Part shown: positions 1-42,454 of the stretch, one piece after another
Numbering within the stretch: the stretch's first letter is position 1
Layout of the letters: each line of letters opens with the position of its first letter
NCBI GenBank assembly: GCA_020718645.1
Contig: DYRQ01000008.1
Coordinates: 1-42,454 of the forward strand
Source: Verrucomicrobium spinosum
GTDB taxonomy: Bacteria; Verrucomicrobiota; Verrucomicrobiia; JADLBR01; JAIBCM01
Length of the DNA: 42,454 bases
Direction: 5' to 3'
Notes under the pieces: model-generated
Seen by the model: the letters and a program-made list of their open reading frames with translations, nothing else
Database searches by the model: none
What the model was told of the DNA's origin: nothing
Position numbers and translations under genes: made by a program

Positions 1-210
1 AGATTCTTTCCCATGCCCCCCCTTCGCGAGCCCCGCGTCTCCGCGTGAGACACAGCCTGCGGCAGTTCCCGCCATCCCTCGTTCCGCTATCCGTGCCATT
101 CGTGAAGTCCGTGGTGAACCATCTGCTAAATTGCAGGTTCTTGCACACTGACCCCTAGTTTCAGAAATAGAATCAAGCGAAGCTAGTCGCGTGCTGCCGA
201 TAAAATTGGA
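1..210. other. Non-coding, repeat-like end of window
   Basis: No convincing gene is seen here. There is a small inverted repeat GTCTC-N5-GAGAC at 37-51. At about 89-118 there are three imperfect copies of a roughly 10-base unit of the type (A/G)TYCGTGNN. The stretch lies downstream of the minus-strand EAL/HDOD gene and could hold its 3' end or part of a dispersed intergenic repeat. Confidence 0.4.
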
Positions 211-1479
211 TTACAATTCAGAGATCAAAGCGTCTGTCCACTGGATGGCTTCACGATAGACTCCCGGAGGCACATCTGCATCAAGTCCTGCTTGGCTCAC
301 CAGAGCATCTACTTCACCCCAATGCCCAGCTTGGTAGGCCAGCGCCAAAGCTAGCGCCACCCCCATGTTACTCACCCCTACACCAAGCACGGCATTAACG
401 ATATCTTCGGAGAGGTGTAAATCTTGGAGCACATCTTCCTTCGGCTCATCTGTGATAGCGTCTATCATAGAGAATAAGCCGACTGTAAAATATTCTTCCG
501 CGCGTCCTTTTTCGCCAAAGTGCGGCGCAATAAGTTCGCAGAACCGAGCCCGGAATACAGTTTGCAAAATCTGCTCCTGCGGCTTATTTTTACCCATGTT
601 GCACAGAGCAAAAACCCGCAGGCAATTCCTCACACGCCTGAGCCCAAGATAAAGCAGGGAATCCGAGACGCTGGTGATTTTCTCGCTGGGAGAAAAGACA
701 GGTGAATTCGCATATTTGAGAATTTCGTAAGCCAAGGCGGGGTCGCGGCGAACCACTTCGATGGCGCGGTCTATGTCAAAAGCTGGGCTGGCTAGCTCTT
801 GGAGCAGGCGCACATGCAATCCCCCACCCGCACTCACTTTCTTACTGCTGAGCATCTCGGGTTTGCTGAAAAAATAGCCTTGAAAAAGATCGTAGCCCAT
901 GTTGTAGGCGCTCAGAAATTCTTCCTGTCTCTCCACTTTTTCTGCTAGGAGCTGGATACCGCGTGGCACGAGACCTGCCGCGATTTTTGCACGCCGCACT
1001 TCATCGGCCTGCATGAAGTCCACTTTTACGATGTCGGCCACACCGAGCAGAGGATTGTTGAGATCGTCGCTCCAAAAGTCATCCATCGCGAGCTTATACC
1101 CGAGCTTTTTCAGACGGACACAGGCCTCGATCACATCTGTCTCGGCTGGGATATCCTCCAGCAATTCGATCACAAAATTCGTGGGGGGCAACACGCTGGC
1201 CACATCCATCCGCAACAGCGTTCGAGTGAAATTGACAAAAGCCAGTTTGCCCGAGGTCATTTTCTCGAGGCCTATATCAAACAGCGCGGTCTTGATCACC
1301 GAAAGAGAAGCTGTAGAACCACTCACCGTGGGATCAAAAGCATTTTTCCCACCAGAGCGAAAGAGCAGTTCGTAGGCGCAGGTCTCTTTCTTGCGGTTCA
1401 AGATCGGCTGCCGCGCAATATAAACACGGGAGTCTTCTTCGCGCTCCCGGCTTCTGTCCTGTGATGTTTGTGCGGCCAT
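211..1479 (-). CDS. EAL/HDOD domain signalling protein (YuxH-like)
   Basis: A 422-residue cytoplasmic protein with a degenerate EAL domain (about residues 18-215) followed by an HDOD domain (about 225-420). The EAL part keeps the opening YIARQPILN, the ELLFR strand, a VKVDF strand and the GYFFSKP end. The DDFGTG loop of active c-di-GMP phosphodiesterases is reduced to DDFW, so catalysis is unlikely. The HDOD part shows the LLQELASP and RDPALAYEILKYANSP segments typical of the family. Proteins of this build usually act as regulators or scaffolds in c-di-GMP, motility or stress signalling. It stands alone, with its start 35 bases from the end of the PAP2 gene on the same strand. The family call is firm; the partner and role are unknown. 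Confidence 0.88.
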   Translation of the reverse strand: MAAQTSQDRSREREEDSRVYIARQPILNRKKETCAYELLFRSGGKNAFDPTVSGSTASLSVIKTALFDIGLEKMTSGKLAFVNFTRTLLRMDVASVLPPTNFVIELLEDIPAETDVIEACVRLKKLGYKLAMDDFWSDDLNNPLLGVADIVKVDFMQADEVRRAKIAAGLVPRGIQLLAEKVERQEEFLSAYNMGYDLFQGYFFSKPEMLSSKKVSAGGGLHVRLLQELASPAFDIDRAIEVVRRDPALAYEILKYANSPVFSPSEKITSVSDSLLYLGLRRVRNCLRVFALCNMGKNKPQEQILQTVFRARFCELIAPHFGEKGRAEEYFTVGLFSMIDAITDEPKEDVLQDLHLSEDIVNAVLGVGVSNMGVALALALAYQAGHWGEVDALVSQAGLDADVPPGVYREAIQWTDALISEL

Positions 1480-1514
1480 GGAAGCTGATAGTTTATACCG
1501 ATCTCACACACAAT

Positions 1515-2192
1515 TCAAAGTGAATCTCTCGGAGACTGCTGGCTTTCCCTACCATTCCCAAATGGCAGGTCTTCACAGCCCCGAAACAATGATGGCCACT
1601 TGGTGGCAGCATACCGATAAAGCATGTGGCAGAAGGCCATAAATACTGCCGAATATCCCAGTCCCACCCACACCGATACAAGCACATCCGTCGGGTAGTG
1701 CGCCCCTGTATAAACCCTCGAATACCCCATGAGCACCACCCAGAGCACTATCCCCCAACGGATGTGTGGGAATAAAAAAGCTGCGGCCACACCCACCGAT
1801 ACATTATTCAGCATATGCCCAGAGGGCATCGAGCGGCCACCCGGTTTTTTGACGCGGGTCTGAACCACCTTCACCTGCGGCCCCCACCCTTTCCAGCCGA
1901 CTTTCCTTGCGCCAATGACAGTTTCTACCGGGCGTGGTCTTTGGATCACGGAGCGCAAGGACTGGTTGATGAATCCGTCTCCAATAGCCAAGTTGAGAAA
2001 GAGGACCAGACAGAGGAAGCGGCCACGCTCCCCGCCCCTCCAGAGCAGCCACACCACCCCAGACACCATCAGTGGCATGAGGAGCGACGGGCTGGATACG
2101 GCTGCCATCACCCAATCCAAGACCGGATGCGCCAGCGTCTGGTTCACCAAGCGAAAAATATGCTCGTCGAGAAAGAGAATTTGATCCAACAC
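1515..2192 (-). CDS. PAP2 family membrane phosphatase
   Basis: A 225-residue integral membrane protein with about five to six hydrophobic segments. The phosphatase signature is present in order: RSVIQRPRP (motif 1, with Arg for the usual Lys), the PSGH box of motif 2, and SRVYTGAHYPTDV (motif 3). The family dephosphorylates lipid phosphates such as undecaprenyl pyrophosphate or phosphatidic acid at the outer face of the inner membrane. The start is uncertain. GTG at 2192 gives the frame, but GGAGG ends only one base upstream of it, so TTG at 2189 is an alternative. Only about 23 bases separate it from the divergent LolA-like gene, so the two probably share a compact promoter region. The substrate cannot be told from sequence. 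Confidence 0.85.
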   Translation of the reverse strand: MLDQILFLDEHIFRLVNQTLAHPVLDWVMAAVSSPSLLMPLMVSGVVWLLWRGGERGRFLCLVLFLNLAIGDGFINQSLRSVIQRPRPVETVIGARKVGWKGWGPQVKVVQTRVKKPGGRSMPSGHMLNNVSVGVAAAFLFPHIRWGIVLWVVLMGYSRVYTGAHYPTDVLVSVWVGLGYSAVFMAFCHMLYRYAATKWPSLFRGCEDLPFGNGRESQQSPRDSL

Positions 2193-2215
2193 ACCTCCAT
2201 GCTAGAAAGGTTCCC

Positions 2216-2953
2216 ATGCTGAAACAAGCCGCTTTCCTGCTCATCGCTTTGCTGGGTATCTCCCCCCTGCCAGCCGCACCCGACCCCACTCAACCCACGC
2301 CGCCGGTCGAACTGGTGCTCGGCAAAGTTTGGCGCAACATGGAGCTCCAATCCTTCTCTCTGAAGGGTAATGTTCGAGCCAACAAGCAACTCATCCCGCT
2401 GGAACTCCAGACCAAAGAGCGCCAGATGCTCTACCTCTTTCCGAGCGACTCACTCCAGATCCGCGTGCTGTTCAAACCTGGATCCACCGAACTCTCCTCC
2501 CGGGTCTCTGCCTCTGCGGCATGGGCTCCCGTCCCTGTCTCCAAACTCTCCACCCGCATCCTCGGCACCGACATGACCTACGAGGATCTCGGGCTCCATT
2601 TTCTGAATTGGGAAAACACGCAACCCGCTGGGCTTGACTCCATCAAGACTCTCAAATCCTTCGCCTTTGATGCTACTCCGGCACCCGGTCAATCCCAATA
2701 CGCCAAAGTCCGCTACTGGATCACCGCCGAGCACTTTCTCGTCATCCGCGCCGACGCCTTCAATACCGCAGGCCAAGTCATCAAACGGGTCGAGGTCAAC
2801 GGGGTCATGCAAATCGGCGACGCTTGGGCGCTCAAGGAGATGCAAATCGCCACGCTCATCCCGGGCCGCGACCTCTCTGCCTCCAAAACCATCCTGGAAA
2901 TACTCGAAGGCCAAGAGCAAAAAGCCGTGACATTATCCGGCGATAAGAAATGA
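2216..2953 (+). CDS. LolA-like outer membrane lipoprotein-sorting domain protein
   Basis: A 245-residue exported protein. The first 20 residues form a signal peptide (MLKQAAFLLIALLGISPLPA). The body resembles the outer-membrane lipoprotein-sorting (LolA/RseB fold) family, notably the segment YWITAEHFLVIRADAF followed by a turn and KRVEVNGVMQIGDAW. It probably sits in the periplasm and binds lipid or acyl groups. AAAGG lies five bases before the ATG. Its stop overlaps the start of the PHP gene by four bases (ATGA), so the two are translationally coupled. The fold call is reasonable. It is not clearly LolA itself, because the sequence is diverged. Confidence 0.68.
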   Translation: MLKQAAFLLIALLGISPLPAAPDPTQPTPPVELVLGKVWRNMELQSFSLKGNVRANKQLIPLELQTKERQMLYLFPSDSLQIRVLFKPGSTELSSRVSASAAWAPVPVSKLSTRILGTDMTYEDLGLHFLNWENTQPAGLDSIKTLKSFAFDATPAPGQSQYAKVRYWITAEHFLVIRADAFNTAGQVIKRVEVNGVMQIGDAWALKEMQIATLIPGRDLSASKTILEILEGQEQKAVTLSGDKK

Positions 2954-3720
2954 TGGCGACTGTGAAGGCTCGCATAGACATCCATGTGCATACGCGATTT
3001 AGCGCGGACAGCATCGCTGACCCCGAAGATATTATCGCCGTAGCAAAAGCCAGAGGCCTCTCCGGCTTCGCTGTTACCGACCATAACACCAGCGAATGTG
3101 CTGAATACCTCGAGTCTGTCGGGCTCATGAATCCCTCAGGCGAAGCCGTGGACGGATTCCTCATCATTCCCGGCCAAGAGATCACCACTTGCGCGGGTCA
3201 TCTGCTCGCCATAGGTTGCTCGCTCCCCTCCGACCTGAAAGGTATCCCCCCAGAGGAAGCTATTGAACTGATCCACCGCCACGGAGGTCTCGCTATCCCA
3301 CCCCACCCCTACGACTTTTTCCGTGCCGGCATCCGTGAACCTATCCTCGAGGAACTTCCCATAGATGCTCTAGAAGTTTTCAATGCAGCCACCACCCTGC
3401 GCCGCTACAATACCCACGCCAGACATTATGCGGAAAAACGCGGCATCCCGATGACTGCCGCCAGTGATGCCCACCACCCCGAGGCCGTGGGCACGGCACA
3501 CCTCATCGTCGAGGTGCCGAGCCTGACTGTGGCTCATGTCCTCGAGGCTATTCGCCGCGGGGCAGAACTCCACCAAGCTTATCTGACCCCCAAGGAGGCG
3601 TTGAAAAAAACTTGGAATAACTGGATGCGCTTTGGCAAACGCCAATCTCACCGCCCTGAGCTAGCCCAGTTTGAGGCTCGCAAAAAAAGTCAGGCAGACA
3701 GCACTGACCAGCCAGTATAA
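2950..3720 (+). CDS. PHP domain phosphoesterase
   Basis: A 256-residue cytoplasmic metal-dependent hydrolase. The first PHP motif is IDIHVHTRFSADS, the second is AVTDHNT, then IPGQEITT and HLLAIG. Near the C-terminal end ASDAHHPEAVGTA supplies the last metal-binding Asp/His residues. Together these give the full trinuclear metal site. The family includes nucleoside bisphosphate phosphatases and oligoribonucleases; the lysine- and arginine-rich tail (about 215-250) is not informative. It overlaps the preceding LolA-like gene by ATGA. A second ATG directly follows the first, so the start may be one codon later. The substrate is unknown. Confidence 0.85.
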   Translation: MMATVKARIDIHVHTRFSADSIADPEDIIAVAKARGLSGFAVTDHNTSECAEYLESVGLMNPSGEAVDGFLIIPGQEITTCAGHLLAIGCSLPSDLKGIPPEEAIELIHRHGGLAIPPHPYDFFRAGIREPILEELPIDALEVFNAATTLRRYNTHARHYAEKRGIPMTAASDAHHPEAVGTAHLIVEVPSLTVAHVLEAIRRGAELHQAYLTPKEALKKTWNNWMRFGKRQSHRPELAQFEARKKSQADSTDQPV

Positions 3721-3797
3721 TCCTAGTTCTAGAATACAAAACATCCGAGCCAGCGACACCTGCGCGTGGTCAGGTGCAATCCCAAGGGTGGGTCGGG

Positions 3798-4601
3798 TTA
3801 GTCGGAGGTCTCGTCCGGTTGGCTCTCGGCGGGTTTGACTTTGCGGGGCGCTACTTTTTTCACCGGCTTTGGCGTGAGCCATTTGGCGGCATCGTCTGGG
3901 CGCACTGTTTTCCAAGCACCAGTTTTGAGAGTGCCCAGTTTCAGTTCACCGATCGAAATGCGCACCAGCTTGCGCACATCGTAGCCGAGGTAGCTGAGCA
4001 TGACACGGATCTGGCGTTTGATACCTTGGGAGAGTGTGATCTCCACCTGTATGGGACCAGCCTTGTGGATTTTGTCGAAGACCGCTTTTTTCCCCTCGAC
4101 CAGCATACCTTTGAGGAGTCGTGGAGCCTCGGAAAAATCGAATGGTTTATCCAGCGTGGCAACATAAACTTTGGGAAGCTGGTGTCGCGGGTGCAGGAGT
4201 TGGTGAGCCAGATCCCCGTCGTTGGTCAGCAGCAGCAACCCTTCGCTCTCGGCGTCCAAGCGTCCGACATGCGCCAAATGATGCAACTCAGGAGGGAGCA
4301 GTTCGTAGATGGAGCGAAAGCGGCCTTCGGACACTTTGGAGCACAGATAATTGCGGGGCTTGTGAAAGGCGATGGTCGTGGCAGGGAGCTGGTTCACCGG
4401 TCGTCCATCCACAGCCACTTTATCCCCGGGAAGCACCTGTCTGCCAAGGTCGTTGACCGTCTGGTTATTCAGGGTGACTCTGCCTTCGGTAATCATGGCT
4501 TCGACACCACGCCGCGACCCGAGTCCAGCAGAGGCAAGAAATCGGTTCAGGCGCATGCTAGAGCTAGCAGCACGGGGGGTATTGGATCGTTTGGTGGGCA
4601 T
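3798..4601 (-). CDS. RsuA/RluB family 16S/23S rRNA pseudouridine synthase
   Basis: A 267-residue RNA-modifying enzyme. An S4 RNA-binding domain (about 17-65, MRLNRFLASAGLGSRRGVEA) is followed by the pseudouridine synthase domain. The catalytic motif HVGRLDAESEGLLLLTNDGD contains the active Asp. It then shows the LLHP turn, the QGIKRQIRVM strand typical of the RsuA/RluB/RluE group, and a basic tail rich in Lys/Pro. The family converts a specific rRNA uridine to pseudouridine. It lies directly downstream of the CheW-CZB gene on the same strand, with no spacing. Whether the target is 16S or 23S rRNA cannot be decided here; RluB is the more likely relative. Confidence 0.88.
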   Translation of the reverse strand: MPTKRSNTPRAASSSMRLNRFLASAGLGSRRGVEAMITEGRVTLNNQTVNDLGRQVLPGDKVAVDGRPVNQLPATTIAFHKPRNYLCSKVSEGRFRSIYELLPPELHHLAHVGRLDAESEGLLLLTNDGDLAHQLLHPRHQLPKVYVATLDKPFDFSEAPRLLKGMLVEGKKAVFDKIHKAGPIQVEITLSQGIKRQIRVMLSYLGYDVRKLVRISIGELKLGTLKTGAWKTVRPDDAAKWLTPKPVKKVAPRKVKPAESQPDETSD

Positions 4602-5477
4602 TTAAAAGTGGGGATTCGTCTGCGATATGGGTGCCTCGGCAATGGCGTTGTAGGCAGCGGCTAGTCTGCCTAACTCGAGTTCGTAAGCCACCACAGTGCC
4701 ACCCATGACACGGGCAACTTTTTTCACCAACCCACTAGCAGCCAAGGCGGGAACAGTGCCAGTGGCATCGCTAAATCGGTCGGCAGGGATTCGCTCCACA
4801 CCCTCTACAGAGTCAGCAGAGATCGCGATGAGATCTTTACCAAGGTTGATCACCAAAGCCACCTCTCGGACACTGCTGACTGCGGTTTTTTTCACCGAGG
4901 CAAAAATGTTGAGCACCTTGGGCAAGATGGTTTCACGGGCGTGTTCGATGATGCGTCGCGCCTCATCGTGCTGACCTGCTGCAACGAGATCGAGTGTTGT
5001 GTTGGCCACGGCGTGGATGTCAGCGTGGGGCTTGTGAATTTTATCGAGTTCGAAGGCAAGAGCCCTCTGCTCAGGCTTGTAGCTGGAGAGCCATTTCCCA
5101 AAAGCGCATTGTTTCGGATCGCCTGCTAGTGTGAAATCTGTGCCATCATTGATACAATTTTCCAGTGTTTGTAGCCACCTCACATGGTCTTGCTCCCGGG
5201 CGTCCAACATCTCGACCAGATCAGCTATGTTTTTGCGCTTGGAGGTCAGACCAATAAACATGCGCATATCTATGAGCGGGATGACTTTTTTGCGCAGGTC
5301 AATAATTCCACGCAAATGTCGGGGAGAATCGGGGACGGGTATCCACTTCGGCATCATGATAATTTGGTGTATTTTATCCGCTAAAATAGCAAAATACTGG
5401 GTATCTTCACGGAAGATCAGGTGAGGTAAAACCAGTGATCGGCGTTTGGCTTCAGAGATCATATGCTTGGGTGCCAT
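4602..5477 (-). CDS. CheW-like protein with an internal CZB zinc-binding domain
   Basis: A 291-residue cytoplasmic chemotaxis-type protein. Residues about 17-80 match the first half of CheW (LIFREDTQYFAI, PVPDSPRHLRGIIDLRKKVIPLID), and residues about 203-280 match the second half (ALVINLGKDLIAISADSVEGVERI). Between them, about 88-195, lies a CZB domain. It has His98 followed by Trp101, the signature CAFGKW at 124-129, and His148/His151/His155, giving the 3His-1Cys zinc site of the family. CZB domains sense zinc or hypochlorous acid and sit on chemoreceptors or diguanylate cyclases, whereas CheW couples receptors to CheA. The protein could therefore tune array signalling in response to zinc or oxidant. 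No cheA or receptor gene is in the window. An ATG at 5462 is an alternative start. Confidence 0.85.
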   Translation of the reverse strand: MAPKHMISEAKRRSLVLPHLIFREDTQYFAILADKIHQIIMMPKWIPVPDSPRHLRGIIDLRKKVIPLIDMRMFIGLTSKRKNIADLVEMLDAREQDHVRWLQTLENCINDGTDFTLAGDPKQCAFGKWLSSYKPEQRALAFELDKIHKPHADIHAVANTTLDLVAAGQHDEARRIIEHARETILPKVLNIFASVKKTAVSSVREVALVINLGKDLIAISADSVEGVERIPADRFSDATGTVPALAASGLVKKVARVMGGTVVAYELELGRLAAAYNAIAEAPISQTNPHF

Positions 5478-5497
5478 GGCAGGACTGTAAGTATCAG

Positions 5498-5518
5498 AAG
5501 GCGTTTAATCAACGCCTT
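5498..5518. other. Hairpin upstream of the CheW-CZB gene
   Basis: A perfect 8-bp stem, AAGGCGTT/AACGCCTT, with the five-base loop TAATC. On the plus strand it is followed by TTGTTC, but no plus-strand gene ends here. On the minus strand it falls about 20 bases ahead of the CheW-CZB start, so it may lie in that leader. Confidence 0.4.
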
Positions 5519-5693
5519 TTGTTCACGAATTTCATGTTTTACACACAATCGCTGGGAGGTAAATCAGGGGAGACAAGCGTAACACCATGGTATGACTTGC
5601 AAGCCAGCTCAATCACCAAGCGTGACCAGAATTGGAATAGATGGAAAAAAATCTCTCGCCCTTTTGCTCCCTTACCGCTGCTATGACTGTGCC

Positions 5694-5939
5694 GTGCCGA
5701 TTTACCGATATGAGCCCATCGAGGGCGGGTGCAAAGTCTGCGGCGGGTGCTTCGAGCTTCTCCGCCCGGCTGACCGACCGACTCTCGACCACTGCCCCGT
5801 CTGCCGTAAAAAAGTGCGGCAGGTATTCGATGCTTTTCACACCCCTTCGATCACCAAACCGCTCTCCGTCTCCGATGCGAAGCAGGCGGGATTCACCCTG
5901 TTCAAAAAAGTGGAACCCGGGGTCTATGAAAAAGAGTAA
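5694..5939 (+). CDS. FmdB-like zinc ribbon protein
   Basis: An 81-residue small protein started from GTG at 5694, which gives the family opening (M)PIYRYEP. Two cysteine pairs, CKVC at about 13-16 (with a third Cys in GGC) and CPVC at about 35-38, form a zinc ribbon. The QVFDAFHTPSI segment and basic tail follow, as in FmdB/putative regulatory proteins. The four residues IEGG before the first CxxC are an insertion relative to the common MPIYEYxCxxCG form. The function of the family is not settled. It ends two bases before the DUF2723 gene, so it is probably the first gene of that plus-strand run. An upstream extension in the same frame to 5592 is open but does not resemble the family. Confidence 0.72.
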   Translation: MPIYRYEPIEGGCKVCGGCFELLRPADRPTLDHCPVCRKKVRQVFDAFHTPSITKPLSVSDAKQAGFTLFKKVEPGVYEKE

Positions 5940-5941
5940 CC

Positions 5942-8797
5942 ATGTCTGCTGAACGACAGCCCTCCTGGACTCGCGCCGATCTCTGGTGTGCCTTGGCCTG
6001 TGCCTGCACGGCCTGGGCAGTCTATGGCTATACTCTGGCTCCCTCGGTGACCATGGAGGATTCTGGGGAGTTCATCACGGCTGCAGCTCATCTCGGTGTC
6101 CCCCATCCCCCCGGCTATCCGCTCTGGACGATGTTGGCATGGCTGTGCGTGAAGCTCCTGCCTTTCGGCAACTGGGCGTGGCGGGTCAACTGTCTTTCTG
6201 CCGCCTGTGGTGGTGCCGCTGTAGGTATGTTAGCCCTGCTCATCGGTGCTTCGTCCCGCCGATTTCTCGCCTCGATCACCTCTGATCCCCGCGCTCGCGC
6301 CTTGCCGCACCTTGCAGCGTGGACGGGGTCTCTCGTGCTGGCTTTGAGCGAGTCCATGTGGAGCCAGGCGGTCATCGCGGAAGTCTATACGCTCAACGCC
6401 TTGATCCTCTGCTCCTCGCTGCTCGTGTTTTATCTCTGGATGCACGACACTGGACGGCGGCGGTGGCTGGTGCTGCTTGCGTTACTCCTCGCACTGGGCA
6501 TGTCCAACCACCACACGCTGTTCTTTGTCTTCCCTGCATTTTTCATCGGTGTCTGGCTGGCCCGACGCGATTTCTTTTTTGATTTCTTGGCCGCCATCTG
6601 TTTTGTGAGCGCCTCAGTGCTCGGGGTGTTCGCCTGGCTCTCGGAAGATGAGTTGCTGATCCGTATCGGATGGCGTCTGGGCATAGCCGCTGTTGCACTC
6701 CCTCTCCTGTGGGCTTTCCTGAACCGCCGCAGGCCCGACTTGCGCCTCGTGTCAGGCATCTTTGTGGCTACCTGGATTGGGTTGCTCGTTTACTGTTATA
6801 TGCCGCTGGCCTCGATGACCAACCCGCCGATGAACTGGGGTTTTGCCAGTGAGAAACGGGGGTTTTTCCACGCAGTCAATCGTGGCCAATATTCTGACAA
6901 CCTCGCCGCTACCATCAAGAATATCGCAGGCCCGGTCATCGGCTGCGCCCCGACACCGGACGGAAGGGAGGACAAACGCCAGCCCTCCGATCCACTCCCG
7001 ATTAAGCTCGCCAAGCAGGCGGGCCACTACTTCGGCAGTTTGGAAAAGAATATCTCATTACCCCTCTCACTCCTCGTGCTCTGCGTGCTGCCTTTCTGGG
7101 CCTTTTTTGGCCAGAAAGAATCTTCGTGGCTCTGGTTCACACTAGCAGCGTTTGTCGGCATGGCTTTTTTTCAGATGGCTGTCATGGGCACGAGCACTGA
7201 CTCTCAAGCTGGCTGGGTGGGCAGGACATTCTTTTTGCAAAGCCACTGCACTTTCGCTCTCTGGATCGGCTATGGCACTGCGTTCGGGCTCCTCTTTGTT
7301 CTCCAGAAATTTGAGAGACTCCCAGCCTCTGCCCTCTGGCTTGCCGCTTTGGCTCCTGTAATTCCTTTTCGTATCAACCACGCCACCTGCGAACAACGGG
7401 GACACTGGTTCGGGTGGCAGTTCGGGCGCGACTCTCTGGCGATGGTCGAGGATAACGCGGTCGTGTTCGGTGGCACTGATCCCGGACGGTTCGTGACGAC
7501 CTACACCATATTTTGCGAGAGTCTTCAGCCTGCTGCCTTCAAGAAAGATCCGGCCTTCGATAAATCTGGCGTGACCATCATCACGCAAAATGCCCTAGCC
7601 GACTCTACTTACATGAAATACATCCGCGCTCATTACGATGAGTCGCGCAGGCAACGGTATTGTTTTTTTGAACGCTGGCTTGGGCGCAACACGATCTACC
7701 CCAAAGAAACTTTGCGGTTGCCCACGCAACCAGAGGTGGATGAGATTTTCCAAAAACACGCCGAGAAGAAGAGCCGGCGGCTCGGTGGATCTCCCGTGAC
7801 TATCTCGGGGCTCGAAGATGTCTTTGCCATTAGCGGTGACATCTCGAAAAAAATATTCGACGACAACAAGGCTACCCGCCCGTTCTATGTCGAAGAGAGC
7901 TTCCCCATGGAGTGGTATTACCCCCATGCGGAGCCGTGGGGTCTCTTTTTGAAAATCCACCCGGAGCCACTGCCTGCGATTACTCGTGAGAGCCTGCAAC
8001 GAGATCGAGCCTTCTGGGACGACTACACGGCTCGACTGCTCGCGGACCCGAAATTCGAGCACGACCGCCCGGCCCGTATGGGTTTCTCCAAACTGCGTCA
8101 CAACATCGCCAACATCTACACCCACCGCAGCCTGACCGAAGAAGCGGAATATGCCTACCGCCAAGCGCTGCGACTGGCTCCCGACAACATGGAAGCCACT
8201 GCTGGCTTCGGGCGCATGCTGATTGAAATCGGGCGGGAAAATGAAGCGGTGCAATTACTCGCGCAAGCAGTCGGGCGCGATCCGGGCAGCGAGACTCTGC
8301 GGGAGATGCATCAGGCCTCCCTGCTCGCCTGCGACACCCGTGGCGCGATTCGCGAGATCCAGTCCAAACCCTCCCCTCTCGCTCCCGACGACCTCATTGT
8401 CTTGGCTCTTGCGCACGGGAAGCTCGGGGAGTTTGGAGACATGAAAGCGCCGGTGCTCGAACTCTTGGCGAGAACAAATATCGGGGTTGATCCCATTAAA
8501 AAAATTGCCGAGGTCACCCACCGCTACGACCAAGTAGAGTTGCACCTGCGCTGCTTGGAACGCTGGTCTGAGCTGGAGCCCGATAATCTCTCTCTGCTCG
8601 CCCACGGCGCCTTGGCTTCGCAAATGAATGGGCGCGAACCGCTGGCTCTCGCATTTTTCAAAAAATGGGTAGCGGCTGCCGATGCCCCACGCAGGGCGGC
8701 AATGAAGCGAGATGATCGCTTTGCCCCACTCCACTCGCTGCCCAACTTCAACTCTCTGCTCGATACCACCCCCTTACCCAAGGAGAAAAAACCATGA
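5942..8797 (+). CDS. DUF2723 membrane glycosyltransferase-like protein with TPR tail
   Basis: A 951-residue inner membrane protein. Residues about 10-460 carry some ten or more hydrophobic segments. Early in this part is the DUF2723 signature PSVTMEDSGEFITAAAHLG, followed by PHPPGYPLW. DUF2723 belongs to the GT-C-like group that uses lipid-linked sugars, with the acidic residues of the first periplasmic loop as the likely catalytic site. A soluble region (about 470-950) follows; it includes TPR-like helices from about 710 to 920 (EEAEYAYRQALRLAPDNMEA, AVQLLAQAVGRDP). It starts two bases after the FmdB-like gene and its stop overlaps the nuclease start by ATGA. A role in protein O-glycosylation is plausible but inferred. 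Confidence 0.82.
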   Translation: MSAERQPSWTRADLWCALACACTAWAVYGYTLAPSVTMEDSGEFITAAAHLGVPHPPGYPLWTMLAWLCVKLLPFGNWAWRVNCLSAACGGAAVGMLALLIGASSRRFLASITSDPRARALPHLAAWTGSLVLALSESMWSQAVIAEVYTLNALILCSSLLVFYLWMHDTGRRRWLVLLALLLALGMSNHHTLFFVFPAFFIGVWLARRDFFFDFLAAICFVSASVLGVFAWLSEDELLIRIGWRLGIAAVALPLLWAFLNRRRPDLRLVSGIFVATWIGLLVYCYMPLASMTNPPMNWGFASEKRGFFHAVNRGQYSDNLAATIKNIAGPVIGCAPTPDGREDKRQPSDPLPIKLAKQAGHYFGSLEKNISLPLSLLVLCVLPFWAFFGQKESSWLWFTLAAFVGMAFFQMAVMGTSTDSQAGWVGRTFFLQSHCTFALWIGYGTAFGLLFVLQKFERLPASALWLAALAPVIPFRINHATCEQRGHWFGWQFGRDSLAMVEDNAVVFGGTDPGRFVTTYTIFCESLQPAAFKKDPAFDKSGVTIITQNALADSTYMKYIRAHYDESRRQRYCFFERWLGRNTIYPKETLRLPTQPEVDEIFQKHAEKKSRRLGGSPVTISGLEDVFAISGDISKKIFDDNKATRPFYVEESFPMEWYYPHAEPWGLFLKIHPEPLPAITRESLQRDRAFWDDYTARLLADPKFEHDRPARMGFSKLRHNIANIYTHRSLTEEAEYAYRQALRLAPDNMEATAGFGRMLIEIGRENEAVQLLAQAVGRDPGSETLREMHQASLLACDTRGAIREIQSKPSPLAPDDLIVLALAHGKLGEFGDMKAPVLELLARTNIGVDPIKKIAEVTHRYDQVELHLRCLERWSELEPDNLSLLAHGALASQMNGREPLALAFFKKWVAAADAPRRAAMKRDDRFAPLHSLPNFNSLLDTTPLPKEKKP

Positions 8798-9483
8798 ACA
8801 CCCTCAGCCTTGTCGCACTCTGCCTCGCCTTGCCACTCGCAGCACTCGCGCAATTCGAATTGCAGCCAATCCAGAAGCCATTTGACATCGGGGCCGGAAC
8901 AGCACCGCACTCCTCCCCACCCTCACACCATTCCTCCGATAGGATGCCAGAGGGAAAATGGGTGAAGCTCGACGGTGTGAGATTCATCCATGAGGCATAT
9001 CACGACGCTGACAGTTTTCACGCAACCGCGGGCGGCAAAGAATACATCTTCCGCCTCTACTTCGTGGATTCTCCTGAGGACTCCAAGCAGGTGCCTGAAC
9101 GGGTCAAAGAGCAGGCAAAATATTTTGGTGTATCACAGAAAAAAGTGCTGGCGGCTGGCGAGTGCGCCGCACGACGCACCGAGGAGCTGATCGGCTCGGG
9201 CTCTTTCACCGTGCACACTCGCTGGGAGGATGCGATGGGCTCCAGCTCGATGCCCCGCTACTACGCGCATGTGCTCACCGCCAAGGGTCAACCCTTGTCG
9301 GAAATACTCGTGGCCGAGGGATGGGCCAGATCCTACGGAGCCCATGCCACCATCCCAGGCGTGGTGGAGTCCTCTGGCTTTGTCAAAAAACTCGATGAGC
9401 TGCAAGCCCGCGCCAAACAGCAGGGACTGGGCACTTGGTCGGGCTCCAAGAAAAGTTCGACCCCCTCGAAAAAGAAAAAGTAA
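8794..9483 (+). CDS. Secreted thermonuclease (SNase-like) protein
   Basis: A 229-residue exported protein with a signal peptide (MNTLSLVALCLALPLAALAQ). The SNase fold runs from about 55 to 215. HDADSFHA stands for the metal-binding DGDT strand, FRLYFVDSPED carries the family Arg and Glu, PRYYAHV supplies the second catalytic Arg, and LVAEGWARS closes the domain. The C-terminal tail is Ser/Lys-rich. The family cleaves DNA and RNA with calcium, though DGDT is altered here to DADS. The gene overlaps the upstream DUF2723 gene by ATGA. It may be nutritional or involved in extracellular DNA turnover. Confidence 0.82.
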   Translation: MNTLSLVALCLALPLAALAQFELQPIQKPFDIGAGTAPHSSPPSHHSSDRMPEGKWVKLDGVRFIHEAYHDADSFHATAGGKEYIFRLYFVDSPEDSKQVPERVKEQAKYFGVSQKKVLAAGECAARRTEELIGSGSFTVHTRWEDAMGSSSMPRYYAHVLTAKGQPLSEILVAEGWARSYGAHATIPGVVESSGFVKKLDELQARAKQQGLGTWSGSKKSSTPSKKKK

Positions 9484-9500
9484 CTATAAGGATAGAGAGC

Positions 9501-10409
9501 ATGGAACAGGATTGGCTACCGAACGATTTGCACCGCGCCTTCGAGACCGAGGGCACCACAGCCTACTGCGTCTTGCCGCATCCCGACTGGCGCGTGGAGC
9601 GGTTCGGCGCTGATATTTTGGCCTCCTGCAAATGGGCTCCCCCTTGGGAGATCGTCCCAGAAATACTCAGTCGTATGGAGGCCGCAGAAGTTGCCGTGGA
9701 GAGAATCTTCGTGCGCGACTTGCCACGCAACCCCAGCGAGCGCGACGCGCCCCAGCAGACCTATGGCAATACGGATCTCCCACCCGAGGGCTGGGCTGTA
9801 GAGGCGGGTCTGCGTTACCACCTCGATTTTCTGGCAGGCTACTCAGCCGGTTTCTTTTTAGATCAACGCGCCAACCGCGCGCGGGTCAAATCCCTAGCTC
9901 CGAAATCGCTTCTCAACTGCTTTTCCTATACCTGCTCATTCTCGGTAGTAGCTGCTACTACCGGAGCAGCAACCACGAGCGTGGATCTGTCAAAAAAATC
10001 GCTCATGCGCGGCGCGGGTAATTTTGATGCCAACGCCATACCCCGAGAGGGTCAGACATTTATCGCAGATGATGTCTTGGAAGTATTGCCCAGACTCGCT
10101 AGGCGCGGGGAGAAGTTTGGGGTGATCATCCTCGACCCGCCAACCTTTTCCCGTGGTGCCAAAGGGCGCCCGTTTCAGGTGGAACGCGACATGGCCACGC
10201 TGTTCCAGCTCTCCCTCGAATTGGCAGCGCCCAAGGCCAGCATCCTCCTCTCCACCAATTGCACTGCGCTCAGGACAAAAGAGCTGGAGGTGTTGGCTCG
10301 CCAAGAATTAAAGCATGCTCGCAAGGGCGCTTCTATCCAGTGGGGTGCGCGCCTAGATGACCTGCCTACCGACCAAGCCGCACGCACGCTTTGGGTGGAT
10401 TTAAAATGA
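9501..10409 (+). CDS. Class I SAM-dependent methyltransferase (RlmI/RlmK-like)
   Basis: A 302-residue enzyme. The start at 9501 is chosen because AAGGATAGAGAG lies just upstream; an in-frame extension to 9435 would run into the nuclease gene. The Rossmann domain begins with GFFLDQRANR and continues with LLNCFSYTCSFSVVA (motif I region) and TSVDLSKKSL (the acidic residue binding the SAM ribose). The catalytic box is VIILDPPTFSRG, the DPPT/S type used by RlmI-like 23S rRNA cytosine methyltransferases. The N-terminal PUA domain of RlmI is missing. An rRNA target is likely but not proven. Confidence 0.82.
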   Translation: MEQDWLPNDLHRAFETEGTTAYCVLPHPDWRVERFGADILASCKWAPPWEIVPEILSRMEAAEVAVERIFVRDLPRNPSERDAPQQTYGNTDLPPEGWAVEAGLRYHLDFLAGYSAGFFLDQRANRARVKSLAPKSLLNCFSYTCSFSVVAATTGAATTSVDLSKKSLMRGAGNFDANAIPREGQTFIADDVLEVLPRLARRGEKFGVIILDPPTFSRGAKGRPFQVERDMATLFQLSLELAAPKASILLSTNCTALRTKELEVLARQELKHARKGASIQWGARLDDLPTDQAARTLWVDLK

Positions 10410-10419
10410 TCTGCCCGCG

Positions 10420-11778
10420 ATGAGATTGACCCGTGACACTTGGCGGTGGATGCTGGGGATCCTCATCATGTCCGCAGCAACCGGTAGTGCTTGTGCCTTT
10501 TTCCTCTGGGCGCTGGACACTGTCACTCGGCTTCGTTTCGACCACCCACAGCTTCTCTACGCGCTGCCTCTTGCAGGAGGGCTGACAGGCTGGCTTTACC
10601 TGCGCTGGGGAAGTTCGTCTGAGGGTGGCAATAATCTGATACTCGAGCGCATCCATGAGCCCGGAGGCGGCGTGCCACGGCGCATGGCACCACTGATTTT
10701 GATCTCGACCCTGATCGCCCACCTCTGCGGCGGCTCTGTGGGGAGAGAGGGAACAGCGGTGCAGATGGGAGGGAGTATCGCCGGGGGCTGCGCCCGATGG
10801 TGGAAACTCGGACACGCTGAAACACGCACGCTCTTGATGGCGGGTGTCGCTGCGGGATTCGGAGCTGTTTTTGGAACACCGCTGGCCGGGGCTATTTTCG
10901 CCATTGAAGTGGTCACCGTAGGCAGATTGCATCACGCTCAATGGCTGCCCTGCCTGCTGGCTTCATTGGTGGGAGATTGGGTTTGTCGCTCATGGGGTGC
11001 CCATCACTCGCACTATCGCATAGACTTTCTCGCTGACACTCTCTCCCTAGGAGGTCTGTCAGTCCCTGGGGGATGGCTGGCTGCGCAGGTGGTCGTCTTG
11101 GGTGCAGTAGCTGGAATGGTTGGAACACTTTTCTGCGAGATGGTGCACCTGTTCCAAGCCTGGCTGAAAAAAATCACCACCCACCCTTTGCTCCGCCCGG
11201 CACTAGCGGGGGCACTGGTAGTGGCCCTGGCCCACCTGCTCGGCACAAAGGAGTATCTTGGATTGGGGGTCTGGTCCCCCCACGCGGGAGACGCCACGAT
11301 CGAGTCTCTGTTTCGAGCCTCCCCGGAACACCCTTGGGCATGGTGGTGGAAAACGGTCTTCACCACGCTAGCGTTGGGAGGCGGGTTCAAGGGCGGCGAG
11401 GTCACACCGTTGTTTTACATCGGGGCTGGTCTAGGACATTCCATGTCCTTGATAGGGTCAGGTCCCGCAGATCTTCTCGCGGCGATTGGATTTATCGCCC
11501 TCTTCGCCGGAGCCTCCAACACCCCGCTGGCGTGCGCTGTCATGGGCATGGAGTTGTTCGGTGCACAGCACGCCATCTCTTTCGGCGTGGCCTGCTATGC
11601 CGCCTATGCCACGGGGGGGCATTCGGGCATCTACCTCTCGCAGCAGATGGCACGGGCAAAACACCCTACAGCCTCCATCCAACTCGGCTCCACTCTACGA
11701 GAGGCCCGCGAGCAGCACCCGACATGGATCACTCGTTTTGTCGGAGCCATCAGGGAGGCACGATGGTGGAGGCGATGA
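10420..11778 (+). CDS. CLC family anion transporter, fluoride-type (CLC-F) candidate
   Basis: A 452-residue polytopic inner membrane protein of the ClC family. The gating-glutamate motif reads GREGT (108-112), where common chloride CLCs have GREGP. The first selectivity region reads GGNNLI (about 69-74) in place of GSGIP. The GxFxP region is replaced by GGGFKGGEVTP (about 320-330). As I recall the family, these changes mark the CLC-F branch of fluoride/proton antiporters; that is memory, not an alignment. It starts 10 bases after the methyltransferase stop, so there is no room for a fluoride riboswitch directly upstream. It is probably cotranscribed with waaA. Confidence 0.8.
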   Translation: MRLTRDTWRWMLGILIMSAATGSACAFFLWALDTVTRLRFDHPQLLYALPLAGGLTGWLYLRWGSSSEGGNNLILERIHEPGGGVPRRMAPLILISTLIAHLCGGSVGREGTAVQMGGSIAGGCARWWKLGHAETRTLLMAGVAAGFGAVFGTPLAGAIFAIEVVTVGRLHHAQWLPCLLASLVGDWVCRSWGAHHSHYRIDFLADTLSLGGLSVPGGWLAAQVVVLGAVAGMVGTLFCEMVHLFQAWLKKITTHPLLRPALAGALVVALAHLLGTKEYLGLGVWSPHAGDATIESLFRASPEHPWAWWWKTVFTTLALGGGFKGGEVTPLFYIGAGLGHSMSLIGSGPADLLAAIGFIALFAGASNTPLACAVMGMELFGAQHAISFGVACYAAYATGGHSGIYLSQQMARAKHPTASIQLGSTLREAREQHPTWITRFVGAIREARWWRR

Positions 11779-11815
11779 TTTTTTGCCGTGGTATCCTGCC
11801 TTGTGTGCTGCTAGG

Positions 11816-13234
11816 ATGGGGAACCCTGTGAATAAAACATTCTGGATCAAGTTGTGCTACAACCTGCTTTTCGCAGTGTTTTTTGCCGTAGTCTCGCTGC
11901 CCTACCTCTACAAGACCATCCGCCGCGGAAGATCGGGTCGAGGGCTTTTGCAAAAATTTGGTCTGCTCGGACCAGCTACCCTCAAACGCGTGCTCAACGC
12001 CCGCGGCGGCGTCTGGATCCATGCTGTCAGCGTGGGCGAAGTGAACTTGGCTACACTCGTCATTAGAGAGGCTCGTCGCCGCTGGCCTGAGCTACCCATC
12101 CTTTTGACCACCACCACTCCGACAGGTCGCGAAGTTGCCCTCCGGCAGGTGCCCGATGATGTTCAGGTCATCTATAACCCTCTCGATTTCCTCCCATCTG
12201 TGCGCTGGACTTTCATGGCTCTCCAGCCCCGCGTGCTGGTGCTGATCGAGTCGGAGATCTGGCCAAACTACATGTGGGAAGCCCAGCGGCGATCTGTGCC
12301 TGTAGTCATGGTCAATGCCCGCCTCTCCCAGCGCACGGAACGACGATACAAAGCGTGCAACTGGTTTGTCCTACCTTTCCTCCAACAGCTCTCCCTAGTG
12401 TGCGCACAAAATGCGAAAGACCTAGCGCGTTACCAAGCTCTCGGCGCCCCCCCCAATCACCTCGTCAACACAGGCAGCATGAAATACGATGTCTGCAAAG
12501 TGAGGGCTTCCGGCCATGCTGACCCACGCGAGATCCTGCGTGTCGCCGGATGGAAGGATGGCCAACCCATCCTGCTGGCTGGCAGCACCCATGCAGGCGA
12601 GGAGAAAATGATCGCCGCCATGTGGCAACAGATGGTGCAGGAGAACCCTGAAAAATTGGGGGATGTCTATCTGGTTCTCGCCCCAAGACATGCCGAACGA
12701 GGCAGCGAGATTTCTCAACAGCTTCGCAAAATGGGCATCCAACACAAACGCCGTTCCAAACTCAAGGAACCCAGCCAGAGCAACCGCGTGCTGGTGCTCG
12801 ATAGCACAGGGGAACTGCGTGGATTCTACGGTCTGGCCACTGTCACTTTTGTCGGCAAAAGCGTATTGGGAAAAGGCGGACAGAATTTTCTCGAACCCGT
12901 GCAGGCCATGAGCCCGGTGGTCTTCGGTCCATACATGGCAAACTTCGAGCCGATGGCCGGCGAATTTGCTCTCGGGGGTGCTGTGCTTCGTGCCACTGAC
13001 AAAATCCAACTTAACAGCGCCTTGAAAAAACTTCTTTCAGACCCCAGCCTCCGCCAAGTGCTAGCCCACCGCGCACGAGATCTCTACGAATCCAAATTGG
13101 GAGCCACTGCTAAAACCGTGGATGCCCTCGCAGATTATCTGACGCGGACAATAGAGCTGCCCGAGCAACGCGATCAGCGCATGAAAAATCCTTCCGACAC
13201 CACAGACCTGACGGGCATGCTAGACGAGGTGTGA
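11816..13234 (+). CDS. waaA: 3-deoxy-D-manno-octulosonic acid (Kdo) transferase
   Basis: A 472-residue GT30 glycosyltransferase that adds Kdo from CMP-Kdo to lipid A precursor at the inner face of the cytoplasmic membrane. A single N-terminal anchor (FWIKLCYNLLFAVFFAVV) is followed by the acceptor-binding half (GGVWIHAVSVGEV, RVLVLIESEIWPNYM) and the CMP-binding half (ILLAGSTHAGEE, APRHAERG, GKSVLGKGGQNFLEP). The pattern matches WaaA throughout. The start is ATG at 11816, or GTG at 11828 with AGGATGGGG ahead of it. A longer frame upstream overlaps the CLC gene and is rejected. It implies an LPS-bearing outer membrane. Confidence 0.93.
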   Translation: MGNPVNKTFWIKLCYNLLFAVFFAVVSLPYLYKTIRRGRSGRGLLQKFGLLGPATLKRVLNARGGVWIHAVSVGEVNLATLVIREARRRWPELPILLTTTTPTGREVALRQVPDDVQVIYNPLDFLPSVRWTFMALQPRVLVLIESEIWPNYMWEAQRRSVPVVMVNARLSQRTERRYKACNWFVLPFLQQLSLVCAQNAKDLARYQALGAPPNHLVNTGSMKYDVCKVRASGHADPREILRVAGWKDGQPILLAGSTHAGEEKMIAAMWQQMVQENPEKLGDVYLVLAPRHAERGSEISQQLRKMGIQHKRRSKLKEPSQSNRVLVLDSTGELRGFYGLATVTFVGKSVLGKGGQNFLEPVQAMSPVVFGPYMANFEPMAGEFALGGAVLRATDKIQLNSALKKLLSDPSLRQVLAHRARDLYESKLGATAKTVDALADYLTRTIELPEQRDQRMKNPSDTTDLTGMLDEV

Positions 13235-13263
13235 GCCTCACGACTCTCTGCATCCCAGCGGAG

Positions 13264-14880
13264 TCAGTTACTCTCTTTCACCCTGTAGAGCACGGGAGCC
13301 TGTCCCCGATAATAAATCCACTCCGCCCCGAGTTCTTGCGCCGCTTTCCTCCAACCCGTTTCATTGCGCAACACAGCACGGAGTTTTACCAGGGATTCCT
13401 GATAGCTCAGACCGTGGCTCCACAAATGCCCTTCATACCCACAGACCACTGGATAACCGAGCAGGATGACAGGATGATTGTATTGCGGAAGCACTGCAAT
13501 TCTGGTGCCTGCCGGCACTTCGCGGAGCGCCTTGCTGGCGGCTGCGAGTTCTGATCTCCGTGCCAATGCGTAGCCGTGCCGTCCATCGAGCCCTGCCATC
13601 AGCGACACTGCCCCAGAGAAATAAAGCAGCACGCACAGTGGCGCTCTCAGGATGGGCTTCAGTGGCTCGAGAATGTGAGCCCAAAGATAGGGCGCTGCAA
13701 CCAGCCAAGCCCAGAGTAGTAGTTTTGTGTTATCCCATTCCCAAGGAGCAAAGACGATCAAGAAGCAGAGGAGAAAAACAGTCAGCGACACGGATACAAA
13801 AGCGCGGGATTCCGAATCCCCACGCCGTGCGCACCGCCACGACAACCACGCCATGAGAGGAAGGCTGATCCCAAAATTGACGGCCCAGAATTTCCATCCC
13901 CCATCGGCCTGCATCCATCCAGGCTGCCAACGCAGACCTGACCCCGCAGAAAAACCTCCTGTCACGAACCAGACTGCCGCAGTCGCTGGAATAACCGCTG
14001 CTGCGACAAACAGGGCTAATCTGACCCGGTGCTGAGGTGCGAAAAAAAATATCGCAGCCAACGCCAGGCTCAGGAAGAGGAAGGCATGCACGCTGAAGAA
14101 CGGCATCGTCGCGTAGAGAACAAACTGAATACCCCGAGGAAATCCCGACCCGTTCCGAAAAAAGTCCTCTCTCCATGCGCGCAAAAGCAGCAACCCACAG
14201 GGCAGCGCATAGAGCAAACCGCGCTGTGTCACGAGCATCGTGAGAAAACAGTTTTTCCAGGCCAGATCGGCTTGGTAGTCCTGCCATTGCCCAGTCTGCA
14301 GGATTGCAAAACCAGCCACTCCACCATTGAAAAGCAGCGCGGCCATCGCAAACGCTCCACCCCAACGCCACAGCGCCCACGCTGTCAGTCCCGCTCCTGC
14401 AAGCCCGGTCCAAATCAGCCCACGCTCCACTGACACCCCCGCGAGCAGAAGTAGGCTATTCCACAAATCTACTCCCAAGGGATAACTCAGGGGAACACCA
14501 GAGAGAATCGGGCTTGCCGGCCAGAACTCTACTCCGCCTGCAAAATAGCGGATGAATTGTATGTGGAGCGAGATGTCACCTAGATTATGAGGCGAGAGAA
14601 TACGCCACTCATCCCCCGCTGGATATATCACCCACAAAAAAGCCCGAAGTGATGCCAGAGCAAAAACGGTGAACAAAACAATATCCCACTGACTTAGACG
14701 AGAGCACTGTTTCGATCGGGTTTGACAGAATGCCCACACCCCCCCAGCGCAACCTACTCCCAAAGCACCCCATGCCAGACTGTGATTCAGCCCACCCAGC
14801 ACAGATGCCAGCACGATAGCCGCGACCACACCCACTCCGGTGGCTGTGATCATACCTGATCCCCATTTATCTCCTGTCAC
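13264..14880 (-). CDS. Polytopic membrane protein, GT-C-like
   Basis: A 538-residue integral membrane protein with about twelve hydrophobic segments. I do not recognise a named family. The first large loop (about 70-130) carries PAGDEWRILSPHNLGDISLH and later SGVPLSYPLGVDLWNS. An acidic residue in the first periplasmic loop of a multi-pass protein is the layout of GT-C enzymes using polyprenyl-phosphate sugars. The C-terminal 80 residues (from about 455) form a soluble domain, as in many of these enzymes. It overlaps the upstream Agl23-like gene by four bases (ATGA), which links the two functionally. It converges on waaA. Confidence 0.6.
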   Translation of the reverse strand: MTGDKWGSGMITATGVGVVAAIVLASVLGGLNHSLAWGALGVGCAGGVWAFCQTRSKQCSRLSQWDIVLFTVFALASLRAFLWVIYPAGDEWRILSPHNLGDISLHIQFIRYFAGGVEFWPASPILSGVPLSYPLGVDLWNSLLLLAGVSVERGLIWTGLAGAGLTAWALWRWGGAFAMAALLFNGGVAGFAILQTGQWQDYQADLAWKNCFLTMLVTQRGLLYALPCGLLLLRAWREDFFRNGSGFPRGIQFVLYATMPFFSVHAFLFLSLALAAIFFFAPQHRVRLALFVAAAVIPATAAVWFVTGGFSAGSGLRWQPGWMQADGGWKFWAVNFGISLPLMAWLSWRCARRGDSESRAFVSVSLTVFLLCFLIVFAPWEWDNTKLLLWAWLVAAPYLWAHILEPLKPILRAPLCVLLYFSGAVSLMAGLDGRHGYALARRSELAAASKALREVPAGTRIAVLPQYNHPVILLGYPVVCGYEGHLWSHGLSYQESLVKLRAVLRNETGWRKAAQELGAEWIYYRGQAPVLYRVKESN

Positions 14881-16403
14881 TGCGCGGCTCCAGCAGTTGG
14901 TTGTATCTCGGGAGTTCCGCCCAGAAGCCCCCCAAATTTCCGTGCAGATAGATAGGCCACACTCTGCTCTTGAGAGTTCCTCAGGGTAAAGGGGATTTTG
15001 TAATAGGAATCATGGAACTTCGCCTCAGTCTGAGCGGCAGCGACAGCTTCAACAACCACAAAATCGGCATCCCACTGGGTCGGCGGTGAATCCTTTTTAT
15101 AATATCCCACTTGTGTGAAATCACCGAAATACCAAGGTAGTGGATAGTAACTCTCGAGCATGATAATTCCCCGGAGCTGAAACCCGTCGGGCTCTTTCTC
15201 GGCCAAGGCCAGCACCGGACGCGTGAGCCGCTCTATATCCTTGAGAGTTTGCACATAGACATACGGCTCGCGCGTATCGGTATATCGGAAAAAATTTAGC
15301 TGTATCGCCAACACGAGCGACACCCCCAGCAACGGTGCAACAGCCCACACTATCCACCTCCGGGCACCGCTGGCTCCCAACTCGCGCAGAACTCCACCCA
15401 AGATGATATAAAACGGCCAGAGCACCGACACCACACACCACGGTGTTTTATAAGGGATAATCGAGTAAGCCAACAGCGTCCCCGCGCCCAGGATAGCCGT
15501 GTAGCGAAAGCGTGTATCTGATGGGAAAATATAGCGCACACAGGCCAGTAGTCCCATCAACGCAGGCCACTCATAGCGCCCCATCAGATAGACCCAATAC
15601 CAATTCAATGGCCCTGCAAGATCATATAACTTCTTTTCATGTCCACTGTGATGCACGCCCGTTGAAACCCACGATTGGAATGTTTTATAGAGCCCGCTCA
15701 ACAAACGAAAGTCGCGAAAGGTGCCTGAATAGAAAAAAATAATCACCAGCAACGACAACCCACCCGCCAGCAGTGCATCCTTGAGCTTCCATTGCTGCTG
15801 TGCCATGGGCCAGAGTGGATGCGATGGCGAGACCCGCTGCATAATCCACCATGTCAATACAGCGAGTATCATGCACCCCATGTGCAGGATGTAAGTCTCC
15901 TTCGTCAGAATCAACCCTGCAATTCCGGTCGCCACAGTAAACAGAGCCCGCCGCGTGCCCGTGCGCCAGAGACCCAGCAACCCATGAAAAAGTAAGATGG
16001 AAAACAGAACCTGCCATGACTCATGAATAGAATATCGCCCGTAGAAAATGTATGCAGGCGAGAGCGCCATGGCCAAGGCTGCAAGACGCGAAACTCCCAA
16101 GCCGAAAAACTCTCGCAGGCGCAACATAGCCCACACAGACAAAATACTCGCAACCATAGCCGGCAGACGCAGCGCCCACACCTCCCTGCCAAATAGAGTT
16201 TGAGAAAGAAACACCGCATAAAAGTGCAACGGCCCGTGATAGTTGGTCGGGTCATAGCTGTAGTAGCCATTGACTGTCATCTGATCCGCAAACCAGCCGT
16301 TGATACCCTCATCGAAATGAAGGGGCTTTATTTCAATCAGCCAGCAGCGCAATAAAATGGCCACTGCCCAAATAGCCATCTCAGGGAAATAACGCCACGA
16401 CAT
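14877..16403 (-). CDS. Agl23/TIGR03663-type membrane glycosyltransferase-like protein
   Basis: A 508-residue polytopic protein. The N-terminal loop has LHFDEGINGWFADQMTVNG and YHGPLHFYAVFLSQTLFG, the clear hallmark of the TIGR03663 family related to GT39 protein mannosyltransferases. The acidic DEG is the expected catalytic position. About ten hydrophobic segments follow, then a soluble C-terminal part from about 390. The archaeal relative Agl23 was linked to glycan flipping or assembly on S-layer protein. The gene is coupled by ATGA to the membrane protein downstream. The substrate is unknown; a lipid-linked sugar is inferred. Confidence 0.8.
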   Translation of the reverse strand: MSWRYFPEMAIWAVAILLRCWLIEIKPLHFDEGINGWFADQMTVNGYYSYDPTNYHGPLHFYAVFLSQTLFGREVWALRLPAMVASILSVWAMLRLREFFGLGVSRLAALAMALSPAYIFYGRYSIHESWQVLFSILLFHGLLGLWRTGTRRALFTVATGIAGLILTKETYILHMGCMILAVLTWWIMQRVSPSHPLWPMAQQQWKLKDALLAGGLSLLVIIFFYSGTFRDFRLLSGLYKTFQSWVSTGVHHSGHEKKLYDLAGPLNWYWVYLMGRYEWPALMGLLACVRYIFPSDTRFRYTAILGAGTLLAYSIIPYKTPWCVVSVLWPFYIILGGVLRELGASGARRWIVWAVAPLLGVSLVLAIQLNFFRYTDTREPYVYVQTLKDIERLTRPVLALAEKEPDGFQLRGIIMLESYYPLPWYFGDFTQVGYYKKDSPPTQWDADFVVVEAVAAAQTEAKFHDSYYKIPFTLRNSQEQSVAYLSARKFGGLLGGTPEIQPTAGAAQ

Positions 16404-16464
16404 ACAATAATCACTGGTCCGAAGCCGATGGGATGCTTTAAAATATCCTCAAAAAAAACAACCG

Positions 16465-17037
16465 CTATTTCACCCCGTGCTTGCTCAGGAGCGCTGCAAG
16501 TTCCGGATGACTCTCCGCCGCCGCTTTCAGATCCTTCAGAAGCCCAGCAGGCAAAGTCGGTATCGGCAAAGGTGTCTCGGCTGGAACTTGGTGTGGCACC
16601 TGCCTGCCGCGTCGCACGACGACTAATCCCACGATAAAAACGACCACGAACATTCCGGCCATGGTCGTGAACAAATCCCGTAGCCGCCCTGAAACCGTCA
16701 GGCTCATATCGTTCAGGCGGAGGTTCACTGACTTGATGCGATCCTCGATCTTATCCTCAACTTCTTTAGCCTGTGCCATAGCTGTTTTATCATTCTGCGC
16801 TGCGGCATGCGCGATGGCTTGCTCCAAACGGGATCTGGTCTCGCTCGCAGTTTCGCTCTGCTGTTTTTGCCCAGACTCTACCAGCGACCGGATTTCGGAC
16901 ACCTTCTCCTCCAGCGCTGCCACCTGCGTCTGCAGTGTCTCTACCGTTGGCTTCGCAGCAGGCGCCTCTGCTCCATGAGCTCCAGCCACGCAGAGCACAG
17001 CGAAGACTGTCAATAATTTGATACCTATCCTCTTCAT
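16465..17037 (-). CDS. Coiled-coil membrane protein with signal peptide
   Basis: A 190-residue protein of unknown function. Starting at ATG 17037, with AGGGG close upstream, gives a signal peptide (KRIGIKLLTVFAVLCVAGAHG). A heptad-rich region follows (about 34-125: VETLQTQVAALEEKVSEIRSL, then LEQAIAHAAAQNDK), then one transmembrane segment (TTMAGMFVVVFIVGLVVV, about 125-143). The tail is proline-rich and cytoplasmic and ends in a leucine-rich helix. The layout suggests a periplasmic coiled coil anchored in the inner membrane. An upstream ATG at 17097 would add 20 residues with no signal function. No homologous family is recognised. Confidence 0.7.
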   Translation of the reverse strand: MKRIGIKLLTVFAVLCVAGAHGAEAPAAKPTVETLQTQVAALEEKVSEIRSLVESGQKQQSETASETRSRLEQAIAHAAAQNDKTAMAQAKEVEDKIEDRIKSVNLRLNDMSLTVSGRLRDLFTTMAGMFVVVFIVGLVVVRRGRQVPHQVPAETPLPIPTLPAGLLKDLKAAAESHPELAALLSKHGVK

Positions 17038-17173
17038 GTCCCCTATACTAAAAATCATCGCCAGCAAATGCAACGGCGAATCACCGTGTTGCCTCAATAG
17101 TAAATGATGCCGATGCTCCCGTCCTCGCTTCTAGTCTTGCAAACTCGTCCAAGAACACCATGCTCAAGAGGCC

Positions 17174-17611
17174 ATGGAAAAAATCGGCGTGATTGCTGAC
17201 ACGCACAATGTTTACGACGAGCGGATAGACCTCCTTTTCGCAGGAGCTGACCTTATTTTTCACGCAGGCGACATCTGCAAGGAGTCCATCCTCGACCCAC
17301 TGCGCACCCTAGCTCCGCTAGTGACCGTGCTCGGCAACAATGATATGCTGACAGGCTACAAGGAAATCGAGCGCAGGGAGTGCAATGGCGTCCGCTTTTT
17401 CATGACACACATCCTGCCCTACAAATTGCCAACGGACTGCGATTGGCTCATCTTCGGGCACACCCATGTCCCCGAAAACAGGATGCACCAAGGTCTGCTT
17501 CTTTTTAACCCTGGCTCCGCTGGCAAAGGCAATAAAGGAGCCCCCCGCTCTGTTGCCACACTCCATTGGCGCAATGGAGCCTGGGAGCCCGAACTCCACA
17601 TCTTGCACTAA
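17174..17611 (+). CDS. YfcE/MJ0936-type metallophosphodiesterase
   Basis: A 145-residue calcineurin-like phosphoesterase. The metal-binding motifs appear in order: VIADTHN (D, H), FHAGDIC (D), VLGNND (N), MTHILP (H) and FGHTHVPE (H, H). The LFNPGSAGKG segment near the end is typical of the YfcE/MJ0936 phosphodiesterase family. A manganese- or iron-dependent phosphodiesterase activity is expected; the natural substrate is not known. It converges on the sirtuin gene with only 15 bases between them. Confidence 0.88.
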   Translation: MEKIGVIADTHNVYDERIDLLFAGADLIFHAGDICKESILDPLRTLAPLVTVLGNNDMLTGYKEIERRECNGVRFFMTHILPYKLPTDCDWLIFGHTHVPENRMHQGLLLFNPGSAGKGNKGAPRSVATLHWRNGAWEPELHILH

Positions 17612-17626
17612 CAAGATCCGCCCTCG

Positions 17627-18346
17627 TCAAACGCGACGGCGCAAGTAACTCTCCACAAACTGCGGCACCACTGTCGTGGCCGGACCGTAAATGGATTCCC
17701 CAAAAGAGCGGGCATTTTCGGATTTCTCCAGATTCAGCTCCACCGTCGTCGCCCCCGATTTCGAGGCATGCTCCACAAAAAGTGCTGCTGGATACACGGT
17801 GCCCGAGGTGCCGATGGCAATGAAGTGGGAACACCGTCCCAGAGCCTGAAATATCTCCTCCATCTGCAAAGGCATCTCGCCAAACCAAACGATGTGAGGC
17901 CGGAGCGTGTTCTCTTGAGCACAAGTAGGACACGACTCTCCCTGCCCCAGATCAACGGTGACATCCGTCACTGCGCCGCAGTGGGTGCAACGGGCTTTCA
18001 GCAGTTCGCCATGCATATGAATCACGCGCCGTGAACCAGCCCTCTCATGGAGATCGTCCACATTTTGCGTGATGAGCATAAACCGGTCACCCAGCACTTC
18101 TTCGAGCTGCACCAACGCGCGGTGAGCGGCGTTGGGCTGGACTTCGGCCTCGAGTAAATGCGCACGACGGGCGTTATAAAATGAGTGGACAATCCCGGGA
18201 TTGGAAGCGAAAGCCTCTGGCGAAGCGACATCCTCGATGCGATACTTAGTCCACTCCCCCTCGGCATCGCGAAAAGTATTAATGCCAGACTCCTTGGAAA
18301 CACCAGCCCCAGTCAACACCACCATTTCAATCACCGTATCAGCCAT
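17627..18346 (-). CDS. cobB: NAD-dependent protein deacylase, class III sirtuin (CobB-like)
   Basis: A 239-residue sirtuin. The NAD-binding motif is VLTGAGVSKESGINTFR (10-26) and TQNVDDLH (93-100). The catalytic His is His112 in VIHMHGELLKARC. Two CxxC pairs (CTHC at 120-123, CPTC near 139-142) bind zinc. Tyr57 and Arg60 in SFYNARR are the Tyr-x-x-Arg pair that lets SIRT5/CobB-type enzymes remove succinyl and other acidic acyl groups. It probably reverses acetylation and succinylation of metabolic enzymes. It stands alone on the minus strand. Confidence 0.9.
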   Translation of the reverse strand: MADTVIEMVVLTGAGVSKESGINTFRDAEGEWTKYRIEDVASPEAFASNPGIVHSFYNARRAHLLEAEVQPNAAHRALVQLEEVLGDRFMLITQNVDDLHERAGSRRVIHMHGELLKARCTHCGAVTDVTVDLGQGESCPTCAQENTLRPHIVWFGEMPLQMEEIFQALGRCSHFIAIGTSGTVYPAALFVEHASKSGATTVELNLEKSENARSFGESIYGPATTVVPQFVESYLRRRV

Positions 18347-18408
18347 ACACTACACTGCACCCTTGCATCCCAAGCCGCAAATTATTTCGCATGATCTAGA
18401 ATAAACTA

Positions 18409-18436
18409 TTGATTCCTAGCAAAATCTCGTTACGGT
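18409..18436 (+). promoter_or_regulatory. Candidate sigma-70 promoter of tRNA-Tyr
   Basis: TTGATT at 18409-18414 and TACGGT at 18431-18436 are 16 bases apart. The predicted start lies a few bases before the tRNA at 18451. The -10 box is weak, so this is tentative. Confidence 0.33.
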
Positions 18437-18450
18437 CAGCCTTCCCATTC

Positions 18451-18532
18451 GGGCAGATTCCGGAGTGGCCAAACGGGGCAGACTGTAAATCTGCTGGCAT
18501 TGCCTTCACTGGTTCGAATCCAGTTCTGCCCA
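18451..18532 (+). tRNA. tRNA-Tyr (GTA)
   Basis: The acceptor stem GGGCAGA pairs fully with TCTGCCC, with discriminator A and no encoded CCA. The anticodon arm GCAGA-CTGTAAA-TCTGC places GTA at 34-36. A long variable arm (TGGCATTGCCTTC region) and a T-arm ACTGG-TTCGAAT-CCAGT complete a class II tRNA, as expected for bacterial tRNA-Tyr. It faces the DAHP synthase and TyrRS genes. Confidence 0.96.
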
Positions 18533-18742
18533 CTCTTCTTTTTTCCTCCCCCACCCCAGCGAAGCTTCTCTCTGTTCGGCAATCGGATCCCCGGTTTCCT
18601 GTCACTGCAAATCAAGCCATGGACTGCGTATAAATGGAGGCAGGGTCGGGAATCCCCTCAGCGAAAAAGCATCCAGAATAACGACAAAAAGAGAGAGCGG
18701 CAGGCTTCGCCCGCCATTGCGTGCTAGGCTAAAATTTTCGGA

Positions 18743-19795
18743 TTATCTCGAAGAGAGCTTCTCGGCACCCCAGCGCAGCATTTTTTCCGTAGTCTCCCAT
18801 GCGATGCAGGCGTCGGTGATCGAAACCCCATAGCTGAGTTGCTCGATAGGCTGCGGAAATGGCTGGTTCCCCTCGTGGATATGGCTCTCGATCATCGCTC
18901 CGATAATCGCTTTATCCCCTGCGATTTTTTGTTCCACGATCGAACGCCAAACTGCTTCTTGCCGGGCATGCTGCTTGGAGGAATTCGCGTGACTGCAATC
19001 CACCATGACAATCGGAGGCAACCCCGCCTTGGCAAGTAAACCTGCTGCTTCAGCAATGCTCTCAGGATCGTAGTTAGTCTTCCCGCGCCCACCGCGCAAA
19101 ACCACATGCCCATGCGGATTGCCCGTGCTACGCACGAGGCTGATATTGCCGGCTGGATCCACGCCGAGAAAAGTGTGGGGAGAGCGGGAAGCCACCATGG
19201 CGTCCATGGCCACCTGCAAACCGCCGTCTGTGCCGTTCTTGTAGCCTACAGGCATTGAGAGTCCACTGGCCAGTTCGCGGTGCGTCTGGGACTCGGTGGT
19301 GCGGGCACCAATGGCCGCCCACGCTATGAGATCGGCGATATACTGCGGCACGAAAGGATCCAGAAACTCCGTGGCTGCCGGGATGCCGAGCGCATTGATG
19401 TCGAGCAGGAGTTCGCGGGCGATTTGCAGACCTTTTTCAATGTCACACGAATCATCGAGCGACGGGTCGTTGATGAGTCCCTTCCAACCGACCACGGTGC
19501 GGGGTTTCTCAAAATAGACGCGCATGACGATCTCAAACTGCGCCGACAAATCCTCGCGCAGTGGTTGCAGGCGACGCGCGTAGTCGAGAGCTGCCTCGGT
19601 GTCATGAATGGAGCATGGACCCAAGATGATGAGAAGGCGGGAATCCTCACCCGAGAGAATTTTTTCCACCGCCTTGCGGGATTCCACGACATGCGCGGAT
19701 ACGGCGGCTGTCGCCGGGAGTTCTTGCTGGAGTTCCGCAGGTGCCTTGAGTCGGCGTGTGCCACGGATGCGTAGGTTTTGAGTGCGAGGTGTCAT
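18743..19795 (-). CDS. 3-deoxy-7-phosphoheptulonate synthase (type I, AroF/G/H)
   Basis: A 350-residue enzyme joining phosphoenolpyruvate and erythrose 4-phosphate in the first step of the shikimate pathway. The E. coli AroG-type sequence is recognisable throughout: LLIILGPCSIHD (metal Cys), YFEKPRTVVGWKGLINDP, GIPAATEFLDPF, WAAIGARTTESQTHRE, PVGYKNGTDGG, VDCSHANSSK and GAMIESHIHEGNQ. The N-terminal extension involved in feedback inhibition is present. It starts 12 bases after the tyrS stop, so it is probably cotranscribed with tyrS. Which aromatic amino acid inhibits it cannot be read with certainty. Confidence 0.94.
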   Translation of the reverse strand: MTPRTQNLRIRGTRRLKAPAELQQELPATAAVSAHVVESRKAVEKILSGEDSRLLIILGPCSIHDTEAALDYARRLQPLREDLSAQFEIVMRVYFEKPRTVVGWKGLINDPSLDDSCDIEKGLQIARELLLDINALGIPAATEFLDPFVPQYIADLIAWAAIGARTTESQTHRELASGLSMPVGYKNGTDGGLQVAMDAMVASRSPHTFLGVDPAGNISLVRSTGNPHGHVVLRGGRGKTNYDPESIAEAAGLLAKAGLPPIVMVDCSHANSSKQHARQEAVWRSIVEQKIAGDKAIIGAMIESHIHEGNQPFPQPIEQLSYGVSITDACIAWETTEKMLRWGAEKLSSR

Positions 19796-19807
19796 GCTCG
19801 GTAAGTG

Positions 19808-20956
19808 TTATAGTTCGAGTTTGAGATAAGAGCGCTTGCCGTATTTCACTATTCCAGGTGCTGCCAGCACTTGGTTTTCGTCGGCAAGTTTGTTCTGGTC
19901 GAGGGAAACGGCTCCCTGCTTGACCATTCGGCGCGCCTCGCTGCCACTCGGTGCAAGCCCAGCATTTTTCAGAAGCTGCCAGAGGGGTTCGCCAGCCACC
20001 AAGCGATACGAGGGCATATCCTCGGGAATTTCTCTCTGTGAAAACTGTTTTTCCCACGAGGCACGAGCTTGGGCGGCTGCGTCCTCCCCATGGAAACGGG
20101 CGGTGATCTGGGCGGCCAACTGCTTCTTCGACTCCATGGGGTGTGCACTCGGGTCACATTCACGGGTCAGCAACACCTGATACCAGCGGCGCATCAAGTC
20201 GTCGGAGACGCTCATACATTTGCCGAACATCTCGAGCGGCGCCTCGGTCACGCCGATGATGTTGCCGAGGGATTTGCTCATTTTCTCCACACCGTCGAGC
20301 CCTTCGAGAATAGGCAGGGTCATGACAATCTGCGGGCTCATCTTCTCCTGCTCTTGCAGGTCGCGCCCGACAAGCAGGTTGAAAAGCTGGTCGCTGCCGC
20401 CCAGCTCCACATCACTTCGCACCTCGACTGAATCCCAGCCTTGCAACAGTGGGTAGGCCAACTCGTGCAGCATGATCGGCTCGTTAGCCTGCCAGCGCTC
20501 TTTGAAATCGCGCCGCTGGAGCATCTGCGCCACAGGACGGCGAGCCATGAGTCGCAGCAAGTCTGCTGCACCCATTTTTCCGAACCACTCGCCGTTCCAG
20601 ACTATCTCAGTCTTGGCGCGGTCGAGTATTTTGAAAGCCTGCTCCTCATAAGTCTTCGCGTTGGCAAGTATGGCTTCAGGCGCCAAGACAGGGCGGGTGC
20701 TCTTGCGTCCGGTCGGATCGCCGATGCGAGCGGTAAAATCGCCTATGATGAGAACGGCGATATGCCCGAGATCCTGAAACTGCCGGAGCTTGCAGAGGGG
20801 AACCGTGTGCCCCAGATGAATGTCGGGGGAAGTGGGATCCACACCGAGCTTGGCGCGGAGTGGGCGGCCCTCCTGCAATTTTTTCAGCAGCTCTTCCTTC
20901 GAATGGATCGTCTCGGTGCCGAGGCAAAGCGCCTCGAGCTGTTCCTGCGGGCTCAT
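19808..20956 (-). CDS. tyrS: Tyrosyl-tRNA synthetase
   Basis: A 382-residue class I aminoacyl-tRNA synthetase that charges tRNA-Tyr. The HIGH-type motif is HLGH in GVDPTSPDIHLGHTVPL, and the KMSKS motif is present intact (VEKMSKSLGNIIG). The catalytic domain also shows HELAYPLLQGWDS and ELGGSDQLFNLLVGRD. A C-terminal S4 domain begins at about 320 (NAGLAPSGSEARRMVKQGAV). The form is closest to the shorter TyrZ-like bacterial enzymes. It is followed 12 bases later by DAHP synthase and lies after the rpsA terminator. No T-box leader was seen. Confidence 0.95.
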   Translation of the reverse strand: MSPQEQLEALCLGTETIHSKEELLKKLQEGRPLRAKLGVDPTSPDIHLGHTVPLCKLRQFQDLGHIAVLIIGDFTARIGDPTGRKSTRPVLAPEAILANAKTYEEQAFKILDRAKTEIVWNGEWFGKMGAADLLRLMARRPVAQMLQRRDFKERWQANEPIMLHELAYPLLQGWDSVEVRSDVELGGSDQLFNLLVGRDLQEQEKMSPQIVMTLPILEGLDGVEKMSKSLGNIIGVTEAPLEMFGKCMSVSDDLMRRWYQVLLTRECDPSAHPMESKKQLAAQITARFHGEDAAAQARASWEKQFSQREIPEDMPSYRLVAGEPLWQLLKNAGLAPSGSEARRMVKQGAVSLDQNKLADENQVLAAPGIVKYGKRSYLKLEL

Positions 20957-20987
20957 GATTTTGGTCGTAGCTAAAAAATGGGATCTC

Positions 20988-21021
20988 TAAAAAAGTGCGG
21001 GCGGGGACATGCCCCGCCCGC
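20988..21021 (-). terminator. Rho-independent terminator of rpsA
   Basis: A perfect 10-bp stem, GCGGGCGGGG/CCCCGCCCGC, with a five-base loop. On the minus strand it is followed by AC and six T. It lies 27 bases after the rpsA stop and ahead of tyrS. Confidence 0.9.
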
Positions 21022-21047
21022 GATAGTCAAGCGACTCTCGCTGGGGA

Positions 21048-22721
21048 TTATTTCTGCCCCGGTCGATAGTCTTCTTCGAGCTTGTCGAAGGCGCTGCCCA
21101 TCGTGACCAGATCCTCGCCTGGTTTGATGGTGTCGAACGCCTGGCGCTCTTTCTCAAAGTCTTCTGCGGAGTAATCCGCTGCTTTGATCGAGAGACCGAT
21201 GCGCCGCTCTGTGCGATCAACTTTGATGATACGGGCTGTGACCTCTTGGCCAGCCTTGAGAACATCTTTGACTTTCTCGACGCGGTCTTCGCTGATCTGC
21301 GAGATATGCACGAGGCCGTCAATGTCGTCCTGAAGCTGCACGAAGGCACCGAACGAGGCGATCTTGCTGATCTTGCCGGTGACAACGCTGCCGATGTTGA
21401 AACGCTCTTCGATGTTCTTCCACGGATCGTCAGCAAGCTGCTTGAGACCGAGGGAAATGCGCTGGTTAACTTTATCAATCTCCAGCACCATGGCCTCGAC
21501 TTCTTGGCCTTTCTTGAGCATGTCGCTCGGGTGGCTGAGCTTGCGGGTCCAAGACATATCGGAGACATGGATCATGCCGTCAATACCGTCTTCCAGCTCC
21601 ACAAACGCGCCGTAGGCGGTGAGGTTGCGGACGACGCCCTTGACCGTGCGGCCCACGGGGAACTTGAGGTGGACATTGTCCCACGGATTGGGCTCGAGCT
21701 GACGGACGCCGAGCGAGATTTTCTGTTCGGCGGTGTTGATGCTGAGCACCACGGCTTCGATTTCTTGATCCACTTTGAGAACATCCGAGGGACGCGCGAT
21801 GCGCTTGGTCCACGAGAGTTCGGAGACATGGATGAGACCTTCGATGCCTGGCTCGATCTGGACAAATGCACCGTAGGGAAGGAGGTTGGTGACTTTGCCA
21901 TGAACCTTGCTGCCCACGGGCAGACGGTCGCCGATTTTCTCCCAAGGATTTTCGCTCTTCTGCTTGAGGCCGAGAGAAACGCGCTCTTTTTCGCGATCCA
22001 CATCCAGCACCAGCACCTCGATCTCCTGGCCGACTTTGAGCAGCTCGGAGGGGTGGTTGATACGGTTCCAAGACATGTCAGTGATATGGAGCAGGCCGTC
22101 GAGCCCATCCAAATCAATGAACGCACCGAAGTCGGTGAGGTTTTTGACTGTGCCGGTAACAGTGGCACCTTTGGCGATCTGCGAGAGGAGTTCGGCGCGT
22201 TTGCGGGCGCGTTCTTCTTCGATGATTTCGCGGCGGGAAACCACGACATTTTTGCGCTCTTCGTTGAGCTTGACGATTTTGAGCGTCAGTGTCTGGCCGA
22301 GATACTGGCCAAGGTTCTTGGGCGGGATAATGTCCACCTGAGAAGAGGGTAGAAACGCGTCGCAACCGACTCCCACAATAAGACCACCTTTGACGACGGA
22401 ACGGACTTTGCCTTCGATGATGCCGGTGTCGTTAAACGCCGCCACCACACGCTCCCAGTTCTGACGCTGGTCGGCGCGCTCTTTGGAGATGACGACGATG
22501 CCCTCGTCATTTTCAAAACGCTCGAGAAGCACTTTGACTTCGTCCCCAAGCTGGATCGCATTGGGTTCTTCAAATTCGTTGCGGGGGATAACACCCTCGC
22601 TCTTGTAGCCGATATCTACGAGCACTTCGCGGTCGCGGAGTTCGACGACGGTGCCTGTGACGATGGTGCCCTCAGAGAAATCGCGGCGCGATTTGGAGAG
22701 CAAGTCTGCCATAACTGACAT
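21048..22721 (-). CDS. rpsA: 30S ribosomal protein S1
   Basis: A 557-residue protein with six S1 (OB-fold) repeats, each spaced about 85 residues and marked by G-x-V-x-x-x-x-x-[FY]GAF[VI]-x-[LI] and GL[IV]H[VI]S. Repeats three to six are best conserved (YGAFVQIEPGIEGLIHVSEL, YGAFVELEDGIDGMIHVSDM, FGAFVQLQDDIDGLVHISQI). S1 binds mRNA leaders on the 30S subunit and helps initiation. The length is the standard six-repeat form. The start may be ATG 22721 or ATG 22712 (MADLLSK). A strong terminator follows. The roughly 260-base divergent region upstream holds hairpins that may belong to its leader. Confidence 0.95.
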   Translation of the reverse strand: MSVMADLLSKSRRDFSEGTIVTGTVVELRDREVLVDIGYKSEGVIPRNEFEEPNAIQLGDEVKVLLERFENDEGIVVISKERADQRQNWERVVAAFNDTGIIEGKVRSVVKGGLIVGVGCDAFLPSSQVDIIPPKNLGQYLGQTLTLKIVKLNEERKNVVVSRREIIEEERARKRAELLSQIAKGATVTGTVKNLTDFGAFIDLDGLDGLLHITDMSWNRINHPSELLKVGQEIEVLVLDVDREKERVSLGLKQKSENPWEKIGDRLPVGSKVHGKVTNLLPYGAFVQIEPGIEGLIHVSELSWTKRIARPSDVLKVDQEIEAVVLSINTAEQKISLGVRQLEPNPWDNVHLKFPVGRTVKGVVRNLTAYGAFVELEDGIDGMIHVSDMSWTRKLSHPSDMLKKGQEVEAMVLEIDKVNQRISLGLKQLADDPWKNIEERFNIGSVVTGKISKIASFGAFVQLQDDIDGLVHISQISEDRVEKVKDVLKAGQEVTARIIKVDRTERRIGLSIKAADYSAEDFEKERQAFDTIKPGEDLVTMGSAFDKLEEDYRPGQK

Positions 22722-22981
22722 AGTATTTGGATTCCTGTTTTCGATTGGGATCAGCGGGAGTGCCTCGGGAAACGAGACGGGATTGGTTGATTGATAGTCC
22801 GCTGTCCTGTCTAGCTGGGCGAAGTTGCGCCCAGGTTAATCTTTTTCCCTCCGGCGCTCCTACCCGGACCGCTTCCTCGAAGGGAACAGCTATGCAAGCA
22901 GAAACCGCAGAGATGACAAGATGTTTTTATCACCAGCAACTCGCGCTTGCCAAAGCCGTCTCAAGGCACCAAATATCGAGT
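22722..22981. promoter_or_regulatory. Divergent rpsA/hemC intergenic region with hairpins
   Basis: Two inverted repeats are seen. CTGGGCG-N6-CGCCCAG lies at 22815-22834 and CTCG-N5-CGAG at 22764-22776. Both would fall in the rpsA leader on the minus strand. AAGGGA six bases ahead of an in-frame ATG at 22892 could serve an earlier hemC start. No clear -10/-35 pair is claimed. Confidence 0.4.
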
Positions 22982-23968
22982 ATGAGAACCGTCGTTATCG
23001 GCACCCGTGGCAGCGCCCTGGCCTTGGCACAGACCACCCTAATCAAAGAGGCGCTAGAGAAGTGCCACCCCAAAATCCGGTTCCAGATCCAGATCATCAA
23101 GACCACAGGGGACAAACTCCAAAAAGAACCCCGCTATGAGGTGAACCCCATCTTCGGCATCATCCCCATACCAGACGAGGAACCTGATAAACCCCTGCCC
23201 AAGAAACTTCCCAAGGGACTTTTCACCAAAGAACTCGAAACAGCTCTCATCCGCTCAAAAATTGATGTCGCTGTCCATAGTTTAAAAGATCTCCCCACCG
23301 AGGCGTTAGGTGGACTGGTGGTCGCCGCTATTCCCCAGCGTGAAGATGCCCGCGACCTACTCATCAGCCGCGAAGGATGGACACTCGATCAGCTCCCACA
23401 CGCCGCTGTCATCGCCACAGGCAGCCCTCGCAGACGCAGCGAGATTCTCCGCCTGAGACCAGACCTAGTCTTCGAAGATATTCGTGGCAACATTGATACC
23501 CGCCTACGCAAGCTAGAGTCCAAACCGCACTGGGCAGCTCTAGTCTTGGCCAAAGCCGGTTTCCAGAGGCTCCGTCCAGACTTGGGCTCCCTGAAAATGT
23601 CCGACATCCCTCTACCTGACCTCCTCCCCGCCCCAGGACAAGGCGCCCTCGCTCTCCAATGCCGTGCCGCCGATACCGAGGTGGGCGAGATCGTCTTCCG
23701 CCTCAACCACCACGCCTCCCGCTGCTGCGCGGAAACTGAACGCGCTTTTCTATCAGGTCTCGGGGGTGGTTGCCAAATGCCTCTAGGCACATTAGCTGAA
23801 TACCGCGAGGGCACCGTCTCGTTTCGTGCCAGACTCTACAAAGCCCCAGGCGAAAAGGCTTCCGAATTCAGCGGTAAATGGAAGTCCGACGAAGCCCCTA
23901 AACTCTCCCGCGACTTGGCCTCGCTTCACGCCCAGTCATCTGAGGTTCTCAAACAGGCGATTGACTAA
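22982..23968 (+). CDS. hemC: Hydroxymethylbilane synthase (porphobilinogen deaminase) with insertion
   Basis: A 328-residue haem pathway enzyme that joins four porphobilinogens into hydroxymethylbilane. The start ATG 22982 gives the family opening TVVIGTRGSALALAQ. Asp95 in KIDVAVHSLKD is the catalytic Asp, GSPRRR (148-153) is the substrate-binding Arg run, and Cys264 in LGGGCQMPLG holds the dipyrromethane cofactor. Between TGD (42-44) and KGLFTKELE (78 on) there are 33 residues, against 12 in the E. coli enzyme. The extra stretch is rich in Pro and charged residues and sits in the mobile active-site loop. Another in-frame start at 22892 with a good Shine-Dalgarno would add 30 residues. Confidence 0.92.
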   Translation: MRTVVIGTRGSALALAQTTLIKEALEKCHPKIRFQIQIIKTTGDKLQKEPRYEVNPIFGIIPIPDEEPDKPLPKKLPKGLFTKELETALIRSKIDVAVHSLKDLPTEALGGLVVAAIPQREDARDLLISREGWTLDQLPHAAVIATGSPRRRSEILRLRPDLVFEDIRGNIDTRLRKLESKPHWAALVLAKAGFQRLRPDLGSLKMSDIPLPDLLPAPGQGALALQCRAADTEVGEIVFRLNHHASRCCAETERAFLSGLGGGCQMPLGTLAEYREGTVSFRARLYKAPGEKASEFSGKWKSDEAPKLSRDLASLHAQSSEVLKQAID

Positions 23969-23995
23969 CGCGGCATAGTTCGCCATAATCCCCAC

Positions 23996-24433
23996 ATGCT
24001 CAACATGGTCAAATCCTCTTCGGACAAACTCTCCACAGAGACGGATTATACCCAGTTACAGGGCAAGCTCATCTTCTGCGTGGACGACGACATCACCCAG
24101 CTTCAACTCTTGCGCGGCATTGTCGAATCGCAGGGAGGACGGCTCGTTGGCACCACCAGCCCCTCGACCATGCTCAATCTCCTGCGCATCAACAAACCCG
24201 ATCTCCTCATCGTGGATGTGGTCATGCCCGAGATGGACGGATGGCAGCTCTTTGGTGAAGTCCGTCTCATCAGCCTCAACGCGGAAACACCCACCATTTT
24301 TCTCACCTCCCTCTGCAATGAATACGAGGAAAAACTATTTACTAAAGGCGATGGCAACTGTCTCGTGCTTTCAAAACCCATCAAACGCGACCGTCTCATG
24401 ACTGCGGTTCGCAGTCTGCTACACCGCCACTGA
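23996..24433 (+). CDS. Single-domain response regulator (CheY-like receiver)
   Basis: A 145-residue cytoplasmic receiver protein without an output domain. After about 25 variable residues comes FCVDDD (acidic pocket). The phosphoacceptor Asp is in LLIVDVVMPEMDGWQL, the Thr/Ser switch in IFLTSL and the conserved Lys in VLSKPI. It would accept a phosphoryl group from an unseen histidine kinase and signal by protein contact. It lies 28 bases after hemC and about 40 bases before a TPR gene on the same strand. No kinase is nearby, so its circuit is unknown. Confidence 0.87.
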   Translation: MLNMVKSSSDKLSTETDYTQLQGKLIFCVDDDITQLQLLRGIVESQGGRLVGTTSPSTMLNLLRINKPDLLIVDVVMPEMDGWQLFGEVRLISLNAETPTIFLTSLCNEYEEKLFTKGDGNCLVLSKPIKRDRLMTAVRSLLHRH

Positions 24434-24471
24434 CTCTCATTCCCCTATGGAACTGGCGCGCATCGCTACTG

Positions 24472-25035
24472 ATGTCCCTTGCCACAGAGCCCCGACCTCC
24501 TTGGCTTAAGCCTGCTGTGACCCACGATTTCCCAGACGATTTCCTGCGCCACCTGAAAGATGCCTCGGCTTATGCAGAGCTACACATGTTCGGCGATGCC
24601 GAGCAATGCCTACTTGGCCTACCCGCCCACCTCCAGAACACTGCCGCAGCCCTCTTGCAATGGTGCGAATTAGAAGCCGCCAGACACAACTGGTCTGCCA
24701 CTCAAACCCACGCCTCGGCCCTCACCCTGCACAAACCTGAAATCTCTGCCGGATGGTTCTGGCTGGGGTATTCAACGCGCAGAGCCGACTCCGCAGAAGC
24801 TGCATACTCCGCCCTCAAACCCGCCGCTGGGCGATTCCCAGAGGATCCCGTGGTAGATTATAATTTCGCCTGCTACGCAGCCCTCAGCGGGCATGAGTCA
24901 GACTCCAAAGAAGCCCTCGCCCGCGTGCTAGTAGCACACCCGCGCTACCGCCATGCAGCACTCGAAGACCCTGACTTATCCACGCACTGGACTTGGCTTC
25001 GCGAACACTACCCACCACAACTCACCCAAGCCTGA
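24472..25035 (+). CDS. TPR-like helical repeat protein, paralogue of the gene at 37808
   Basis: A 187-residue cytoplasmic protein of helical repeats. Its C-terminal half has VVDYNFACYAALSGHESDSK followed by ALEDPDLSTHWTWL. The 160-residue protein encoded at 37808-38290 has HYNLACYETHLGDVTTAK and ALKDSDLTPLRDWL at matching places, so the two are paralogues. The middle part (NTAAALLQWCELEAARHNWS) is also TPR-like. It probably binds another protein. Its position behind a receiver gene suggests, but does not show, a link with that circuit. No catalytic motif is seen. Confidence 0.72.
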   Translation: MSLATEPRPPWLKPAVTHDFPDDFLRHLKDASAYAELHMFGDAEQCLLGLPAHLQNTAAALLQWCELEAARHNWSATQTHASALTLHKPEISAGWFWLGYSTRRADSAEAAYSALKPAAGRFPEDPVVDYNFACYAALSGHESDSKEALARVLVAHPRYRHAALEDPDLSTHWTWLREHYPPQLTQA

Positions 25036-25089
25036 ATAAGATTCCCCCACCTCGACCACTCATCGCAGGGTGGTTTTTAGAGATGCCCT

Positions 25090-26715
25090 TTAGGATTCAC
25101 GAACTCTCAACGGCACGCGCGATGTATCAAACCCTGGATTCTTATCCACAAAATAATTCAAAGACCACGGCGTCGAAAGCAACACCACAGAGAACCCATT
25201 CATATCTGTCGTTTGCACTGCGCCCGAAGGCAGGAGCAGAGGCGTAGCAGGATCCGTCCCCTGCTTGGGCTTGACCCAACAAGCCAGCGACCACTGCGCA
25301 TTCTCCACTCGACACTCAGCCCCATATTCAGTCTCCAACCGATATTGTAAAACCTCAAACTGGAGCGGCCCCACCGCCCCGAGCAAGGCTACTCGAGCCA
25401 CTGAGTCTTTGACCTCGAAGGCTTGGGCCACACCCTCCCGGAGAAGCTGATCCAACCCCTCGCGAAACCGCTTGTAAGTCGAACTGCTCGTGCTGTGCAG
25501 ATACGCAAAACACTCGGGCGCAAATCTCGGCGTCTCATCAAACTTGATCTGCCCCGCCTCACTCAGGGTATCGCCAATCTGAAAATCATGATTACCCACG
25601 ATGCCAACCACATCCCCTGCCCAAGCGTTATCCACCGTCTCACGGTCGCGAGCAAATAAACGCTGCGAATTCGACAACCTGACCGGCTTACCCGTGCGCG
25701 GGTGCGACACTGTCATATCCCGCTTGAACTCACCGGACACGATCCGGATAAAGGCAACACGATCCCGGTGTTTGGGATTCATATTCGCCTGAATTTTGAA
25801 AACAAAACCCGAAAAATCTGAGTGATCAGGCGGCACGATACCCTCTGCCCCCTTGCGTCCCACCGGCTCAGGAGCCAGCGTTAAAAACCTGTCCAGCAAC
25901 AACTGCACACCAAAGTTATTCATGGCACTCCCAAAAAATACCGGCGTCAATAACCCGGCACGAATCGCCTCAAGATCAAAAGATGCCCCCGCCCCATCCA
26001 ACATCTCCACCTCTTCCCGGAATCTACTGTAAACCTCTGGAGCCAGCGTCTCTTTGACAAAAGGATCGTCGGCACCACCCACCTGTGCAGGCGCCCGATA
26101 GGCACCATGCGGCGTGCGCTCAAACAAATGCACCTGCCGATTCTCCCGGTCGTAAACACCCCGAAAATCCACACCATCACCCAAAGGCCAGTTCAGAGGA
26201 ATAGCATGGATTCCCAGCACGCTTTCCAGCTCATCCAACAGATCCAACGGGCGCTTAGCTGGACGATCCAGCTTATTCATGAAAGTAAAAATTGGCACCC
26301 CGCGCTGGCGACAGACCTCAAACAGCTTGCGAGTCTGAGACTCAATACCCTTGGCCGCATCCACCACCATCACCGCAGCATCTACCGCTGTCAACACCCG
26401 GTAAGTATCTTCGGAAAAATCCTTATGCCCCGGTGTGTCGAGCAGGTTAACCACACAGCTACCATATTCAAATTGCAGAACGGTGGAAGAAACCGAGATG
26501 CCGCGCTGGCGCTCCAACTCCATCCAATCGCTGGTGGTGGCACGCTGATTCTTGCGGGCGGTAACACTGCCGGCCAAATGCAAAGCCCCACCATAGAGCA
26601 AAAACTTCTCCGTCAGCGTCGTCTTACCAGCATCCGGATGCGAAATAATCGCAAAAGTCCTGCGGCGAGAGATTTCGGATGAGGTGTTATTAACAGATAT
26701 GATTGAATCAGACAT
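25090..26715 (-). CDS. prfC: Peptide chain release factor 3
   Basis: A 541-residue translational GTPase that removes RF1/RF2 from the ribosome after peptide release. G1 is SHPDAGKTT (25-33), G3 is DTPGHKDF, and G4 is NKLD. The switch I region (QRGISVSSTVLQFEY) and the RF3-type inserts (SDFSGFVFKIQANMNPKHRDR, FAPECFAYLHSTSSSTYKRF) distinguish it from EF-G. The length and domain order are normal. It begins just after the terminator of the secreted-protein gene upstream, so it probably has its own promoter. Confidence 0.95.
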   Translation of the reverse strand: MSDSIISVNNTSSEISRRRTFAIISHPDAGKTTLTEKFLLYGGALHLAGSVTARKNQRATTSDWMELERQRGISVSSTVLQFEYGSCVVNLLDTPGHKDFSEDTYRVLTAVDAAVMVVDAAKGIESQTRKLFEVCRQRGVPIFTFMNKLDRPAKRPLDLLDELESVLGIHAIPLNWPLGDGVDFRGVYDRENRQVHLFERTPHGAYRAPAQVGGADDPFVKETLAPEVYSRFREEVEMLDGAGASFDLEAIRAGLLTPVFFGSAMNNFGVQLLLDRFLTLAPEPVGRKGAEGIVPPDHSDFSGFVFKIQANMNPKHRDRVAFIRIVSGEFKRDMTVSHPRTGKPVRLSNSQRLFARDRETVDNAWAGDVVGIVGNHDFQIGDTLSEAGQIKFDETPRFAPECFAYLHSTSSSTYKRFREGLDQLLREGVAQAFEVKDSVARVALLGAVGPLQFEVLQYRLETEYGAECRVENAQWSLACWVKPKQGTDPATPLLLPSGAVQTTDMNGFSVVLLSTPWSLNYFVDKNPGFDTSRVPLRVRES

Positions 26716-26732
26716 AGGACAAACGAAGAAAT

Positions 26733-26756
26733 AAAAAAAGCGGCAGGAGCCGCTTT
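26733..26756 (-). terminator. Rho-independent terminator after the secretin operon
   Basis: An 8-bp stem, AAAGCGGC/GCCGCTTT, with a four-base loop. On the minus strand it is followed by a run of T. It sits 24 bases after the stop of the secreted-protein gene (26780) and before prfC, separating the two. Confidence 0.85.
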
Positions 26757-26779
26757 CTCATAAAAACGAAGAACAATTC

Positions 26780-27520
26780 TCAGCGATAAGTTTTTCCCGG
26801 AACCATGAAAGAAGGCAATATACGGGTCGTGCGTTTCATTTCAATGGTCATTTGGTCACTCATTAAGGTCTGAACATCATCTGCGGTTGCTGATGTGCCA
26901 GCTGTAAAAATAAATACTTGGCCATTTCTGGTATAATAATCCGTCTTACCGACCACTAGAGTGCCAGGAGCTCTACGGTATCGAAGCACTCCTTCGAGTC
27001 GTGTGAGGGGGAATCCAAGACCAGCTGTAGTTGGCGCAGCGCTTTCCATGATATAATAAATGTCTTTATTATTCTTCTTCTTGTGCGTTCCACGATCATT
27101 ATTAGGTTGGTCGGGATACCCATTAATAACACGGCTAGTCGATGTGCCACTGGTGGCTCCGACAGCAGGAGCTTGGGGCAGGACAACAGGAGCCATTGGC
27201 ATCACATACATACCACCATTGGAAGGAAAGGAAAGGGCTGTGCGACGACCACGATACAAAAGGAAATTTGTGTTAGCGGTAGTAGAAAGCGTTCCATCGT
27301 GGTAACCCCCAGCATTAAAAGCCATGGTGACCGTAAATAATCCACCACCTATGCCAATATCGCCAACAGGACCTATGACCCCCTTGTAAGTGCCCACTAA
27401 TTTAGGATTTGCAACATCCACCAGTATGTTCGGCGTGTTTTTACTTTGAGTAACAGGCTGAGCACTAGCGCAAACAACACTAACAACTATCAGAGCACAA
27501 AGTAGTGAAATTTTATTCAT
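26780..27520 (-). CDS. Secreted protein of unknown function, last gene of the secretin run
   Basis: A 246-residue protein with a signal peptide (MNKISLLCALIVVSVVCASAQ). The mature part is beta-rich with many Gly, Thr and aromatic residues (GTYKGVIGPVG, GGLFTVTMAFNAGGYHDGTL, VGKTDYYTRNGQVFIFTAGT). A low-complexity Asn/Lys segment (DRGTHKKKNNKD) lies near the middle. I do not recognise a family. It starts 10 bases after the second secretin and ends at a terminator, so it belongs to the same transcript. It could be a periplasmic or surface partner of the secretins. Confidence 0.7.
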   Translation of the reverse strand: MNKISLLCALIVVSVVCASAQPVTQSKNTPNILVDVANPKLVGTYKGVIGPVGDIGIGGGLFTVTMAFNAGGYHDGTLSTTANTNFLLYRGRRTALSFPSNGGMYVMPMAPVVLPQAPAVGATSGTSTSRVINGYPDQPNNDRGTHKKKNNKDIYYIMESAAPTTAGLGFPLTRLEGVLRYRRAPGTLVVGKTDYYTRNGQVFIFTAGTSATADDVQTLMSDQMTIEMKRTTRILPSFMVPGKTYR

Positions 27521-27530
27521 AGTTTAACCT

Positions 27531-29954
27531 TTACTTGTTAACAGCGGTGGTCGCTGAAAGTGGGGGAGGTGTGGGCTTATTCACAAGCTCACCGCGTTCA
27601 TCCACTATTCTCGGCGTAACAAACACAATAAGGTTTTTCTTCAATGTCTGTTCTACCTTTGAACGAAAGGCTCTACCAATCAATGGAATATCACCCAGCA
27701 AAGGAACTTTATCATCAATGGTTTTTGTGTCCTCTCTCATCAAACCACCCAGCATGATTGTGTTTCCATCTCTGACTGAAACCGAGGTTGTCACTTTGCG
27801 AGTATTAAACACAGGCATATTTATTACATTCTGCGTCACGAAAGGACCAGCAGTAATAGATCCACCAGGGGATGGAATTGGCTCACCGTAGTTAATGAAC
27901 CCTTCAAAGTCATCAACCATGGGCACAAGATCTATATTCACTTCATCACCACTTGCAAGAATGGTTGGAGTCACTTCCAACGAAACGCCTAACTGCTTTT
28001 CCTGAAAGTTGGATGGGAATGCAGGCGTAATTGAGTTTGCCATGGATACACCAACACCCAGTGTCACATTAGCGGGAGGAGGTAAAGTGGGTGGATTAAA
28101 TGTATCAGGAAACCAGAATCTTCTTACAGCTTTAATCTTGGCCATTTCTCCGTTACGGGCTGTTATTTTTGGCGCTGACATCAAGTCAAATGACTGCTTT
28201 TGGGACAACGCGCGAACCAAAATATCAATGTTAAAATTGAGCACTGAGAGCTGAGTATTCAACTGATTAGATTGCGTAGTCGAAGCGCCAAAGAGTAAGT
28301 TCTCCACGCTATTCTGGGAAATGTCTCCGTTTGATCTTAATCCATCGAGTTGATTGAAACCATTCATGTTCTCTCTACTAGCCCTAGGCGTCGCCAGTGC
28401 TGAGGTGTAGTTACCATTTTTCACCATGTTCATGGCAGTCGAAACTTCATCTAAGTCATTTTGAGCAATTTCAATGAATTTAGCTTCCACCTCAATCTGA
28501 CGAAGACCGGGATCGGTGCCAACCAGAGCATCAATTAACTCATGATTCTCTGGAGTATTATTGACGGTCAGAATACCAGTCGAGGGAACATATTGAACCC
28601 AAGAACCCTGTGGGAAAGTCACACCGTTCTGCTCGAAAACAGCACGAACATCAGCACCGGCTGTTGAGCCAACATCCGCTTTAGCTTTGCTTTTTGAACG
28701 ACGACTTCTGCGCGAAGTTGATCCCGACTCATCCTCTTTTTTGGGTTTTGTGTCGAAGAACTCACGACGGACAGTGTAAGACTTGCGGAGTAGATCCCCG
28801 GCGCTAGCTGACATCGGCAATAGAGAAACAACATTCTCGCCAATGGTCGGCTTCACATTGGCCACACGGGCAGCATACTTCAATACCTCCGACATAGGCA
28901 CATTAGCTAGGGTCAAAGACACCGGATTTTCCGCTACTTTAGGATCCACAAAGAAGTTAATGCCGCGGCGCTCGGGATCGAGCTCACGACTCTTAGCTCG
29001 GAGGAATTCCACAACATTCACCAGTGCCTCCTCATCAAAACTCACTACAGGCAGGATGGTTGACTTCATCCGCCGTTCAATATCAGCAATGGAAGTCCGT
29101 GAAATAGGGGCACTTATTTCAGGCGCTGCGTCTGTTAGAGACCGGCGTGTGATTGGCATCTCCCAAATGGACATCAACTCAGTCATCATTTTGTTGCGCT
29201 GCTGCTCATGCGCCGTGCGTGCATAACGCATCTTATGCTTGAGCACCTCGGACATGCGACTGCGAGCCTCAGCATTGTAGGGATCCACAGTCAGCACCTC
29301 ACGAAACCGAGTCTCTGCCTCCTCGTATTTACCCGATTGCATCAGATCCACGCCTTGAGCGAGTTTATTTTTTACATCGGTAATATTTTTGACATGGGTA
29401 GGAGTGTAGGAAGGATCATCATGCACCACCGGACGACCTTTGAAATCCAGTCGAAGTCCCATCATCTTATAGACACGCACCCGCTCAAGCTGGATGCGGT
29501 TATCCTCAGGAGCAAATGCTAAAGCTTCATCAGCGCGAGAGCGAGCTGAATCCAATTGACCCGAGGCAACATCCTCCTTAGCCAGCTCGATCAAACAGAG
29601 AGCAGCGCCATCGTAGCACGGATTTTGAATATGAGCTACTGCTGGGGTGGGAGTGGGAAACATGTCCAGCACTTCGCGAAACTTTGCGAGGGATTTCACA
29701 AAGTCCTTCTGATCCAAAAGGGCTTTAGCTTCTTCAAGAGCTGTTTCAGCCAGCTTCAGCTTTTCATCCCGCTTTGCTATAGCCGAATCAGCCAGCTTCT
29801 GGACTTGAACAAAAGGGTTTTCAGAAGCTGTGTCAGGAGCTGAAGCCACCTCTTGATCTTGAGCAAAAGCAGAGTTGCTAGACCATACAGCAGCCATCAG
29901 CAGCAGTAATGTTTTCGTGTATCGCATCGCGTGATCCATATCCATCCCCATCAT
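27531..29954 (-). CDS. Secretin-like protein with TPR region (second of a tandem pair)
   Basis: An 807-residue outer membrane protein. A signal peptide (about 10-32, RYTKTLLLLMAAVWSSNSAFAQ) is followed by TPR-like helices (about 45-270) and an STN/N0-like domain (about 295-385, VVSFDEEALVNVVEFLRAKS). A linker rich in Ser/Arg/Lys comes next (about 400-425). The secretin domain runs from about 480: RQIEVEAKFIEI, DLVPMVDDFEGFINYG, NTIMLGGLMRED, VPLLGDIPLIGRAF and KNLIVFVTPRIV. The secretin C-terminal signature is complete. Its ATG overlaps the stop of the first secretin (ATGA). Whether it makes a separate channel or a mixed ring is unknown. Confidence 0.88.
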   Translation of the reverse strand: MMGMDMDHAMRYTKTLLLLMAAVWSSNSAFAQDQEVASAPDTASENPFVQVQKLADSAIAKRDEKLKLAETALEEAKALLDQKDFVKSLAKFREVLDMFPTPTPAVAHIQNPCYDGAALCLIELAKEDVASGQLDSARSRADEALAFAPEDNRIQLERVRVYKMMGLRLDFKGRPVVHDDPSYTPTHVKNITDVKNKLAQGVDLMQSGKYEEAETRFREVLTVDPYNAEARSRMSEVLKHKMRYARTAHEQQRNKMMTELMSIWEMPITRRSLTDAAPEISAPISRTSIADIERRMKSTILPVVSFDEEALVNVVEFLRAKSRELDPERRGINFFVDPKVAENPVSLTLANVPMSEVLKYAARVANVKPTIGENVVSLLPMSASAGDLLRKSYTVRREFFDTKPKKEDESGSTSRRSRRSKSKAKADVGSTAGADVRAVFEQNGVTFPQGSWVQYVPSTGILTVNNTPENHELIDALVGTDPGLRQIEVEAKFIEIAQNDLDEVSTAMNMVKNGNYTSALATPRASRENMNGFNQLDGLRSNGDISQNSVENLLFGASTTQSNQLNTQLSVLNFNIDILVRALSQKQSFDLMSAPKITARNGEMAKIKAVRRFWFPDTFNPPTLPPPANVTLGVGVSMANSITPAFPSNFQEKQLGVSLEVTPTILASGDEVNIDLVPMVDDFEGFINYGEPIPSPGGSITAGPFVTQNVINMPVFNTRKVTTSVSVRDGNTIMLGGLMREDTKTIDDKVPLLGDIPLIGRAFRSKVEQTLKKNLIVFVTPRIVDERGELVNKPTPPPLSATTAVNK

Positions 29955-32626
29955 TTAGCCATGCCTTGAGTGACAGCATCACCCATAACATTTTTGTCGT
30001 CAGAAACCGCTTGAATCTCATCCGCAGGCGCTTCTTGCACACGCGGATCAGGAGGCGGCAAGGGCTGAACTCGGGCTACCTTGGTGAACTTAGGAGCATT
30101 CGAAAAACTCTGAGAATCCTCTCTATTGATAGGAAATGCTGGATCCCCTTGGGAATTAAGGAGAGTAGGCGTCACAAAAACCAATAAATTGCGTTTGATG
30201 CTTTGCTCAATGTTTGACTGGAATACCTTTCCAATCAGAGGCAGATCACCAAGGAGCGGGATTTTATCATGCACCTCCTGCAAATCCTCGCGCATGAGTC
30301 CACCCAGCAGAATAGTCTGCCCGTCCTCCACATAAGCCTTAGTCTCAACAGATCGCTCGTTAAAAATAGGAATGTTAATCACATTTTGTATAGCTACCCC
30401 AGCAACTGTAATACTGACAGGATCTATGTAGTTAATGGAAGATCCGTAATTGATAAACCCGTCAAAATCTTTCACTGTCGGAGTGATAGTCAGATCAAGA
30501 ACCTTTTCATTACCAGAACCCGACACTCGATTTGGTGTAACTTCCAGTGTCACACCGAGCTTTGTTGGTTCTGAGTTGAAGTTAGGTGTAGGTGGTGTGA
30601 ACGCATATCCCGTAAGTGTCGCACTAACAGTAACTGGAAGCTGAGAAATTTGTGGAGGCTGAGGCGGGTTTTCTGGATCGGGATGAAAGAATTCACGACC
30701 CACAAAAATATTCGCTGTGCGGCCAAATTGAGTAACCACACTAGGCGCAGCCATGACATCCGTGCCAGTTTTTTGTGAAAGAGCATTTAACAACACTTCC
30801 AACTTGGTATTCATTAGTGTCATGCCTGTCTGGAACGCATTACCCAAGATCAGGCTCTGCTGAGATGCCATGCTGATCAAACCCTGTTCGCCAATATTTC
30901 TTAGCACATTGTTCGCCACACTAAGATCCAGAGGAGCGCCGTTGGCGGTGTTACTTGCCATAGCAGCGGCTGATGTTGCAGATCGCAAACCTGGGGTGTC
31001 CGTAGGCACATAAGAGCCATCAAACTGAATTCCTTGAGTGGTGCCCCTGCGATTCATATTCCAACGAAACGACAGCTCATCCAGATCAGTCTGGTTGACT
31101 TCCATGAAACGGGCATCTACGCGGACTTGGCGAGCAGCATCCGTTGTCGCATTTTCATCTCCAGTCGCCAAAGCCTGCTCGACAAGATCCAGGATATCGA
31201 GCGTGTTGCGAACGACCAATTTCCCCTGTTTGCCCAAGTAGCTGACTGTGGCACCTGTATTGAAAGTCACACCCATACCCTCAAGGCGGGATCGAACTTC
31301 CTTCTGCTGATTCTGCACAGCTTCAGCCATGTTCTCGGTGTTGGGAGGGATGGCGGGAATGAAACCTGGAGGCACAGCAAACTCACGGGTGTAGAGCTCT
31401 TCCAAGTTTTCAGATTGTGGCGCAATCAAAACAGCAAACTGCTCGACTTTGTAGGTCAAATTAGTCTGCTGACAGATCAGCCGCAGAACTTCGGCAAGGG
31501 GAATGTTTTCCACCGAAAGGGTAATGGTCGGAATACGCGCTGTCTGAGCCGCAGCATCGGCTGTGTCGCCAGCTGTGGGAGAAAGAGTTGCTTTCAAGAC
31601 AAAATTGATATCAGCAAATTTCTGGCGCAGGAACACAAGAGCGTCTTGGATAGAAGACTCTTCGAGAGACACTTTATCTACTATCCCAGTATCGAGTCTT
31701 TCCTCGAGGGCGACCACACCAGAAATAGCGGCAGGGTTTTCGTTAGTGACCCGCTTGGGCATGCCGACGCTGCGGCTTGGCTCGGTGCTCCAGCCTTTTT
31801 CAATTTGGTAGAGCATCTCGTCACGAGAATGGGCTTTGGCCTGACGATAATATTTGGCTTTGAGGGTATCTAAACGCTGGAGCGAACGGCGAGCCGTTTC
31901 ATTGTAGGGATCGAAGCGGAGCATCTGCTGATAACGATTATCGGCCAAGTCGTATTGGCCGGAGTCACGAAAGCGGTCGCCTTCGTAAAGAAGCTCGGAG
32001 ACCTTATCAATTGTCTTAATGAACTCGGGCGTCATGATAACGGGATCTTTGCCCAGATTCTTAGCCACCTTGTCACTGTAGGTTTTCGAGTAGAAAGGGA
32101 CATTGCGAACTTCATCGCCCGAAGCGAGGTTGATCTCGCGGAGGAGACCTTGAAGCTTCTTACTCTCGGGAGCAAAGCTGAGCGATTCGCTCACGGCGTT
32201 GCGAGCTTTCTCATATTCCTTCGCCTCGAGAGCTGTCTGGGCAATACGATTATTGGCATTGACCAAGCCGAAGGCGGCATTCTGGTAGGCTTGGCGTGTT
32301 TGCTCTGAGTGGGGAAGATTGGATAGTGCGTAGCGGAAACGATTGGCCGCAGACTCATACTCGCCAGCAGCATAGAGTTGTGATCCCTCTGTGATCGCCC
32401 GCTGAGAGAACATCACAATATTCTCACGGCGCGTCACCTCTGACTGGATCGTCTGCGTGATGGGATCTACCTTGGAGGGAGAATCTTCCCGCTCCGTCTG
32501 GGCACTATCGGGCGGCATAGCAGCCCCGACACCCGGTTCAGTTTCAGCCACTGCCATGCAGGGTGCCAGCACAAATATGCAGCACACTTGAACACACAGT
32601 GTTACCCGTTGAATCTCCTCCATCAT
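29951..32626 (-). CDS. Secretin-like protein with TPR region (first of a tandem pair, Amuc_1098-like)
   Basis: An 891-residue outer membrane protein from ATG 32626. This start puts a signal peptide (VTLCVQVCCIFVLAPCMAVA) at the N-terminus; ATG 32668 is an alternative. TPR-like repeats fill about 60-280 (LYAAGEYESAANRFRYAL, DRFRDSGQYDLADNRYQQML). An STN-like domain at about 320-425 includes TITLSVENIPLAEVLRLICQ. The secretin domain from about 500 has VRVDARFMEVNQTDL, KDFDGFINYG, QTILLGGLMRED and IPLLGDLPLIGKVFQ. It differs from the next gene by a longer N-terminal part. The family fits type IV pilus/type II secretion channels of Verrucomicrobiota. No pilM, ATPase or pilin gene is in the window. 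Confidence 0.88.
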   Translation of the reverse strand: MMEEIQRVTLCVQVCCIFVLAPCMAVAETEPGVGAAMPPDSAQTEREDSPSKVDPITQTIQSEVTRRENIVMFSQRAITEGSQLYAAGEYESAANRFRYALSNLPHSEQTRQAYQNAAFGLVNANNRIAQTALEAKEYEKARNAVSESLSFAPESKKLQGLLREINLASGDEVRNVPFYSKTYSDKVAKNLGKDPVIMTPEFIKTIDKVSELLYEGDRFRDSGQYDLADNRYQQMLRFDPYNETARRSLQRLDTLKAKYYRQAKAHSRDEMLYQIEKGWSTEPSRSVGMPKRVTNENPAAISGVVALEERLDTGIVDKVSLEESSIQDALVFLRQKFADINFVLKATLSPTAGDTADAAAQTARIPTITLSVENIPLAEVLRLICQQTNLTYKVEQFAVLIAPQSENLEELYTREFAVPPGFIPAIPPNTENMAEAVQNQQKEVRSRLEGMGVTFNTGATVSYLGKQGKLVVRNTLDILDLVEQALATGDENATTDAARQVRVDARFMEVNQTDLDELSFRWNMNRRGTTQGIQFDGSYVPTDTPGLRSATSAAAMASNTANGAPLDLSVANNVLRNIGEQGLISMASQQSLILGNAFQTGMTLMNTKLEVLLNALSQKTGTDVMAAPSVVTQFGRTANIFVGREFFHPDPENPPQPPQISQLPVTVSATLTGYAFTPPTPNFNSEPTKLGVTLEVTPNRVSGSGNEKVLDLTITPTVKDFDGFINYGSSINYIDPVSITVAGVAIQNVINIPIFNERSVETKAYVEDGQTILLGGLMREDLQEVHDKIPLLGDLPLIGKVFQSNIEQSIKRNLLVFVTPTLLNSQGDPAFPINREDSQSFSNAPKFTKVARVQPLPPPDPRVQEAPADEIQAVSDDKNVMGDAVTQGMAK

Positions 32627-32757
32627 ACGAGGCGCGAGTATGGGGTGCGTTCCGCGCTTTGCAAGCATAATTTCAACCAAACTCTTAAAGAGTTCAAAAA
32701 AACATAAAAAACAGACATGAGCCTCACTAAAGCGGTAGTTTACAATATTGCTAGGAA

Positions 32758-33723
32758 TTATTTGTGAAGATGAGGATTCTTGTTTTTGCACACACCTAAA
32801 ATACCGCACACGGTGCCGATGGTCACCGAGCTAAACACGCCGATGGAAAAGAGCGGGAGCAAGACCCACCGCCAACTCGGCTGCATGATAGCTTGGGCTT
32901 GGGAGAGCAGAATCAACAATCCACACAGACAGCCTGCCGCAACCGGATGCCAGAACAACAGCGGCACGCCCAGCCAAGTCAGCTTGCACAAATGGTGATA
33001 CCAACTGCCAGCGTAGGTCACACGGGCAACTGAAAGACCGTGCAATCGGATATTTTTTCCAAAGCCTACGGCATATTCAAAGTGCTTCTTCCAAATACCC
33101 CACAGCCCTCCGAGGTGCGTGGGATGACAATGGAGAACTGCATCGTCACCAGATTTCACCCATCCCATTCGGGCAAGTCGGAGATGCAAGTCGGTGTCTT
33201 CTCCAGCGGTGAGAAAATGTTGTTCGTCGTAGGCACCGGCCTCGAAAAATGCTTGTCGAGAGACAAGGTCGCATTTGCCAGTGATACCCACGCAGACCGG
33301 CGAGCCCCAGCGCCTCCAGTAAACGCGCTCCCAGTAAGACTGCCCCCAAGGGACTGGCACTTGCACGGGAGAGGCCACTGCCACGCAATCTGGTGCAATT
33401 TTGCTCCACAGCCTCTCGATATGATCCAGCTTGGGCAGCACGACATCCTCTTGAAGTAGCAACAGCCAATCGCCGGTGGCTAGCTCGGCTCCACGGTTGT
33501 ATTGAGCTGAGATCGAGCTATCACCTGTATTTTTCAGCATACAGACACCAGCAGGAAGCACGGGGAGTTCCACCGGACTGACCACAATAATCTCGGCTGG
33601 AGCCAGCGATTGCCTGTGGAGCGATCCGATCAACGGCTCCAAGTCCACCCGCCCTGCGGTGATGACAATGGCCGAAATATTCCCCATCCGCCGGTGAACA
33701 CCATGCCCATCAGATTCTATCAT
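32758..33723 (-). CDS. Family 2 glycosyltransferase with membrane-embedded C-terminus
   Basis: A 321-residue protein. The GT-A fold (about 14-230) begins ISAIVITAGRVDLEPLIGSLHRQ and holds the nucleotide/acceptor segment QYNRGAELATGDWLLLLQED and the later LTAGEDTDLHLRLARMGW, which carries the catalytic ED motif. Two hydrophobic segments near the end (about 250-310) anchor it in the membrane. The start at 33723 is supported by GGAAGGGG four bases upstream. It adds a sugar to an unknown acceptor. It precedes the secretin pair on the same strand with about 130 bases between them, so it may be separately transcribed. Confidence 0.85.
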   Translation of the reverse strand: MIESDGHGVHRRMGNISAIVITAGRVDLEPLIGSLHRQSLAPAEIIVVSPVELPVLPAGVCMLKNTGDSSISAQYNRGAELATGDWLLLLQEDVVLPKLDHIERLWSKIAPDCVAVASPVQVPVPWGQSYWERVYWRRWGSPVCVGITGKCDLVSRQAFFEAGAYDEQHFLTAGEDTDLHLRLARMGWVKSGDDAVLHCHPTHLGGLWGIWKKHFEYAVGFGKNIRLHGLSVARVTYAGSWYHHLCKLTWLGVPLLFWHPVAAGCLCGLLILLSQAQAIMQPSWRWVLLPLFSIGVFSSVTIGTVCGILGVCKNKNPHLHK

Positions 33724-33767
33724 TTTTCCCCTTCCTCTGCAGCTCGCCTTGTTCTACCGTAGATTCC

Positions 33768-33944
33768 ATGAAACGATTCTCTGCCCTCTGCCTCGTTCTC
33801 GCCAGCTTTTTTACTAGCTGCGCCACTTCACCTGAAACAGCTTCCAACAGCAGCTCTTTCCAGTCAGAAATATCCCCTACTCCCCTGGGAGCACGCCCTG
33901 TCCCGGCTTCTGCCACCCCGCCACCAGCTAATGTCTCCCGTTAG
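33768..33944 (+). CDS. Small predicted lipoprotein
   Basis: A 58-residue frame running from ATG 33768 to TAG at 33942-33944. The N-terminal MKRFSALCLVLASFFTSC is a lipoprotein signal, with Cys18 as the lipidated residue. The remaining 40 residues are rich in Ser, Pro, Thr and Ala and look unstructured. It is divergent from the GT2 gene, with 44 bases between starts. No homologue is recognised. The coding status rests on the signal sequence and clean frame alone. Confidence 0.55.
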   Translation: MKRFSALCLVLASFFTSCATSPETASNSSSFQSEISPTPLGARPVPASATPPPANVSR

Positions 33945-34033
33945 ATACTAAGGGGTCGCAAACCCGACTCGCCTTCCTTCGCCACAGCACCACGCGTCTG
34001 CCTCACCCACAAGCGTTGCTTTTTACCCCGTTC

Positions 34034-35062
34034 TCAGGCGTATTGAGGAAAAATATCCTCAGTCAAAACAGACCTTTCTCCCAAGGAGAATCTGAGCGAT
34101 GCCACCGCCCCGATCATCGCGGCATTATCCGTGCAATATTCAGGCGGCGCCAGTAATAGCGTTGCCCCCTCCTCCTGCGCCATTTTTTCTAACTCTGCAC
34201 GGAGAGCCCGGTTGCAGGCCACCCCCCCAGCCACAGCCAACAGCCGGATACCCGTCTCACGCACCGCCCTGCGAAATTTGGAAACAAGAGGATCAAGAAT
34301 TGCTTGTTGATAGGAGGCGCAGATATCACGATATCGAGCATCCGCCGGATCCGAGGGATGTCGGGAAAGATAAATTTTAAGAGCTGTTTTTAGACCGGAA
34401 AAACTGAAGTCCAACTCAGGGGAATGGAGCATACCTCTAGGAAAATCCACTGATTTAGCATCTCCTCCCCGCGCCGCTTTTTCTAGCGCGGGTCCTCCCG
34501 GATAACCCAACCCTAGAATTTTCGCCCCTTTGTCAAAAGCCTCACCAGCCGCGTCATCGCGCGTCGTCGCCAATCTTTGACAGGCGAGAGAAGGTGTCGC
34601 TCTGAGTATCATCGTGTGGCCTCCACTGACCACGAGCGCCAACCACTCCCCCACCTCAGACAAAGATGGAGCTTGGGCAGCAAGAAAAGGTGAAAGAAGA
34701 TGACCTTCGATATGATTGACCCCGAGGAAAGGTTTGCCAGCGGCTACCGCCAAAGCTTTCGCAAAAGAATGCCCCATGAGCAAGGCTACTGCAAGACCGG
34801 GGCCTCGTGTTGCCGCGACTACATCCAAGTCGTCTAACCCCAATCCAGCCTCCTCCAGTGCAGTGCGACAAAGTGGGTGCATCGCAGGCAGATGTTCGCG
34901 GGAAGCTAACTCGGGCACCACTCCACCAAATACTGCATGCTTCTGCGCTTGCGAGGAGATGATACTGGAAAGAACATGAAACTTGCCGCTCTCCCAGGCC
35001 ACCACCGAAGCAGCCGTCTCATCACAGGAAGTTTCCAGAGCCAGACAGATCACGCGCGACAC
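34034..35062 (-). CDS. tsaD: tRNA N6-adenosine threonylcarbamoyltransferase
   Basis: A 342-residue enzyme that transfers the threonylcarbamoyl group to A37 of ANN-decoding tRNAs, with TsaB and TsaE. The start is GTG 35062, which gives (M)SRVICLALETSCDETA and leaves seven bases after the ctpA stop. A longer frame from 35146 would overlap ctpA by 77 bases. The iron site is His117 and His121 in HIEGH. The ATP-binding and core motifs ALVVSGGHT, ILGLGYPGGP, FSFSGLKTAL and VAGGVACNRALRA are all present. The length matches the family. Confidence 0.94.
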   Translation of the reverse strand: MSRVICLALETSCDETAASVVAWESGKFHVLSSIISSQAQKHAVFGGVVPELASREHLPAMHPLCRTALEEAGLGLDDLDVVAATRGPGLAVALLMGHSFAKALAVAAGKPFLGVNHIEGHLLSPFLAAQAPSLSEVGEWLALVVSGGHTMILRATPSLACQRLATTRDDAAGEAFDKGAKILGLGYPGGPALEKAARGGDAKSVDFPRGMLHSPELDFSFSGLKTALKIYLSRHPSDPADARYRDICASYQQAILDPLVSKFRRAVRETGIRLLAVAGGVACNRALRAELEKMAQEEGATLLLAPPEYCTDNAAMIGAVASLRFSLGERSVLTEDIFPQYA

Positions 35063-35069
35063 AGGGCAA

Positions 35070-36377
35070 TCAACGGCTTTTTTCCGGCGCAGGCTCGACT
35101 GTAACCGGATCACGGCGGGTGTAGAACTGTATCCCCTTGAGGACATGAACTGCCCGTGTCAACTGCTCATCGTTGGCCAAGAGCACGGCTGCTTTCTCCA
35201 CCTCGGGAGTCGCCCCAGAGCGCAGTTTCAGCAATTCATCTTCCTCTTCGCGACTCAGCACCGCTTGGATAGATGGCGCCACCCCCTGTTCATGGATTAC
35301 TTGGTGACTCGGGGTATAGTATTTTGCCGTCGTGAGGCGGATCGCCGACTCATCCGGCAGTGGCAACACACTTTGGACACTCCCCTTGCCAAAAGTGGTC
35401 TCGCCGATCAGGATGGCTTTTTTCAAATCTTTCAAGGCACCCGCCACGATCTCCGCGCCACTCGCGCTATAGGTATTTACAAGCACAGCGATGGGATAGC
35501 CCGAATGCTTCAATCCAGCAGGGCTCCTCACCACACTGCGCTGCGCGGGATTCCTCCCCTCGGTGGTCACAATGATTTCTCCGGCGGGAATAAACTTGCC
35601 AGCCACATCCGCTGCGGAGGCTAGCAAACCACCTGGATTATTGCGTAGGTCAAGAATCAGAGCCCCCATGCTTTGACTCTCGAGAGTCCTCAGCGCATTC
35701 TCAAATTCGTCGGCTGTCGGCTCGTTGAACTGCGTGATACGAATATAGCCGACCAACTCCCCACCTGTCAGTTCTGACTCCAAGAGACGCACATCCTTTA
35801 CGCTCTCAATCCGTATGATATCTCGGGTGATTGAGAAGTCTTTAATCTCCTTGTCATTCCCCCGCATCACGGTGATTTTCACGGGTGTGCCAGGATCTCC
35901 TTTTAATTTTTTCACCACATCGCGCAGGGAGCTTTTCTCCATGGATTGACCGTCCACACGCACGATCCGGTCACCGGGCTGTATCCCAGCTTTGAAAGCG
36001 GGTCCACCTTCCTTGGGTGCCACGATCACGACAGCACCATCACGCGCACTAATCTCTATCCCAACGCCGCCAAACTGCCCTTCTGTCTCGCTGCGCATGT
36101 CAGAGAAATCTTCGGGCTCCAAAAACTGGCTATGCGGATCGAGTGCGGCAAGCATCCCTTTCAGAGCCCCGTAGGTGAGTTCCTTGTAGCTGACTTTCGA
36201 GCCATCTACATAGTGCTCACGGATGGTGGCCATCACTCTCGTAAAAAGTTGCACATGCGCATAACCAGCCTCGCGCTCCTCAGCTTCCGTCTTCTTAGAC
36301 TGGGACGCACCAGAGAGCACGGGGCACACCAACGCTAGCACCAATAAAGGCAGTATTTTTGAAAAATGGAACCTCAC
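35070..36377 (-). CDS. S41 family C-terminal processing protease
   Basis: A 435-residue periplasmic serine protease with a signal peptide (ILPLLVLALVCPVLSGAS). After a helical cap comes a PDZ domain (about 95-180, FGGVGIEISARDGAVVI, AGIQPGDRIVRVDG) and the S41 core. GYIRITQF, LDLRNNPGGLL and the nucleophile Ser in NTYSASGAEIVAGAL are present, and the base Lys lies in ETTFGKGSVQ. This is the CtpA/Prc Ser-Lys dyad. It trims or degrades periplasmic proteins by their C-termini. The start is GTG; a hairpin (36382-36404) sits five bases ahead of it. tsaD follows after seven bases. Confidence 0.93.
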   Translation of the reverse strand: MRFHFSKILPLLVLALVCPVLSGASQSKKTEAEEREAGYAHVQLFTRVMATIREHYVDGSKVSYKELTYGALKGMLAALDPHSQFLEPEDFSDMRSETEGQFGGVGIEISARDGAVVIVAPKEGGPAFKAGIQPGDRIVRVDGQSMEKSSLRDVVKKLKGDPGTPVKITVMRGNDKEIKDFSITRDIIRIESVKDVRLLESELTGGELVGYIRITQFNEPTADEFENALRTLESQSMGALILDLRNNPGGLLASAADVAGKFIPAGEIIVTTEGRNPAQRSVVRSPAGLKHSGYPIAVLVNTYSASGAEIVAGALKDLKKAILIGETTFGKGSVQSVLPLPDESAIRLTTAKYYTPSHQVIHEQGVAPSIQAVLSREEEDELLKLRSGATPEVEKAAVLLANDEQLTRAVHVLKGIQFYTRRDPVTVEPAPEKSR

Positions 36378-36381
36378 ACTC

Positions 36382-36404
36382 CAAGCAGGTTAGCACCCTG
36401 CTTG
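36382..36404. other. Hairpin in the ctpA-like leader
   Basis: An 8-bp perfect stem, CAAGCAGG/CCTGCTTG, with a seven-base loop, five bases upstream of the protease GTG. On the minus strand T6 precedes it, so it is not a terminator for that strand. It may limit access to the start. Confidence 0.4.
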
Positions 36405-36562
36405 AAAAAAGTAAAGACACCGCATGGCTTACGGCAAACTCTGCGCACCGAGACGAGAGCTAGAACCCCTAATAAAACAGCTAGGGTCAGGCAATGAGAA
36501 ACCACCCACCGCAGGTGTAACCAAGGAGAAACCCTTGTCACACCCCGCGACTAGGAGATTTT

Positions 36563-37174
36563 TTAGATGGCCCCACCTGCGTATTCGATGCCTTGGCGTT
36601 TATCCAAAGCGATCACCTCGCCACTCTTGGGCTGGGTCTTGAGGTCGTAAACACTGTTTTCTACAGGCTGGCAAGTCTGAGCATCATACACCATCACAGA
36701 GGCTTTCCCTTTGCTCCCTTCGCTGGCCGGCACATCCACAGCAACATATTTAGGAGCTTTGTAAGAGGGCTGAGCTTGGGCAACAGTGGTCTTAGACGAA
36801 CTGGTGCTCGTGGATTTGGCTTTCGTATTCTTAGCTTTAGCTTCAGCCAAGGCAGCCTCTTCTTTTTTATTCATGGCAGCAACCGCAGCCTTGGCTCGCT
36901 GATCTGCGATAGCACGCTGCTGTTTATTTGCCTCGTGTTTGGCGATGAAATAAACCGTGGTGCCCACCAGCGTCGCCACACCCAAACCCAACAAAGCAGC
37001 CGAACCCGAGTTCATGCCAGAAGCGGCAGCAAGACCGCCAGCCAACAAGCCTGCTGCAGCACCCCATGTCATCCCCTGCTGCTCGGGAGAGCTACTGCAG
37101 GCGACAACAAAACTGCCACAGATAATCAGTGAGAGGATTCGAGCACGGATACCAGTAAAAATAGTAAGCAACAT
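36563..37174 (-). CDS. Glycine-zipper lipoprotein
   Basis: A 203-residue predicted outer membrane or periplasmic lipoprotein, started at ATG 37174. The signal IRARILSLIICGSFVVAC ends in a lipobox-like VVAC. A glycine-zipper region (about 33-76, GAAAGLLAGGLAAASG, GSAALLGLGVATLVG) would insert in or span a membrane. A basic, Ala/Lys-rich helix (about 80-130) and a beta-rich C-terminal part (KYVAVDVP, ASVMVYDAQTCQPV) follow. A TTG at 37210 opens the frame earlier but spoils the signal. The family and role are not recognised. Confidence 0.68.
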   Translation of the reverse strand: MLLTIFTGIRARILSLIICGSFVVACSSSPEQQGMTWGAAAGLLAGGLAAASGMNSGSAALLGLGVATLVGTTVYFIAKHEANKQQRAIADQRAKAAVAAMNKKEEAALAEAKAKNTKAKSTSTSSSKTTVAQAQPSYKAPKYVAVDVPASEGSKGKASVMVYDAQTCQPVENSVYDLKTQPKSGEVIALDKRQGIEYAGGAI

Positions 37175-37268
37175 GGCAACGATCCAAGCACAAGGGACAA
37201 AAATCGTCAAGCCTGAGCGAAAAAAACGCCTCTCATTTCACTGAAACGCTGGATTCCCGGCTCATTTT

Positions 37269-37727
37269 ATGCCAGATTTCCCCTGCATGAAAGACCCATT
37301 TTTAGCTGCTGCCATCGAAGAAGCCCGTCTCGGCCTGAGTGAGGGAGGCATCCCCATCGGCTCCGTGCTCGTGCACAACGGTCAAATCATCGGACGGGGG
37401 CACAATCGCCGAGTCCAGCGCGGCAGCGCCATCCTCCACGCTGAAATGGATGCCATTGAAAATGCTGGCCGCCTCTCGGCCAGTGTCTATCGCGCTTGCA
37501 CCCTCTACTCCACCCTCTCCCCCTGCCCCATGTGTTCGGGCACAGCCATTCTTTACAAGATTCCCCGTGTCATCGCCGGAGAAAACACCACTTTCCTCGG
37601 AGCCGAAGAGTGGATGCGCTCCCAAGGCGCCATAGTCGAAGTCTGGAACGACGAAGAGTGCATCCAGATGATGCGCGATTTTATCCGCGACAAACCGCAC
37701 CTCTGGAACGAGGATATCGGCGTCTGA
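37269..37727 (+). CDS. Cytosine deaminase-like nucleoside/base deaminase, resembling yeast Fcy1
   Basis: A 152-residue zinc hydrolase of the CDA fold. The zinc site is HAE (57-59) and PCPMC (85-89), that is His57, Cys86 and Cys89 with Glu59 as proton shuttle. Outside the motifs it is close to the fungal cytosine deaminase as I remember it: GGIPIGSVL, RGHNRRVQRGSAILH, ENAGRL, TLYSTLSPC, IPRVIAGEN, FI-x4-P-x2-W-x-EDIG at the end. Yeast Fcy1 is 158 residues. It probably converts cytosine, or a related base, to uracil. It stands alone and diverges from the lipoprotein gene. Confidence 0.87.
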   Translation: MPDFPCMKDPFLAAAIEEARLGLSEGGIPIGSVLVHNGQIIGRGHNRRVQRGSAILHAEMDAIENAGRLSASVYRACTLYSTLSPCPMCSGTAILYKIPRVIAGENTTFLGAEEWMRSQGAIVEVWNDEECIQMMRDFIRDKPHLWNEDIGV

Positions 37728-37807
37728 TCCCGCGCTCCCTGACACCTTCTTTCCCAGTGAGTATTTTTCCCATTTTCAAGCAGCCTCTTTAGTGCGATTA
37801 TAGTGTT

Positions 37808-38290
37808 ATGGACAGGGAACAACGCTTGGAAGCCGCACAAGGCTACCTGATGCTCGGCATGTTGACCGTGGCTCTCGACGAACTCTCACACCTGCCCAAG
37901 GAGGACTGGTTCCGCCCTGAAGCGCTCTCGCTCCAGATTACTATCCTCATGAAAATGCAGAGCTGGGAGAACGCCCTCAAGCTTCTCGACCCCCTGACCA
38001 AACTGGCACCAGAAGTGGAGGAATACCACCTCCATGCCGCTTACTGTCTGCACGAACTCAAACGCACCGAAGAAGCCAAGACCTGCCTCCTCACCGGCCC
38101 TGAGACTCTCCTCCACAACGCCCTTTTCCACTACAACCTCGCCTGCTACGAAACCCACTTGGGCGATGTAACCACAGCTAAACTCTGTCTGAAACGCTGT
38201 TTTGAACTCGATAAAAGCTACTATCCGGTTGCCCTCAAAGATAGCGACCTGACACCGCTGCGAGACTGGCTCACTTCCAAACCCTCCTAA
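37808..38290 (+). CDS. TPR-like helical repeat protein, paralogue of the gene at 24472
   Basis: A 160-residue cytoplasmic protein made of about four helical TPR-like repeats (LEAAQGYLMLGMLTVALDEL, WENALKLLDPLTKLAPEVEE, HYNLACYETHLGDVTTAKLC). It shares the YN-ACY, L-R and AL-D-DL-W ends with the protein at 24472-25035 but lacks that protein's longer N-terminal part. It probably acts as a protein-binding scaffold. It lies 80 bases after the deaminase and converges on flagellin, with the flagellin terminator between. Confidence 0.72.
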   Translation: MDREQRLEAAQGYLMLGMLTVALDELSHLPKEDWFRPEALSLQITILMKMQSWENALKLLDPLTKLAPEVEEYHLHAAYCLHELKRTEEAKTCLLTGPETLLHNALFHYNLACYETHLGDVTTAKLCLKRCFELDKSYYPVALKDSDLTPLRDWLTSKPS

Positions 38291-38337
38291 CCCGCTCTCA
38301 TACCGCAAGGGCTAGCCAGCGCCCCCCCCTATCGTGA

Positions 38338-38374
38338 ACAAAAAAAAGCCCCCCCCGCTTGCGCGGAGGGGGGC
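38338..38374 (-). terminator. Rho-independent terminator of flagellin
   Basis: A GC-rich 11-bp stem with one bulged A and a TTGC loop spans 38348-38374. On the minus strand it is followed by a run of seven to eight T. It sits 34 bases after the flagellin stop. It could also act weakly on the facing TPR gene. Confidence 0.9.
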
Positions 38375-38408
38375 ATGACTACCTTAACTCACTCTAGCTG
38401 GAAGTCCC

Positions 38409-39206
38409 TCAGCTCAGGAGCGCGAGGACTGCCTGCTGCGAGGCATTGGCTTGGGCGAGCATCGCTGTGCTGGCCTGGAGAAGAATATTATTCTTCGACA
38501 AGTCAGTGGATTCGGAGGCGATGTCCAAATCCTTGATGCGCGAGTTGGCCGCTTCCACATTGATCCGCTCTGTGCGGATGTTCTGAATGTGGAAGTTGAA
38601 CTTCGAGATATCCGAGTTCACCTCAGCACGGCGAGTGGTCACCGATGATAAGGCTGACGACAGCGATGTGATCGCACTCTTAGCCGAATCCAGCGTGTTG
38701 ATAGACACACTGTCCAGGCTCAGGCTCACCGTCTTGGTCACAAAAGTATCCACTGATCCCTCTGCGTTAATCGCAACGGTGATCGAGGACGCTGTGAACA
38801 ATGAGGTGCCGTTGAAGGTCGCATTACTCGCTATCGAGGTAATCTGCGTCTTCAAGATATCGAACTCGGTCGCGTAGTTAGCACGGTCAGAAGAGCCGAA
38901 GGCTCCGTTGGTCGCGCGCTGCGCTAGCTCGCTCATGCGGGTCAGCTGCTGTTGGATGGTTTGCAAGAAACCGTCGGTCGTTTGGGCAAACGACACCAGG
39001 TTCTGCGAACCCTCTACAGCGGCCATAAGCCGCTTGACCGAGGCGTCCAGTTTGCCGCTCACAGCGACACCGGCCGCATCGTCCGTGGGATCCGCTAATC
39101 GGGAACCCGCGGAGAGCTTCTTGATGTTCTTGGTCAACGCCTCGTTATTGAGGGTCAGATAGAATGAGGCGTTCAACGCGCCGACATTCGTTCCTATAGT
39201 TGCCAT
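38409..39206 (-). CDS. Flagellin
   Basis: A 265-residue minimal flagellin, the filament subunit. The start ATG 39206 gives MATIGTNVGALNASFYL and has AAGGAG nine bases upstream. The N-terminal D0/D1 part (1-145) shows LTKNIKKLSAGSRLADPTDDAAGVAVS and the helix ending in QRATNGAFGSSDR. The C-terminal D1/D0 part (about 180-265) has the VNSDISKFNFHIQNIRTERINVEAANSRIKD segment and ends NASQQAVLALLS. The variable D2/D3 region is almost absent, about 40 residues. No other flagellar gene is in the window. Its structured leader suggests post-transcriptional control (see the leader entry). Confidence 0.95.
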   Translation of the reverse strand: MATIGTNVGALNASFYLTLNNEALTKNIKKLSAGSRLADPTDDAAGVAVSGKLDASVKRLMAAVEGSQNLVSFAQTTDGFLQTIQQQLTRMSELAQRATNGAFGSSDRANYATEFDILKTQITSIASNATFNGTSLFTASSITVAINAEGSVDTFVTKTVSLSLDSVSINTLDSAKSAITSLSSALSSVTTRRAEVNSDISKFNFHIQNIRTERINVEAANSRIKDLDIASESTDLSKNNILLQASTAMLAQANASQQAVLALLS

Positions 39207-39338
39207 AGGTCTAGTCTCCTTGTTGTTCGGCCACATCATGTGGCCGCGCCGATCCTTCGGCAGCTCGTTTTGTGAAGGGTCGAGCAACCTTCACGACTAA
39301 ATCCTTTTAGCCGTTAACGGGATATTCGTCCTTTTTCT
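39207..39338 (-). promoter_or_regulatory. Structured flagellin leader with CsrA-type AGGA-loop hairpins
   Basis: Read on the minus strand, 5' to 3', the leader holds: a free AAGGAC near 39331; CCGTTAACGG (39311-39320); CTAAA-AGGA-TTTAG (39297-39310); GTGAAGG-N9-CCTTCAC (39272-39294); GCCGA-AGGA-TCGGC (39248-39261); CGGCCACA-TGA-TGTGGCCG (39228-39246); and the AAGGAG Shine-Dalgarno (39216-39221). Two hairpins show AGGA in a tetraloop, the preferred CsrA/RsmA target, and a further GGA is the ribosome binding site. Binding of one CsrA dimer to a loop and the Shine-Dalgarno would block translation, as known for hag in Bacillus. CsrA itself is not encoded here. Confidence 0.7.
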
Positions 39339-39348
39339 TAGAAACCTT

Positions 39349-39364
39349 AGCAAATTGTTGCCCC
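39349..39364 (-). promoter_or_regulatory. Candidate sigma-54 promoter of flagellin
   Basis: On the minus strand GG (39362-39363) and GC (39350-39351) are exactly ten bases apart. The -12 part reads TTTGCT, which is good, while the -24 part GGGC departs from TGGCAC. Initiation would fall near 39338, ahead of the hairpin series. Confidence 0.35.
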
Positions 39365-39387
39365 CGCCCTTGGACACCCCAAAAAAG

Positions 39388-39717
39388 TCATCCCATCTCT
39401 TCAAGCGCTTCACAGACCTGCTGCCAACCAGGAAAATTCCATGAATTCGGAAACCCTTGACATTGTTTTGGTTTTACAGGATGCACACGGCACCCTCGCC
39501 CATCAAACAGGATGCATTCGTGGTTCTCCCTGCTGCTCAAGGTCAGCGCTGTGCGGTCAGGCATTAACTCGGTATATTCTTGGATGAAATCCTGTTCTTC
39601 CATACCGAGAAAAGCTGAGAGCCGAGTGATGTCCGCCTCCTGGAGCTTGACCGTTCCAGGCCAAGTGCAACAGCGATTGCACCGCTGGCAAAAATACCAT
39701 TTTTTGAAAGTCTCCAC
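39388..39717 (-). CDS. YkgJ-type cysteine-cluster protein
   Basis: A 109-residue protein of the CxCxxCC (YkgJ/UPF0153) family, which is thought to chelate zinc or iron. The N-terminal cluster is FCQRCNRCC (Cys10, 13, 16, 17), and further cysteines are in NHECILFDGRGCRVHPVKPKQC near the end. The start is GTG 39717, with ACAGGTG about five bases upstream. It begins 22 bases after the 3' end of tRNA-Thr, so the two may be one transcript. Its biological role is unknown. Confidence 0.82.
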   Translation of the reverse strand: METFKKWYFCQRCNRCCTWPGTVKLQEADITRLSAFLGMEEQDFIQEYTELMPDRTALTLSSRENHECILFDGRGCRVHPVKPKQCQGFPNSWNFPGWQQVCEALEEMG

Positions 39718-39739
39718 GCAGGCACCTGTTGCAACAAGA

Positions 39740-39811
39740 AGCCGGAGAAGGGAATCGAACCCTCGACCCGCAGTTTACGAAACTGCTGCTCTACCACTGA
39801 GCTACTCCGGC
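39740..39811 (-). tRNA. tRNA-Thr (CGT)
   Basis: The acceptor stem GCCGGAG pairs with CTCCGGC, with discriminator T and no encoded CCA. The D-arm is GCTC-AGTGGTA-GAGC. The anticodon arm GCAGT-TTCGTAA-ACTGC gives CGT at 34-36. The T-arm GAGGG-TTCGATT-CCCTT closes with one G-T pair. Confidence 0.95.
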
Positions 39812-39823
39812 AGGCATGAGCCA

Positions 39824-39853
39824 ATTCTAGCCAGAATGCCTCCACTCTGACAA
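39824..39853 (-). promoter_or_regulatory. Sigma-70 promoter of tRNA-Thr
   Basis: On the minus strand TTGTCA (39848-39853) and TAGAAT (39824-39829), each five of six to consensus, are 18 bases apart. The tRNA begins 12 bases downstream of the -10 box. Confidence 0.55.
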
Positions 39854-39903
39854 GCCCGAGATAAGACTTTTAGCAAAACGCTGGGGCTTTGATAAAAAAA
39901 GAG

Positions 39904-39976
39904 AGGCGAGGGCCGGAATCGAACCGGCGAAATGGGGCTTTTGCAGAGCCCTGCCTTACCACTTGGCTACCCCGCC
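39904..39976 (-). tRNA. tRNA-Cys (GCA)
   Basis: The acceptor stem GGCGGGG pairs with CCTCGCC (one G-T), with discriminator T as is usual for tRNA-Cys and no encoded CCA. The anticodon arm GGGCT-CTGCAAA-AGCCC gives GCA. The T-arm is GCCGG-TTCGATT-CCGGC. A run of T follows about ten bases downstream. Confidence 0.96.
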
Positions 39977-39993
39977 TGAGGGTGAGAAGGTTC

Positions 39994-40021
39994 ATTATGC
40001 AGACCCATCGCACAGACGCAA
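39994..40021 (-). promoter_or_regulatory. Sigma-70 promoter of tRNA-Cys
   Basis: On the minus strand TTGCGT (40016-40021) and CATAAT (39994-39999) are 16 bases apart, with the tRNA starting 17 bases downstream of the -10 box. Confidence 0.5.
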
Positions 40022-40120
40022 GCGCGTTTTTGTGATTGCTTCTTCCCCGCTACAGAGGACTTTGAAAGTATATCCCATCTTGCTCTAGGAAATGGATAGA
40101 CCACCACAGAATCAGATTCG

Positions 40121-42316
40121 CTATTCTTCGGTGAAGAGAAAGACTTTCAAAGCTGCAATGGCTCGGCGCACTAAATAATACTCATTATACGGACGATTGT
40201 CAGACACAATGACAGCTTTGTCCTCTGACGATAAGCGCCTCATATCTAGCTCTGCTTTGAGAACCTCCTGAAGACCTGTTTTAGCGTCAACTCCCCCATA
40301 GTATGGCCACTCGTTGATATCCTGAATCACTTTGGGGGGCATTTTTTCAAAAGCTTCTTGGACCGTTATATTTCTGATCGGAGAAGCCGAAGCCAGATAA
40401 TGTATGCCCGCACCATCGTAGGACCGGAACGCTCGGACATAAGGAAAAACAGCAATCAGTGAATTGGCTATAGCTGGCGAACTACTACGCTCTTCCCTGC
40501 CGGGAAACCATGTTTGGAATATGCCATCTTTATTCAATTTACTCAAAACCAATTCGTGAAACTCTTTTGAGTAAAGCAGGCTCGATCCAGCAGCAGGAAC
40601 CGGCGGCGGTGGATCAATGACAATAATATCGTAAGTATTTTTGCTTCTTTTCAAATAGCGCCTGCCATCATCTATGACCCGCATCCCTAAAGGATTGCGC
40701 AATACAGCCGCTGCATCTTCATGGAAATACCCAAAGCTTTTATATACGCTCGGAACCAATTCAACCGCGGTCGTTTTCAGATCCCACGCCAAAAGTGAGC
40801 GATAGCTTCCCCCCATACCAAAGCAGATATTCAAAGCAGTTTTCGGCTCACTCTGGTGACATAATATCGGCAAGTGTGACATGTGCTTGGTTGAAGGCGT
40901 CAGGAGCGTAATATTAACTCCATTCACCCTGAGTGCTTTGAGATGATTATCTCCAGTAGCAACAACAGTTGCCACATGATCACGCCATACTTGATGAGTG
41001 ACCCCTAAAATCCATCGTTCGTCGTGAATGACACTTTGAAATAGGGATATCATCATCAGAGCTATAAATGCACAGGATATGCCTAGGCGCTTCCATACAT
41101 GATGTTTTACAACTGAAAATCCGATCAGAAAAACTGGTATGGATAACATAATCATGGAATGCTGGGTAGAAAACTGCGGCAATAGAATATACGAGGCTAC
41201 AAGCGGTCCGAGGATGCACCCTACCGTATTAATTCCATAGGCTTTACCAGCTACAACGCTGTCACCGCCGGATATTTTATCAATAAAGGATGGTGTGAAA
41301 TAACCCAGCAACGCACAGAACGGAGCAATGCTGAAAAGCGCGGTGATCCCACGCATATAAATATCTGAAAAAAATCTAGCGTCATTCACTATCGCCGGGA
41401 TGAGCCCAGCTATGGCGAGAATCGCTATCATTTCCACATCGGAGAAGTTTGCTTTCGCTCGGTAAGTTTTGGCTCCAAGCCAAGTAGCACTCAAGTAAAC
41501 AAATAGAATAGCGGAAAAAGCGTAGATTTGTGTCCCTAAAACAGTCGTGAAAGACCTGATCCAAACTACCTCCATTCCCATTGAAACAAAGCCAGTGGCA
41601 AACAGTATCATGCAATCTTGCGCTTTTATCCCAAAACTAGTTTTTTCAGCAGAGGCGTTCTTGACGAAAGAATCGCCGTTATTACAGTAGCCGTTTTTCT
41701 CACTTGCGCACAGCAGCCAAGCAACAATGGCAATAGCGATATTGGTCACGCCAGCTATCTTGAGCGTTCCATCAAATCCAAAAACTTCGACTAGGACGAG
41801 CGCGGTGAAGGCTATACCCAGCAAAGCCCCCAAAACATTGGCTGTGTATAAAAAACTGAAAGATTTGTTTTTCTGGTTCGCTATAACCAGACTCGACTCC
41901 ATAACAAAAGGGTAGGTGCATCCCATAGCAAAAGTCCACGGCAGTATTGAACATACAATCGCTAAGGCCGTGAGAGCCATATACTGGGCTGTGTGAGTTT
42001 CCCCACAGCCCGCGAGCAGATTTTCGCTCCACTGAAACAGTATCGGGACTAGCCATGAACCAAGCGCAATTACTAATTCCGCTACTCCATACCAAAACAT
42101 GGCTGGCTTATTTGAGCGCTTTTCTAGACCTTTTACCAGACTTCCCCCAAACCAAGAGCCTAGGGCCAGCCCTAGCATGAAAGTGGACATGACTAATGAA
42201 ATGACAGCACTAATAACGCCGAACGAGGCATAAGCTAGGCGAACCCACGCTATCTGATAGAGCAACCCGCAAAAGCCTGATGCGAAAAACAAAATTTGTA
42301 TGGTTTTGTTTATCAT
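40121..42316 (-). CDS. Membrane-fused spermidine synthase-like protein
   Basis: A 731-residue protein. The N-terminal half (about 1-420) has some twelve or more hydrophobic segments of the MFS-like type found in fused spermidine synthases (SGFCGLLYQIAWVRLA, MLGLALGSWFGG). The C-terminal half (about 470-700) is a SAM-binding fold with NICFGMGGSYRSLLAW, TTAVELVPSVYKSF, VIDDGRRYLKR and YDIIVIDPPPPV. The usual GGGDG of spermidine synthase reads GMGGS, so polyamine synthesis is doubtful. Such proteins may transfer aminopropyl or other groups at the membrane. It begins next to the window end, with no partner seen. Confidence 0.85.
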   Translation of the reverse strand: MINKTIQILFFASGFCGLLYQIAWVRLAYASFGVISAVISLVMSTFMLGLALGSWFGGSLVKGLEKRSNKPAMFWYGVAELVIALGSWLVPILFQWSENLLAGCGETHTAQYMALTALAIVCSILPWTFAMGCTYPFVMESSLVIANQKNKSFSFLYTANVLGALLGIAFTALVLVEVFGFDGTLKIAGVTNIAIAIVAWLLCASEKNGYCNNGDSFVKNASAEKTSFGIKAQDCMILFATGFVSMGMEVVWIRSFTTVLGTQIYAFSAILFVYLSATWLGAKTYRAKANFSDVEMIAILAIAGLIPAIVNDARFFSDIYMRGITALFSIAPFCALLGYFTPSFIDKISGGDSVVAGKAYGINTVGCILGPLVASYILLPQFSTQHSMIMLSIPVFLIGFSVVKHHVWKRLGISCAFIALMMISLFQSVIHDERWILGVTHQVWRDHVATVVATGDNHLKALRVNGVNITLLTPSTKHMSHLPILCHQSEPKTALNICFGMGGSYRSLLAWDLKTTAVELVPSVYKSFGYFHEDAAAVLRNPLGMRVIDDGRRYLKRSKNTYDIIVIDPPPPVPAAGSSLLYSKEFHELVLSKLNKDGIFQTWFPGREERSSSPAIANSLIAVFPYVRAFRSYDGAGIHYLASASPIRNITVQEAFEKMPPKVIQDINEWPYYGGVDAKTGLQEVLKAELDMRRLSSEDKAVIVSDNRPYNEYYLVRRAIAALKVFLFTEE

Positions 42317-42454
42317 GTTTTTATCCGTCTATTCATAAAGCTGTTGACTCTTGCATTGCACCACCCTGACCAGCAATCATATTATCGTATTTTTGCGGAA
42401 ATCGCTTGGCAAACAAGGATACTGATACACCCACAGTCGTTTACTCACGAAAGG

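Follow-up and report, generated by a model that had tools for sequence, protein, structure and literature searches.

The leader of a flagellin gene in the window (the whole stretch of 42,454 nucleotides analysed here, from Verrucomicrobium spinosum) very probably acts as a CsrA repression element within a CsrA-FliW-flagellin homeostasis circuit, as judged from its sequence and from analogy with known flagellin mRNAs. An earlier note on this DNA had proposed a CsrA-like switch on flagellin translation, and this proposal gains support from the csrA-fliW pair of the genome and from GGA loops in the flagellin leaders of relatives. As csrA also co-occurs with flagellin and the GGA loops are enriched, there is good support for a predicted brake by CsrA that FliW would lift.

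Flagellin transcript and GGA sites

The flagellin transcript and its leader contain the following features:
39322..39349, minus strand: predicted sigma-28 (FliA) promoter, with -35 TAAGGT(TT) and -10 (A)CGAATA
39293..39314, minus strand: hairpin H1, ACGGCUAAA-AGGA-UUUAGUCGU, at the predicted 5' end, candidate CsrA site
39263..39294, minus strand: H-type pseudoknot formed by S1 and S2 pairing, linker AAAA
39248..39261, minus strand: hairpin H2, GCCGA-AGGA-UCGGC, candidate CsrA site
39228..39246, minus strand: hairpin H3, CGGCCAC-AUGAU-GUGGCCG, AUGA pentaloop, adjacent to the Shine-Dalgarno sequence, with loop conservation and covariation
39216..39221, minus strand: Shine-Dalgarno sequence AAGGAG, which also fits ANGGA and could be the second contact of a bridging CsrA dimer
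38412..39206, minus strand: flagellin gene, 265 aa, ATG at 39206
38349..38372, minus strand: strong intrinsic terminator 3' of the flagellin gene, giving a single-gene transcript

Four flagellins are encoded in the genome. A gap of 181 nt separates the ATG of the one described here from a small unrelated gene that ends at 39388. Two tRNA genes are found close 5' of flagellin on the minus strand (39740-39811 and 39904-39976), with a 109-aa ORF (39388-39717) in between.

The predicted promoter (39349-39322) matches TAAAGT/CCGATA at 9 of 12 positions, which is weak alone since the window has dozens of equally good matches, and this weakness makes the transcript start uncertain. The leaders of relatives have 10-12 of 12 sigma-28 matches at the corresponding place, with a single spacing in 29 of 33, and FliA is encoded in the genome (213 bits). 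Transcription would start near 39315, a position backed by the relatives' promoters, which gives a leader of about 109 nt with H1 at its extreme 5' end. The switch as first proposed depended on a start that is not downstream of 39248, and a start near 39315 lies upstream of both AGGA hairpins, with the reservation that the promoter match is weak. An AAGGAC motif that the earlier note had listed near 39331 as another site does exist (39333-39328), but it falls between and inside the predicted -35 and -10 elements and is probably not part of the mRNA.

Both perfect AGGA-loop stems described earlier were recovered, CTAAA-AGGA-TTTAG at 39310-39297 and GCCGA-AGGA-TCGGC at 39261-39248, and they lengthen to 9 and 6 bp when G-U pairs are counted. 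When 39207-39338 was dinucleotide-shuffled 20,000 times, an AGGA tetraloop on a perfect stem of 5 bp or more appeared singly in 17 shuffles and as a pair in none. The remainder of the window has one further tetraloop of this kind, at 26745. When RNA from the predicted start at about 39315 was folded, the pairs of H1 and H2 had probabilities of 0.8-0.97, apart from about 0.6 for the innermost A-U pair of H1, and both loops were at least 94% unpaired. A 156-nt leader is more stably folded than its shuffles, with a z of -4.4. H2 was also considered as a terminator and rejected, as this was a mere plus-strand pattern match to the palindrome.

High-affinity RsmE/CsrA targets present an ANGGAX hexaloop (PMC4005645), and the CsrA SELEX consensus is RUACARGGAUGU (PMC7652899). 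As drawn, H1 and H2 have tetraloops, in which the N and X of an optimal ANGGAX loop are missing. However, the innermost pair is A-U in both hairpins, and its opening gives A-AGGA-U (AAGGAU), i.e., an ANGGAX hexaloop. The own H3 has no GGA, whereas H3 of the paralogue on contig C13 reads ACAGGAUGU. The paralogue also has a counterpart of H1 with GGA in its loop, and H2 shows compensatory changes against relatives.

The reading of AAGGAG (39221-39216) as the ribosome binding site stands, as it lies 9 nt 5' of the ATG. Its GGA overlaps the Shine-Dalgarno sequence and is outside any stable hairpin in the window leader. The GGA spacings are 49 nt from H1 to H2 and 36 nt from H2 to the Shine-Dalgarno sequence. 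Both fall within the 10-63 nt over which one CsrA dimer bridges two sites (PMC7652899), so that the leader combines three suitably spaced GGA sites, two of them in hairpin loops.

Two of the four flagellins (1241-1500 of locus L028, G000 C114, and 1232-1491 of L033, G000 C80) are preceded by sigma-54-like promoters and lack the H1-H2 type of hairpin arrangement, which means that not every flagellin is under CsrA-type control. Sigma-54-like promoters (TGGCA..-N-..TGCT, GG/GC 12 apart) also replace sigma-28 before flagellins of relatives (L017, L072, L104), which suggests two transcription classes of flagellin with differing leaders.

Flagellin leaders, csrA and fliW in relatives

In 70 verrucomicrobial flagellin leaders (34 close, 36 distant), every loop tetramer carried by a stem of 5 bp or more was counted without preselecting a motif. 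AGGA occurred in 12 of 34 close leaders against 0.6 expected and was among the top three loops, and GGAT occurred in 12 of 36 distant leaders against 0.4 expected, where GGA-containing loops (GGAT, AGGA, GGAA, TGGA, CGGA) lead; the leaders share descent, so these counts are not independent. The comparison with relatives that the earlier note had called for thus finds GGA-loop hairpins recurring on unrelated stems. In many distant leaders (e.g., L011 and L021) the Shine-Dalgarno sequence is by eye itself in a loop, such as ACUC-AAGGAA-GAGU. Five of the distant leaders (L011, L010, L020, L021 and L093) have a further conserved block, UUGGCAGCC...GCCAA, 5' of the pseudoknot and upstream of flagellin. 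The same loci have a CCCCGCAAGGGG hairpin followed by a Shine-Dalgarno hairpin, ACUCAnGGAAGGAGU, with no Rfam match.

A covariance model of the block from H2 through H3 to the Shine-Dalgarno sequence gave matches well above noise exclusively before flagellins: two in the own genome (the window and C13), four in G042 and one in G264. Except for C13 and one G042 leader these matches are in or near the training set, so the model shows restriction to flagellin and not new discovery. It found no such block before other genes of the own genome. The strongest weak match elsewhere (G229 C194, E 0.001) was set aside, as it is not before a recognisable flagellar gene. In a five-sequence alignment, 5 of 11 pairs changed on both sides, compared with 0-2 when the structure was slid.

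A search of the genome for csrA and fliW, suggested earlier as a check, detected both (E 2.4e-19 for csrA; E 8.9e-29 and 100.7 bits for fliW), with fliW directly upstream of csrA. The encoded CsrA has 86 aa and an extended C-terminus. Of the RNA-binding residues L4 and R44, Arg44 is kept and Leu4 is conservatively replaced by Ile. The residues of CsrA that contact FliW are V/I51 and N55 (PMC7829508); N55 is present, and an Ile is found at 52 instead of 51, one residue off in the alignment.

Among 384 Verrucomicrobiae genomes, 83 have both csrA and flagellin, three csrA only, nine flagellin only and 289 neither (Fisher p 1e-69); the genomes are mostly MAGs, which makes the absences soft. csrA adjoins fliW in 83 of the 84 genomes of the class that have both. 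Flagellin is directly downstream in several relatives, e.g., in the order fliW 29917, csrA 30307, flagellin 30607 on C18 of G055. An apparent fliW-csrA-flagellin operon was seen in ten genomes (G055, G017, G348, G379, G233, G115, G047, G340, G195 and G087), and its flagellins have no long leader. Judged by gene content, csrA in Verrucomicrobiae is essentially a flagellar gene. Two CsrAs without N55 come from genomes with no detected fliW or flagellin (G160 and G342, loci L172 and L173) and have possibly been released from flagellar duty. No CsrA-type hairpins were found in the 60 nt just 5' of csrA in the clade relatives.

Pseudoknot and AUGA hairpin

The earlier note described three further hairpins as spacers between the GGA sites. 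The one nearest to the Shine-Dalgarno sequence is real (H3, 39246-39228), but the other two are helices of a single pseudoknot; they are mutually exclusive if nested and compatible as one pseudoknot at 39294-39263. S1 (GUGAAGG/CCUUCAC) pairs 39294-39288 with 39278-39272, and S2 (GCUCG/CGAGC) pairs 39285-39281 with 39267-39263, with GCUCG enclosed by S1. The same topology is formed by other arm sequences in C13 (CCAG/CUGG), G120 (GAUGG/CCAUC), G106 (GCCGAA/UUCGGC) and G047 (GACGGAC/GUCCGUC).

For the own pseudoknot, a comparison with 300 shuffles gives p=0.010. The distant sigma-28 leaders as a group are above shuffles with a Fisher p of 2e-6, and they are the best judge since the geometry was picked after inspecting the close group; by itself, the close group gives a weaker signal (p 0.02 and 0.002). 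Several single leaders, C13 included, are not above their own shuffles. In an arm-swap test of the pseudoknot and H3, the pseudoknot arms paired far better with their own than with swapped partners. Pairing had guided the choice of arms, which biases this result; the shuffle and loop-blind tests are free of this bias. As a structured leader RNA the element resembles Rfam families, but Rfam 15 gave no match for the leader in the window at E values up to 5 and none at the gathering threshold in 20 related loci. We found no description of the pseudoknot in open-licence full texts, and a pseudoknot recurring in flagellin leaders across the class is apparently new. Outside the helices no nucleotides look invariant by eye except the A-rich linker, and pairing to the Shine-Dalgarno sequence was not seen. 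Because the unpaired nucleotides look non-invariant, a spacing or scaffold role is favoured, and the pseudoknot would most likely determine how far apart the H1 and H2 sites are and how they are oriented.

A loop-blind search found a hairpin with a 5-nt loop at -36 to -29 in 15 of 33 close leaders, and 13 of the 15 loops read A-N-G-A-H, compared with 1 of 43 hairpins in control windows; the position had been selected after an earlier look at the close leaders. These loops are AUGAU (6), AUGAA (4), AUGAC, AGGAU and ACGAU. AUGA is kept at -31 to -34 in one clade on mostly unrelated stems, which argues that the loop is selected. A conserved AUGA hairpin next to the Shine-Dalgarno sequence is apparently new. 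The loop of the own H3 is AUGAU, without a GGA core, while the same hairpin of paralogue C13 has AGGAU. In Campylobacter flaA a GGA to UGA change abolished CsrA binding (PMC4894983), and AUGA is therefore not an expected target of a canonical CsrA. H3 might be a conserved protein-recognition hairpin and perhaps a derived CsrA contact. AUGA as the site of a start codon ahead of flagellin, or of a leader peptide, was rejected. Relative to flagellin, its AUG is in frame in the own and a few other leaders and out of frame in others, and no ORF end is conserved at this place.

The CsrA of the clade has Arg29 throughout and mostly altered residues 41, 43 and 48, and one could hypothesize an altered CsrA specificity. 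Arg29 as a direct reader of the AUGA loop was rejected, as position 29 of RsmE touches the penultimate stem pair and not the loop (PMC4005645) and the co-change is a correlation within one clade. G029, which lacks Arg29, also has one AUGAA hairpin. That the class-wide pseudoknot sets the CsrA geometry and that one clade's CsrA reads AUGA besides AGGA, with protein and RNA having changed together, is a speculative and rather improbable combination.

Proposed regulation and alternatives

From the anatomy of the leader and its likeness to hag and flaA, the switch would work as follows. FliA probably starts the transcript near 39315, and CsrA would dock on H1 and H2 through their GGA loops, whose distance and orientation the pseudoknot may fix. 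The dimer would reach the AAGGAG downstream of H2 and block ribosomes, with H3 perhaps as a derived CsrA contact. Flagellin export would free FliW to bind the C-terminal helix of CsrA and lift the block, as the linked fliW-csrA genes and the conserved Asn55 suggest.

The leader resembles that of Campylobacter jejuni flaA (Dugar et al. 2016, PMC4894983), where two ANGGA hairpins, one of them over the ribosome-binding site, repress translation. Both are flagellin mRNAs with two GGA-loop leader hairpins, a GGA at the ribosome-binding site and a sigma-28 promoter (predicted here), in genomes with csrA and fliW. However, the flaA leader is 45 nt long with its second hairpin over the ribosome-binding site, whereas here the leader is about 109 nt and the Shine-Dalgarno sequence is outside the hairpins. 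The pseudoknot between the GGA hairpins, the extra AUGA hairpin and the phylum differ as well. In Bacillus subtilis hag, CsrA represses at the Shine-Dalgarno sequence, and FliW relieves this by binding the extended CsrA C-terminus (PMC7652899). The leader described here would share this mode of control; the phylum differs, and the part of PMC7652899 cited here mentions neither a pseudoknot nor an AUGA hairpin for hag.

CsrA could also bind the leader for mRNA stability or localisation and not for translation repression, and a hairpin at the extreme 5' end can protect an mRNA. In E. coli, CsrA has a stabilising effect on flhDC (PMC7652899), and flaA mRNA is localised to the pole under CsrA-FliW in Campylobacter (PMC4894983). 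We consider this unlikely, since the Shine-Dalgarno sequence doubles as an ANGGA motif and lies close enough to H2 for bridging, which is the anatomy of a repression site, and the linkage to fliW suits flagellin homeostasis. It is very unlikely that the pseudoknot is a metabolite-sensing, riboswitch-like aptamer that gates the Shine-Dalgarno sequence, with CsrA secondary or absent. The compact H-type fold of the pseudoknot, its frequent A-rich linker and its recurrence 5' of flagellin across the class would suit such a role, but the stems differ freely in sequence and length, as those of known aptamers do not, and the lack of visible invariant nucleotides and Shine-Dalgarno pairing also speaks against it.

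Binding of the hairpins by an RNA-binding protein other than CsrA would fit the AUGA of H3, given the loss of CsrA binding in flaA (PMC4894983). This has even less in its favour, as the same hairpin of the paralogue carries AGGA, GGA prevails among the loops of distant leaders, and the occurrence of csrA follows that of flagellin with few exceptions. Short stems are common by chance in any sequence, yet the empty result of 20,000 shuffles and an arrangement conserved with compensatory changes leave chance hairpins without function a negligible prospect. Repression of flagellin translation by CsrA is thus the reading we retain.

A CsrA-FliW flagellin circuit in Verrucomicrobiae was not found described in open-licence full texts, and the leader would extend the known CsrA-FliW flagellin brake to this class. 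The pseudoknot and the AUGA hairpin provide recurring, cleanly testable RNA parts that raise questions about the three-dimensional spacing of CsrA sites and about a possible drift in the GGA rule of CsrA recognition.
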